A stretch of 64,000 bases of DNA. Source: Microthyrium microscopicum. Lineage: Eukaryota > Ascomycota > Dothideomycetes > Microthyriales > Microthyriaceae. Where the stretch lies: positions 1,962,539 through 2,026,538 of the forward strand of contig MU004233.1 of the NCBI GenBank assembly GCA_010405405.1, in the 5' to 3' direction. The notes beneath the pieces were generated by a model, which was given only the letters and a program-made list of their open reading frames with translations, had not been told where the DNA came from and ran no database searches. This document shows positions 1 through 64,000 of this stretch, piece after piece (within the stretch, counting starts at the first letter, position 1; the number at the start of each line of letters is the position of its first letter). The position numbers and the translations under genes were made by a program.

Positions 1-3000
1 TTATAAAGGTTGCTTAATTAGCAAGTTGTCTTATTTATATTTAGTTAGAGCTCTATTATAATATTAAAGAGTAAGATTAAAAGAACGTAACTATAGTTAA
101 GTTACTATGCTTCTATTTATACGTTTAGAGGATATAAAGTAATATTATTTCGTAGAGTTAACTATTCTTCCTTTATTATACTTTAAATAAGCTTCTTGTT
201 TTCTAATTAGTCTTTATTAAGTTTTTTCTTCCTTACCTAATTAATTAATTAATTAATTAATTAATTAATTAGGTAAGTTGTTTATTATAATAGCTATAGT
301 CTTACTAACTATATAGAGATAGCTACTCTAATTATTAACGCTTTTAATAATACTATTAGCTTTAATAGTTATATCCTTATTATTATTACTTCTCCTTATA
401 TATACGTTATTAACTATAATACTTCTTAATCTTATTTACTTACTACGTACGAGATAGCTATATATAAGGTTTACTAGAACGATATAAATAAGAGCTTTTA
501 TCTTTTTAATTAAGTTCTACTTTATTATTAGAATAATATTATTTATAACCCTTATCTTTATTTACTAACTACTTTCTAATATAAGAAGGTATATATAGTT
601 ATTAACTATTATAATCTATAAAACTATACTTTATTTAAGGTATTTTATATTAATTAGACTATACGTACTTTCTTAGTCTTTCTTAATTTATACTAACGTA
701 TTTATAAAGTAAGGCCCTTTATATTATAGTTAACTATTCTTCTAACTTCTTTAATAAGTGTCTTAACTTATTAAATGCCTCTTTTAAGGGGTTTACTAAT
801 AATTTATAGCTTAATGTTTATAGTATTATAATTTATTAGAGCTTCCTTAATATAATTTAGTTAACTAGTAGTTAAGCTAGTTATTTTAAAGCCTTAGATA
901 TTTATTATATGAATATTCTATAATTCTTTACTAAAAATAAGTAGAATAAAATTTATAAAAAGTAGTATTATACTTATTATATTAGCTATTCTAATTTAAA
1001 GAATTAGCTATAATATATAAGTTACGTTTAGCTTCTAAGATTTTATAATAATATATATTTAAACTATGTCTATAATAATAATATTAACTTAGATAAGAAG
1101 TATTTTTATAATAATAAGAAGAAGATCGCTAAGGAGGATAAGAATTCTTTACTATTAACTATCTATTTTAGTCTTTCTATTTCCTAAGGTATTACTTAAG
1201 TTTATCTTTCTTAGTAGTAGAGGTTTATTAAGTATATCTTATTTTTTTAGTTTTCTTATATTTTTATAATTTTCTAGTTTTATTTAGTAAGAAAGAGAGT
1301 CTTAGTATAAATAAAAGAAAAGTATTTTTATATATAGGTTATAGATAGTATTTTTAATTATATCTCTATAAAGTTAATTATTATAATAGAAGAGCTAGTT
1401 TTTAATTTTAGTTATACTTAAAGAATAGACTAGTTTAGTACTAATTTTTTATAATTATCTTATATATATTTTATTTTCTTTATCTATTTTATATAGGCTT
1501 TTAACTATTTAATAAAGTTAATTAGTTCTTTTATTATATTTAAATAACTTATCTATTTAATAATATAGACTATATAAAGTTTACTCTTTATTATCTTCTT
1601 ATATTTTTTAGTTATAATTTTTTCTATTAGTTATTCCTTTTATTTCTCTTTGTCTAAGTTCTTAACTAAGATTAGTAGTAAATAAAAATTATTAGCGTTT
1701 TAACTTAGAAATAGGTTATTTATTACTAGTCTAAGTAGGTTAATATAGAATTTCTTAATTTTTTATAGCATATTTAGTATAATTATATATAAGCTTACTA
1801 CTTTTATAACTTAGAACTTAGAGTAATAATAATTAAACTTCTTTTTTACTTATTTAGTCTTAGTATTTTTTAAGTCTAGCTAGACCTAATTACTAACTTT
1901 ATACTTAGGCGTTTAGATTTTTATTTAGTTAGCTTATTCTTATATTTTTTTTTAGGTAAAGGTTATAGTATTTTAAGCCTATTTTATAGCTTTTAAAATT
2001 ATATAAGTAGTTTTTTTCTTTTTCTTTTTTAAAGTATCTTTTTATTTAGATAAGAGAGCTTACTTAAGGAAGTTTAAGAAGGTAGAGTTTTTAAAGCTAT
2101 AGGATAAAAAGAAGAGTAAAAGTTTTATTATAAATAAGTATTATAAGTTAAGTATAAGTTAAAGTATTAGTATTAGTAAGAATTAGTTTAATTATATATA
2201 ATTTATATATATTTATACTTTAGCTTTAATATCTAAGTTTTATTATTCTATAAAGCTATTTATTTAAGGATAAAATATAATTAATAGCTATAGCTTTATT
2301 TATAGTAACGTATAGAACTTTATTTAGAAGTCTCTTATAAATACTAAATTATAATTATAGATAATTACGTTAGGAATACTATAAAGGAAATAGACGTATT
2401 ATAAGAAAATAGCTATAATATCTTTAGCTTCTCTTTAAGTAAGAAGGATTAGGATTACTTTTTTACTTAGCTAATTAGTAATAACTATTAAGATTATATA
2501 TTTATTTAATAGAGGAAGGTTTATTATAAAATTTATAAATAGTTCTTACTATTATTAGCTTAGAATAGGTAAAGGCTTTAAGAAGCCTCTTTTCTATTTA
2601 TAACTAATCTTTAATTAGCTATATATACTATAATTTCTTATAAAACGTTTTATATTAGCTATAATTTTAAGTTAAAAAAAGTATAGCTATAGAGCTTAAT
2701 AAGTACTTTTATAGCTAGGATAGCCTTAGGTTAAGGATATATAAGCTACTTATAGTATTATTATTTATAGAAGTTCTAAATTTAAGATTTATAGTTATCC
2801 TTTTTAGTAAAAGTAATCCTTACTATTAATTAAGTAGTTAGGAATAGAGATCTTAATATCTATAATTAATAGAGGAAACTTTTATCTACTAGCTTTAATT
2901 ATTTAATAGGCTACTTAATAAGTATTATTAGCTTATACTACCTTATTTTATTAGGTTACTAATAGTTTAGAAACGTTTAGTATTAGTAGTAGTAAATTAG

Positions 3001-6000
3001 AAATTAAAGCTTTATTAGTTAGTAGAGTCTTTACTAATTTATCTTTAATTACTATAGAAAGGATAGTAATATAAATAAGTAAAGCTTATAGTAGTTTAAG
3101 TAATTAATCTCTTTAGATATAAAGTAATTAGAAAGTTTTAGCCTAGATTCTTTTATTAGCTATATTTTAAGATATATCTTATTTATAATAAGAAAGACTA
3201 TCTATTATACTATTCTATAAACCTAGTTAGTACTTAATTATTATATTATACTTTATAAGTTTAATAGACTATTAGACGTACTTTTTTATAAGCTTTTATA
3301 GTTTTATAAAATATTTTAAGTTCTTATAATTAGATATTATTTTAAATTTCTCTATTACTTATAACTTTAAGTTCTATTCTTTTAGAGTAAGTATAATTAT
3401 AAGTATCTTTTTATTATAAATTAGGTAGTTACTTTAAGTAAAATTATACTTTTTAGAGAAATAGACTACTAGTTAAAACTTACCTATTTTATTCTTTTAT
3501 ACTAGTATAGCTCTTAAAGAATAACTAAAAAAGTTAGTATAGATAAAAGTCTTTCTATTATAGTTAAATAAGGCTAGTATTTAGTTAGTAGTAAAGAGCT
3601 ATTTTAGTTCTTTAAATATAGCTTTCTTTAAGTCTTTAAATAAGAAGAGAATATCCTTCTAAGTAAGTTAAATAAGAGATTTTATAATTATTTAAAAGTT
3701 TAGTATAAACTTATAATAGAAGTTAGTAAAGCTAAAGAAAGCTTAAACTCTATAAACGTTCTTAAGAGCTTTTTATTCTTAGATTACTTTAACTTTAGCT
3801 AAGTCTATTAAGATTCTTTATTTAGCCTTAATAATATAGCTTAAATATATTATCTAAGTAGTTATAAATTTATACTTCTAGATATTAAGATAGAGTCTTA
3901 CTTTTTATAGCTACTTAAGGACTTTATAAACGTAGGCCTTATATTACTTTCTAGTACCTAAGCTAAAGATTAAGATATTATTTAAGTATATAGAAACGTA
4001 ATTATCTAAGATATCTTAAAGGGTAGAGTTAATAAATCTTTAAAAGGTACTTAGAGTATTTAATAATCTAAATAGTATTATTATTTATTTAAATAAGCTA
4101 TATTATATCTAAAAAACTATCTTTTACTTATTACCTTTATATATCTAAATCTTATAGAATACTTAAGATATATCTAGCTTAGTAAACTATTATGCTTTTC
4201 TTAAAGCGTTTAGTATTTTATAGATAAGTAGTAAGAAGTAATAGTTCTTTATAGTTAACTTATTTAATATATAGTAGTTATAATAAAACTAAATTAATCT
4301 ATTTACTTTATAAATAAAGAGAACTAGTACTTTAGTAAGTAAGTTATTTATTTAAATAAACCTACTTTCTAGTAGATTATTAAGGATTCTTTTAAGGGCT
4401 AGTAATTTATCCTAATTTATAAAGTATAATATCTATTAAGGTAACTAAGGTTCTTTTCTATTAGCGTTTAGGATTAAGTTAATTTTATAGTCTATAGAAA
4501 AGCCTTAAATAAGTAGCTATTTATTAGCTAGCTCTTTTTAAAAAAGGTTAAGGTAATCTAAATACTATTTAGAAAGCTTTTTATAAGAGTTAATATACTT
4601 CTTTAAAGTAAGGACTTTTTATAAGTTATAAAGACTTATAGTAAAGACTTATATAATTAGTATTAAGCCTTTTTAAGACTATTTTACCTATTTTCTAACT
4701 TATTAAGTAAGCATTCTAAATACTATAGCTCTAATTACTATATAGTTATACTTCTTTTAAGAAGTCTTTAAACTTATAATTATATAACTTATTTCGTTAA
4801 AGACTAGCTTCTTAGGTTTTATATAAAGAATAATATCTTATTTCTTTATCTAAGGTAGGCTAAAGATTATATTATAGCTTAAAGTCTTTTTTATTATAAA
4901 GGCTTAAATAGTTTCTTTATAGCCTTTAATATTAATCTTTATAATTACTATTTTATAAATTTCTTTAGCTTTATTATTTATTTCTTTAATAAGAATTACT
5001 TAAGGTAGCAATATATATTTAAGTTTATATCTTTAAGTAAAGTAAAGACTTATAAAAGAATAGGTTAAGTAGCTACTATTAATAAAGCTTATATATAAAG
5101 AAAGTTAATTTACTATTAAAGATATTAAAAAGGGCTCTATAACTATATTTTAAGTAAAGAACTTTTAACGCTATTTTAAAATAATATTTTTATAATTTTT
5201 TAGTTTAGTATTACGTCTTTAATCTAAGTTTACTAGTTTTCTAATTCTATATTAGTAACGTTATATAAATTATTATAAGAGTTATTATTTTTTAGCTAAG
5301 TAGTAGTAGTCTTTACTAGCTAGCTACTCTAAGGAACGTTTAAAGTATTAATAGTACTAGCCTAGAATCTACTAGTATTATCTTATAGACGTTTACTTTT
5401 AGTAGTACTTTCTCTACCTTATTCTTATTTATAGCTAGCTTAACTATAGAAAAGATTCTAACTTCTAGATAATACTTAGGGCGTCTATTTATAATTCTAA
5501 ATCTTATAATTAGCTAAGCTATAGTAAAAATAAAGGTTATTTTACTTATAGTAGTTATGCTAGGCTTAGCTAGCTTTAACCTAGATATCTTTTATTACGT
5601 CTAGGTTTTAATTCCTAGATAATTAACTCTACTAAGTATTTATTTTAGTACTTAGTTCTCTTAGGCTATAATAACTTATATAAGCTTAAACTATTTAATC
5701 CTAAGTTTTTAAAGCTTCTTAAGTAAAGATATCTAAATTATTAGGCTAGAGGTAAGTAATTAAAGCTATTCTAAGACTAGAATCTATAGTATTTTCTAAG
5801 AATTATATCTAAATAGAGGTAACCTAAAATTATACTCTAGTATAGATAAGATATTACTAAAACTTAGCTTAAAAGATTCTTTATTCTTTGCCTCTTTATT
5901 AGATTCTTTAAAGGTTTATTAAAGCTCTTATTTCTTTATATAGGTTATAAAAGAGAAGGTCTATTTATTCTATAAATTTACTAAAACTTATAATGCTATA

Positions 6001-7135
6001 GCTAGTAGAATTCTAAATTTAAGAAAGGACTTATTAAGTAGTATCTTTTATAAGCTAGCTAAATATATAGTAGATTTAAGTATAGTTATTTATATAAATT
6101 TATTTATTAATATATAATTTTGCTTTAATTATTTAGCAAAAACTAGAATAAAGGGTTAAGTCCTTATATAAATATTATTTTAGGTTTAGGAGAGTTAGTT
6201 AGAAATTTTGTAATAGTAGTTAAAGTAGCTTATATTAAATAGCTAAAAGATTTATTAAAGAAGATAGAAGAAGAGTTACTAATCTAGCTATTATAATTAA
6301 AGTCTAAGGAGGATTAGCTTATAAAATTAGAAGAGAATAGTAGCTATAGTTAGAAGTTTCTCTAATAAAGAGTATAGTTAGTATTAAAGAAAGAGTTATA
6401 CTAAGTATTATAGATTTTTTCTAGAGTTATTTTTATTCTTATTATTACTATTAAGTTAGCATCTTATAGGCAATATTATTTACTTATTATATAAGGATCT
6501 TACTACTAGTATAAATATTAGTAAGCTATTTATTCTAGCTATTAACTTAGGCTTAGAGTTTAACGTAGACTACTATAATCTATTATATATTTTTATTTAA
6601 TTATATATAAATTTTATTAGTTAACCTATTTAGTTATTATAAAGCTTATTTATAACTAGTAGTAGTTATATATAATTATAAAATAGATAAATTAAGTATA
6701 TTATTAAGTAGTAAAATACTATTTATTACTTATTATAAGCTATTATTAGTTACCTTCTAGGATATATCTAAGTAGTTCTATAGCTTTATCTATTATTAGT
6801 TAATATATATAAAGTATACTTTTACGTTCTTATAAATAAAGCCCTTAAAGAACGTTTCTCTATCCTATCTAGTAATTATTAGGTAAGAAAGATTTTAGTT
6901 TACTATTCTAATTATTTATTAATAAATAGAGAAAGAGTAGGTAAAAAGAAGAGTTAGTTTTAAAGTTACTTAATATTATAGATTAGATAATAAAGAGATA
7001 AGTTATATTATAAGCCTACTAAATAGGAAGGTAACTTAGAGAGAAAAAAGAGTTAAGAGACTCTTTAATCAAGGTATTTATATATAATAGGGGTAGCCCA
7101 AACGGGTATAGCTTTAGGGGGTTTAACCCCTAACA
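1..7135 (-). mobile_element. RIP-degraded Ty3/Gypsy chromovirus-type LTR retrotransposon, partial (runs off the left edge)
   Basis: This is an AT-rich, stop-riddled copy of the same family as the element at 28551-36138, in the opposite orientation. Its 5' LTR is at 6974-7135. Reverse-transcriptase-like sequence, including the region of the Y-x-D-D type motif, lies near 3960-4010 on the minus strand. An (AATT)n tract at about 236-271 matches a tract that sits about 530 bp before the 3' LTR in the other copy, so roughly 450 bp of this element should lie left of the window. It is a fossil with very many breaks. Its age cannot be read from divergence, because RIP can cause this many transitions in few sexual cycles. 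Confidence 0.85.
6974..7135 (-). repeat. 5' LTR (162 bp) of the left retroelement
   Basis: This 162-bp repeat is the reverse complement of the LTRs at 28551-28712 and 35977-36138. In element orientation it starts TGTTAGGGG and ends with the degraded equivalent of ATAACA. The TG start is preserved here, which fixes the LTR boundary for the other two copies. The matching 3' LTR lies outside the window. Confidence 0.88.
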
Positions 7136-8167
7136 TCTTTTTTAAATTTAAATTCTTATATTAGCTATAACTCTATAACTAGTCTAGCTAGATAAAATCT
7201 AAGACTAGATTTAGATTCCTTAACACTAGAGCTATAAAATAGTATATAAAACGTTCTATATTTCTTATATTTAGCTATATTTAAATATCTTAGCGACTCC
7301 TTAGCGACTTCCTTAAGTTACTTAAGTATTAACTTAAATAACTTAAGTATTTTATATTAAGGATTTAGACTCAATTTAGGTAAAAAATACCATGATTAGT
7401 ACTTAATTTAGACTAGTGCCTGCTAACTAAAAGACTAACTTGAGTCAGATTAGTCGACTCTGAGTCGAGTTAAACTTGAGCAAAGAGTGAGTCGGATGCC
7501 AACACTGCGCGTCATCGCGTGGTAAACACATTCCGGACTCCACAGACTCCACATTCTCGCGGCTCTCAACATCGTCAAAAAAAGGGGCGGTCGGCCATCC
7601 CGGCATTTTGGAATTACACATTCTTTTGGGACAAGATCTGCTTGGGAAATACGAGAAGTCGACGACTGATCTCGTCATACTCCAACTACACATCATGGCT
7701 TGAAGTTTCCAGGACTGACATGATGTTCATCTACTCCGTATCCTTCGACATCATGGTATGATATCAAGCTATATCATCAAACTGTTCGGTTTGCGTTCAA
7801 TGCCAACTTGAAGAAGCGTTTGAAAAACACCCTGCATTGTGGCTGCAAGTCTGCATCGAAGGCAGGTCCTAGTATTTATAAACCTCATCTTACCTGGCTA
7901 GCAACTGTCAACATCCTGTTGACAGGTGGATACCCAACTTCCAAGAAGGTACTGTTGACGCGACTAGTAGCGACCATGGAGAATTTTGACACACTACAGA
8001 GCATGGACAGTGAACTAGTTCGAGACGACATACCGTGCTTCAATGTCGAAGACACAATATTTAGCCAGTCGCGCCTAGCACATCAACTACTACATCTCTT
8101 TCATTCTCTATACTTTTCGCTCGTTCAAGTCGCTCTTTAGCAGTCATTCGTTTCGAAAGCTTCAATC
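7136..8167. other. AT-rich remnant (7136-7440), then promoter region of the deacetylase gene
   Basis: From 7136 to about 7440 the sequence is AT-rich like the retroelement but outside its LTR, so it is either an older repeat or RIP that spread from the element. Composition becomes ordinary at about 7440, where a TGAGTCA site (7441-7447, a Gcn4/CPC1-type core) occurs. The rest is the 5' region of the gene starting at 8168. Short open frames here show no coding character. Confidence 0.5.
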
Positions 8168-11100
8168 ATGAAGACCCAACACTCGTTTATTTTGCAGTTA
8201 CTGCTTGTTTTGACTTTGTTCTCTGTACTGATATCGGCTGCTGCTGCGAAGCCAAAAACCTCCTCAAGCTCATCTAAGAAGTTGACCTCGTCGTCTACGA
8301 AGACATCGTCGTCGTCTAAAAAGACTTCGTCCTCCACTAAGACATCATCGTCTATTAAAACATCGTCCTCTATCAAACCTTCGTCGTCCTCTGTGAAGAC
8401 TTCGTCCAAAACGTCACTAGTCACGTCAACGCTACAGACCTCAGCTCTGTCCAAACCTGAGTCGTCTGTGTCAAGTTCGCCATCGGCTTCAATCTCTGGA
8501 TCAGCTACCATATCTGAGTCAACTTCATCCAGCTCTGCTCCAGCGATACTAGTTTCAGCAGTATCATCTTCATGCGGGCTAGCGGGCTATGATGGTATGC
8601 ATTCCATTGCCTTGCTAATACCCTTCTATGCTAACATTTGTTTCTACAGCCCAGAATCCTGCTGCATTCTACTATAATGGAAACGTAGCTGATACCACTA
8701 GCTGTGCGGCTATCTGTTCTTCACAGTCAACTTGCAAGTGCGTAAACCGCTGATATACTAATGAAGCCAACTTCTAATCATTACAACAGATCATTCGCTT
8801 TTGGCGGTAGTGGCACAGAATGTCTTACTTACGAAGCCATTGTCTCTGGAAACTTCGACGCTAACTCAGCAAGTCCTTATTACTTCTATGATATAACATG
8901 CTCATTTGCAACCTCGAGCTCTTTAGCAAGTTCGTCTAGCACAGTTTCATCATTTTCATCAGCATCTATCTCGTCATCAGCTACACTTTCGAGCTCAGCT
9001 ACAATTTCGACATTTGCCACAACCTCGACGACATCGAACTCGACGGTCTCAAGCTCAGCGGTAGCAAACTCAACAGTCTTAAGCTCGACATCAGCCTCAT
9101 CCTCATCCACATCTAGCGCAGCCACAGCAACCATCGCCGCAACAATTCTAGTCATATCCACTGATACGACCAGTGCATACGATGCTTACTCAGGCCTCAA
9201 TGCTCATGGAATACCATACGAGCTACTCATTGTGCCTTCAGGAGGCGCAGCTCTGCCTACTCTTAACTCATCCACTTCGAGCGCTAATTATGGAGGTATC
9301 ATAACACTGAGCGAACCAGCTGGTCTGACAACTGATCAATGGAACACAATGTACTCATATCAGGAAGCCTTTGGAGTTCGAATGGTTCGACTAACAGCGG
9401 ATCCATCAGGAGGTGGTGATGGTTCTAGTTTTGGTTCGTTACCTACTCTGGTCCACTTTTTCGTTCTACGGTTATACTAATGTTTGCTCATCATGTAGGA
9501 ACCACAGGTGCAAACGGAGATTCTGGCTGCTGTGGTGATAATGTTGAGCAGCTTGTATCTTTCACCAACACTACTGCGTTTCCAACTGCAGGTCTTGTCG
9601 AGTACGTAATCCAAATTGATACGTGGCGATCAATTGACTAACAATGCTCAGAAACCAAGGACGCAGTACTTTGAATATTTGGCATACTCCAGCCATCATT
9701 ACAGACGCCTCAAGCACTATCGAAATTGCCAAATTTGCGCCCAGCTCTGATGGCACCTTTGCTTCTGATACTGTGGCCGCTGTTATTAACACCAATGGCA
9801 AACGGCAGCAAATGGTCTGGTTTATAGAATTTGCTACTGACTGGTCGCTCACCTCCAACTTTATTATGCATGCTCACATCCAGTGGGTAACCCGTGGTCT
9901 ATGTAAGTCATACGAAAAGAAAAACGTACTGTACCACAATGAGTTCTAACATCTTGACCACAGTCATCGGTCAACGACGCATTCTTTTCAACAGTCAAAT
10001 CGATGATGTTCATCTCGAAACAGAGTTATACTATCCCTCGGATACACCCACGTGGTTCCGACTTCGAACCTCCGATTTGGATGCCCACGTGGCCTGGATG
10101 GCAGACCTTAACTCTCGTCTACCAGCTGGCTCTCTGTATCGCATTGAGCTAGGTCACAATGGCAATGGAAATGTCGAATACGCCACCCTCAACGACACTT
10201 CAGGAACCATTTGTACCCCGGAGACCTGGGTTCAGTACACTGGCACAAACTACGTCCCAACAGATCTCGAATTTCAGAAAACACTTGGAGCAGGCATCAG
10301 CATTTGGCCAACTACCCCTACATATCTTGAATGGAGTATGGAATGCTTGGCCCTCGATGAGCTTTTGAGCTGGTTCCTAGTCGCCGAAAACAGAGATGCA
10401 TTCAGCCATCTGTCTCATACATTCACTCACGAGAACGAAGATAATGTGACGTACTCGGATGTCGTCAATGAGATTCAGTATAATCAAGCGTGGCTTAGCA
10501 AGGTTGGATTCACCAGTGCGGCTTATTACTCACCAAATGGTATCATCCCGCCTGCTATTACCGGTCTACACAACGGAGATGCTCTTCAAGCTTGGTCAGA
10601 TAATGGTATCATTCACGCTGTTGGTGATTCTAGCCGACCAGTGCTTTATAATCCGGTAAGCAGCGATCTCTTCAATCATAGTATACTATGCTAACTAGCC
10701 GTTTTCAGATTAACGAGTACTGGCCTCTCATCACCAATGTTTCTGCCAATGGATTTGATGGAATGACTGTCGTTCCACGCTGGAGTAAGTATACCATGAT
10801 TCCCTCCCAGAAGTCGGTCTAACCTTGCCTAGCATTCCCAATTTACTTTGACTGTGATAATGTCGCTTGCAACTTGGTAGAGTGGGATGATACTGCCGGT
10901 GGAGATGGTAGCTTAACCGATCTACAATCCTACCTCCAAGAGGGATGGACCAAGGAATTATTGGGCCTCAAACAAGATCCGTAAGCTGCTTTGAAACATC
11001 AACAGCAGGCTGTGGACTAACCATGATTTAGATACATGTTTCATCAGGCCAATCTTCGACACGGAGACACTCAGGAGGTGACTATCGGACCCGTCTCTGG

Positions 11101-11610
11101 GTATCTGTCACTGTTGCAGATCTTTGTCGAGACTGTGCTTCAAGAGTTGACCAGATTGTAAGTTTTCACCTTATCTCCATCCTCATATGATCTCTCTTCA
11201 TTTACCACTCATACCCAAGCACAATTGCTAACTTACTACGATAGAACTACCTGGCCAGTCATCACCAAGAAGCACGATGACACTGCCGTCGCTTTCCTCA
11301 ACAGAATGGCACAAGAGTAAGTTACTACCCATCTCACCTCCTTTCATCGTCCTTTTGTACTAACAATATTCCCAGTCAATGCCTACCTGCAATGACCTAT
11401 TCCATCGCCAACAACACAATTACCAGCGTCAACGTTGTTGCAAAGCAAGGCTGGTGCAATGTTGCCATCCCAGTCACTTTCCCAGTGGCAGCAACAGCTG
11501 TCGGCGCAACAGCTACGGCCGAGCAGCTTGGATCTGATCCTCTGACTCTATGGACTGAAGTGGGGTCCAGTACTGTATCATTCTCATTGAGCGAGCCGAT
11601 AGCATTGTAG
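8168..11610 (+). CDS. agd3-like: Secreted Agd3-like polysaccharide deacetylase (CE18 family), 11 exons
   Basis: This is probably an extracellular metal-dependent deacetylase related to Aspergillus fumigatus Agd3, which de-N-acetylates galactosaminogalactan. The proposed exons are 8168-8594, 8650-8737, 8790-9433, 9499-9601, 9652-9902, 9964-10655, 10709-10784, 10833-10980, 11032-11157, 11245-11316 and 11376-11610. All phases agree and the product is 953 aa. A signal peptide is followed by a Ser/Thr/Lys-rich stretch, a small Cys-rich PAN/WSC-like stretch (about 140-215), a second Ser/Thr linker, and the Agd3-type region from about 285 to the end. The deacetylase residues fit the family: Asp in FNSQIDD (about 513-519) and the H-x3-H of SHTFTH (about 656/660), then GLHNGDAL. 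The 3' end converges on the PTH11-like gene. No partner genes of a GAG cluster are adjacent, so the substrate is inferred. The exon model is by eye. Confidence 0.87.
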
Positions 11611-12299
11611 GATCTGTAGCATTGAGCATTGCATGGAAGGAAGCGCTGGTATTGGACGGCATGAGCTCTTTTGTCCTTTGGCAAATGAAGGTCTTGCGAG
11701 TTATTTAAACTGTGGAACTCTATCACAGTCTGTAAGTAAACATAATGGATATTGTTACATACTAGTAGTTGTATAAATCATAGTAACTACGATCAATCTT
11801 GTATGAAATAACGATAGCCATAACTGATCTAGAGCAATCGGGTTATTTGTTGGACCAAAAAGTGTTTTGCCCTTCTACTCCATATCAAAAGTCAGTATTA
11901 GGGCGACGTCCACAGCAAAGCCATCTCCTACTTCTAATCTATCTCTACCGCACTCTCATATCCCTTCATATCGTCATACATGGGCAAAAGACGGAAGAGA
12001 AAAAACGAAAGATTGGGTCAAGTAATGTTTCATTGAAGAAACTGCATGTGTGGGCTCCCTTTACCAAAATAAAACTCAACAATGGAAGGGCATTGGCTAG
12101 TTCTTCAGGAAGACTAGCAGATAATGATTCTCCAATAAGCGAATGACTGTAAAGGTGCACAAAAGAGCGGGATAGGATCGTCAAGAAAAATGGTAGTTAC
12201 CGATCTAATGTTTGTAATACCGTGAATATAATATAAGAACTTTGTCATCTGTAAGCCGATGTAGAAAGGGGAGTTCTCCTCAATAGCTTAAAAATAAAG
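11611..12299. other. Convergent 3' intergenic region with one copy of a 40-bp hairpin repeat
   Basis: This lies between the stop codons of the deacetylase and the membrane-protein gene. No gene is supported. It contains 12015-12054, which matches a sequence just downstream of the tRNA-Lys in inverted orientation (see the repeat entries). Confidence 0.6.
12015..12054 (-). repeat. 40-bp dispersed hairpin repeat, copy 1
   Basis: It matches 14515-14554 in inverted orientation at 37 of 40 positions. Read on the minus strand it has a GTTTC / GAAAC stem around a TTCAAT loop. The other copy has GCTTC / GAAGC, so two of the three differences form a compensatory base-pair change. No tRNA is next to this copy. 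Confidence 0.7.
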
Positions 12300-13369
12300 T
12301 TATGCTTGTTCAGTTTCGTCCTCAACAGGTGGCAAGGCTGGTGTTTTATTCCAAACTGATCCCGAAATGCTTCCTTGAGCAATGGTGGATGCATTGCTCA
12401 TTCTTGTGCTTCCGCCTGTCTTCTGTGTTATTTTCAGCGTCTTTGCAACCAGCGGGCGTAGAGTTCCCAGACAACCCCCGATGACGAATAAAGCCGGCTC
12501 AATGGCAGAAACAAGTGCCCCAACGGTGCCTGTCTGAGGAGCCTCCACATCGTAAATGTCGCTTAGTCGTACTAATCGAACGATCGTAGCGATCAAACCA
12601 CCCACGCCGAGCAACAGAATGCCCGAAACGGTCAATTTGGTCCGAACATTCATTGATGGGGTGATGATCACATGCCGCAATGGTAATGCAACTACGATCA
12701 GGTCGAACGCCATGCTTGTTGTGACCTGCAAGTATTGTAGAATAGTGTCGGCCTTTTCAGAGTGGCATTTTTGAGGCTGGGTAAACAAAACAATGGCATA
12801 ATGTTGAGGCACGCCACAAAAAAAGAGGAAGAAGAAAAAGTGTACGGTTCCAAGTACGGTCGTAACCAGGACTGCCGAGTAAAGAATGAGGCGCTCCCAA
12901 GTAGCAGTTAGGAGGCGGAGGAATTGGAACCCGAGGGACAGCTTGAGGAAAATGTATTCCAGGATGAAAAATAGAATCATGATATGCATCAACTAGTCGT
13001 ATAAGCCAAAATCATTGAAAGAGACTGTAATGTACCTTCATATAATTTAAAGCCTCCGGGAAGCTAAGCCTCGAAGTGATGTGTGGAGCTAGTTCATGCA
13101 TTATCAAAAGGAAGATACAGCCGGCTGTGAGTAGTAGCTATTAAAATATATGAGTATGGCGTGATAGGGAGAGGGAATCTAGGAGATAGATATCATACCA
13201 CTGATAGTCCCATGAACCAATCATCCAGACCGAAAGATCGAACAACAAAGGCTCTGACGTATACTCTGAGAAAAAACAGTGGCCATATAAGGACCAGTGT
13301 GATGACTGCTGTTATAGAGATTGCCCACGCCAGTACATTGTCGGATGAGTATGTGATTCCAGGGGCCAT
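12300..13369 (-). CDS. PTH11/SAT4-like rhodopsin-domain integral membrane protein, 3 exons
   Basis: The predicted product is 321 aa from exons 13369-13199, 13137-13036 and 12992-12300 (minus strand). All junctions are phase 0 and the introns are 61 and 43 nt. It starts MAPGITYSSDNVLAW and has about seven hydrophobic segments. Family hallmarks are the F-G-L-D-D-W motif at the end of TM2, the E-Y-x-F-L-K-L-S segment, a C-H-S-x-K-A-D-type loop, and the DIYDVE loop before the last helices. These place it in the fungal rhodopsin/SAT4 domain family, which includes PTH11-like receptors. It lacks the N-terminal CFEM domain of true Pth11, so receptor function is inference. The 43-nt intron is short for the group but keeps frame. 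The tail (about 285-321) is polar. Confidence 0.85.
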
Positions 13370-14368
13370 GACGGAAGATAGTTCTATGTTGCTTTCACTA
13401 TGGAGCCAATCAGTACATGATATTTACTTTCTAGAATGTCTTACAGACCTCGCTTTGTCTTATGCTATCTCGAGAACAAGTGGTTGTCCGTTACTAACAA
13501 CAGTTATAGAGCAAGTTAGTTGAGGGAAGCTGCGAAAATTGGACAAAACCACGAATAAATACACGGTCAAGCGTTCGGCAATGCTAACGTAGGGTACCAG
13601 TGATTGAAAGTGAGTCCTTGAGGAAAACAAAGTTTCGTGTTAGCTCAGGGGTACTGCATTACCATATATCATCTTCGATTCTTCTCAGTGATGCCGTAGC
13701 TCTGCATGCTCTGTATGCTGAAGAAGTCTCTTGGAGATTGATCTGTCTGAAAAGTCAACATCAGTTACGTTGGAAGCTTAAATCAAAGACCAGTTACATA
13801 TATTGGGTGGTCATATTTACTTGATGGTAACAAATTCGTCAATTGTCTGGTACCTAGTTGGCCTAGCTTGAATGGCTAAAATATCTATAACACCTAGAGC
13901 TCGTCCAAAAGACCTGGGCCAGTTGTTTTGGCAGCTCTATCCTTTTTACACTGTTTCAAAATCTTCATTCAATATTCAGCAGTGAGCCGGCTCAAAGTTG
14001 ATAGACACGAACCACGAAGTCGAGGAGTCAAGAATCCTGCATTCATCGGAATTGCACTATGCAACCTAACACGGATTACGCTACTCTACGTGATAGGAAA
14101 CCAAAGGTGGCATTGCAAAAAAGCTTTACATTATCAAAAGTAACAGCCAATGCTTGGAAGATTGGGACATGAATTTCTTTATTAGATGCCTAATAGTATG
14201 AGAAATGACTTAACTGTACTGCATGATTTGTGCTGATAGAACTGTATGAGATCAATCGTCAACAGGGGATGGAGAGATAGTAAACAAGAAAAGTAAGGAG
14301 AACTGCATTTACCTCAGTCGTTATGCGATATATACGAATTTTTGGGAATTTGTGCTCATTCAATATCC
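13370..14368. other. Intergenic region upstream of the membrane-protein gene
   Basis: This is a 1-kb stretch of ordinary composition holding the 5' region of the PTH11-like gene and the upstream side of the tRNA gene. Small open frames at 13161-13523 and 13600-13824 are shadows or chance. Nothing else is seen. Confidence 0.5.
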
Positions 14369-14490
14369 GCCTTGCTAGCTCAATCGGTAGAGCGTGAGAG
14401 TAAGCTAACTCGTTCCGTTCCAACACAACAAATCTAACCAGCTCATCAGCTCTTAATCTCAAGGTTGTGGGTTCGACCCCCACGTAGGGC
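14369..14490 (+). tRNA. tRNA-Lys (anticodon CTT) with a 50-nt insertion at 14400-14449
   Basis: The two parts 14369-14399 (31 nt) and 14450-14490 (41 nt) join into a 72-nt tRNA. It has a pairable acceptor stem (GCCTTGC with GTAGGGC, one G-U and one U-G pair), a D arm (A box TAGCTCAATCGG), anticodon stem TGAGA/TCTCA with loop CTCTTAA, and T arm with B box GGTTCGACCCC. The body is that of fungal tRNA-Lys(CTT). The insertion falls between nucleotides 31 and 32, at the end of the 5' anticodon-stem strand. Eukaryotic tRNA introns normally sit after nucleotide 37. The insertion begins GTAAG, contains CTAAC and ends CATCAG, so it looks like a small spliceosomal intron. The junction is unique, since sliding it by one base breaks the tRNA. 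The gene may be functional with an unusual intron, a disrupted copy, or the head of a SINE. Confidence 0.82.
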
Positions 14491-14497
14491 TGTCAAC

Positions 14498-14514
14498 TTT
14501 AGACTATGTCTAAA
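14498..14514 (+). other. Small perfect hairpin in the tRNA trailer
   Basis: TTTAGAC-TAT-GTCTAAA forms a 7-bp stem with a 3-nt loop, 8 nt after the tRNA. It lies between the tRNA 3' end and the first T-run, so a Pol III transcript would carry it. Confidence 0.6.
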
Positions 14515-14554
14515 CCACACATGCGGCTTCTTCAATGAAGCATTACTTGACCCA
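14515..14554 (+). repeat. 40-bp dispersed hairpin repeat, copy 2 (tRNA trailer)
   Basis: This is the inverted match of 12015-12054, with three differences, all transitions. A GCTTC / GAAGC stem around TTCAAT occupies 14526-14541. Position and hairpin make it part of the expected tRNA primary transcript. Confidence 0.7.
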
Positions 14555-14560
14555 TAGTTC

Positions 14561-14568
14561 TTTTTTTT
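14561..14568 (+). terminator. Likely RNA polymerase III terminator (T8)
   Basis: This is the first run of four or more T residues downstream of the tRNA, about 70 nt after its end. The trailer is long for a tRNA and contains both hairpins. Confidence 0.6.
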
Positions 14569-14569
14569 G

Positions 14570-15511
14570 CCTTTTCTTTCTTTGCCAACTCCCAACTGCC
14601 AGGTCCATATGGTATGAATGATTGTCATGAGCGCATCATTTTGGTAAAGATGACAAAAAGGAAGAATAGATAGACAGTAATTCATTATTTTTGGTGTAGA
14701 TATAGCTATTGTTTATGATTTGTGGGCAGAAGTCTTTGAGTAAGTACTCCCAAGATATATTAATTTAGGTACACGTTCAATTGTTGGTATCTGTTACCAG
14801 AACTTTGCTATTGTAGATTAGAGAAATGTTTTCATGATTGTATGATGGGTATGACTACTATGCTGCAGTTACTTGCACGGCGAATCTCATGCTACTCGAA
14901 GTTCAAAACCACCGCATATCACAGCCTTGAAATATTATATCACACAATATAAGGACACAAGATAATTAGGTTGAATTCTGAAAGTAAAGTCACTAGTCCT
15001 GTTTTCTGGCTTGTCCAACGATTTGCTACCGTTAGTGATAGTGTCTATAGTATAATAGTATCACTCTTTGACGTCAAGAGGCTGTTTGTCCCATTCGCAT
15101 TCTTTGAACAGATAGATAATGAATGCCCTTAATAAACATAAAGCACACCACAAGAACTAGAAAGTGATGATATGTATCTTAGTATGCGGAAGCATAATAC
15201 TTATTTTCCTAGTCTGTGACTGATTTGTTTTTGAGATATCAAATCAGGGGAGAGCACCAATATAAGCATACAGTTTGTGAAGTGGCAGTTCGAAGCATTT
15301 ATTAATGGAGACCCCAAGGTAACTACCTACCCTAGAGTAACCTATCCTACCTCTGACACCGGTTTTTGAATTACATCCGCCATCATCGTGGCTCAATCCA
15401 ACTCAGTGCAGTTCGAGTCATCTATGTACTCGACAATCCAACAAAGCTTTCCAGTCAAGGTCTACAATAGACCTCCGCAGCAACATGTTTCGTTCTTGAA
15501 ATTGAGTACTA
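14570..15511. other. Intergenic, no gene seen
   Basis: The region between the tRNA terminator and the 3' end of the F-box-like gene is moderately AT-rich. I find no RNA gene or coding frame with family resemblance. Confidence 0.5.
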
Positions 15512-17143
15512 TCAGTACACGTCCTCCTCAATGTCCTCATCCGTATGAAAGCCCTCATTAGTATCAATATCCTCATCTGTATCAATGTCCTCATCCGTAT
15601 CAATGTCCTCATCCGTAGGCCCTCGCTCTGGATCCCGTGCTGCCATCGCACCGCGCAAGTCCTCGTGCGCACGCTTGTTGGCGGATTTCAGCAAGCTGTC
15701 AAAGTCATCTCTTGATAGCGTTACATCCGACGTGATCTCAAACTGGCCAGTTCGTGCAAAGTGAGCTTTGACTCGATCGACCACATCCCAGGGATATTCT
15801 AGCTCGAGAATTTCGCTCGGTTCTAAGTGGCTCTCAATCAACCACCGTTCTGCCAATTCTTGGGTGGGCAAGCCATTGAGGCTTATGTTGATATGTCGCA
15901 AATTTGGTTGATTGAGCCGAGACAACGTTTTGATCCACCTGAATCATGTTAGTATGATGGCCTCGAGAGAAGGTGTCAGAGGTTGGCATATTGCATATGA
16001 CTATCCAATCCCCACTTACCATTCCGAGTCAAAGCTGTCTGCCAGTTCGAATTGTGGGCAAAAGTTCACAGTCAACGTATGGGTAAGCGGACCCACGATT
16101 GGCATCGATGGTGGATTTGCGGTAAGCAAGTCATTGATGAAGTCGTTGTGAAGTTGTATTTCCAGCAGCTTGGAAGATACTGTTACGGCCGGATGCATCA
16201 TATGCGCTGTGGGTGGATATAAATCGTTACCAATTGTTCCTTCTATCCACAAACTGTCGATCAAATCGAAATTGTCTCTTTCAGTAACTCCTGCTTCATC
16301 AACTCTGAAAGTTTCGACGGTAGACTTGAGTAACCCTGCAGTAGCTACAACAGTATCCCAATCATATAGAACACCAGTTCCAAAGTGCACGTATTTCAGC
16401 TGCATAGGGATAGTAAGCAGAGGAAAGAGGAATGTGGGGTGAATCGAAGCGACACGAAGACCGTCTTTTGTCCAGTGAAGATGTTGTAGCTTCGGCATGG
16501 AACCGAAGACGGCATTAAGCAGTTCTGAATGACCGGGAGTATCCAATGCCATGTAGGTATGTACTTCCAAGTACTTAACGCGACCTAATCGGCTTTTGAG
16601 ATCAGTGGATATGCGAGCGAGATCATCTTTGAGGTCATCTCGATTTCTTTCCGATATCTCCAAATGTACCGATTGGCAGAACTCCCAGGCATCATCAGGA
16701 ATGCTTGGGCGATTCGAGGGGTATGAATTTATGTCGGCAATGAGACTCAGGGCGAGATGATCCAGGGCAATTGGTGGAGCGTACGTGAGGTTGACATGAT
16801 AGAACAGCAACGGGCGAGCGATTTGCCAGATACGGTGACACACTTGGGTCAACAGTCGAACAGTTTCCAGTCTTGGTGGTTGAAATCCGCAGGGAAATTG
16901 TTCGCAGCAAGCGTATCTCACTACCTTGTCGAGTATCTCATTCGGTAATTTGAGCAGTGGAAAGGGAGTCCGGTCGGAATCGTCGTTTGAGCTTGTGGTA
17001 GCTAATTCGTTCGCTGGATACTCTCGCCAATGTAGTTGCTGTACGCCTTGAGCGTATTGACTGGAATTGAGACGAGGACCGGCTGTAAAGCCTGGGTATA
17101 GCGCGGTTCTAGAGACAGTCATATTAGCTCCACTATCTGCCAT
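15512..17143 (-). CDS. F-box-like domain protein with acidic repeat tail, 2 exons
   Basis: Exons 17143-16020 and 15938-15512 flank an 81-nt intron (GTAAGT...TTCAG) and encode 516 aa. An F-box-like helix pair starts around residue 60 (LLKLPNEILDKVVRYAC). It is followed by the Leu/His-rich region usual in fungal F-box proteins of the SCF type, which pick ubiquitination targets. Exon 2 continues the leucine-repeat-like pattern. The C-terminus is a run of DEDIDT hexapeptides made by an 18-bp tandem repeat at about 15560-15615. No substrate can be inferred. The start at MADSGANMTV is the first in-frame ATG. The next gene on the same strand ends 404 bp upstream. Confidence 0.78.
15555..15618 (-). 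repeat. 18-bp tandem coding repeat (DEDIDT)n
   Basis: About three near-identical copies of an 18-bp unit encode the acidic hexapeptide DEDIDT, with degenerate copies on both sides. The unit is a multiple of three, so copy-number change keeps the frame. Confidence 0.8.
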
Positions 17144-17546
17144 TCTCTTATGCTTGAGATTGCCTAAGCCCGTGAAGTTGATCTTGAAGCCAGCTGAAGG
17201 TAAGCCGAGTGTTGATATGGAGACTCTTAGTGAAAGTTGATGTGATGTGTGTGGGTGTAATCTGAAGTTGAGCTCTACCCCTTAGGCATATGGGTACATG
17301 GCTCCTGCCTTGGAATGTCGGGTCTGGTCAGAGCTGGGTCGTGCCTGCCTGAAGAATGAGCGTGAATGATAAATTGGGAAGGTAAGACCGGCAGCTTGCG
17401 CTTGCTAAGGTACATGTAGGTAGTCTCCTCTATGTTCTACAGTAGACTGATTTCTTGAGTATGTTGACAGCTTGAGGACATTGAAAGCACTTTTGGAACT
17501 CATTTCAATATTCACCCTCCGTTAGTATTTATATTCCATGCCACCA
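17144..17546. other. Promoter region of the F-box-like gene
   Basis: These 403 bp lie between the F-box-like start codon and the stop codon of the sterol reductase-like gene. No other feature is seen. Confidence 0.5.
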
Positions 17547-19112
17547 TCATCTTGTCTTCTGCTTCCTTTCAATGATATAATCCTTCCCTCTCCAAACCTT
17601 ATACAACCCATACAATCCCGGAAACACCCAAAACCCAACAACCTTCCCCTTAATCCCCTTCTTCTCCAGCTTCTTCGGCGGCTGCTTAATCTTATCAAAC
17701 ACACTCGGCAGACTCTTCGTCGCCCCAAACTTCTCCCGCAGCGCCTCATATGCCTCCCGATCATAAATGCTCCAAAACTCCTCCTCACTATAGAACATTT
17801 GCGCATACAACCACTTCACCCCATCACAGTCTCGTACTCTCTTCTCCAACTCTCGATTCGCACCCGTATAGTCCTTGCCTTTTGGTACCGCGCCCCATAC
17901 GCCTACGTTTAGTAGCGTGTCTGTGTCGGCGGGGAAATGCTTGATCTTGAGACCAGTTTCTTGGAAACGGAGGGGGCAGAGCCAGAGGGGGTAAATTCCT
18001 AGGTCGGAATGTAGATCTGCAAGGAAGCCTGGTGCGCGGGGGATGGGGACGGCGACGTCTTCGACTATGTAGAGTTGTTGCTGGTTGCTGACGTGTAAAG
18101 CATGGAACATTTCGCGGGTGTGCAGATACTTGTCCATTATGTAGCGTAGGGGCGCGATGAAAGGGAGCGAGAAGTAGGTGAAGCCAAAACGGCCGACCCA
18201 GAAACCTCCACGGTCGTAGCGGAAGAGGTAGTCGGTTAGTGGCACGTAGTCGATCGCCGGTTGGCGAAGATTGTCGGAATCACTGGAAGATGGTGATGGA
18301 GGGGAAGCTTTGGGGGTCGATTTGCTAGGCTTGGGAGGGTTGCTTATCATCTTTTCGGCATGGACGTAGAACCAGGGATCATGGCGGCGGGTAAATCTAG
18401 TTATCTGTTGCTTGTTGGTATGCGACTTATCAACCATGCGGCCGGTAATCACAGCGCCTTTTGTCGGAGAGTACATGATGGTGTCGAGGAAGTCATTAGA
18501 CGAGGTTGGACCACCTTCGCGGACTATTGTGCCAACCGCGTCGTCGAAGCTGGTGACGAGGTGATATCGTAGCTCCACATAATCCTCTGCTTTAACAAGT
18601 CTGATATCCAGCCGCGTAACGACTGCGATCGTGCCGAGTGTACCAGCCGCTGCCTTGAACAGTTCATCTTCCCGTCCAACTTCCCGGGGAGCACCATCCC
18701 CAAGGATGCACTCAATCCTCTCAACTGTAGCATCTACGAACCCATATTTGAAACTACTGCTTTCGCCTGCAGATCCAGCAAAAGCTCCGCCCACAGTAAT
18801 GCCCGGAAATTCCGGAACAACCGGCGGGACTAGCCCCTGTGCCAACGTGGCTTTAAGTAAAGCATCGAATGGTACATTAGGCTCTGCGGAAACAATGAGC
18901 TTTTCCTTGTCGATGGAAAGAATGTTCTTCAACTCCACCAAGGATACACTAGAATCCGCATGGCGGGTGCTGTCGGAACGAGTAGAGTTGGTAGATCCAT
19001 GGTATATACGAAACTGCTTCCCAGAGTCGTGGAATCCTTTGATCTGTTCAGATACGGCGAGAGTAAGACGAGAATGTTTGGCTATGGCATCTTGGTCGTT
19101 CATGGTCTTCAC
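17547..19112 (-). CDS. FAD-binding Delta(24)-sterol reductase-like protein (DHCR24/DIMINUTO family)
   Basis: This is a single-exon gene of 521 aa, close to the roughly 516 aa of animal DHCR24. The N-terminal half is a PCMH-type FAD-binding domain, with the PPVVPEFPGITVGGAFAGSA segment (about 95-115) followed by SSSFKYGFVDATV. The C-terminal half contains the family-typical WFYVHAEKM, a Pro/Ser-rich insert, then DYLFRYDRGGFWVGR and the MFYSEEEFW-type end. The family reduces the C24 double bond of sterols with FAD/NADPH. Since ergosterol keeps a C24-methyl chain, the fungal substrate is uncertain. A membrane role is likely by homology, but there is no strong N-terminal anchor. The start MKTMNDQD has an alternative ATG at codon 4. 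Confidence 0.88.
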   Translation of the reverse strand: MKTMNDQDAIAKHSRLTLAVSEQIKGFHDSGKQFRIYHGSTNSTRSDSTRHADSSVSLVELKNILSIDKEKLIVSAEPNVPFDALLKATLAQGLVPPVVPEFPGITVGGAFAGSAGESSSFKYGFVDATVERIECILGDGAPREVGREDELFKAAAGTLGTIAVVTRLDIRLVKAEDYVELRYHLVTSFDDAVGTIVREGGPTSSNDFLDTIMYSPTKGAVITGRMVDKSHTNKQQITRFTRRHDPWFYVHAEKMISNPPKPSKSTPKASPPSPSSSDSDNLRQPAIDYVPLTDYLFRYDRGGFWVGRFGFTYFSLPFIAPLRYIMDKYLHTREMFHALHVSNQQQLYIVEDVAVPIPRAPGFLADLHSDLGIYPLWLCPLRFQETGLKIKHFPADTDTLLNVGVWGAVPKGKDYTGANRELEKRVRDCDGVKWLYAQMFYSEEEFWSIYDREAYEALREKFGATKSLPSVFDKIKQPPKKLEKKGIKGKVVGFWVFPGLYGLYKVWRGKDYIIERKQKTR

Positions 19113-19704
19113 CGGATCTTGATCTAACGGCTAGTCAATGTGTAAGACAACTCCTGCGTGTCACGTTCCTAGCTCTTGATATGACAAAACAAAGATTAAA
19201 TAAAAGCAGGCATTGCGATAAACATGCGAAAGTATGTACAAGAAAAAGTGCAGATACGAAGAACGGTTTGGTAGTGACGAAGAGATCTGAAAAGATGGAG
19301 GAGGTTGGGTGGATCAACGACTAGCGCTGAAACAGAACTGCCCTATGGTATGTCAATGAATTTAGTATAAAATTGTGCCTTCTACTAGAAGACAAACAGT
19401 TGGGAAAGGTAAAGCTTAAGTAGCATTTAAAAATTGTTCTGGCGCCACGGAGTATCAAGCATTCAGATCGGGCGGCGCAAATAGAACATTGCTTCAACCG
19501 CCATAACCTTACCTAGTATGAAGCATCTCGGAATTGAAGAGAGTAAGATTTAATAGATACATATTTTACAGCTGTATCCAGCCAGAGAGAGTTCAATGTA
19601 CATTGATCCAACCTTCGTGGCTGATGCCTCCGTCTAGAGATGCATTTGACTGCCATGCAATGCATATAAGTGTGGTTGATATAATACAAGATTTCCAACT
19701 GCTA
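19113..19704. other. Intergenic, no gene seen
   Basis: These 592 bp hold the 5' region of the sterol reductase-like gene and the 3' region of the mS41 gene. No RNA gene or conserved frame is seen. Confidence 0.5.
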
Positions 19705-20499
19705 CTATGTCGCAGACTTTTGAGCCGCTGCCTCTTTGGCTGCCGCAGCTCTGGCATCCTTCCTCTCTTGAATTCTGCGCGTAGCCCGAACCTCCGCCTT
19801 CCGTCTCTCACCACCGTCAACCTTATGTCCCCTCCTAACCTCCCACAGCCCATCTCTCCACGCCAGCGTCGCCCTCGTCCCATCCTGTTGTGGCAGTGGC
19901 TCCAAATACCTTCCCTTCAGCGTCCGATGTTGCGGTCTCCACGTCACGCCATCGACCTTCTTCGCCTGCCCCAGCGGCACCGTTGGCAGCCTACTATCAT
20001 GCGGCACATTCACCGGAATCTCAAATTTGCCCGGCGTCCGTAGCAGCAGCGGGACTTGCTCATCAAAGCGATTCGTCTTGTCTGCGGGCGCATCAATCTG
20101 CACAACCTGGATGTGCCCGACACCATTGTGTACGTGGGCAAAGTCGCCGCCAATGCCATACACGCCTTGCCGGAAGCGCTCGCGCCACCAGCAGAGGTAT
20201 TTGCGCGCGCGCGGTGGCTCGATGCCTGCTTGGCGGAGGTCGTAGGAGGACATTTGAAAAAGGGAGTCCCAGGAGGGGATTTTGGACTCGTGCTCGGAGA
20301 GGTTGCGGCCGATGAGTTGGAGGAAGGTTTTGACGTCGGGGACGAATGGTGTGGGTGGTGGAACGGGGCGCGTGAGTAGACGGTTCTTGCCGCCGGAGAC
20401 GGATCGTCTACTTATCCATGATGTGGTGGTTTGTGATTTGAAGGAGAGGGTTCGGAGGGATTGGAGAGCGGTTTGGAAGGGGGAGATGGTGGTTGTCAT
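19705..20499 (-). CDS. FYV4: Mitochondrial small ribosomal subunit protein mS41 (Fyv4-like, IGR motif)
   Basis: This is an uninterrupted 264-aa frame. The basic, Ser/Thr-rich, acid-poor N-terminus (about 1-45) fits a mitochondrial presequence. The IGR domain runs from about 57 to 115 with FLQLIGR, then SWDSLFQMSSYDLRQAGI and a basic RKYLCWWRERFRQG stretch. This matches mS41 of the mitoribosome small subunit (yeast Fyv4). The rest is a fungal C-terminal extension ending in a basic, Ala-rich helix. It is divergently arranged with the Cdk7/Kin28 gene, with start codons 361 bp apart. Many antisense open frames overlap it because of its GC-rich codons, and none is credible. Confidence 0.9.
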   Translation of the reverse strand: MTTTISPFQTALQSLRTLSFKSQTTTSWISRRSVSGGKNRLLTRPVPPPTPFVPDVKTFLQLIGRNLSEHESKIPSWDSLFQMSSYDLRQAGIEPPRARKYLCWWRERFRQGVYGIGGDFAHVHNGVGHIQVVQIDAPADKTNRFDEQVPLLLRTPGKFEIPVNVPHDSRLPTVPLGQAKKVDGVTWRPQHRTLKGRYLEPLPQQDGTRATLAWRDGLWEVRRGHKVDGGERRKAEVRATRRIQERKDARAAAAKEAAAQKSAT

Positions 20500-20860
20500 C
20501 TGGTGGTATTAGTGGCGAGTTGAGCAGCACTTGACAATAGACTCACATCTCCTGAGTCATCGAGTATATTGGCGACGGTCAATGGTCTGAGTCTGGGGTT
20601 TAAGGTGGGTTGTTGAGATGGTGAGCAGTTCGTAGATTTTTTTGGAAATGGATCATATTGAAGCTCGAAGCGCCTGGTCCGTGCATAATTGCCATTCGCG
20701 ACTTCAGCAGTTCAGCTTCAATATTCAGTAACTTTTCGCATGAATTCTCCTATATCGAGTCGTGGACTATCAGAATCTTTTCATAAGTTCCTAGTCATAG
20801 TGAACCATCTCTCCGTCTCTCCAGAATCTTCATATCATCGTCCCCGCTGCAGTGGTCGCC
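20500..20860. promoter_or_regulatory. Shared divergent promoter of mS41 and Cdk7/Kin28
   Basis: The 361 bp between two divergent start codons must contain both promoters. I see no TATA box or other certain element. Confidence 0.55.
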
Positions 20861-22127
20861 ATGGCTGCATCACCTATAACCACTCGAACTACGAACGAAG
20901 AGAATAAATCCAAACCAGCTGCCACAAAGACCTTGACATTACAGTCAAAGCAGGATGTCAAGGAAGCGGCGCCAGCCATGGATTCCTCTGATGAGAATGA
21001 AGACGATGGAGACGATGAGGACGGAGGCGACCTGGCAGTACAGATGAATGATCAGGTACGCCACAGGTTCGTCAAGGGTAAGTAGCACGAAACGACATGT
21101 GCTAAGCAATGAAGACTAAAGAGAAGCAGGTAAGAAGCTTGGTGAGGGTACTTATGCGAACGTATACAAAGGCCACTACCGAGACGATCCTACGAAGCAA
21201 GTAGCCATAAAAAAGATCAAGTTCATTCCTGGCAACACCGATGGGCTAAGCATGGACGCGCTCCGCGAAATCAAATGCCTCCAAGAAGTACGGCATCCCA
21301 ACATTATCAACCTTATAGCCATATTCTCCACAAAAGACCAGAACATCAATCTCGTCCTAGAGCTCCTACCACTCGGTGATCTTGAAGTCCTGATCAAAGA
21401 TAAAACAAACACTTTTTACAACGTGGCGGATATCAAAGCGTGGATGGGCATGCTATGTCGAGCAGTTTGGTGGTGCCATGAGCACTTCATCCTTCATCGC
21501 GATATCAAACCCAACAATTTGTTGATTGCCGCAGATGGAACTGTCAAGCTCGCCGATTTTGGTCTTGCGCGATCGTTTGCTGATCCATTCGTCAAAATGA
21601 CACCCAATGTCATTACATCATGGTATCGTCCGCCAGAGCTCTTTTTGAACGCTAGACACTATTCCAGTGTTGTGGACATTTGGTCAGTTGGATGCGTATT
21701 CGCAGAGCTGGTCCTTCGAAATCCATTCATGGCTGGCGAGACGGATATACAACAACTCGAGAAGATATACGAGGCTCTAGGCCATCCAACCGAAGAAAAT
21801 TGGCCGGGTGTTACATCTCTACAGTATTACATGAAGCCAGAAGTTCCGATTGTACGCACAAAAGTCGACATCATGGGCTATTTCCCGTCGCTGGGAGTTG
21901 TCGGTACTGATCTTATCATGGGAATGTTTGCCCTCGACCCAAATAAACGCTTGACCGCAAAGCAAGTCCTACAGCACAGCTGGTGGACAGATTTACCGAA
22001 GCCGACAAAGACGGCATTACTTCCTCGTGCTGGCGGCGGTGAGAAGCAAGTTGGTGAAGATTTGAAGCGCAAAGGTGGCGAGCTTGACAAAGCTGCGCGG
22101 AAACTCGATTTCGCATCCATGAGATGA
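20861..22127 (+). CDS. KIN28: TFIIH cyclin-dependent kinase Cdk7/Kin28, 2 exons
   Basis: Exons 20861-21077 and 21130-22127 encode 404 aa. The chosen ATG has a strong fungal context (GCCATGG). The first 70 residues are an acidic leader (DSSDENEDDGDDEDGGD). The kinase has GEGTYANVY (77-85), VAIKK with the catalytic Lys at about 100, the ALREIK helix in place of PSTAIRE (116-121), HRDIKPNN with catalytic Asp at about 197, and DFGLAR at about 215. The T-loop is TPNVITSWYRPPELF, with PPE rather than APE. The segments GDLEVLIKD and HEHFILHRD are close to Cdk7. The family phosphorylates the RNA polymerase II C-terminal domain with cyclin H and Mat1 (Ccl1/Tfb3). The usual TRW of the T-loop reads TSW here. 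Confidence 0.9.
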
Positions 22128-23689
22128 GCACTGTGAAGTCTGACCGTGTTTGGCTTTGATAAGCTTAGACATCACTACATAATAGGGAGAGAACATGTTT
22201 TTCATGTTATTTTCTTGACATAAGTCAGATTCGCAGCGTTGCGATGGATCGTGGGATTGTCGCGCCCTGTCGCGATCTGACTTTAAACACCGGTCAGCTC
22301 TTGTCAGGGGTATGACAGCGAGATAGCGCAGTTCTTGCAGCCTCTGAACACTCTTGGCCCAAATAATCCCAAACGCGTTGATGGCAAAGTGTTGTCAAGG
22401 TTGGGCTGCTTATGAAGACACTGTGGGATTGCACCGTTGGCTTATGTCGCCAAGCAGGGCGCGCTGACAAAACGCTACGATGACTGACCACCAGATCAAA
22501 TCTGAATTGAAGAGAAAATGGACAGGCGTCCTGGTCCTGGTCCTTGCTGTGCATTTAACCATGGGGTTGTTGATTAGCCGCTGTCAAGCGATATGCATCG
22601 GATGCTGTTCTTGCTCGAAGCGACTGAATACGAATAAACATACGATATAGCTACAAATCTATTGCATTCTCCTTAAATTATGTCTGCTATCAACTGTAAC
22701 ACCACGGACTGAGCGAAATACTAAAATTAGGCCTATTTAAACGGCGCAGAGACGGCCTTATTCTTACCCCCATTCAATCTTTACATAGTGTATCATAGTA
22801 TGGAAAACATGGTAATATAAAAGTTCAACCAACGGTACAAAACTCCAATTCCAGTTGTTGAGTCCTTCCAATTTCTTGGGACCCGCCTCGTGCTGATGCC
22901 ACGCGACAAAGCTGCGCTAGGCTGCTCCCGCGGGTAAGTGAACCGCCGGTGAAACGTGGAACAATCTACATTCTCAACGGTCAGAGAGCTACCTAGGTAA
23001 GCTTTTCAGATTATCTGCAACTTCAATTTGTCCCGCCTTGAGGTTACATTATTTACATCATTATCATTAGTGGGGCTGGTTGGGTTGCTGCGCATTTGAT
23101 GCATCGGATGGGGAATGAAAATGCGTCAGGGCCCGTGTGGCAGTGCAATTGCGGGAGATCATCAGGTTTAAATCGGCATCGCCGTACTGTAAACATCAGA
23201 TCCGATCTCATGACAGGGTTAATATACAGGGGCATTGACACGAGGCGCAGTAAGCTTTCATATGTGGCATGACCTCACTCCGTTTTTGATGTAAACACAA
23301 AAGAGACAATCCAATGTCACTTGAAAGTCAATGGGGAACAGACTGGGAGAGAACTATGAAAGAATAAGGTAGTCTATACCATTAACATTTTCAGCAGAAG
23401 TATCAGAGTACTCAGTCGCTGGTACGTTCAGTCATGATCGTTCATCATGCTAAATAACAAGTGTTGCTTTGGAAAGTCATTACAGTAAAAGATTCAGAAT
23501 CTTCGCTCAAATATGCCGCTTCGCTAATTTGATGGGTCGTATATGCGAGTAAACCCACAAAGTCACCAGACTCTGTCATTATATGTACAGCCGTCATCCA
23601 ATGTCCAAGAGAATAAGAAGGGTATCCAACGTGTTGCCAAAAAGAGTTTCCATCCCAAAGAGTCGTGAATTATAAAGAAAGAATTTCGA
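22128..23689. other. Intergenic, no gene seen
   Basis: These 1.56 kb separate two convergent stop codons. Short frames on both strands lack resemblance to known families, and I find no tRNA or 5S-like sequence. It may hold long 3' UTRs or an unrecognised non-coding RNA. Confidence 0.45.
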
Positions 23690-25993
23690 TTATAGAAATG
23701 GTGGTGATGGCTCAATGATGTTGTCTGGCACCCATGGCCCACGCTCCTCAGGCGTAGCTCCCATCAACGCATACGCGCGCGCCATTGTCGTAACGTCCAG
23801 ATCAGTGATATGTGCTGGTCTGCCATCGACCGAAGGCAATGGCACACGCACTTCGTGGTCCGAGTTGAGCATCATGTCGTCCTTCCAGAGGCGACGCTGT
23901 CCGTCGTAGATACATACGACGCGCTTCTTCATCTTCATCTTCTCTGGGCTCGAGCCCCACGAGGTGGGATAGTTCTTGCGCTTCTTGCGCCCGCTTGTTA
24001 CTGCCGCGGCCATCATTTTGACACCGCCTCTGCTCAGGGTCAAGCCCGGACGACCTTTTTTGCTGACGCGGCCATTCGAATGCCATGAGCCGCCTGCGCC
24101 GCCCTCCTTTTTCTTCATGGCTTTTCGAGCGGTTTTGGCGTCCTCGTCCTCATCTTCATCGTCTTCTTCGTCTTCGTCGTAAGTGGCCGTTTCAAATTCG
24201 TTGGAGAGATTGTGTTTGCTAAGAGTTTCTTGAACGTCTTTGTCTTCCGCGATGGTGCTAAGGTGCTTTTCATTGATCGCCTCGGCTGGGTCTTCCTGTT
24301 GGACAACATGAAGTACACACTCGTCAAGATGTTCGTAGAACTCCTGAGCGCTTGGGAACGTGTGATTGCATGTTGAGCATATGCCAGATTGTTGGTTCAT
24401 GTTGGCGTTCTTCCTTGAAGTTGGGCTCTTTCTACGAGCATTGGGAGGCACTTGTTCCACGTTGTGAACAGATGTAAGATGGCGCTTGAAAACGTCGGCC
24501 CGATTGAAGCTCTTTTCTGAAGGTGTGCCAGACCCGACACAGAAACCACAAACCATGGTACCCTTGTAATGAGTGAGTGTATGTCTGTTCTTGTCATACT
24601 TGCGAGCAAACCCTTTTATATGGTACTCGCAAGTTTTGATGGGACATTTTTCCGGTCGTTCAAGTTGATGGGTAAGCATGTGAGCTTTAAGGTCCTTGAA
24701 GGATTTCCCGCAGTCTGGCACTTGGCAGACACCTCGGTCTCGGTCCTGATCTTCATGCTCAAGGCTTCCACTGCCTTGTGATGAATTTCTTGATGCTATA
24801 GATGCTGTAGATTGTCGTCGCCCTGGGGGATAAGCATATGGATGGTAAGCGGGATGCGGCGATTGGCGAGCTTCGCTCTTCACCTTGCGACCATTAGTGG
24901 AGGTGGGTCGAAGTGGTGGAGATGTTGGATTCGTTTCGAGAAAGTGAGGAGAAACCGGTCCGGCAGTGAGATCTGTAGGAAAGCTGGGCGCATACATTGA
25001 CTGTGACATGTAAGGCAAAGGCTGAAGTATTGATGGATCTGTTTTGCGATTGTTAGTTTTCTTGCTGTTGGAAAAGATTTGCGCAAAACAGGAGAACGAA
25101 CTAGAAAAATATTTTGAAGAATTTCTATCAGAAGGGAACGGAGATGGCAAGACAAATGGAAAGCTGTCAACCTGCTGACGCGAATATATCGGTGCAGGCT
25201 GAGTTGAATACAATTGGTTTGAGAGAAGCGAACTGCGTCGATTCTTTGAATGCTGCCACCTCTCAGATGCGAAAGGCGGTTGGTTCAAAGTACTAGAAGG
25301 CCTGGATGCAGACGCTGGAAGCCCAGGCGCTCTGAATCCAGGTGAGACGTCCATAATTGACGTACGAGATTCAAAGATGGGAGATGAACGTGAAGAATGA
25401 AATGTAGACGAAATAGATGAAAATGCAGGAGAAACGCTTGAATTGGGAGAAGAATTCGAAGGCGACTCACCCACAAAGTTCTTAACTTGATCGTGTTCCA
25501 ATGTGGGTTGGTATGTATGCTGGTACATTTCCGAAGTTGATGCCGGCGCATGGAGGGCAGCGTAGCCACCAGAGTATGATATGTTGGACCAGGGTTCTTG
25601 ATATTGAGGTTGCAAACCAGGCGACCCTATAGATGATGATGAAGTACTTTGAACCGAGGCGCCAGACTCGGAGGAAGCCGACAATCGTGGCTGAGCAAAA
25701 AGATCAACTCCATTTGACGAAACAGGGCTCCCTGTATGAGAGAGAAAGGGTGGTTGTATGAGATCATTCGAAGTATGACCATATTCACCGCCAAAGGCAG
25801 CGACGCTGGAGAAAGCTGGAGCAAGAGTAGCGAATTGACTATTGTCCATTGGAAACGTAGGTTGGAATTCGACCGGCGCCAGATAGCCACTGGTTGTTGT
25901 CGAGTACTCAGTATACGGTGCGGTTGAGTATTGACTATATGGCTGGCCAGAAGAGCCAGAAGAAGAGTTTGGATAATGTGGTTCTTGAGCCAT
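23690..25993 (-). CDS. C2H2 zinc-finger transcription regulator
   Basis: The open frame is 767 aa and starts MAQEPHYPNS. The first 420 residues are Ser/Pro/Gln-rich and low complexity, as in activation regions. Zinc fingers occupy about 420-530. The first is C-x4-C (CQVPDCGKSF) with H-x3-H, the second is in the CPIKTCEYHIKG stretch, a third is CGFC-type with H-x4-H, and a further CSTCNHTF...H unit lies near 545. An acidic run of Asp/Glu follows near 620, then a basic Lys/Arg stretch, suiting a nuclear DNA-binding protein. A 63-nt segment at 25039-25101 has GT...CTAAC...ACAG, no stop, and a length divisible by three, so it may be an unspliced or alternatively spliced intron. The target genes are unknown. 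Confidence 0.85.
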   Translation of the reverse strand: MAQEPHYPNSSSGSSGQPYSQYSTAPYTEYSTTTSGYLAPVEFQPTFPMDNSQFATLAPAFSSVAAFGGEYGHTSNDLIQPPFLSHTGSPVSSNGVDLFAQPRLSASSESGASVQSTSSSSIGSPGLQPQYQEPWSNISYSGGYAALHAPASTSEMYQHTYQPTLEHDQVKNFVGESPSNSSPNSSVSPAFSSISSTFHSSRSSPIFESRTSIMDVSPGFRAPGLPASASRPSSTLNQPPFASERWQHSKNRRSSLLSNQLYSTQPAPIYSRQQVDSFPFVLPSPFPSDRNSSKYFSSSFSCFAQIFSNSKKTNNRKTDPSILQPLPYMSQSMYAPSFPTDLTAGPVSPHFLETNPTSPPLRPTSTNGRKVKSEARQSPHPAYHPYAYPPGRRQSTASIASRNSSQGSGSLEHEDQDRDRGVCQVPDCGKSFKDLKAHMLTHQLERPEKCPIKTCEYHIKGFARKYDKNRHTLTHYKGTMVCGFCVGSGTPSEKSFNRADVFKRHLTSVHNVEQVPPNARRKSPTSRKNANMNQQSGICSTCNHTFPSAQEFYEHLDECVLHVVQQEDPAEAINEKHLSTIAEDKDVQETLSKHNLSNEFETATYDEDEEDDEDEDEDAKTARKAMKKKEGGAGGSWHSNGRVSKKGRPGLTLSRGGVKMMAAAVTSGRKKRKNYPTSWGSSPEKMKMKKRVVCIYDGQRRLWKDDMMLNSDHEVRVPLPSVDGRPAHITDLDVTTMARAYALMGATPEERGPWVPDNIIEPSPPFL

Positions 25994-27429
25994 TGCTGAT
26001 TGTTTGGTTAAAAACTTGTTGGGCTAAGATTTGGTCAGCACACGCAAGCCACAGACAATCGGGTTTGTTGGCGGGCGTAAAGATCGGCGAAAAGCACTAA
26101 CCGTAGTGCAATGCAATCAATGGGAAAATGGACTTACCGTTGCCCAGTTAATTGCTCTCTGTCTTTGGTGGTATCACGACCACAAAAGTGAGGTTTCCAC
26201 AATCGATATAAATGGTGATTATCAGACTCAGACACCCAGGCTGACAAGATGAATCCTCCAGGCACGATTGGTGTATGAAATAGTTAGGCCAAGGATATAT
26301 TCGCAAGCCGGTGAACAACAGGAACCCTGTGGAGGTAGTGAAAACGTTGATCCCAAGAAGACCTCTAGGAATAAACTATAAACGTGAAGACTTGGAAAGC
26401 TTCATAAGATGTGGTATATGTGCAATAAGAGATGGGTGAGTAGTAAACAAGAAGCGTTGTAGATCGGACCTAGAATGGGAAGGGGACAATGAGGCTATCT
26501 ATAGGACATAAAGCAAGAGCATAGGGAAGCTTGGAGACAGGGCGCGTTCTAAACGGTAGTCGCGACATAGACCTTGAGCGGAGCAAGTAGGTACTGCGAC
26601 CGCAGCATGTTGCATGATTTCTTTTGGATGGTTGGATTCTCTGGACACTACTAGTTCGGCCCTATGGATATGATCAGGGGTGCAAATGAAGCTAAGGAAG
26701 ATGTCGAAATCAGAATTAGATTCAATTATAAAAAACACGGTAATAGTAGTAAGACTGGCGTGGGAGTGGTTGGCTTGACTGACGGGGTGTTAGCCAACCG
26801 CCAATTTTTGGCTTTGGCGGTACATGTAGCGCTCCGCCTTCTCGGGGGCCGCGACCATGAAAAACCTCAGGGTTCTGCTGAGAAGGGAGCGGTGTCCTGA
26901 ATTCACGCCTGTCGCGTTGACATGCTCGCTCTAACTCGACACCACAGACATCACCACCTCTGGCTCCAATAAAGAGCCATATCGTCCCGTTCTTGCAGAA
27001 TCCCCGCATGGTAGGTCCATGCAATGCCGGGTGTTTGGGCAGTGGACTGACGAGCATGGCTGCTTCTTGGACGGATTAATCACAGAACAATAACCAGTCT
27101 CTCTTTTGAGCCCTGCAGGCCTTGCCTGTCTTGGAACATGCAGCAAAATCTGTGGTGGCATCCGCATCCGATGTGGCTGGTTTACGGATTCCGCACTCTT
27201 CATACCAGGTAGTTTCTCTCCATGACAATGACCAATTCAGAACAGCTGTTCCAAGGGATCTATCAGCAACTTCCCTTCGAGCTCAGAAGCTTCTTGTACG
27301 AAAGTGGTAGCACAGAATAAAGCTTGGTTCAATTGAGGGAGAAGCCTGCTAGCATTTTCATGGAGCCGATCCACTCTGGAGGGTCGACAGCTCGCATCCA
27401 CAATAATAAGACCCTGATCCGTCGCTTAA
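25994..27429. other. Long upstream region of the C2H2 gene, up to the AT-rich block
   Basis: These 1.4 kb have ordinary composition, and a long regulatory leader would be usual for a fungal regulator. Open frames at 26722-27057 and 26931-27203 overlap antisense and look fortuitous. The right end (27375-27392) carries an 18-bp sequence repeated in inverted form at 38119-38136. Confidence 0.5.
27375..27392 (+). repeat. 18-bp inverted repeat, left arm
   Basis: TCTGGAGGGTCGACAGCT occurs here and, as its exact reverse complement, at 38119-38136. The two arms bracket the whole 10.7-kb AT-rich block. In one frame both read S-G-G-S-T-A. Confidence 0.7.
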
Positions 27430-28550
27430 TTAGGAATAGTATTACACATAAATTGATAGTTCTTATGTAGCGCTAATAGATTCTATTAGCACTATATAAG
27501 AGATTTTAGCTCTAATTCTTAATAATGCGTTACTAGAATAGTATTACTATAGAGTTTATATAAACGTTATATCTTAGCCTTATTAGTAATAAAATCTTTT
27601 AAGAATTAATCTATTTTAAGTATATTTTTAAAGCTATAAGTAGAACTAAGAATAGCTAAGACTCTTAAGAGAGCTATAGGTTATAGAATACGCCCTAATA
27701 AAGAGATATAATCCTATAGTAGTAATTTAGCTATAGAAACTATTAGATCTAATATCTTTATATTCTATAACTTATATCTTTATATTCTAAAGCTTAATAT
27801 CTTCTTTAAAGCTAAAATGTCTTAATAATATAATTTTATACCTAGAATCTTAATTAAGAGCATGCTTAGCTTATTTAAAGTAACCTTAATAGCGACCTTA
27901 ACGTTTTTTCTACCTTTCTAAGCCCCTTAGGGCCCTACTATATAAAATACGCCTATTTAATACTCTAGTTACTAGTAGGCTATAGTGCCTATAGGGCTAA
28001 TAGCTTTACTACGCTAGTATTTAAGCTAGGGCTAGGATAATCTAACTAAATTAGTTAGGATCTATATCTATAATAAGGAATTATATAGTAGTAGTACTAG
28101 TAATGCCCTAAGTAGTTAGAAGAATGTATTTTAGAATAGTATTATTTAAGATTTTAAAGCAACGTCTAGTAGTAGAGCACCCTCTAATTAGACTATAAAG
28201 ACTACTCTAAAAGATAATATTTTATACTAGTATAAAAAAAAAGATAAATATTGTTTAAAGATAGTTCTTAGATCTAACCTATGTTAAGAAGCTCTAAATG
28301 CGTAGATTATTATTAAAAACTAGTATAATTTAAGGGTACTAAGTAGAACTAAAGCTTAGGAACTAATTAACGCTTATAGGTAAGAATAGGTTTAATACTA
28401 TAATATTATTATAATAATATTTAGTAAGCGTTCTAGCCCTATAATTAAATTAGATAAGACTTTACTATTATTAGTAGATATTATTACTACTCTATATATT
28501 TCTAAATTACTATTATAAGAATTCCTTAATTTAAATAGTACTAGTTTAGG
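27430..28550. mobile_element. RIP-degraded unclassified repeat, left part
   Basis: This AT-rich, TpA-rich sequence into which the LTR element appears to have inserted ends in the TTAGG target duplication (28546-28550). It begins with a near-perfect palindrome (27468-27493). No family could be recognised. It probably continues at 36144-37970 on the other side of the LTR element. Confidence 0.55.
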
Positions 28551-28712
28551 TATTGGGGGTTGAACCCCCTGAAGCTATGCCCGTTCGGGCTACCCCTATT
28601 ATATATAAATACCTTAATTAAAGAGTCTCTTAACTCTTCTTTCTCTCTAAGTTATCTTCCTATTTAGTAGGCTTATAATATAACTTGTCTCTTTGTTATC
28701 TAACCTATAACA
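28551..28712 (+). repeat. 5' LTR (162 bp)
   Basis: It aligns without gaps to 35977-36138 and to the reverse complement of 6974-7135. Its ends correspond to TG...CA in the best-kept copy, with a short GGGGGTT-AACCCC inverted motif near the start. Confidence 0.9.
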
Positions 28713-31700
28713 TTAGGTAACTTTAAAACTAACCCCTCTTTTTTACCTACTCCCTCTTTATTCGTTAATAAATAGCTAGAATAGTAGACTAAGATCCCTC
28801 TCGCCTAATAACTACTAGATAAGATAGAGAAATATTCTCTAAGAGTTTTACTTGCAAGAACATAGAAGCATACTTTACGTATATTAACTAATAATAGATA
28901 AAGCTATAGAACTACTTAGACGTATTCTAAGAGGCAACTAATAATAGCTTATAATAAGTAATAAATAGTATTTTACTACTTAACAATACGCTTAATTTAT
29001 CTATCTTATAATTACGTATAACTACTACTAGTTATAGATAAGTCCTACAATAACTAAATAGGTTAATTAGCAAAATTTATATATAATTAAATAAGAATAC
29101 GTAATAGATTATAGTAGTCTATACTAAATTCTAAGCCTAAGTTAATAGCTAGAATAAATAGCTTACTAATATCCGTACTAGTAGTAAGATTCTTATATAA
29201 TAAGTAAATAATACTACTTATAAGACTTTAACTTAGTAGTAGTAATAGGAATAAGAATAACTCTAGAGGGAATCTATAATACCTAGTATAACTCTTTTTT
29301 TAATACTAGCTATACTCTTTGCTAGAGAAACCTCTAACTATAGCTACTACCCTCCTCTAATTCTATAAGCTAATCTTCCTTAGACTCTAATCGCAATAGC
29401 TAGATTAGTAGCTCCTTCTCTACCTTCTCTAATAAATCCTCTAGCTACCTAATATAAGCTACTTTAATCACTACTATAAAACCTCTAACTAGCTCTCCTA
29501 AACCTAGAATAATATTTATATAAAGACCTAACCCTTTACCCTAGTTTTTACTAAATAATTAAAGTAAAATTATATATTAATAAATAGATTTATACAGATA
29601 ACTACGCCTAAATCTACTATATATTTAGCTAGCTTATAGAAAATGCTACCTAATAAGTCCTTCCCTAGATTTAGAATCCTACTAGCTATAATATTATAAG
29701 TTTTAATAAGTTTATAGAATAAATAGACTTTCTCTTTTATAACTTATACAAAGAAATAAGAGCTTTAGCAAACCTCTAAGGGATCTAACAAAGAGGCAAA
29801 GAATAAAGAATCTTTTAGGCTAAGTTTTAGTAGTATCTTATCTATACTAAAGCATAATTTTAGGTTACCCTTATCTAAATGTAGTTCTTAGAAAACGCTA
29901 TAGATTTTAGTCTTAAGATAGCTCTAATTACTTACCCCTAGCCTAATAACTTAGATACCTTTACCTAAGAAGCTTTAGAGACTTAGGATTAAATAGTTTA
30001 AGCCCGTATAAGCTATTATAGCCTAAGAAGCCTAAGTACTAAAATAAGTACTTAGTAGAATTAACTATCTAGGAATTAGGACCTAGACGTAATAAAAGGC
30101 ATCTAGGTTAGAGCTAGCTAAGCCTAGCGTAACTACTATAAGCAAAATAACCTTTATTTTTACTATAGCTTAGCTAATTATAGAATTTAGGATTATAAAT
30201 AGGCGTCCTAAGCGTCGTTTAGAAGTTAGAATTCCTCTTATAGCTAGGCTAGCTATAGATAAGGATAAGGCAAAGGAGGCACTACTAAAGATAAACGCCT
30301 ATAAGATAATACTAGTAGATTCTAAGCTAGTGCTACTAATACTCTAAACGTCCCCTAGAGTAGCTAACTAGTAAAGGCTACTACTACTTAGCTAAGAAAT
30401 AATAACTCTTATAACGATTTATATAACGTTACTAACGTAAAATTAGAAAACTAGTAAGCTTAGATTAAAGACGTAATACTAAGCTAGAAAATTATAAAAA
30501 TATTATTTTAAGATAGTATTAGAAGTTCTTTACTTAGGATATAGTTATAAAGCCCTTTTTAATACCTTTAATAGTAAATTAACTTTCTTTATATATAGGC
30601 TTTATTAATAGTAGCTACTTAACCTATTTCCTTATAAGTCTCTACTTTGCCTAAAGACGTAAACTTAAACGTATACTACTACCTTAGGTAATTCCTATTA
30701 AAGGAATAAACGACGAGGCTAAAGAAATCTACAAAATAGTAATTATAAAGATTAACATTAAAGGCTACAAAGAAACTATTTAAGCCTTTATAGTAAAAGA
30801 GACCCTAAGCTATAATATAATCCTTAGCCTACCTTAGATAAAGAAATAAGATGTTATTCTCTATATAAAACTTAAGAAGCTAGTTTTTAACAAAATAAGT
30901 TATATAGTTATAAGTCTAAAGACTCCTTAGAAGAAGTATAACTACATAGCGATTAAGGCTATAATATTTAAGATACTTACTTAATAAGCTAGAAAGTAGG
31001 TAAGATAGTCTTAAGAAGGCTTAATACTAATTATATAAGTCTTTACTATAAGTCTTTATAACTTACAAAAAGCCCTTACTCTAAAGAAGTATATTAACCC
31101 TTATAGAAAGCTTCCTAAATAGTGTTTAGATTACTTTAACCTCTTTTAAAGAGAGCTAGCTAATAAATAGCCACCTATCTAAGGCCCTTTCGTAGACTAT
31201 AAGATTAACCTAATCCTAAACGCTAATAGAAAGGAACCTTAGTTACCTTAGCAAGTATTATACCCTATAAATTAGAACGAATTACTAGCCCTTAGAAGAA
31301 TCCTTAATAATCTACTAGAAAGCGAGTTTATTTAAGTAAGTAACTTACCTGCTAGAGTACTAGTTCTCTTTATTTATAAAATAGATAGATTAATTTAGTT
31401 TTATTATAACTACTACGCGTTAAATAAGTTAACTATAAAGGACTATTACTCCTTACTACTTATTTATAAGATACTAAATGCCTTAAGAAAGGTATAATAA
31501 TTTACTAAGCTAGACGTATCTTAAGCATTCTATAAGATTTAGATATATAAAAGTAATAAGTAGAAGATAACCTTTTAGATATAATATAGCTTATTTAAAT
31601 AGATAGTAACACTATTTAGGTTATTAAATACTCTAAGCACTTTTTAGAGATTTATTAACTCTACCCTTTAAGATATCTTAGATAACTATATTTCTATATA

Positions 31701-34700
31701 CTTAGACAATATCTTAATCTTTAGCTTAGGTACTAGGAAGTAACATAAGGCCTACGTCTATAAAGTCCTTAAGTAGCTATAAAAAGCAGAACTCTACCTT
31801 AATATCTAGAAGTATAAATTTATAACTACTTAAATAATATACTTAGGCTATATTATTAAGGCTAGACAAGGAATCTTAATAAACCTAGCTAAAGTTAAAA
31901 CAATTTAAGAATAAGAGGCTCCTAAGAATATTTATAGAGTTTAAGCTTTCCTTAGCTTTATTAACTTCTATTATAGGTTTATACTAAACTTTTAAATAAT
32001 TACGAAACCTCTTATTCAACTTACCTAGAAGGATATTCCCTTCTCGTTTAAAGACTTAGAGAAAGCTACGTTTAAGAAGCTAAAATAGCTCTTTACTATT
32101 AACTAAATGCTAGCCTTATTTAACTATAATAAAGAGACTCTTATTTATACTAACTCCTCTAGTTACTCTTTAAGAGCTATACTAGCACAAAAGGATAAGA
32201 TAAGCAAGTTTTAACTAGTAGCCTATTTCTCTAAAAAGTATAACTTTACTTAAAGTAACTACCTAATCTATAATAAAGAGATGCTTATAATTATACTTAC
32301 TCTAAAAGAATAGAACTTAGAGCTATAAATAATAGAGAAGTTTAAAGTAATATCTAATTATAAGAACCTAGAATATTTTATAAAACTATAGAAGCTTATA
32401 GAAAGGTACGTCTAATAGTCTATTAAACTTGCAAAGTATAATATAATAATTAAGTACTAACTAAGTCTACAGAATAGCGTAATAGATAGCCTCTCTTATT
32501 ATAAATAAGATATACCTTAGGACGTAGCTAATAAGAAGATCTAGGCTAAAACTTTCTAATTACTTTATACCTAAGGAGATTAATTACTTAAACTACTATA
32601 AGCCTTACTTATCTATATTACTACCCTTCCTATAGTAATTAAAGATAAATTAGCAAAGACTCTACTAGCTAATAAAGCTTTAATCCTTAGCTTACTATTA
32701 CTAATACTAAACGTCCCTAAACTATTAGTAACCTAATAGAATAAAGTAGTATAGGCTAATAATACCTATTAAGTAGCCTATTAAATAATTAAAGCTAGTA
32801 GACGAAAGTTTCTCCTATTAATTATAAGTATTAAAATCTCTATCCTTAACTACTTAATTAATAGTAAGGATCACCTTTGCTAAAGAAGATAACTATAAAT
32901 CCTAAACTTAGAACCTCTATAGATAGTAATACTATAAGTAGCTTATACGTCCTTAACCTAAGGCTATCCTAGCCGTAAAAGAACTTACTAAGCTTTATAG
33001 CTATATTTCTTCTAGCCTAGAATTGCGACTAATATAAGGCGTTTTATAAGAAATTATAGTATATATAGCCAATTAAAGGTTAGTTATAAGCAGAAAAAAG
33101 GCTTCCTAAAGCCTTTACCTATCCTAAACTAATAATAGTAAGAACTATCTATAAATTTTATAATAGACCTTCCTCTATTAAATAGATATATAATCTTAAT
33201 AGTTATTACTAATTAGCTAAGTAAAGGAGTAATCTTAATTTCCCTCGCTTAGAAAGAAGCTAAGGACGTTATAGCTATTTTCTTATAACGCGTCTATTTC
33301 CTCTATAGTATTCCTAATACAATTATCTATAATCGTAACCTAGCATTTATAGGAGACTTCTAGACGAAGTTTTGCGCACTACTATATATAGAGCTATAGC
33401 TATTAACTACATTTTATCCCTAGATAGATAGCTCTATAGAATAGTAAAACTTAGATATTAAAGCTAAAGTATGAATATATACAAATTATATATAATTAAA
33501 CTAGTTCTCGCTAATACTAATACTTTAACTTATACTTAACTTATAACGCTTATCTATAATAAAACTCTTACCCTTCTTTCTATCCTATAGCTTTAAAAAC
33601 TCTACCTTCCTAGACTTTCCTAAATAAGCTTCCTTATCTAAATAGAAGGATATTCTAAAAGAGAGAGAGGAAGAAGCTATTTATATAATTTTAAAAGCTA
33701 TAAAATAGGCTTAAGATGCTATAACCCTTGCCTAAGAAAGAATATAAGAATAAGCTAACTAAATAAGAATCTAAACGCCTAAGTATAAAGTTAGCAATTA
33801 AGTCTAGCTAGACCTAAAGAATACTAAGACTAAATAAGCAAAGAAGAAGTTTAATTACTATTACTCTAAGTTCTAAGTTACAAAGATAGTAAGCTTATAT
33901 ACAATTGTACTAAATACGTTATAAAGAACTAAGAAATTCTACGTTAACCTACTCAAACTAGTAATAAATAACCTATTCCTAAGTTAAGATACTAATAATT
34001 CTCATCTACTACTAATCTTAGTTAAGGACTTAGATAGAGAAGAACAAAAGAAGTAGCTAGTAAAGAAGATTATAGCCAAAAAATATAAGAAGATAATAAA
34101 GAGTAAACTCTATATAGTCTACGTTATTAAATAGGTAGGTTATCTAGATATAATAAAAGAACTAATTAACTTTATTAAATAGTTAGAAGCCTATATAAAG
34201 TAGATAGAAAAGATAAAGCACGTATAAGATAATTATAGAAGATTAATACCAAACTAGTCTATTCTTTAAGTACAACTAAGATTAAAAACTAGCCCTTTTA
34301 TTATAATAATTAACTTTATAGAGACATAATTAGAAGTACTATCTATAACCTATACATAGAAACACTTTTCTTTTATCTATACTAAGACCTCCTTTTCTAC
34401 TAAATAAAACTAGAAAATTATAAAAATATAAGAAAACTAAAGAAATAAGACACGCCTAATAAACCTCTACTACTAAGGAAGATAAACTTAAGTAGTGCCT
34501 TAGGGCATAAGAGGACTAAAGTAGATAATTAATAGTAGAGGATTCTTATCCTCCTTAGCGACCTCTTCCTTATTATTATAAGGATACTTCTTACCTAAGC
34601 TAATATTATTATTATAGACGTAGTTTAAACATATATTATTACAAAATCCTAAAAGCTAAACGCAACCTATATATTATAGCTAATTCTTTAAATTAGAATA

Positions 34701-35412
34701 GCTAACATAATAAGTATAATGCTACTCCTTACGAGTCTTATTTTACTTATTTTTAGTAGAGAATTATAGGATACCTACATAATAAATACCTAAGGCTTTA
34801 AGATAACTAGCCTAGCTATTAGTTAACTAAATCGTACTAAGAAAGCTCTAATAAATTATAATACTATAAACGTTAGGCTACAAATTATTAGTAAACCCCT
34901 TAGAGAAGGCATTTAATAAGTTAAAACGCTCATTAAAGGAGTTAGAAAAATAATTAGTTATAGTATAAAGGACCTTACTTTATAAATACGTTAGCATAAA
35001 TTAAGAAAGGCTAAAGAAGTACGTACAGTCTAGTTAATATAAAGTACCTTAAATAAAGTATAGTTTTATAGATTATAGTAGTTAATAACTATATATACCT
35101 TCTTATATTAGAGAGTAGTTAGTAGATAGAGATAAGGGTTATAAATAATATTATTCTAGTAACGAAGTAAGACTTAGTTAAGAAGGCAAAGGCTTTTATT
35201 TACGTTATTCTAGTAAGCCTTATGCATAGCTACCTCGTGCATAGTAGGTAGATAAGGTTAAGGAGCATTATAGTTAATAATATATATATAAGGAGAGGTA
35301 ATAGCAATAAGAATACGATCGTTAAAGCTAATAGTATTATTAAAAGCGTTAATAATTAGGGTAGCTATCTCTATATAGTTAGTAAGGCTATAGCTACTAT
35401 GATAAACGACTT

Positions 35413-35466
35413 ACCTAATTAATTAATTAATTAATTAATTAATTAATTAATTAGTTAATTAATTAG
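35413..35466. repeat. (AATT)n simple tract inside the LTR element
   Basis: A TTAATTAATT tract of about 50 bp lies about 510 bp before the 3' LTR. The left element has the same tract at 236-271, so it belongs to the family and is not a local artefact. Confidence 0.85.
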
Positions 35467-35976
35467 GCAAGGAAGAAGAAACTTAATAAGGATTAATTAA
35501 AAGAGAAGAAGCTTATTTAAAGTATAATAAAAGAAGAATAGTTAACTCTATAGAACGATATTACTTTATACCTTTTAAATGCATAAGTAGAAGCATAGTG
35601 ACTTAACTATAGTTACGTTCTTCTAATCTTATTCCTTAATATCGTAATAGAGCTTTAACTAAGTATAAATAAGATAACTTGCTAATTAAGCAACCTTTAT
35701 AGGATTATAACTAAAAAGAACTAACATTATACGCTAAGAAAGGGGCCTTATATCTAGAATTTAGTCTAAAATAGGCAAAACACTAGTACGAAACTAATAG
35801 TTAACGACCTAAGCTTTATATTTTATACCTAAAAGTGAATGCATAGATCTATATGTTATAAATAGAAGCTCCATCATAAATCGTAAGAATAGTAAGCGTT
35901 AAATATAGCTAGATAAGATTAGGATCTCATAATCAACTTAGTATTTTAGCTAAAATTTTTTAGATGAAGGAAGTAA

Positions 35977-36138
35977 TATTAGGGGTTAAACTCCCTAAAG
36001 CTATGCTTATTTAGGCTACCCCTATTATATATAAACACTTTAATCGAAGAGTTTCTTAACTCTTCTTTCTCTCTAAGTTACCTTCCTATTTAGTAGGCTT
36101 ACAATATAACTTGTCTCTTCGTTATCTAACCCATAACA
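35977..36138 (+). repeat. 3' LTR (162 bp)
   Basis: It has the same length and boundaries as the 5' LTR and is followed directly by the TTAGG target duplication at 36139-36143. Confidence 0.9.
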
Positions 36139-38050
36139 TTAGGTCCTCTATTACTATAGTATATATATGCTTAATCCCCTATTCCTAAGTCTCTAGTAGG
36201 TCTTAGCTTAGGCTTAAGAAGGGGTAGAAATACTCAAAATTCTATAGTAAGGTAAGTAAAGCGCTAAAAAACTTACTCTTATATTAATAAAGCTATAATT
36301 ATAATAACTTACTTTTTTATTAATACTAATAAGAACCTTAAAGAAGCAGATAAGCTAAAAAAGGCGTAGTATAAAGCGAATAGGATTTATAATAGTAATA
36401 GTAGTAATTATTTTAATAAAGATATATTAGATATAAGAAATATTAAGTTAAAGGTATTTAGATTAGAAGAATAGGCTACTTAAAGATTAGAGCGATATTT
36501 AGAAATAGTAAAGGATCTTAGCTTTAATTCTATAAATAGACCTAGATAAACATAATTCTAATATTCTCTATAAATTTTAGTAGTAGTTATAGATATATTC
36601 TATTTATAGCCCTTTATAATATCTTCTAAAAGCTTTAAAGGTTAAATAAAATACTAATCCTAAATCTTTAATATCTTTACTCCTTAATATCTATAGGTAC
36701 CTAACTATATCTTATCTTCTTTAATATCTTTAATAAAATAGATATCTTTTAAACTATAATAAATTAATAATTCTATCTAATTAAATATTCTAAAAGAATT
36801 TAAATAATTCTTAATAGATATTAGCAACGTCCTAAAATAAGAATTTACTAAGTTTGTATAGTAATACGTTAGGTAGTTAGTTAATAAGAACGAGATACTT
36901 AAATAATATATAATAAGTATTAAACTAATGCGTAGGCTTAGCCTAAAATTAGATATTTCTCTACGCTATAATCCTTTTAACTAAGCAAAAGATTGCTTAA
37001 TAGAAACCCTCTTCTTTGCTATAATATAGTTAAATTATCGCTTAATTAGATTTAATAGCCTATTAAATAGAACTATTATAATATTACTACCCTAATATAT
37101 AATATCTCTATATAACTATTATTTCTAATAGTATTAAAATAGCTAATAGAGTCTATCTTTAAGTCTAGACTTAAGTAATATTATTCTATTATTAATAGTA
37201 CTAAGATAACTAATATTAATAGAGAGGATTATACTATTAAGATAATAAATGGCTTAGCTTTTTATATAGTATCTTCTTATATAACTACTATAAAAAGCTT
37301 ACTATTAGTTCTCTTTATCTTTAGGTTAATAAATATTTACTATAATAGCATTAATAAAGCCCTAAAAGTAATCTCTATTACTACTATCCCTTATAATATC
37401 TATATACTCTTATATTTAATCTAGCGTTAAAAAAGGATAGAATTTTAAGAGCTTAGAGTAGTAACAATAAAGATAAAGAAGAGTATTATTAAAGTAGTCC
37501 TTTAACGTTATTAAGCTTTTATAAAACTATTATACTAAATTAAAATAAATATATAATTAAGCTAAATGTATAAGTAGTAATAATATTAGAAATTTAGCTT
37601 TATATAGAGGATTATATTATTTTTTAAAGGGCATATTTTAAAGATCTATTAGTTAAGCTAACTGTCTAATTTCTTACTTTAAGAACCTATTATATACTAA
37701 TTAGTACTATAGGCATTCTTTAATATAAATTTACTATACTAATATTATAATACTATATTACTATTACTAAGTAGATCTAAATGCTATTCTTAGTATCTAT
37801 ATCTAATAGGTAATTAATATTCTTAATTAATATAGTTTTAATTAATGGCATTAAGGAATTAGAACTATTATAAAGCTACATTAGTAGCTTTACTAGTAAT
37901 CTATTATATAGCGTCTATTTTAGGTATCTTAGGCTTTAAATTTAATAATTTTTAGATAGTTAATGGCTAAGATCTGGCGGGATTAAGGTTCAAAAAGCTA
38001 TAGGGGCAAAATTTGTATATAATCCTTTATCTCTGTTTAATACCCCCTAA
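36139..38050. mobile_element. RIP-degraded unclassified repeat, right part
   Basis: This AT-rich sequence lies right of the LTR element and starts with the second TTAGG duplication. It has stops in all frames and no recognisable family. Composition returns to ordinary between about 37,970 and 38,060. It is probably the other half of the repeat at 27430-28550, split by the LTR element. Confidence 0.55.
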
Positions 38051-38064
38051 TAGGACCGACTAAT

Positions 38065-38763
38065 CTACCCCTTACCTCTTTTGGCTGTCGGATAGCGTTT
38101 ATTAATTATCAGGTTTTCAGCTGTCGACCCTCCAGACTGATCCAAGAAATACCATGATATTAGACTCTCCACTGTTGAAAACACTTCACCAGGCTGCGGA
38201 CTCTGGAGCTCCAACGTCAATGAGATCAAGACAGGGCCAAGCGAGGTGCTCTTAGTTGGTGGGTTAGACAAGAATGAGCCACGGATCGGAAAGCTCCTTG
38301 CTTTGGTGTTCTCGGACTGGCCGTGCAGGGTGGTTGAGGAAGATTTGAGCCAGGATGCTTTTTCCGTCGCCCTTCTTCTTTGGACCAGCATTGCCGACAA
38401 AACAATCAAGCCAAACCGCTTTGGGGTGTGGGTCGACCTCTCAAGCAAAAAAGGCTTGATCCTGCCCTGGCTCTCGAGCCATTATTTGATCCATCCTAAC
38501 GGGATCATCCGTACCCAAGCTGCGGGGACCTCTTCCTGGGTCCCAGACAATAATCTGAAGTTCTGAACACGGGTGTTCCACCAACACACTACGCGAGTCG
38601 ACCATGTTCCCGGCACGCAAGACGTGCAGAAAGCGAGCCGTGTTGCATTATTGCCATCAGAAAGCATGTCCAAGGCGTCTCCTCCAATGAAGACGCTGGT
38701 TGGCAATTTCTTTGCTTGAAAGATGTAACAGGTAGGATAAGAGGAGAGTTTAGGAGCATACAT
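38065..38763 (-). pseudogene. Interrupted open stretch of unknown function
   Basis: One minus-strand frame stays open for about 230 codons across 38763-38065 except for a single in-frame TAA near 38482. The residues after the stop begin W-L-E-S-Q-G and the C-terminal part ends D-Q-S-G-G-S-T-A. I recognise no domain. The plus strand and another minus frame are also open in parts, so this may be GC-driven. It could be a broken host gene or an exon pair with an unseen intron. It touches the right boundary of the AT-rich block. Confidence 0.3.
38119..38136 (-). repeat. 18-bp inverted repeat, right arm
   Basis: This is the exact reverse complement of 27375-27392. It lies within the interrupted frame at 38065-38763. 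Confidence 0.7.
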
Positions 38764-40403
38764 TGTGTTGTCGAGTTATTGAGCAATGGATGGTGGTAAG
38801 CTTTCCCCACGGCATAGTTTGGCCGCTTTGCTCGCTAGGGAGGGTTTAAACCAAGATTGAAAGACCAATGTTTACTAATATGCTCCTTTGAAAGAAAAAA
38901 GAGTGGCATTCACGACTTCTGTGCGGTGAACCGTAGAATGAGGGAACTGGTGTTGTGTAACTGATTGGATGTGAAGCTTCCTCGGGTCAGTTCTTACGCC
39001 ATTTGACTCGTTCAAGATGGGCGGATCATGCTTCGAACCATGCTCATGGCTGTGCAGCCCCCTGTCCCGCCTAAAATTACACCGATGTTTTGGTTTTATA
39101 TTCGCCAAACCTTCTGATCATGAAATCGCTTCAATAATATGTTGGCACTGCCACATGCTTAAGCTCGTCCCAAGTACACGGGGCAGTTACCATTGCTCTC
39201 TCGTCATTCCAGAGGTGGGCCTCCAAGCGCAGCATAGCAGGTCTATTGCAGTGACCGACACTAATGTCCATGATGAGGACCATTCCAAGATGGGTGCTAA
39301 GGCGTCGTACAGTGCAGTTTGCATATTTTCCCCTGATAGGGCAGGTCTTTCACGTCATGATTCTGATCATTGGGTCTCATCGCATATGAATCTCGGCTTG
39401 GTAGACTATTAAACTGTCCCGCGTTCTGTGTTGGTCAACTAGTGGTAGTTAGTCAGGACTGAGGATGAAGATCTCCATGAATGTGAGTAGTGCATAAGGA
39501 TTAAGGAGTAGTATCAGAAGAGCCGAAACATGACACTTGGATTTATACTCGGCCCAAAGTTCTCACTGCAATTTGCAGATGAACAGTCTCATACTCATTG
39601 CGATCGTGGCACGTCGTTTCGCAAGAGCAGTGATTCGACTTCCATTCTTCGGTACTCGTTCTTGACGCTTCTGGCGCAAGTTTGCCCATAGGCGTTGATG
39701 GTCCCGTTCTGCGGCTTTCTGTTTCGACCAACGGAAGACGATTTGAATGTAATCTCTCTGCAGAAAAGACTTCAGGGTTTCGCTAGAGATCCCGCGCGGC
39801 GTAGCCATCGGTGTAATTGACCGCCCATTTCAACATAAATTGAGTCTTAAAAGCGCCACAGCGGTTTTGATGATTATGAACTGCATGTTCCCTGCCATAG
39901 GGCTGAAGCCAGATTGTTCTGGGCCCGGGTGATCGTCGATAACAATGCCTCATTCAGCATCCCTGCTGCATCTGCAGTTTGTCGCCGACCAATTTGGCAG
40001 CTTGCAATGTGCATTCTGTACCAACTCTCCAAGCATCAACGCCATGCGGTAGCCCGACATTCTGCTACATTATCTTCGGCTTGACTTCTTATCACATATT
40101 CCAGAAATGGGATTAGGAACCGAAGGATAGGCGCGCCAGTCTTGAGACTAGAAGTGGAGAGAAACCCTCTCACCTTCTTCTGCGATATAAACGGGCACTA
40201 ACCCCCGCTGGTGAAGTAGTCTATGGATTAGTGCCGACGATGATAGCTTCAGCGAATCGGCATTGACGAGTATGCCAACCAATTCGGCATTTCGCGATTC
40301 TTAGCTACCACTTACGTCTTGGTCGTTGGAGAACGTCGACTGGGATTTGGAAAGGTAAACTGTGGACAATTGGATGCTAGGCAGGATTGAACCAGACCCA
40401 GTC
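38764..40403. other. Gene-poor region, no supported gene
   Basis: The composition is ordinary. The longest frames (39017-39412 on plus, 39563-39808 on minus) have no recognisable domain and no clear splice partners. The latter, an 81-aa basic Arg/Lys-rich frame starting MATPRGISS, is the only one that might be a small gene. Confidence 0.4.
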
Positions 40404-40620
40404 TAATCCCTTAACATCTGAAGCTGTAAGAGGACCATGCATTAGTTTGCGGGCACCTTACTCAAAAGGGTATCGTCAAAACGCCTCAACCCCCCAAACT
40501 CACCAGAATTCACCCCTTTGGCTCCACAAAACTGGACGGGAGTGGCTGACAGCTTGCTTGGTCATTGGTTATTTTGATGTACTAAAAACACCGAAAGGTC
40601 CTCCAGATGTTAAGGGATTA
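40404..40620. mobile_element. MITE-like element, 217 bp, TA target site
   Basis: A perfect 17-bp inverted repeat (TAATCCCTTAACATCTG) bounds the element at 40404-40420 and 40604-40620. The outer TA on each side fits a TA duplication, leaving 15-bp TIRs starting ATCCC. Inner GAGGACC blocks (40430-40436 and 40597-40603) extend the symmetry after a small gap. Size, TA site and lack of coding capacity fit a non-autonomous Tc1/mariner or pogo/Fot1-type element. It is not AT-rich, consistent with being too short for RIP. Confidence 0.75.
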
Positions 40621-41727
40621 TATTATTAACATATGATACGAAAGCATGGAGCTGTTTCAACCATCTCACGGCAAGCACATTCTTCAAGCTTGTTTCTTGG
40701 AACTTGGAAGGAACACTTGTTTGAGTCCGCTTTCTCTCAACTGCCGGCCTTGGCCCTTGGGCAGCGGGCAGGTGTTATGTTCTACGGGACTAATAAACGG
40801 AATATGCCGCATGAAAACGGGTTGACTTTTTTACATACTCATATTACACATTTTTACGTGCCAGCGCCCCTATTCACTAAACGATGTCCGTCTGAGACTT
40901 GTACTCAGTTCGCCTATGAGGTCAATTCTCATGTGACACCAAAACACTGTATTGAAACCTCCAAAGACGCTCAACTCTAACGGCTTTGTGGTGGAAAGCC
41001 ATGTGGCTGGAGACGGGTAACGATTGATCAAATGTCCCTAAATAGAGCTCCTTAGCTGCAGAGAGGCTGTGCCTTTTTTCCTTTTTGCGTAGGTTTTGAG
41101 GACTGCGCCACGAGTAGATGTTTACCGTCAAATGGCGTCGGATCTGGTATCCAATCAAAGGACCCATCTTACCATCAATTAACCACCTTTATCATCATTT
41201 GGAGTTCGCTAGCTGTTTTCTGGCGAAGCACCGTTAGCAAGCATCGATTGGTACGGCAAATCGAGCTGTAGATATTCAGCAATTATTTTTGGATGGGGAG
41301 ACGATGTTCTCCTTATCCCGTACTCTTGCCTTGGTGAGATCTCTTACCTCAAAGACGCCAAAGTAGCAAAAAGATAGGGGTTACACTTTTGTTTGGAAGT
41401 TGAGTAGAATAGTGGAAATTGACTTGGGGTCCGATAATTGGAAGAAGATGCACTGATTGGTTCTGCGGAGTCGTCTCCGCTCTCAATTCAATTGACGTAT
41501 ATTGACTAAGACGACTCATCAGGCCACAACATGGCTGACTTTGACAAGAGCTTGGCCAAGATCAAGAGACATATTTTCCAAGCTTGCATATTCCCGGAGG
41601 AGTCGGTACGAGTCGCGCGATCTTGTCACCTGCTTCACTTATCACCGGCGCTAGATCTATCTTAACAGCCTCTCCTCTCTGTCGCGCTAGAAAATATGAT
41701 CATTCCACGTATCATAGAGTAATTGCT
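40621..41727. other. Gene-poor region up to the DNA transposon
   Basis: No gene is firmly supported. A short frame at 41531 (MADFDKSLAKIKRHIF...) is followed by a possible donor GTACGA at 41606 and a possible acceptor near 41667. It would then stop exactly at the transposon target site, and is given separately as a weak candidate. Confidence 0.4.
41531..41722 (+). CDS. Weak candidate small gene ending at the transposon target site
   Basis: ATG at 41531 opens a basic 25-codon stretch ending E-E-S before a possible GT donor at 41606. If spliced to an acceptor ending about 41668, about 17 more codons follow (P-L-L-S-V-A-L-E-N-M...). The stop TAA overlaps the 8-bp target duplication at 41720-41727. 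No family is recognised and the branch site is poor. Confidence 0.2.
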
Positions 41728-44488
41728 CCAGGATCAGTTTCCACTCCCCCCTCCTAGAGGCCCCCCCTATCCAGAGGCCCCCCTAGCCACGCTAAAGGGC
41801 TTTAAGCCCAAGCTTTTAGTAGTAATGCTACCAAAAGCCTAGAATTAAAGCCTTCTAGGTCAGTATGCTAATAGATTTATACTTACGCTTTATAGACGCA
41901 AGATCTAGTATCTAAAGCGCGTTTAGAATGCATTAGTAAAGTAAAGATAAAGAAGACTTATAGATTCTATAGTTTTATAGGTAATTATACTACTAGATCA
42001 GTTTTAAAGAGCTAAAGGCAATATAAATAAGATATTAAGATTCCTATTAGTCTTGTTAGTTCACTAAAGTATTAATTTTACCTTAAATTCTTTAAAAATA
42101 CTACCCTAAGATAGCTAAAATATTAATATACTTAGTATTAAATTAGGTATTTAGATTAAAGAATAAAATACGTACTACTACAAGGAAGTTTACTATTTTA
42201 AAGCGCTTCTAATTAAGTACAATTAATATTAATAAGAAGAGGCATAAAATACGCTACAATTAAGCAAAAGGACGCTCTAAAGAGTACCCTTAGCATACTA
42301 AATCTATCTTATAAGTAAATAATAATAGCACTATAATCTAGCGGATTAGTATACTTAATCCTAATAATATTTATACCTATAGAAGGCTTCCTCTACTACT
42401 ACGATCAATTAGCTCATAGGTAAAAACCATTACTACTATACTTACTAAAGCAAGAAGTACTATCTTACTTTAAACGCTAGTTACTAACATATAAGATATA
42501 CTTTAACGCACGATAGGGTATAAACTAAGCACTTAATAAATTTATAAGACTAAAAGGAAGCTATTTAAGAGGTTAACTAACAACTTCTTAAATTCTTATC
42601 TTTAGTTTCCTTCTTATATTTAACACTTAAAGAAGGCTAATTCTAACGTATTTATAAAGGTTAATTTAGTAAGAGAAGAATAGTATAGACATATATTTAT
42701 CTACCTACGTGTTAGTTAAACTTTATAAGAATATATACCTAAAATTATCTATTTAGACACGTACTATTATAAAGAAGACTATAACTTACGTCTTACAATA
42801 GCTATAAGTATTAATAGTAATAAGGAATTATTAATTTATACGTAGGCAGTATTTAAAAGTAAATTAAACAAGTCTTAGAAGTAGTTCTATAGGTACTTAG
42901 ATAAAGTAATGTTAGGGATTAAGATTAGTAAAGAAGGAAGTAAGAAATATTTCTATTTACCTAAGGATCTTCCTATTAGCCTATTAGCTAGAATATCAAA
43001 TATTCTAGCCCTTAATAGCCTTAGCATACCTCATTAAACGCGTTAAATATTATAATATTATAATCCTATAGCACTTCCTATACCTTTATATCTTTTTACT
43101 TTATCTAATTTACTCTATTTTTAGTACCTTATTCTATAATTCTTTTAGATTATAATAAAGGCCTTTAAAATACTATCCCTAAGATATTCAAAAATACTAA
43201 TTCTAAGTAGTATATATACTACCTATCTAAGAATCTTGCTAAAGTAGTTAGAATAGCTAAAGGTAAACACCTTTTAGCGTACGTAAGCTATACCTCTTAA
43301 AATTAGTTTAACTACTTCCTATAATAAGATTATTAAACCTATAGGTATAAATTCTAATTAATAATTAAATCCTATCCTCCTAAACGATAAGTACTTAAAG
43401 ATTTTAAGAGTTTATAATATAGCGTAATAACTTTAAACTACGTTAAATTTACTAATGCTACTATACTTCCTACGAAAGAGAATTACCCTCTTTTTATACT
43501 TAATGCTATTTAGAACTATATTATATAAAAACGTATAGATTAAACCTACGCTATTACCCTTTCCTTTAAGCATTTATTAACCTACTATATAATTTTATAC
43601 TAGGCCCTTATATTATACGTATAAGACCTATTTTAAAAATATCTTAAGTTAAATAAAAAGCAATTCCTATTATGTATAGTTAATTCCTAGGGTAATAGTA
43701 ATAATAACGTCTCTAGAGCTTTAGCTATTATTAGAATACGTAAAAAAGATTAGAATAACTTAAAGAATTATTATATAGATCTTTATACTTATTTTTATAG
43801 CTATTTACACTAGTAAGATAAGTTATTTCCTTACTTATACGTTATAGCTACTATTTAGCATTTGCGTAGAGATCCTATAGAGTTTATAAACAGAATCTAC
43901 TTCTTATAGACTATTAAGAAGTACTATCTTAACTTCAAAGAGGGTAAAGAAGATATAATTAATTATATTATAAGTCCTATCTTAATTCTTAACCTTAAAT
44001 TTAACCCTAATCCTTCTCTTCTACCCCCTAAAATACTTAAAATTAAGACTTAGGGACTAAAATAGAAGAAGAGGAAGCTTATTAGTAGTATTTATACTAC
44101 ACCTAAAAATATTAACTAAAAGTATAGTTCCTATAGTAAGAAAGAACATAATTCTTAAGTCTATAAGATCTAGTAATTATGCGTATTTTAGTAGATAAAG
44201 TTAGGTATCTTTAAGCTTTATTTAATACCCTTTTTAATAGAAATTGACATATTTTTAATACCAAATCTAAGGTTATAATATAATCCTAAAGAATCCGCAT
44301 CCCTTCCTCTAGAGGCCCTCTAGATTAGCATCTAATTTAATACTAACTAATAACGCTATTACTAAAGCTAGCTTTTGTATAGTGTCTCTATACAAAAGAT
44401 AGCTTCAGCCATAGCGCGTCGGGATCCCTAAAGGGAGGTCTCTGGATAGGGGGGGCCTCTGGGAGGAGGGAGTGGAAACTTCTCCTGG
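41728..44488. mobile_element. RIP-degraded DNA transposon with 57-bp TIRs and 8-bp target duplication (hAT-like)
   Basis: The TIRs at 41728-41784 and 44432-44488 match at 51 of 57 positions and start CCAGGA..AGTTTCCACTCC. They are flanked by TAATTGCT (41720-41727) and TGATTGCT (44489-44496), an 8-bp duplication with one transition. An 8-bp duplication is usual for hAT and also found in P and Merlin elements. The 2.65-kb interior is AT-rich with stops in all frames and keeps no motif I can name. The TIRs themselves remain GC-rich. Class II is certain and the superfamily is inferred from the duplication length. Confidence 0.8.
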
Positions 44489-44496
44489 TGATTGCT

Positions 44497-47400
44497 CTGA
44501 CAGCTATGTAATATTTCAATAGAGCTTGACTTTCAGGAAAACATAAAGAAACTCAGTCCTTTCCATCTGCTTGCTACGATAACATGCTCGATTGAGTGCT
44601 GCCCCTGGATCAGGCTGAAGCCTGTAGGTAGATGTTACACCATGAAATATTTTTAGGAACAATGAGACTCAAGGAAATAAAATCTACTACTGGCTTTGAT
44701 AGATAACAACCCCCGCTCAATTACCCTCCCAGGACTCTGTTCGAAGCTGTTGATTCGACATATCCCAGCCACTGCATTCGGGTTTAGACGTTGCATTTTC
44801 CTGCCAAGTTCCAAGATTGCGGTCTAGACTTGGTCGTCTTGTGAACGGTTATATCAAACATCAACCTGTATGTTGACTGTGACGGCCGGCCGGGCTTTTA
44901 TTCCCAGGAAATCGGCCAAATCAACAAGCTCTTTCGGTGGGTCCTCGCTCAGCAAGCCATATGATACTTGATCAATACCGTTTCTATACAAGGCAAATAG
45001 CTCTGAGCCATCATAGCCCCCTCTTCAGTCAGTCTGAACCTTCATTATGCCAGTTTCTTAGCTCAATGCCCGGACTTCTCGACGATTCGGTATTGTACCA
45101 GCCTCTGAGCTGTAAAGTTATGGTAAAGCGATTACTGAGATTTATTTCATCACGGTTACAGTACTAGTAGATAACGATACTATTTGGAAGTTATAGTCAT
45201 AGAGCAACCGCTATTCGCATTAGGCAAATGTAAAAGAACTTCAACAGACGGGTATCTTGAGTTGAGTATACCCATTTCCTACAAAAGTCCTTCAGACACG
45301 GTGCCTATGTTCTCGTACCAAAGGTTTCATCCATTAGACCCAAAACTATATGCGACACTAGCAAGCGTTAGTCGATTGCATAAGCAACGTGGTTTCATGG
45401 ACATAATCTCATGGATTGTAAGAGCCTCATCTGACTTTGGCGGGCAAACTTTTAGCCTTTCTACCGAGTCACTGTGTTGACTACCATCGACTAAAGGCTA
45501 TTCGCTTCCTGTGCCAAACGCGTCGCTCACTTGTGCCAAAAACAATGCTCTTTGGTCGTGTTTTGGTAGCGGAGCACTTTCGATGATATCGAGGAAATAG
45601 TCCTGGTGAAGTGTTCCTGAGGAAAGAACACACGCGCCGTGCAGGTCTCATAGACAACAGCGTTCAATGTGTTACTGGAGATTTGTCTAGATGTACCCCG
45701 ATATTTGGCCAGCCTTGAAAGGACTATCCCTTTAGAAGAACATAGCATCTCTATGTTGGCATATATTGAAATAGTAAGTTAGCTGTTCAGTGTCCATACG
45801 AATGATCTTGTATCAAATATCGTAAAGCTCCCTATGTAAAGCTTTTACAAGGCTATAACAGGCCGACTCCAGTGAGGCCGCACGAGGTGAGGTTAAGTGA
45901 AGATTAGATTTGCGGTACTGTTACTTTAACGTGCCGCTGAATGTCCATGAGAGCATCATTGAAGATCATACCTAAGTGGCACGGCATAAGAATACCGCTA
46001 TACTTCTCGTGCTCTATGAGGCCTTAATTCTCTCACGATACATACGCCAAACTTTTGAGGCTCAATCATGCTCAACGGGCGTTGATCTGGGAGAATAGAT
46101 TCGGCAATCCTCAACCGTGTCAAATTCTGCAACATCGTCAAATGTGCAAAGGCAACGTGTCCATTTACTGGGCAGCTAGGAAATTCTTAAAATACCTATA
46201 GAAATGGTGAACAAAGGCCCAATTGAGAGACGGGCTCATCGATAGAAGACCCTTTCTACCATCGATGCGGATTTCTGTTCGGTGATTCACTTGAAGAGGA
46301 AACTGTTGCATCGACATCGTGTTAAGATTTCTGGTAAGCTACGAGTTATGAAGAACGTTGTATTTTCATGGTAGGCCAATCGCGCCACACTAACCTCCAT
46401 CGACTTTCTTTTGTCATATATCAGATGTTTGTGGCCGTCGTGACGGCGGTACGATCTGTGGACCTTCTTTAACAGAGACGAAAGACCAGAAGTTGCGAAT
46501 CGTCCATAGTCCATGAAGATGTTGCCAAAAATAGTTCTGGATGTGAAAAGGGGCATCTGCTCCACAATAGAGACACATGTTAGCATTGGGTAATTGTCTG
46601 GGCCAGGGGAATATGGCTGCCCCACAAAATTTCTGATTCTTCGTCTTCGACCTAAAAATCACTGGCAAGAAGATCGTTGGTGGAGGTTGTGGTTGCGAGT
46701 CACGGTACGGATACTAGAGTCTACGATGGGATTGGTGTTTTTAGACGTGATAGCAACTCTTAGTGGAAAATAGCATCGGCTTAACCTTCCAAGATCGATC
46801 AACATATCACCATGAGAGCACCCGAGCAACATACTGTTACTCTAGGCACTCATAAGGCAGTCGTTGACTCATCGTTTGACAGAACCGCTCTGGGGGGTTG
46901 AAACGAGGATGGTTCTTCGTAACATGTGCATTCTATGCTCACTGTTGCCTAACAAGGAGCATTGATTGATCGATCCTGGTTCCATAGACCAAAAAAGTGA
47001 TGATATACTCTGACCTAGCTAGGCTAATTTTTCATTAGAAAGCCCTGATTACCTGGCACCGATCTTCATGAAGTCCTCATCATAATGTCCAAATGCTTCT
47101 TGAGAGCCCTGACGACGGGTCGCCGAAAAGCAATAGATTGAATTGATGCCGTGGATAAGATGATAGAACCTTTGCGAAACTAGCATGCAAAAGTCTTGCC
47201 ATCGACCAGCCATGCCAGCGATTCGTGTTGGAGGATCTTCAAACTTCCTGCTTGATAGCTAGTGCCCACGTCTGGCTCTTGCTTGGTGAAGAGATCGTGT
47301 AGCTCATAAGATTCCGTCTTTGTGTGCCAAATGCTGGCAAGCAAGTCATGTTTGGGAAGGACAATAGCTCTGGACAGAAGCTGCTCATGCAATCGCGAGG

Positions 47401-49345
47401 TCTTGCTCTGTTGATGGTTCGTCCTCCTAATGACAGGCACCTATATAAAGATCTATTTCTGGGTTAGTCAAATCACTCTCTATGGCATAATCGATACGAA
47501 TAGCGTCATTATGGGGAACAATTTGGGAGCATATGGAGACGAAGGCAGGTAATTCACTTGACGTGATGCTCAAGTCTAATCACCTGGAGAGATTAATGCT
47601 GGCTTAGTAGCATGCCGAGACTCGAAACTCTTCATCAGCCTCAATTTGCTGTATTTGCTGCAACCATCTCGACTGGCGTATCTTCCTTCACGCTGAGCTC
47701 CCAATTGGCTGTTTCTATTCTTTCCAGAAGTTACCTTTCCAATGTCATGGCCAAGAAATAGACTCGATGAGCTTAAGCCCAAATGGATGCCGGTGAAAAA
47801 ACATTCGGTGCAAGAGAAGCTGTTCCAAGCAAAAAACCTCTGCCCATGATGCTGAAGCTGCACCACGGGGTTCTTGCACCATGTACTCGGGAGCCTTGGA
47901 CCGGGATTTGTGACTATATTGGGTCTCAAGTCTCTCGGTCCTCGTTTGGCATTACTGAATAATGAAGAAGCTTGAAAGTATACCTAGATTTAGGCATCCT
48001 TATAAACGAAGCTCCAAGTCATCAGAAAATGAGCTGCTTGAAACTGGGAACAAAGCGATTCCAGCTTCAATAAGTTATTGCTCGACAAGATCATGTCTCT
48101 CGAGTTGAGTCCACAAGTCCATAGCAAATGTTCGCCACACTTCAGTAGAGTCTTTCTTGTGAACCGGTCACTGGATGTCTTGAAGCTGGGAGGGGTGCCA
48201 AAATGGAGCCCATCAGGGCGACTTGCATCGAGTCTAAATCGTTATTCGATAAAGCTTGAGAGCTTGTGAATTCTTGCAGGAGTCGACATAAATCCAGCCT
48301 GTAAACTCAGGCGCAACAGGGGCTCCACCCAACATTGAAGCACTACTGCTGCGGTGCATGTGCGTAACCGGTCACCAATTCCGGTTGAAGATATTGCTGG
48401 AATGAAGAGGACGCGCATAATCAAACACCGTCATGTTCTTTGTTATGGAGTGCAAGGAGAATGAAGCATGTACTAAAGAATAGATGAAGGGACAGACCGC
48501 CATTTATACAGGGAAATTAGTACTTGTGGGCAACGAAAAGGCAAATGTTGCGGTGAACTAGCAGATCTTTAATGAGCCGGGGCTGGGTAACGGGTTCGGC
48601 CCCTGTGCAGACTCCAGAGAGGATTTGGGCGTGCTTTAGTGGAGATCATCCTTCCGCATCAATTGTTACTTGTGGTAAGAAGATGGCTTGCTTTCTAGCG
48701 CAAGGCTGATTCTGTTCTTCTGCACGTTTTCCCCATTGTCGCGCGCATTAGTTATTCCTCCTAACCGGTGTCAGTAGCATTGCTTGCTATGCGGGTATCA
48801 GCTTTGCGGCAGACCACTTCAAGGCGCAGATAGAAGATGTAGACCGCCACGGGAATGGCCTCTCTTTTATCGCTGAGTTTGAAGCAAACTTCAGTGACGT
48901 GCTTGTGCAGCTCTGGGTTGGTGTTCTTGTCTGTTTTTGACTAAGTGCTGTGTTCTGCGAACCGATTTGGCCCCATGCATGTCAATTGACCGGAACTCTT
49001 CATAACCCCAATTCGGACAGCTTCGACTGCCAGCTCACGCGTGTGACCGGCAGTCTCCACAGGTTCTTTGGCATTCACATTCGACGATTTATCTTCTTTC
49101 GCAGAGCCCCCCGTTTCGGCCTATATTGTACAACAACTGCCTTGTGCCTTGTTTCACTGTGTGCTATATCGACAAACAATCGCGATTGGAACTAAGCCTC
49201 ATCTCAAGATCCCAGCGGTGTGAGGATCAAGCACAGCCTTTTGAGGCCGTACTTCACTTTACCCTTTCGCCCATATCTGCTATCTTCTTTATAGTACTGT
49301 TTGGCACCGAACCTAGCCGTTTGACCTGAGGCATTTTCTGGGGCA
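44497..49345. other. Gene-poor region with broken coding-like stretches
   Basis: This 4.8-kb stretch has ordinary composition, but no frame longer than about 120 codons and no recognisable complete domain. Coding-like minus-strand stretches occur at 46287-46668 (C-L-Y-C-G-A and a Trp/His-rich segment), 47180-47440 and 47576-47929. They may be exons of one or more decayed or fast-evolving genes. A plus-strand frame at 45184-45480 (98 aa) is also unassigned. 48950-49345 is the likely promoter and leader of the Zn2Cys6 gene. Confidence 0.45.
47180..47929 (-). pseudogene. Possible decayed or multi-exon gene of unknown function
   Basis: Two minus-strand open stretches (47929-47576 and 47440-47180) have balanced amino-acid use and no low complexity. 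The second includes R-L-H-E-Q-L-L-S-R followed by a Trp-containing segment that vaguely recalls the Q-E-R-x-L-S-R region of HET-domain proteins. That resemblance is weak and no core HET motif is seen. There are no convincing splice junctions joining them. Confidence 0.2.
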
Positions 49346-52057
49346 ATGGGTTCAGCATTTATGACAACTTCGTCATTCACTCCAACGCTTCAGTTATGTG
49401 GCAGTCCAACCCACCTAGGACCAAGAGACCTGGATTACGGAGAAAGCTCGTCGGCCTCTATCAGTTCTTATGACGGATCCATGGCCCATGTCGAAGTTAG
49501 CCCAGTTATGAGCCGTGGTCATTCAAATGATGGCACTGTTGGCAGCCTAGGAAGCTGGCAATTTATTCCTCAAACCCCATCTCCTCGAGTTGCTCCTTCG
49601 AGTCCTGAGCAAGATCGCGGCATGTCCTACTCGCCGACATACAGTAACCAAGATCTTTATACATCTCGACAAGATATTCAACAAGAAATCTTCATGGATG
49701 ACGAAGATTTCTTAACGCAATCATCTCAACCGAGTTCACAAAGTTAGTCCATCTTTGTTGTCATGTATAATCCAGCGCTAACTCTGAAAGATACCCAGCC
49801 GACCTCATGGGATAACTCAACCGTTTCTCAGTCAAGTATTGCTTTCAACTTCCAAGCGACTACCGCTCCAGTTTACCTCCCGCCAGCTTATCATGGAGCT
49901 ACAACAACAGGATTTATTCCCTCCCCCGATAGGATGGCCTGGTCGTCAATGGCAATTGATAATAATCAATTTCTAGGCTTCATGCCTGGGCCGTTGGATA
50001 ATATGGCCCAAGCACCTTCAATCAGCACCTTCCAGGCCGGAACTACTCAACCATTTACGACTGGTCCAGCTCTACTAACACACATGAGTTTCGATTCTAC
50101 AGCTGGCTACAACACTTCAGGCAATGGCTATTTGGGGAACGATCTTCAAAGGCAAAGATCTAGCTCTGGATCTTCATATGTACCTATGAACACCCCAGAT
50201 TTACTGCCGGTTGAGATGAGACACTCAACAGCTAGCACTATTCGACATGTGCCACATCAAAGCGTTGAGCCATTGTCGATAAGTCAGAGTTTTATTACAG
50301 ATACCGGCGCCACTAAGAGAGAGCACTCATTTTCACCCATAGACTCCACCATCAGAGCGAAACCCGCCCGTGCTAAGAGGAGAATAGATGGAGTCTTCAG
50401 TCATCCTGGCCATGAAGGAAGCTTTGGCGTTCTCAACTACTCGAACAATCTCAAAGTCGAACATCCAAAGTCTGGAGTAACAAAAAAGACTATTGCTAAA
50501 GGCCGAGGTGGACGCGAAAAGGGAACTTATAAGCTGACGCCCCAAAAAGCGCAAGAAGTGCGAGAACGGAGAGAACAAGGTGCATGCTGGACTTGCGCTC
50601 TGCAGCGAGATGTTGTAAGTGCCAAACTTCATTGTCAAGTTGTAACTTTACTGATCCAATTTAGTGCTCTCAAGGAGAAATATGCAATCGATGCCAGAAA
50701 CGAATTGAAAGAGGAGTGCTAGACAGCACCGATAGCCTGTGCTGTGTACGAGAGAAACTCTACGACTTCATGCAGTACTTCATACCACGTAAGCAGCGCA
50801 ATGAATCTTTCACTAACTTGAGCTAATCAGCATCAACAGATCAAATGAATGCTCACAATGATGAGAGGACCGTGAAACAATTCGCCGAAGCGCATATCAG
50901 AGGATTTACCAATCAATCCATCACGATCAAGATAACGCCAATCTGGTCCTTTCCCGGTGTAGAGTGCGAATTGTTCCTGTTCGAACCCAGAGATGCAGAA
51001 CTCCTGACACAGCGTGTGTTTTGGTTGAACCGGAAAACGAACAAATATGAGGCTAAAGAGTGCCAAAGCCCACCAGTCTCAGTGAAAAGGATTGGTTCAA
51101 ATCCAGAAGATCAACAAATCTATGAGAATTATTTCGACATGCTGGCGGGAAGCCCTGATTACATGCTCAAGTTCGCAGGCGACATATTATTCCGTGATCA
51201 AGTAGATCCATTCTTATCTCGCCTAACGTCGATGATGGTCAAGTACAAGCCACAAAAGAAAGCAGAGGTATGTTGATTCTTCTCCCGGAATAGCACCACC
51301 CCGTATCATTTGACTGACTATTTCAGGTGGACTTTATGCGACAAGTCAATAAGATGCTCTTGGCATCGTACTGCTTTGGACGAACCGTTATGATTCCGGC
51401 AAATCAACAGAAGAAACTCGAGCAGTTAACACAGCAAAACTACCAAATGTCCTTTGCTAGCAATACCATGCCAAAAATGGCCAACCGACAGCTGAAACAT
51501 ATCTTCCTTCGAATCGTCAACAAAACAATGGATTCAGTGCTCCGACGTCTCGACCGTGTTTACCGTTCGTCTAAGGGCAATAAAGAATGGATCATGGCCT
51601 TTTATGGAGTGCTTGGTCTGGCCATCGTCTTTGAGGATATGCAAAATACCGCCTGCTGTTTTCTCCACGGAGAATCGCAGAATGGTAGATTGACTGAATG
51701 GGATGCCCAACAAGATCTCCGGCAGATCATTGAAGCGATTGACCATAAATACACCTTTGTCACTCGACTCTTTAAAATGAAGTATCAAAAAGCGTTCAAT
51801 CCGTTAAAGGACTGGCAGCAGGGCTCAGTCAGAGACGTTCTAGGGGACGAGGGAACTGCTTTTGTCTCCGATGTGTCCAGATTAGTCACTGAAAAGTGTA
51901 GGTTTTATCAATATCCCAATCGCTCATTACTTGCTAATTTTCTCTAGGGGATTACATTGACGAACGCCAACGAATTGTACCCACGTTTACGAATTCTGAG
52001 ATGTATTACGGCCGACTTGTCTCACAATTTCTCAATTCTTTTCTGAGATCCTTATGA
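49346..52057 (+). CDS. Zn2Cys6 fungal transcription factor, 6 exons
   Basis: Exons 49346-49742, 49791-50614, 50665-50788, 50840-51267, 51327-51897 and 51948-52057 keep frame throughout and give 817 aa. The first 390 residues are Ser/Thr/Gln-rich and disordered. The binuclear cluster is central rather than N-terminal: C398-x2-C401-x6-C408-x5-C414-x2-C417 and then C433/C434, with intron 2 between the second and third Cys. A basic stretch (KKTIAKGRGGREKGTYKLT) precedes it. The C-terminal 380 residues form a mostly helical region without a recognised domain. Targets are unknown. The first acceptor was chosen at 49790 because the CAG at 49798 would bring an early stop. The last donor (GTAGGT at 51898) was chosen for the same reason. 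Confidence 0.83.
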
Positions 52058-52503
52058 TGAAAAATACGTCCCATTGATGTAAGTATCAATGGTCTACTGC
52101 ATATCTTGGACCGTTGGAAGGTTGTCGAAAAGGGGATATGAGCTATGAGACACGACTTTATGACTGTGGTAATCAATGTAAAGCATCATTTGAAAGCTCC
52201 AAAGCTTTGTTTCTGAGCGTTCCGAGACTCGAAGTGAGTTCAAACAGATCAGGCTGATGGATGCCCAATGCGGCTCTGCGGATACACACGGACGGCTTCT
52301 CCCTAGTATATCTTGCATGTCATGTCATGATCACAAGATGCCTTTCCGGTCAACATCACTTCGGCTACATTAGCCACATCCGCTATGCAGCCTTGCACGT
52401 TTAACGTGTGATATATAATATAGCAAGGCTATCACTGTACGGTCTTGAAAAGCAGTATCAGCCTTATACACATATCATCCTACTTCCTATCTTCCATAGC
52501 CAA
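52058..52503. other. Convergent 3' region, no gene seen
   Basis: These 446 bp lie between the stop codons of the Zn2Cys6 regulator and the carboxylesterase. Confidence 0.5.
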
Positions 52504-54208
52504 TCAACAACCCTTATCAAACACTTCCCTCTTGACGAACTTGACACTACTATTCTGCCTGCCTCCCAGAACGATCAAGGACTCCTTTGCCTGGTCGTAG
52601 ACCGGCCAGCCTAGCTTGGTGAGGCCTTGTTTGGGATCCTTTGCAAAAGAAGCCCAGGCGGTCATCATGGTATTGACTAGCTTCTTCTCTTCCGGGGTAT
52701 CAGGCTAGATCATCCAATATCAGCTACTCGTTCCGAGACATGGCGCAATGAGGCTCTGTAGCTCGCAAGAACTTACCTGCTTTGTGAGGAAAGCTTGTGT
52801 TCCAAAAACGTACGCAATATCTGAAACTTTTAGTATACTCTTGTCAATCTCATCTCTCATCCTCATGCCCACTTACCAGCTCCATGGAACGCGCCCTTAC
52901 TGCCTGCTACCTGTCAGTTCACTGCCTCTCTACAATGAAGCTCAACCTACCAATATCCGAATTTGGAAAAATCATCGAACTCAGATACCTCCAACTTGGC
53001 ACACCAGCCTTACTTCTCGTGCCCGCTGCTCCATTTGGTCCACAGCCTTGCGCGGCACCTCCAATCTGTCGTCTACTTACACCTTTTGCAGGTACTTTTG
53101 GCGGTGGTCTACTAGTCGCAAAGCTAATACCGCCCTCATCGTCTGTATTGCCCGTCAAATACGGCACCTTGACATAATTCCCCTTCGCCAATCGCTCCGG
53201 ATAGTCGTTAAACACAACCTTCCCATCCGCCAACGGCCGAAAGCTCACACTATCCGTCCCCTTCTCATTCCTAAACGCCTTCAAAATCGTCTCGGTATCT
53301 TTCCCACGCATACAAGCCAAACTCGCCGCACCTCCAACCTCCTCACCACCACAACTCACGCGCTTAGAAACAGTGAACCACTCCACACTCCCATTGCCCA
53401 CCGGCGTAGAAGTAGCCGGCACATTTCCACTCATCGGACTAATCGCGTTGACAATCGGATCTTTTGTCCACGCATACCCATACATATCCACACTAGCGCC
53501 GCCCGCAGATTGCCCAAACAGCATAATGCGCTCCGTATCACCACCAAATTTCTCAATGTTCGATCGCACCCATTCCAAACCGAGGCGCTGATCTAGCAAA
53601 CCGAGATTATAATCTGGCAGAAAGCGCGCTTTTGGAAAGCCAAAGATGTTGACGCGGTAGTTTATGCTGACGACAATGACATCTTGTTCGGCGGCAAGTC
53701 TTGCTCCATTATATGTAGGCGCGGCTGAATTGCCGGTGCTGAAGCCGCCGCCGTATATCCATACCATTACTGCCTTTTTGGCATTGCTGGATGTGGTGCT
53801 GTTGGAGGTTGAGGGCTTGGTCCAGACGTTGAGGGTGAGGCAATCTTCGCTGAAGGTATCGCCTGCTTGTCCGAGGATGGCTTTGACGATGTCGGCGATG
53901 GGGAGGGAGTGGTCGATTACACTGCCCAGCGGCGCGGCGACGTTGGCGGCACAGTCGGGGGAGAACTTGGAGGCGGCGATAGTCTTGTTTGAATTGTATG
54001 CTTGGGGAGCAGACCAGCGGAGGGGTCCAAGGGGTGGTTGGGCGAAAGGGATGCCGAGATATTCGCTGACGCTGGGCTGCCAGGTGGAGGCATGGCCTTG
54101 GATGGCGCCGCTGGTGGTGTGGACGGTTTCACCAATGACGTTACGTTGCTGGGGATGAGCGGTTGCTAGACCGGCGATTGCCAGGAGGGTGGTTGAGAGG
54201 AGCGCCAT
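52504..54208 (-). CDS. Secreted type-B carboxylesterase/cholinesterase-like hydrolase, 4 exons
   Basis: Exons 54208-52951, 52903-52877, 52820-52777 and 52704-52504 encode 509 aa. The N-terminus is a signal peptide (MALLSTTLLAIAGLATA). The alpha/beta-hydrolase has the oxyanion segment YGGGF (about 152-156), EDCLTLNVW (121-129) with its Cys, and the nucleophile in GQSAGG (Ser234). An acid in TDDEGG (Glu358) and a His in GAFHGAD (His426) complete the Ser-Glu-His triad. The His lies in a 27-nt micro-exon, so splicing is required for activity. Exon phases agree at every junction. The family cleaves carboxylic esters and the substrate is unknown. The gene is convergent with the Zn2Cys6 regulator. 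Confidence 0.9.
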
Positions 54209-54829
54209 GCTTGAGGGTAATGATCGTGATATCCTGAGGACGCCTTGGAGAGTTGAAACTGATCAAGATCTATGGCGGCCTCCATCGCTTTGTTATTGTG
54301 TGCTACGATCATATCACGGTATAAGACTGATGTTATGCCGATGCTGAGGACCGTAATGGGCAATGGTTCAACCAGTAAATTTATCGAGCTTCGTTGAGGC
54401 ATAGTAGATGCCATCTATATAGATTGGCAACTTTGAAGCGTGGAAACTGGGGACCAGTTAGTTGAAGTGCTTCACAGAGATAATTTGACATACCAATGAT
54501 GGGAACGCTCAGAAATAAGACCCAGCGACTAACAGCTCAAGAAATAAAGTAAGTAATGTCAAAGCATACCAAATATATCGTGTATGAGAAGATATGACCT
54601 GGTAGTTAGGGACGAGTCGTTGACCAAAGAAAAGATGAGATATAATTGAAAGAGAATAGCCGGTGGGGCAATAAAGTAATGGGTATAAGACATAATGATA
54701 TTTTCCAGGTAGGTTTTGTTATACAGTACTTTCATAAACGCCATGGTACCCTAACGGTCAGTACTCAGACACCGTTGCGCGTTCCTGAATCCGTTCCTGG
54801 CGTCTTTCCAAAAAAGCCTTAGTCTAGAC
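54209..54829. other. Intergenic, no gene seen
   Basis: These 621 bp cover the promoter of the carboxylesterase and the 3' region of the RNR-inhibitor-like gene. Confidence 0.5.
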
Positions 54830-55615
54830 TTACATACCACCCATAGAAACTTCCCCGAATGGCTTCAAGAATGGCGCATCTTCGAAGTCAATGTCGACGG
54901 AATCTCTTGAGATCGAGAATGACTCTTGTTCCTTTCTCCGAGATCGTGGGATAGCGAACTGTCGACCTGGATATTGTGACTCGACTCCTGGAAAGGTAGG
55001 ATTGAAACGAATTTCCTCGTCCACATCTTCTCCATCACTGTGATCCTGATCATCCATTCGACGTTTGTTCTGTGGGATATATCGAATTAGTATGCCATGG
55101 TCTCCAGCGACACTTGCGTTGCTGTCTTGAGAGCCTGGCCACCACAAGTTGTTGTCATTAGCGCCACCGTACGACATTCCATAGCTATCCATATCGTCCA
55201 ATTGGGAGTTCTGAATTCCAAGTCCACCGACTTTATGAAGACCGCAGAATGGTTGAAGTCCTTGTGGCCGCGGCGGGGTTACGTTACTTCGAGATGAAGC
55301 TTGGTATGAAGCGATGGGAGCTAGTGGTGATGGGTCCTTGAATAATGATGTCTTGTGGGTTTTGTATCCTTCTGGTACTGCTTTACGAATGCGCATTCCA
55401 ACAGATAGTAGTGATGATTGAACGGCTGGAGTGAGTGTGGGCGCACGCTCTTGGCCTGCATTGGTTGCATTGGTTGATGTGGTGCCGGAGAAGAATGATG
55501 TTATTTGCGGCTGATAAGCTCGCTTGTGTTGATGGCGATCAGCTGTCTTGCGAGCCATGATGGGTTTGTGCTGCAATTTCGGTTTCGGTGTAGTATGTAA
55601 TTCGGCTATGGGCAA
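54830..55615 (-). CDS. Ribonucleotide reductase inhibitor-like protein (Spd1/Dif1/Sml1 family)
   Basis: This is a single open frame of 261 aa. An internal ATG at 55558 (MARKTADRHQ, codon 20, good context) is the more likely start, giving 242 aa. The conserved block is near the N-terminus: KRAYQPQITSFF, then PAVQSSLLSVGMRIRKAVPEGYKT. This is the signature of the fungal RNR-inhibitor family, which controls dNTP synthesis by holding the small RNR subunit in the nucleus or inhibiting the large one. The rest is disordered with an acidic patch (DGEDVDEEIRF) and an FEDAPFL segment near the C-terminus. In related proteins such regions are degraded in S phase, which is inferred here. Confidence 0.82.
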   Translation of the reverse strand: MPIAELHTTPKPKLQHKPIMARKTADRHQHKRAYQPQITSFFSGTTSTNATNAGQERAPTLTPAVQSSLLSVGMRIRKAVPEGYKTHKTSLFKDPSPLAPIASYQASSRSNVTPPRPQGLQPFCGLHKVGGLGIQNSQLDDMDSYGMSYGGANDNNLWWPGSQDSNASVAGDHGILIRYIPQNKRRMDDQDHSDGEDVDEEIRFNPTFPGVESQYPGRQFAIPRSRRKEQESFSISRDSVDIDFEDAPFLKPFGEVSMGGM

Positions 55616-57680
55616 TCTGGAGTGGGTTGGAATTGGAGGTTGTAATGGTTCAGATCAAGTCCTGATGGATGAAGATGTTGTCATGACGATACTTTCCTAA
55701 TCCGGGGTGTAATTGCGGAGAAGCTGCTTCACGAGGTGGACGCGAATTTTCGCGTAAGAGTCGCGTAAAGACGCGTCCAGTATCAGCGAAATATATTTTC
55801 AAAATGCAGCATGTGATGCCTTGATAAGTCAGACCCAGACCTGATGCAATACAAACATCTCATTTTTATCAGAAATCTTATTCAGACTTCGTTGTGTCAT
55901 CACCAGCGTGGTTACTGCGAGACTACCTTGGTAGGTTGTAAAGACAAACTTTGAGGCGTAACATACAGTTATAGCTTAGCGCATGCAATAATCAGTCGCA
56001 TTTTGCAGATGGTACGTCTGATATATCTAATATTTTGTTTCAATAATTGTATCCCGCAACCTGCTGCCTGCTCTAGAGTACTCCAAAGCCGATTGGACCT
56101 TTGATGACCTCGCTCTTGGTCACTTCAGCCTCATGACCATTGCTTCATACACTTTCTGAAACTCCGTGTTAATGAGAAACGAGAGTTCAATCCTCCACGA
56201 AATAAGACCCGCGTTTTTGTGTCCCCACGTCGACCATGTCTACTTTGACGTGTGTAGATAATACTCCACAATGTCAGATTATCTCAGGTACATCTTGCAT
56301 AATCCACGTCAATCACCACCATTGGGCATGAAAATATCTCAGGCGCGATAGGTGTATCAGTCATAAATCAGACACTGGCTCTTGCGTGATAGTGACAGAG
56401 TATGGCAAGCGCTTGACCCTATGGATATTAACAGAACGTCAACAAGGAGCGATTTATGCTAACAACCACATATAGATTGGGCAATCGCAGTAGTAATGTT
56501 AATACTGATGAGCAACAACTTCTAACATTGGCATAAAGGAGTCCAAAGATGGAAAGTGACTAGAGGAGAATAGGGTAGTGTTAGTCCTGAATGTAATTTA
56601 TCTCTTAGAGTCGAAGCAAGTGCAACTGACCTCTGTCCAATTATGAAAGTCTCTCTTGTTTGAGATTGTAGTGCTCTTGCAATCTGATCAGACAACGAAG
56701 TAGTGTCGACTGCTTATGGCCCCAGACTGGAATGGATAGCTTAAACATTGCTGTAACCTCATGACAAGTCGCTGCTCGGCTTCCGCTAAAACTAGAATGT
56801 TCTCCCCATAAAATGTTGGTCTTTAGTTGATATTCTCTGATACGTCTTGCTAAGTGTCGAATCATACTGGTAGGCTCGACGTTATGGTCATTTGATTTCA
56901 TCCAATACATGCCGTCGCTGTAGTGATGTTGCCGTACATATCGACGAAATCAGCATCAGCGTTGAGTTATCTGGTACTTTCCTCGACCTGGGCAGTAACA
57001 TCTGTTCAAACTGTTTCCTGGAGCTCAAGACATCTCAGGACTCTCGTCCTTCATCCTCCTTCATTCTCATCGCTCATCTTTCAATCCAAATTTTCCTCGC
57101 TTCCATCCATCTTGTCCTACTTTCATTCATCATTTCTTGTCCAACCATTGGCAAGCTGCTTACTCGATCCTTTTCTTCATCAAACTGTGTTCCCTCTATT
57201 TCTGATACCCTTCAAGCCAAGGTTTCATGGCCTCTGGCCTCCTTTGCTTACAGCCTTATCTCTCTCATCTTTCATCGGCTTGTTCCAAGGCGACTTTCGG
57301 CATTAGTGCTCCGTTACCTTTCTTCAAGCCCATTTCATTGCCTCTTCCCCCAGATTGGATCTTGCTTGAAGGCCATTGTTCAGGAAAGCGTCTGCTGTTG
57401 ATGATAATGTATACCTTTGGTTTCGACTTGAAGAGTTTGTGGTGACTATCCGCTGTGCTGTTCACAAGGGCAGCAAAGCTAACACATTTGCCAGGCGCGG
57501 CTTCTATTCACAAGGCCATCATAGCCATGCTTGTTCACCTTCAGCGTTCTTCACTGGCACGTAAGCCCCTTTCATCAGTGCTACAGTCCGCTAACGCCAT
57601 CAGTTCGGTATGTGACTCTCACCTCTTTACCTTGAGAACAGTCGACTGATACCTAGGTTTTCCCCGTGCGTCCCGACGAG
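55616..57680. other. Intergenic, no supported gene
   Basis: This 2-kb stretch contains no recognisable RNA gene. The longest frame (56892-57401, plus, 169 aa) is Ser/Leu-rich without domain resemblance and overlaps other open frames, typical of pyrimidine-rich leader DNA. From about 56990 on, the plus strand is CT-rich like a fungal promoter/5' leader. Confidence 0.45.
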
Positions 57681-58042
57681 ATGGAAACCGTTCAGTCAAT
57701 GGGTTGTTTTTCCTGCCTTTCAGTCAGTTCATCGAAAGCAACACCGAGAGATCCGGCTCCTTCAACAAAACACCGAACAATTGCTATCTCCGCTCCACAA
57801 AGTGCGCTCATTCCCATCTTGTCAAGGTATGTAGAGTCTCAGTCTCGACAGTCAAAGTTTACTGATCTATGCTTCGGTTGCTGATGCTAACTCGAGCTCC
57901 CAGGTTTTTGACTGTACCGTTCATCATCGACTCTTCGCCATCTCATAACGAAAATATGATCAAAGGTGGGTGCTCCCCGATGACGAAAATACACGACTGT
58001 CTGAAGATATGGTGCGGGTACCTTGCATCATTGCCCACTTGA
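57681..58042 (+). CDS. Possible small lipid-anchored protein (N-terminal MGCFSC), 2 exons
   Basis: Exons 57681-57826 and 57904-58042 join across a 77-nt intron with GTATGT donor, TGCTAAC branch site and CCCAG acceptor, giving 94 aa. An in-frame second ATG at 57699 gives an 88-aa product starting MGCFSCLSVSSSK. Gly2 plus Cys3/Cys6 is the classic pattern for N-myristoylation and palmitoylation. The remainder is Ser/Pro-rich with a short hydrophobic patch (FLTVPFII). No family is recognised. The CT-rich upstream DNA resembles a fungal promoter. A longer transcript with more exons downstream is possible. Confidence 0.4.
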
Positions 58043-59514
58043 AGTGAGTGATGGACAAGGACTCTCGGCCATTAACCCCTCGGGGGAATGAGGATCTAGT
58101 GTTGAGTCTCCAAGGGGAACCTACTGAGTCTTCGGACTGACCCCCCTACACGCAGGTTCTTATACAACGGTCGGCGGAACCTCGGAACCATCTTTGCCTC
58201 CTTTTTTCAAACCATCGGCACGCTTATACCGCTATCTTGTTTCATTCCGTTCTTCGATTTTGTTCTTCGATTCTTTGGCACACTTCAGCCAACAACCACT
58301 CCAGAGATCACACACATATTGCATAACCACACCATACTCTGCATCACAACCACAATTCAAAGGTCAGAAAGGTGAGTTGTTTTCATTCTTGTGTGTAGTA
58401 CTTGTTCAAATCACAGATCTGTATATCGTCATCATTGTCAACGTTATCTACTTCCAGTGTATGGTGCGAGTCGAACGCTGAGCGCTAATCTATTCGCAGT
58501 TTCTCACTGGCGGCATGGACTTACTTTTCTTCAACGGTCGGCTTTAAGAGGTAAGGCAGAAAGTCAGCCCAGAATTTCCACATCACTCAACCACCCATCT
58601 GTCCAGTACCATCCCGCAACCATCCAGCCTCATGGCAAACGGCAACGCCATCGCCCAGCTAGCAGACTCGACAATGTCCTCATCCAATCATCGACTCGGC
58701 AATACCACGCCCGGCCTGCCAATCCCGCCTGCCAATCCGGCAAGATCACAGCATGGGTTACAACTATTCAACTCGACAGTGCCATGACCACTATCCAGCT
58801 GGGTGAACCATCGCACAACCCTCCAACTCGACACCACCTCAGGAGAAGTACCCATGACGTTCCTTCTATCCATTACTCCGTCAAAATCATTTGATACCAA
58901 GCAAACAACGATGTTGCCGACGCAGACAAACTGCTAAGCTGCTTGCACCACGACTCAACCAAACATTATCGCATCAAACTGTCTTTCTGGTCAGTCGGTC
59001 ATTTGCGCCTTCAAGCAGCCTAGTCAATCCACACTACCGTAGCATCACTCAGGTAGGAGCATTCCGAGGCTTGACCGGTACCACTCAACCACTCAACCAT
59101 CATCTTCGGCGACTGGAAGTGGTAAGCTATTCACGCATAATTGTATCGACCCCATTGACTTGCTAGAACAGATGGGCATGTTGCATTGGTTGGGGAGCAT
59201 AGGTTGGCTTATTTCAATAGTCAATAACACATCTTTCGATCCAATTCTTTGTACTCCACACCGCAGTGTGAATGCGAATCATCCAATATGCAGTATACCA
59301 ACAAATCTGGCTTCAAGCTCAGTTGGTATGAGTCCATCTGAAGTGCTCGAACTGTAGTTGATGTGACATTCGAAAGCGTGATCTTCCATTACACTCCTAC
59401 AACGCCGCCTCATTATTTGTCAACATGCAATCGTAACTCAAGAAGAATCATAAAGTACTTTATTTACGTCAGTGCTATACACAAAGACAGCCAATGGTAT
59501 CACCGAATGCATAA
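58043..59514. other. Intergenic, no supported gene
   Basis: Open frames in 58194-59357 on both strands lack resemblance to known families. The GC-rich stretch at 58060-58150 has several short self-complementary blocks and could be structured RNA, without a recognisable class. Confidence 0.4.
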
Positions 59515-59665
59515 AACGCCATAAATAACTATATCGTTAAATAGTACGCTACATCGGCGCCCTTATCTTCTAATTCCTCGCATAATTCATTAATAAGTAA
59601 TTATTATACTTAACTAAACTCTATAACGTTCTATTCTACGTCTTTAGCGCTGTAATCTCTTCTAC
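59515..59665. repeat. Short AT-rich, RIP-like fragment
   Basis: About 150 bp have the TpA-rich, C-poor look of the large degraded blocks but sit inside gene island 2. The change to GC-rich sequence at about 59,666 is abrupt. It is likely a truncated repeat remnant. Confidence 0.45.
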
Positions 59666-61217
59666 TATTGTCATGGACCCCTGCAGACTCGCTATAGAGG
59701 CGCAGGCATCCCGCCACCAGCCACCTCCTCGCTGGCTCTGAACTCGCGGTACGCCACAGGAAGGCTCTTCGGCAACGAACCGCTGGGTCAACGCAAATAG
59801 TTCTTACCCTCTACCATAACGAGACGAAGCTGAATAGAGCTGAGGACGAGATAGAAAGGTGGCCTTAGCAAAGAAAGGATAGAGAGTGGTACTGGTCAGG
59901 AATGCAAAAGGAGGCTCTGCTCTCGTGCTGTCTGCAGAAGAGGGAAAGAGCTCTCAGCCCTGCAGACGTGGAATGTTTGGGGAAGGAACGAAACACCCAC
60001 AAGAGCCTCAAATCTTCAACTCCACTTCCACTTCTTCATCTGGCAATCTAATTCTTCAACACCATGCCGCACAATCGTCCAAAATTCTTGAAAGCCAATG
60101 TTTATTGCTTGGCTTAAAATAGATCCCACCATGTCTTCAATGTTACCACGAGGAAGCCCGGGCCTCTATTTAAGATTGTACAACTGAACTCGACGAGCAA
60201 TGGACTTGAGCCTACTACTAAGTACCATTTCGAAGGTGAAAGCTCCATCGTTGCAAGCGCAATACATAACCGCGCGACTCTAGATCAGATTTAGAACTTT
60301 AGAAGAGGCGAATCGCCAGTTTCGTTTTGGGCCCAACGTTTCTCCAAGCTCAAGATCAAAAATACAAACAGTCGGCGATGCCAATCAAGTCCATTTGGTT
60401 TTCCCCAGCCCAGTCTGAAACACCACATTCGCTTCTCCTGAGCCAATCGTGCCCTTCCGCCAGCTCTCCACCAAACATGCTACCGATCCCACTCCCGAAA
60501 AGCCATGTTCAAACCCTGTCCAGAGCTGCAATGTTTCTGCACCTGTAAACCGTGTTTCTTGACATTTTCGTGCTGTCTGGTCTTTGCGGGACGCTCTCCA
60601 AGACTCCAACAGACTTGCAGTTGTCGTGATGATCCCACTTCTGTGAACCTTCATCCGCTGCGAGCTCCCAGGGGTCTTCCCAGGTATTGCCATACAATCC
60701 AGATTCAATCATGGATGTTTCAGACTTGCGCTTTAGGAACAAGCTGGCGGCCAATCTCCACCAGTCAATTTACAAATGCCTACTTTCGGGGGTCCACTCG
60801 ACTTTGTACCCGATAGGACCTGAAGCCATTCTAGTCACCATTTTCGTTCTTGGGCGCGAATCATTCTTTTCATTCTATTCAGGTCTCAGGTCTGAGGACT
60901 CTTTGTACACCTTGGGTGCTCTTGCCATGATGATATCTTCTCGTCATCACTCACTCATTCATCTTTTGATTTCTCAATAGCGGATTGATTCCCTATTCAT
61001 TAATTCTCCTATTGTCTCTATCGTTCAGGACTTGACGTCCCTCCTCAATAATCTCCCATTGTACATTTTGATATTGTCCTAACACGCAAGCTCGTGAATA
61101 TATTCCCTCGACACCACAACATCTGTACCTACAGTCTTTCAAACAAACTCCAATTTTCCTGTAGAGCAGATTCTACTTTCCTTGCCATTTACATCGTCCC
61201 AACACCATCTCGAGAGC
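59666..61217. other. Intergenic and promoter region of the DUF7598-like gene
   Basis: No gene is supported. Minus-strand frames at 60385-60754 overlap in two phases and have no family. From about 60,950 on, the sequence is CT-rich, as expected for the leader of the gene starting at 61218. Confidence 0.45.
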
Positions 61218-62294
61218 ATGTGTAAGTTTGGAACTCGGACAATTCAACCCCGCGTACTTACAGACAATGTAGTGAAATTTCTCAGCAATCGAAAGAACAA
61301 ATCCGAGGAGAAGATGCCTATCACCAGCAAGCGGCTGGCGGGTCCAGGCTATATCATTCTCAATGTCATTCGTGTTTTCAACGTCATCACATTGCTGGCA
61401 GTTATCGCCGCAAGCATCGTCATGGTCGTCAAGACCTTTACAGTATCCAAGTTCTTCTTCTTCGATGCTGCAACTCATATCATCAGCGCCATCTCTAGCA
61501 GTGAGTCAAACCATACGGTCTGTTCGGACAATTTCTAACAAGTGGCAGTGTTCCTCGTCCTATCCGAAAGCTCGTTCTTCAAGGACTTCTTCGCGAGAAA
61601 TTGGCCGATTCTGAGTCCATCACATGGCTTCAACTTCCTAGGTTTCGCCATGATAGTTCTCGGGAATAACATGCTCGGCAACTTGAACAAAGAGGCCACC
61701 AGCCAAAAGAGTCTAGGCCTTCCATTCTGGCGCTTGGTCATCGGATCCGGAATCGTAGTCTTCATCTTCGGTTTCGTCAACATCATTGCCGTACGTCTAC
61801 CCTACATCCCATACCTTCCAGCAAAACTAACCAATGTACAGAACTACGTCTTCCGCGATGCCAAACTCGGCGTAACAGCCCGCCAAGTCCGCGCAAAAGG
61901 TGCCGTCGCAATCTCAGACCGCGAAGTCGTCCTCGACATTGAATCCGAAAAACACCACTCCCCATCGATCGTATCCTCTTTCCCCGCCGGCTCCTCAATC
62001 TACAGCTCGCCCGCACCACGCAAATCGCCCGTCAAAGCATTCTTCCGCAGTGCTCGCGACTCGATCCTGCCATCATACCACTCACGAGCACCATATCCAA
62101 CGGCAGGCGCATATCCAGCAGCCACATACCCAACCAGCCCGATCAAAAGTCCAACCAAGACAGAGGCAGAGAGTCCACGCAGCCCGCAAATGAACATCTC
62201 GGCGCCGCTGAACATCAATCCGCAGTTTGCACACTTGATCAAGCCGCAGACTGCACATCACCCGAGCAATAGACGACCTGACGGATCCTTTTAG
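61218..62294 (+). CDS. DUF7598-like fungal membrane protein
   Basis: The core exons end at 61500, then 61549-61790 and 61842-62294, and all phases agree. From the ATG at 61314 (MPITSKRLAGPG) the product is 293 aa. The ATG at 61218 is in frame, and a 42-nt GTAAGT...TTACAG segment (61222-61263) can be spliced or read through without losing frame, giving 311 or 325 aa. Hydrophobic helices lie at about 10-35 (ILNVIRVFNVITLLAVIAASIV), around the first junction, at GFNFLGFAMIVLG, and at IGSGIVVFIFGFVNIIA, so four spans are likely. The C-terminal 130 residues are a Ser/Pro-rich cytoplasmic-type tail. This is the layout of a fungal-specific family of unknown function (DUF7598). Confidence 0.78.
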
Positions 62295-62998
62295 GAGAAG
62301 GAGATGCGGGATCGTACAGTGTACTGGATTGGCGAAGAGAGCAAACCATTCTAAGGCGTTGCAGCATATTGACCAGACAGACACTCTTTTCATTTGATTT
62401 TTTGGGCGTCAACAGCATATACCCATTTTTGCAAGGCTATGATTTTTTAGCAGGTCTGATTTTTGTATGCCGGTCAGCGATTGAAGCGTTTGGCGTTGGC
62501 ATAAACCACTCATTTTGATGATCAATGAGGTCTGTTGTTGTATAGTTTCTAGTTGTGTGATAATATTCAGCATTATGATATTCCGAAAACGGTGCATGCA
62601 TTTTATGCTTTAAAGTGATAATCTGAAATTAGATTGTGATGATCATTGACGACCGGGCAAGATGATGATGGGTTCTAGGAGTTGGGAGCGAAGCGTCAAT
62701 TAAAGTAGTGGCTAAGCTCAGTGTGGAATAGCTGGTAGACCGTTTGTTCCTGCCAAGGGAACGCCTCCAATTTGCCCATTCTCAGTGCTCACCAACAAGT
62801 ATTGCAACGACATCACCAATTCTTTCTTGCAATTCAACTTCACTTCTTCATCACTCTCTTTAACTTGTCTATTCCTTCTCTACATCTTGCTTCTGACCAC
62901 TTGTCTTTCCTTTAACAAGCCCTTTACGACTTCGATACCGATCTCGACCCAACGCGCCTTCTACGATCCACCCCCTTAAATCGCGTTCCAAAATCACA
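62295..62998. other. Intergenic and promoter region of the GPI protein gene
   Basis: The CT-rich leader (62,800-62,950) just upstream of the next start is typical of highly expressed fungal genes. No other feature is seen. Confidence 0.5.
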
Positions 62999-63816
62999 AT
63001 GCAGTTCAAATCCGTCCTCGCCGTCTTCCTCCTCTCCGCAGGCAGTGCCATTGCCAGCACAAGCCCTCCAGCATGCATGCTCGCCGCTCTCAAGTCCGTC
63101 GATCCTTATACTGAAGCCTGATGGAAAGCAGTAGACTGACGGTGTCATTTATCATTTAGCAACCAGTCCAACCCTGGTGATATCAAGGGCACCTGCAGTT
63201 CAGCAAGTGCTGTACAAAGTGCCATTGGTACAGCATGCACCGCTTCCACTGACAAAAGTGCTGCCTACTCCGCCTTTGCCGACTCGTGCAAGAGTGCAGG
63301 CGTGACAGTCCGTACGTACATATAGGAACATCCCACTCCCGCCAACAATGGCAGCTCATGTACTCAACCAACCATACATACAATTCGCTAACGAGCCTTA
63401 TAGCATCTGTCGCAGCAACCTCATCAGGAACTTCAGCATCAGGTAAAGACCCTAACCAAGAAACCCCCTCGGAGGAATATAATGCAAACCAACAACGCCT
63501 CACCCCCATCTCGGAAGACCAGTCGTCATCCGAGTCAAGCTCATCTCCATCTGATTCCCTTCATGTTACATCATCTGCTTCCTCCAAGGAGTCTGCAACT
63601 TCATCGTCTTCAACATCCACTAACCTGCTCAACTCAGGTACCGGCTCTGGCAAGGGTTCTTCTGCCACTGGAACTGCTGCTGGCTCTTCCGCTTCAGCTT
63701 CAGGCTCTGGCACCACAAAGTCCAATGCTGCGGTCCAACACACCGGCTTTGGCGCTACTGGAGTGCTCGGCGTTGCTGTTGCTGGATTCGTGGCTGGTGC
63801 GGCTATACTTTTGTAG
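62999..63816 (+). CDS. Ser-rich GPI-anchored cell-surface protein with a 4-Cys N-terminal domain, 3 exons
   Basis: Exons 62999-63093, 63160-63311 and 63404-63816 give 219 aa. A signal peptide (MQFKSVLAVFLLSAGSAIA) precedes a small domain with four Cys (about 26, 44, 56 and 71), with spacing seen in short fungal cell-wall proteins and fewer Cys than a CFEM domain (eight). A Ser/Thr/Gly-rich stalk follows, then a hydrophobic C-terminus (GVLGVAVAGFVAGAAILL) after a small-residue omega region, as for a GPI anchor. Its likely place is the plasma membrane or wall. The first donor (GTCCGT) is weak but is required to avoid the stop that follows. A 75-nt in-frame GT...AG segment at 63443-63517 encodes a Ser-poor insert and may be a retained intron. 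Confidence 0.78.
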
Positions 63817-64000
63817 GATGGTGTATACTTTGGTTGTGTATGATTAGTTTGGAACTGCAGAAAAGGCACATCTTGCATATCGAAAGGCCACTTGATGCAT
63901 GGCACTGGATAAGTGCTTGGGCGAATAACTTTAGACTGGGATTCTTGGCGAATAGGAGCAGTATGCTCATTGTTTGGGTTTTGTCGGTGTTTGTCGGTTA
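63817..64000. other. 3' flank of the GPI protein gene
   Basis: Short AT-balanced sequence to the window end. Nothing else is seen. Confidence 0.5.

What the first reader, a model, noticed from the sequence alone, without database searches (positions are those of the whole stretch)
14369..14490. tRNA-Lys(CTT) split by a spliceosome-like 50-nt insertion at position 31/32
Seen: removing exactly 14400-14449 restores a complete tRNA-Lys with an intact CTCTTAA loop. The removed piece has GTAAG, CTAAC and CATCAG, the marks of a fungal pre-mRNA intron, and the junction cannot slide. Known: eukaryotic nuclear tRNA introns sit between 37 and 38 and are cut by the tRNA endonuclease. Inference: either a tRNA intron at an ectopic site, possibly removed by the spliceosome, or a tRNA copy interrupted by a mobile intron.
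Basis: partly seen in the sequence, partly recalled or inferred. Interest (0 to 1): 0.75.

Follow-up and report, generated by a model that had tools for sequence, protein, structure and literature searches.

The report
Spliceosome-type introns inside fungal tRNA genes
In the fungus Microthyrium microscopicum a lysine tRNA gene, and at least eleven other tRNA genes, are interrupted by insertions of about 50 bases that carry the motifs of messenger-RNA introns and that the spliceosome likely removes, whereas tRNA introns are normally cut by a different enzyme.

Summary
Deleting 14400-14449 gives the best tRNA of 3,541 distinct deletion products. The insert starts GTAAGC, has CTAAC with its A 12 nt from the end, and ends CAG; the junction cannot slide. 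The genome is Microthyrium microscopicum (Dothideomycetes), by a 100% protein match on a contig of the same length. In it I found 19 such inserts (18 distinct; 46-56 nt; GT-AG; branch-like motif 8-15 nt from the end) in 12 of 35 complete tRNA genes and in two incomplete ones, none at 37/38; 9 of the 12 also have a normal 37/38 intron. U6 snRNA has one too; 5S rRNA does not. Length and motifs resemble the fungus's mRNA introns; none forms a strict bulge-helix-bulge (0 of 18). The 12 genes keep T-run terminators. Best reading: spliceosomal introns in Pol III tRNA genes. No RNA data were available, so splicing is inferred. Listings from my searches of an open-access library showed no earlier report for tRNA.

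The parts
14369..14399 (+). tRNA-Lys(CTT) 5' exon, positions 1-31 (acceptor 5' strand, D arm, 5' strand of anticodon stem)
   Evidence: sequence
14400..14449 (+). 50-nt spliceosome-type insert between positions 31 and 32, GTAAGC..CATCAG
   Evidence: best of 3,541 deletion products; single junction register
14400..14405 (+). 5' splice-site-like GTAAGC
   Evidence: donor types of protein-coding-like introns
14434..14438 (+). branch-point-like CTAAC, A at 14437, 12 nt from the 3' end of the insert
14447..14449 (+). 3' splice-site-like CAG
14450..14491 (+). tRNA-Lys(CTT) 3' exon, positions 32-73 (CTCTTAA loop, 3' strand of anticodon stem, variable region, T arm, acceptor 3' strand, discriminator T)
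14376..14387 (+). A box (TAGCTCAATCGG), intact
   Evidence: sequence; D-arm pattern; A-box consensus recalled
14470..14480 (+). B box (GGTTCGACCCC), intact
   Evidence: B-box consensus recalled
14329..14334 (+). upstream TATA-like element starting 40 nt before the gene
   Evidence: TATA at -50..-28 in 7 of 13 insert-bearing genes (U6 included), 9 of 23 others (L061 included), 13.6% of random sites
14561..14568 (+). run of eight T, candidate Pol III terminator, 70 nt downstream

Best explanation
The 50-nt insert at 14400-14449 splits a tRNA-Lys(CTT) gene of the fungus Microthyrium microscopicum between positions 31 and 32 and has the donor, branch-point and acceptor motifs of this fungus's mRNA introns, so it is likely a spliceosomal intron that the spliceosome would remove from the pre-tRNA. 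It is one of 19 such inserts found in 14 tRNA loci of this genome (12 complete genes), beside one in U6. Inferred course: Pol III transcribes the gene from upstream and internal elements; U1 and U2 recognise GTAAG and CTAAC; the spliceosome joins the exons; the RNA folds to a cloverleaf; in genes that also have a 37/38 intron, the tRNA endonuclease and ligase then remove that one. Shown: sequence, restoration of tRNA structure, motifs, recurrence, shared sites, T-run terminators. Inferred: Pol III transcription, spliceosome use, order of steps, and that the tRNA is used.
For:: the GT-AG deletion is the top tRNA among 3,541 products; all 19 inserts are 46-56 nt, GT..AG, with YTRAY 8-15 nt from the end; 15 of 18 distinct ones have CTAAC 7-15 nt from the end, against 0.63% by chance; with tRNA score as the only criterion, no product beat the GT-AG deletion in 9 of 18 scans, including inserts in the acceptor stem (Leu), T stem (Asp, Ala, Val) and D arm (Leu-CAA, Leu-TAG). 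Removing the 69/70 insert turns a G1-A72 mismatch into GGTGAGA:TCTCATC. U6 has GTACGT..TACTAAC..CCTAG; protein-coding-like introns of this genome have the same common donors, a branch A about 10 nt from the end and median 54 nt, and one intron fixed by an annotated protein fits; two Ser loci have an intron at the same variable-arm site, with a diverged body but the motifs kept; Leu-TAG, Leu-CAA and Pro-CGG share site 10/11; 12 of 12 complete insert-bearing tRNA genes have a T6+ run starting within 70 nt downstream (4% within 76 nt by chance); no insert has T6 or longer; no second Lys(CTT) gene found.
Against: No RNA evidence at all. In 8 of 18 scans (Thr, Gln, Pro, Leu-AAG #1, Ser #1 and #2, Asp #1, Ala #1) other deletions scored higher, and Arg(ACG) gave no call, so those junctions rest partly on the GT-AG motif itself. 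Four of 18 donors are off GTRNG (GTATTT, GTAATT, GTTCGC, GTTGCG). In five genes the insert splits the A box (10/11 in Leu-TAG, Leu-CAA, Pro-CGG; 15/16 in Asp; D loop in Gln), which should hurt Pol III. Inserts are not poor in short T runs: T4+ in 4 of 18 and T5 in 2 of 18, against 12.5% and 3.6% of protein-coding-like introns. U6 itself has only a T5 downstream of the match. Arg(ACG) lacks three bases of its 5' acceptor strand and the second Ser locus is only a 3' part, so some loci may be defective. The survey is incomplete; no gene was found for several anticodons, and an intron-free Lys(CTT) gene with an unusual B box could have been missed. The 56 protein-coding-like introns have a control count of 28, so about half may be chance, and the CDK7 intron read by eye has no perfect CTRAY.
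Confidence: 0.85

Rival explanations
1. The insert-bearing loci are broken tRNA copies; intact copies elsewhere feed the cell.
For: Arg(ACG) and the second Ser locus are incomplete, and five genes have a split A box. The genome was searched only by patterns and by tools that score a limited number of candidates. A review holds that insertions in D or T arms of other eukaryotes' tRNA genes are mostly pseudogenes (PMC4090602, passage read).
Against: No second Lys(CTT) gene was found (65 of 65 GGTTCGANYCC sites inspected). In the 12 complete genes the exons keep acceptor, anticodon and T stems, anticodons and T-run terminators, and 9 of 12 have a normal 37/38 intron (eight called by ARAGORN, Thr read by eye). 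Inserts can be drawn with GT-AG ends in every case, and a shared site keeps the motifs while the body diverges. U6, an essential gene, has the same kind of insert.
Confidence: 0.07
2. The inserts are ectopic tRNA-type introns cut by the tRNA splicing endonuclease at bulge-helix-bulge motifs, as in Cyanidioschyzon and cryptophyte nucleomorphs.
For: Ectopic and multiple tRNA introns are known in those algae (PMC3978253 and PMC4090602, passages read). Many genes here also carry 37/38 introns.
Against: A strict 4-bp central helix in 0 of 18 inserts; in any of nine registers 2 of 18 (Lys is one of the two), against 13.6% in random sequence. No such motif in the minimum-energy fold of the Lys precursor. 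GT-AG and a branch-point motif in all are not expected for this class.
Confidence: 0.04
3. The loci are made by Pol II as parts of longer transcripts, spliced as ordinary mRNA-type RNA, and the tRNA is cut out later.
For: Spliceosomes normally act on Pol II transcripts. The A box is split in five genes, the Lys terminator lies 70 nt downstream, and short T runs are not avoided in the inserts.
Against: T6+ runs close downstream in 12 of 12 complete tRNA genes, TATA-like elements at -29 to -40 in 7 of 12, no T6+ run inside any insert; U6 is a Pol III gene by established knowledge.
Confidence: 0.05
4. The inserts are recent copies of one mobile intron family (introner-like elements) that spread through the genome.
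For: Many inserts of nearly equal length, always with GT-AG ends.
Against: Bodies are no more alike than shuffled ones: best pair score 4.0, the highest shuffle maxima 6.0-7.5. The one identical pair (Leu-AAG and Leu-TAG, 69/70) lies in an 83-nt block shared with tRNA exon and flank, so it was copied with the gene. An older mobile origin, or reverse splicing, is not excluded and fits the best explanation as an origin.
Confidence: 0.06

Closest known systems
mRNA-type (spliceosomal) intron in the Pol III gene of U6 snRNA, as in fission yeast (PMC10484740, passages read; Tani and Ohshima 1989 and 1991 seen only as its references)
   Same: Short GT-AG intron with a branch-point motif inside a small structured Pol III RNA; one is present in this same genome.
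   Different: The host RNA here is tRNA, in many genes and at many sites; reverse splicing near the U6 catalytic nucleotides, the origin proposed for U6, does not simply explain the spread.
Spliceosomal introns in nuclear rDNA of lichen fungi and other ascomycetes (PMC8527467, passages read; Bhattacharya et al. 2000 seen only as a reference)
   Same: Ectopic spliceosomal introns in a structured non-coding RNA of Ascomycota, removed by the splicing machinery.
   Different: Pol I rRNA there, Pol III tRNA here; tRNA must keep internal promoter boxes and a cloverleaf, and has its own splicing enzyme.
Canonical nuclear tRNA introns at 37/38, cut by tRNA endonuclease (PMC4090602, PMC3978253, passages read)
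   Same: Intervening sequence in a nuclear tRNA gene; these introns are common in this genome too.
   Different: Here the inserts lie elsewhere, are about 50 nt long, have GT-AG ends and a branch-point motif, and no strict bulge-helix-bulge.
Ectopic, multiple and permuted tRNA introns of Cyanidioschyzon merolae and of Guillardia theta nucleomorphs (PMC3978253, PMC4090602, passages read)
   Same: Several introns per tRNA gene, in D, anticodon and T arms, in a large part of the tRNA set.
   Different: In C. merolae they are attributed to bulge-helix-bulge processing; in G. theta they are 3-24 nt and their removal is unexplained. None is described in the passages read as spliceosomal.

Membership tests
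U2-type spliceosomal intron | GT at the 5' end and AG at the 3' end | tested here: met
   19 of 19 inserts, with 1-5 equivalent junction registers each; the Lys insert has exactly one. Several junctions were found with the motif in mind, so only the Lys and the other 8 scans that the GT-AG product topped or tied are independent of it.
U2-type spliceosomal intron | Branch-point motif shortly before the 3' end | tested here: met
   YTRAY 7-15 nt from the end in 18 of 18 distinct inserts (chance 7.6%); CTAAC in 15 of 18 (chance 0.63%).
U2-type spliceosomal intron | Length and donor sequence like mRNA introns of the same organism | tested here: met
   tRNA inserts 46-56 nt, median 50; protein-coding-like introns median 54, with donors GTAAGT, GTATGT, GTACGT common to both sets (control count 28 of 56); one intron fixed by an annotated protein. 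Four of 18 donors are off GTRNG.
U2-type spliceosomal intron | Removal by the spliceosome with a lariat | not testable with these tools
   No RNA data are held.
tRNA-endonuclease (37/38) intron | Position between 37 and 38 | tested here: not met
   None of the 19 lies at 37/38 by my numbering of the exons.
tRNA-endonuclease (37/38) intron | Bulge-helix-bulge around the junctions | tested here: not met
   0 of 18 strict, 2 of 18 in any register, random 13.6%; none in the Lys precursor fold.
Group I or group II self-splicing intron | Conserved catalytic core of a few hundred nt | tested here: not met
   Inserts are 46-56 nt; no Rfam match in the window at gathering score (the other loci, L116 with U6 apart, were not scanned). 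Core size recalled.
Functional nuclear tRNA gene (Lys-CTT) | Complete cloverleaf, A and B boxes, T-run terminator | tested here: met
   terminator 70 nt downstream. Expression not testable here.
Introner-like mobile introns | Near-identical copies at many sites | tested here: not met
   No similarity above shuffles among the intron bodies compared; the genome's mRNA introns were not compared.

The most novel reading that the evidence does not exclude
Microthyrium microscopicum makes a large share of its cytosolic tRNAs with two splicing machines in series: the spliceosome removes GT-AG introns from Pol III pre-tRNAs (up to two per gene, even inside the acceptor stem and the A box), and the tRNA endonuclease removes the 37/38 introns. 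The spliceosome would then be essential for decoding itself, with tRNA-Lys(CTT) depending on it.
Probability: 0.78. Interest if true: 0.92.

Novelty: new variant of a known kind. Interest (0 to 1): 0.88.

Why it matters
The review passages read place nuclear tRNA introns at 37/38 and assign them to the tRNA endonuclease, with ectopic cases known from algae. A fungus with spliceosome-type introns in a third of the tRNA genes recovered would break that division of labour, would mean that common tRNA finders miss many of its genes (searches list none in the window), and would give a natural system for asking how spliceosomes act on Pol III transcripts, how Pol III copes with a split A box, and how introns spread into non-coding RNA. 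The claim is directly testable with one tRNA-seq library.

Tried and rejected
Reading as a canonical 37/38 intron: a loop beginning GTAAGC would give anticodon AAG (Leu) without a long variable arm, and the exhaustive deletion scan does not favour it. Bulge-helix-bulge: rejected. Mobile intron family: rejected on the inserts compared.

A typed mixture of 14 fungal-like tRNAs as a BLAST query found only the Pro(TGG) gene already known, so that tool is weak for diverged isotypes and its silence (too) proves little. The two D-arm patterns (99 hits) were not enriched over the backward control; of 67 hits fetched four were tRNA genes (Val-TAC, Val-AAC, a second His, Gly-GCC); the rest were already held or left unread. 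All 65 GGTTCGANYCC sites were read. One search listed only the first 100 of 198 GGTTCRANYCC sites; its listed GGTTCAANYCC sites, which end on C5, were read. The 27 hits (with a T run) were all read. GGTTCAANYCC sites beyond that without a T run, and other B-box types, were not.

Locus L061 (tRNA-like, 113-nt insert) did not resolve: no GT-AG pair with a branch motif, but a strongly structured sequence (z -3.55). A U6 hit under the cut-off (L117) was not studied.

Genes counted: 23 complete genes without such an insert (22 plus Gly-GCC) and 12 complete with one. Left out of both counts: Arg(ACG) with unresolved 5' end, the Ser 3' part, a second His with a poor acceptor (L190), L061, and the tRNA-like repeat family.

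Nothing on spliceosomal introns in tRNA was seen in the listings (open-access PMC only; titles, abstract starts and counts, with passages of some papers; subscription papers and preprints not covered). Passages of PMC13149111, PMC4494063 and PMC11782384 added nothing.

Full report
WHAT IS IN THE WINDOW. At 14369-14491 (+) lies a tRNA-Lys(CTT) gene split by 14400-14449. ARAGORN as run by the tool and Rfam at gathering cut-off list no tRNA in the window. I deleted every stretch of 20-89 nt inside the gene: 3,541 distinct products, 146 called tRNA with a 7-nt loop, and the best was the product of removing exactly 14400-14449 (119.2; runner-up 118.0; loci called in the DNA then held scored 100-120). 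The junction has a single register. The joined RNA has the cloverleaf as its minimum-energy fold (-24.7 kcal/mol); the unspliced RNA does not. The insert begins GTAAGC, has CTAAC with its A at 14437 (12 nt from the end) and ends CAG. No ORF of 150 aa or more covers the gene.

THE ORGANISM. The window is part of contig C4 of a 36.9-Mb, 20-contig genome. A protein of contig C2 (L036) is 100% identical to BT63DRAFT_450581 of Microthyrium microscopicum, on a contig of 4,495,203 bases, the length of C2; a relative of a window protein is likewise named for that species, on a contig with the length of C17. The species belongs to Dothideomycetes, Microthyriales.

THE SAME THING ELSEWHERE IN THE GENOME. 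I collected tRNA loci by Rfam tRNA model, B-box patterns and D-arm patterns, fetched them and read them with ARAGORN, a pairing script and by eye. Of 35 complete genes, 12 carry one or two GT-AG inserts outside 37/38 (17 inserts); two incomplete loci carry one each. One search lists them; positions are by my numbering: Lys(CTT) 31/32; Thr(AGT) 26/27; Leu(TAA) about 23/24; Leu(CAA), Leu(TAG) and Pro(CGG) 10/11; Gln(CTG) D loop; Val(TAC) 51/52; Leu(AAG) 30/31; Leu(AAG) and Leu(TAG) 69/70; Ser(GCT) 24/25 and variable arm; Asp(GTC) 15/16 and 50/51; Ala(AGC, with G3:U70) about 42/43 and 50/51; Arg(ACG) 32/33 (5' end unresolved); a second Ser locus of which only the 3' part was recognised, variable arm. 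Lengths are 46-56 nt. All 19 can be drawn with GT and AG; all have YTRAY with the A 8-15 nt from the end. Nine of the 12 complete genes also have an ordinary 37/38 intron (eight called by ARAGORN, Thr by eye).

HOW SOLID ARE THE JUNCTIONS. I repeated the deletion scan with tRNA score alone as judge (18 scans; in two-insert genes the other insert was first left out). In 9 no product beat the GT-AG deletion: Lys, Leu-TAA (27 ties), Leu-CAA, Val-TAC, Leu-AAG #2, Leu-TAG #1 and #2, Asp #2, Ala #2; some of these share the top with another deletion. In 8 others scored higher: Thr 15, Gln 25, Pro 123, Leu-AAG #1 37, Ser #1 167, Ser #2 117, Asp #1 13, Ala #1 218 (counts include both option runs). Arg was not called. 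So about half are supported by structure alone and the rest lean partly on the motif. In random intervals of this DNA, GT..AG occurs at 0.35%, YTRAY at that distance at 7.6% and CTAAC at 0.63%; observed 18 of 18, 18 of 18 and 15 of 18 distinct inserts. For Leu(AAG) and Leu(TAG), removing GTAAGC..AATTAG from the 3' acceptor strand turns a mismatched acceptor into GGTGAGA:TCTCATC.

COMPARISON WITH THE mRNA INTRONS OF THIS FUNGUS. In open-frame context the window gives 8 candidates against 2 in reversed sequence, such as GTACGT..GACTAAC..CTCAG of 50 nt. A wider set of 56 (reversed control 28) has median length 54, branch A 10 nt from the end, and GTAAGT, GTATGT and GTACGT among its commonest donors. 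An annotated protein fixes one intron as GTATGT..GCTAAC..ATTAG. The CDK7 gene appears to have GTAAGT..CAG, read by eye, without a perfect CTRAY. On the whole the tRNA inserts look the same.

OTHER Pol III GENES. U6 (L116, over Rfam's cut-off) carries GTACGT..ATACTAAC..CTCCTAG between ACAGAGAAGA and TTAGCATGG, the type known from fission yeast (PMC10484740, passages read). Seven 5S rRNA copies are 120 nt long with full model matches, so without insert.

ARE THE GENES ALIVE. All 12 complete insert-bearing tRNA genes have a run of six or more T starting within 70 nt downstream (chance 4% within 76 nt); U6 has T5 only. A TATA at -50 to -28 is present in 7 of 13 (U6 included) against 9 of 23 others (L061 included) and 13.6% of random sites, so it is shared, not special. 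No insert contains T6 or longer; two of 18 have T5 and four have T4 or more, which is no lower than in protein-coding-like introns (3.6% and 12.5%). Two Ser loci have introns at one variable-arm site with bodies that have diverged. Window ORFs of 300 codons or more use AAG 94 times and AAA 62 times, so AAG must be read often. Against: in five genes the insert splits the A box.

ALTERNATIVES. A strict bulge-helix-bulge is absent (0 of 18; 2 of 18 in any register, Lys among them, against 13.6% at random). Intron bodies are not alike. A second Lys(CTT) gene was not found, though these searches can miss genes.

LITERATURE. Reviews place nuclear tRNA introns at 37/38 and describe ectopic ones in algae and nucleomorphs, the former attributed to the tRNA endonuclease; one holds insertions in D or T arms of other eukaryotes to be mostly pseudogenes (PMC3978253, PMC4090602, passages read). 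Spliceosomal introns in rDNA of ascomycetes and in U6 are known (PMC8527467, PMC10484740, passages read). The listings of nine searches showed no report of spliceosomal introns in tRNA genes. A tenth, with the species name, was swamped by the word tRNA: none of the 8 papers listed holds the name, which says little. The library lacks most subscription papers.

VERDICT. A real and, as far as I could search, new occurrence: spliceosome-type introns spread through the tRNA genes of one fungus. The intron kind is known and the host RNA is the novelty. Splicing itself is inferred until RNA is read.

Noticed in passing
L061:294-479 (G000 C2): tRNA-like gene (acceptor GGCGGGT:ACCCGCC) with a 113-nt insert in the anticodon region; the whole is strongly structured (z -3.55) and has no GT-AG/branch-motif pair; isotype unresolved.
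   Followed up: partly
L024, L039, L042 and decayed copies L047-L049, L052, L053, L055, L057, L060: Dispersed tRNA-like repeat GGGGGAGTAGTACAGTGG..CTCCCCCACCA with an encoded CCA; several copies carry changes that look like RIP (C to T), not measured.
   Followed up: no
L012, L019, L081, L087, L091, L095, L110, L227: Conserved dispersed repeat with GGTTCRAGCCCCGTTTGCA..AAAATCAG..CTGATTTT hairpin, nature unknown.
   Followed up: no
L035 and L038: Leu(TAG) and Leu(AAG) genes share an identical 83-nt block covering the T arm, the 69/70 intron and the 3' flank, as from recent duplication or gene conversion.
   Followed up: partly
L109: Arg(ACG) gene lacks a recognisable match for the first three bases of its acceptor stem; a further intron near the 5' end, or decay, is possible.
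   Followed up: partly
whole genome G000: Few tRNA genes were recovered, mostly one per anticodon, and many have short 37/38 introns; no gene was recognised for Cys, Trp, Tyr, Lys(TTT), elongator Met and others, possibly hidden by further introns.
   Followed up: partly
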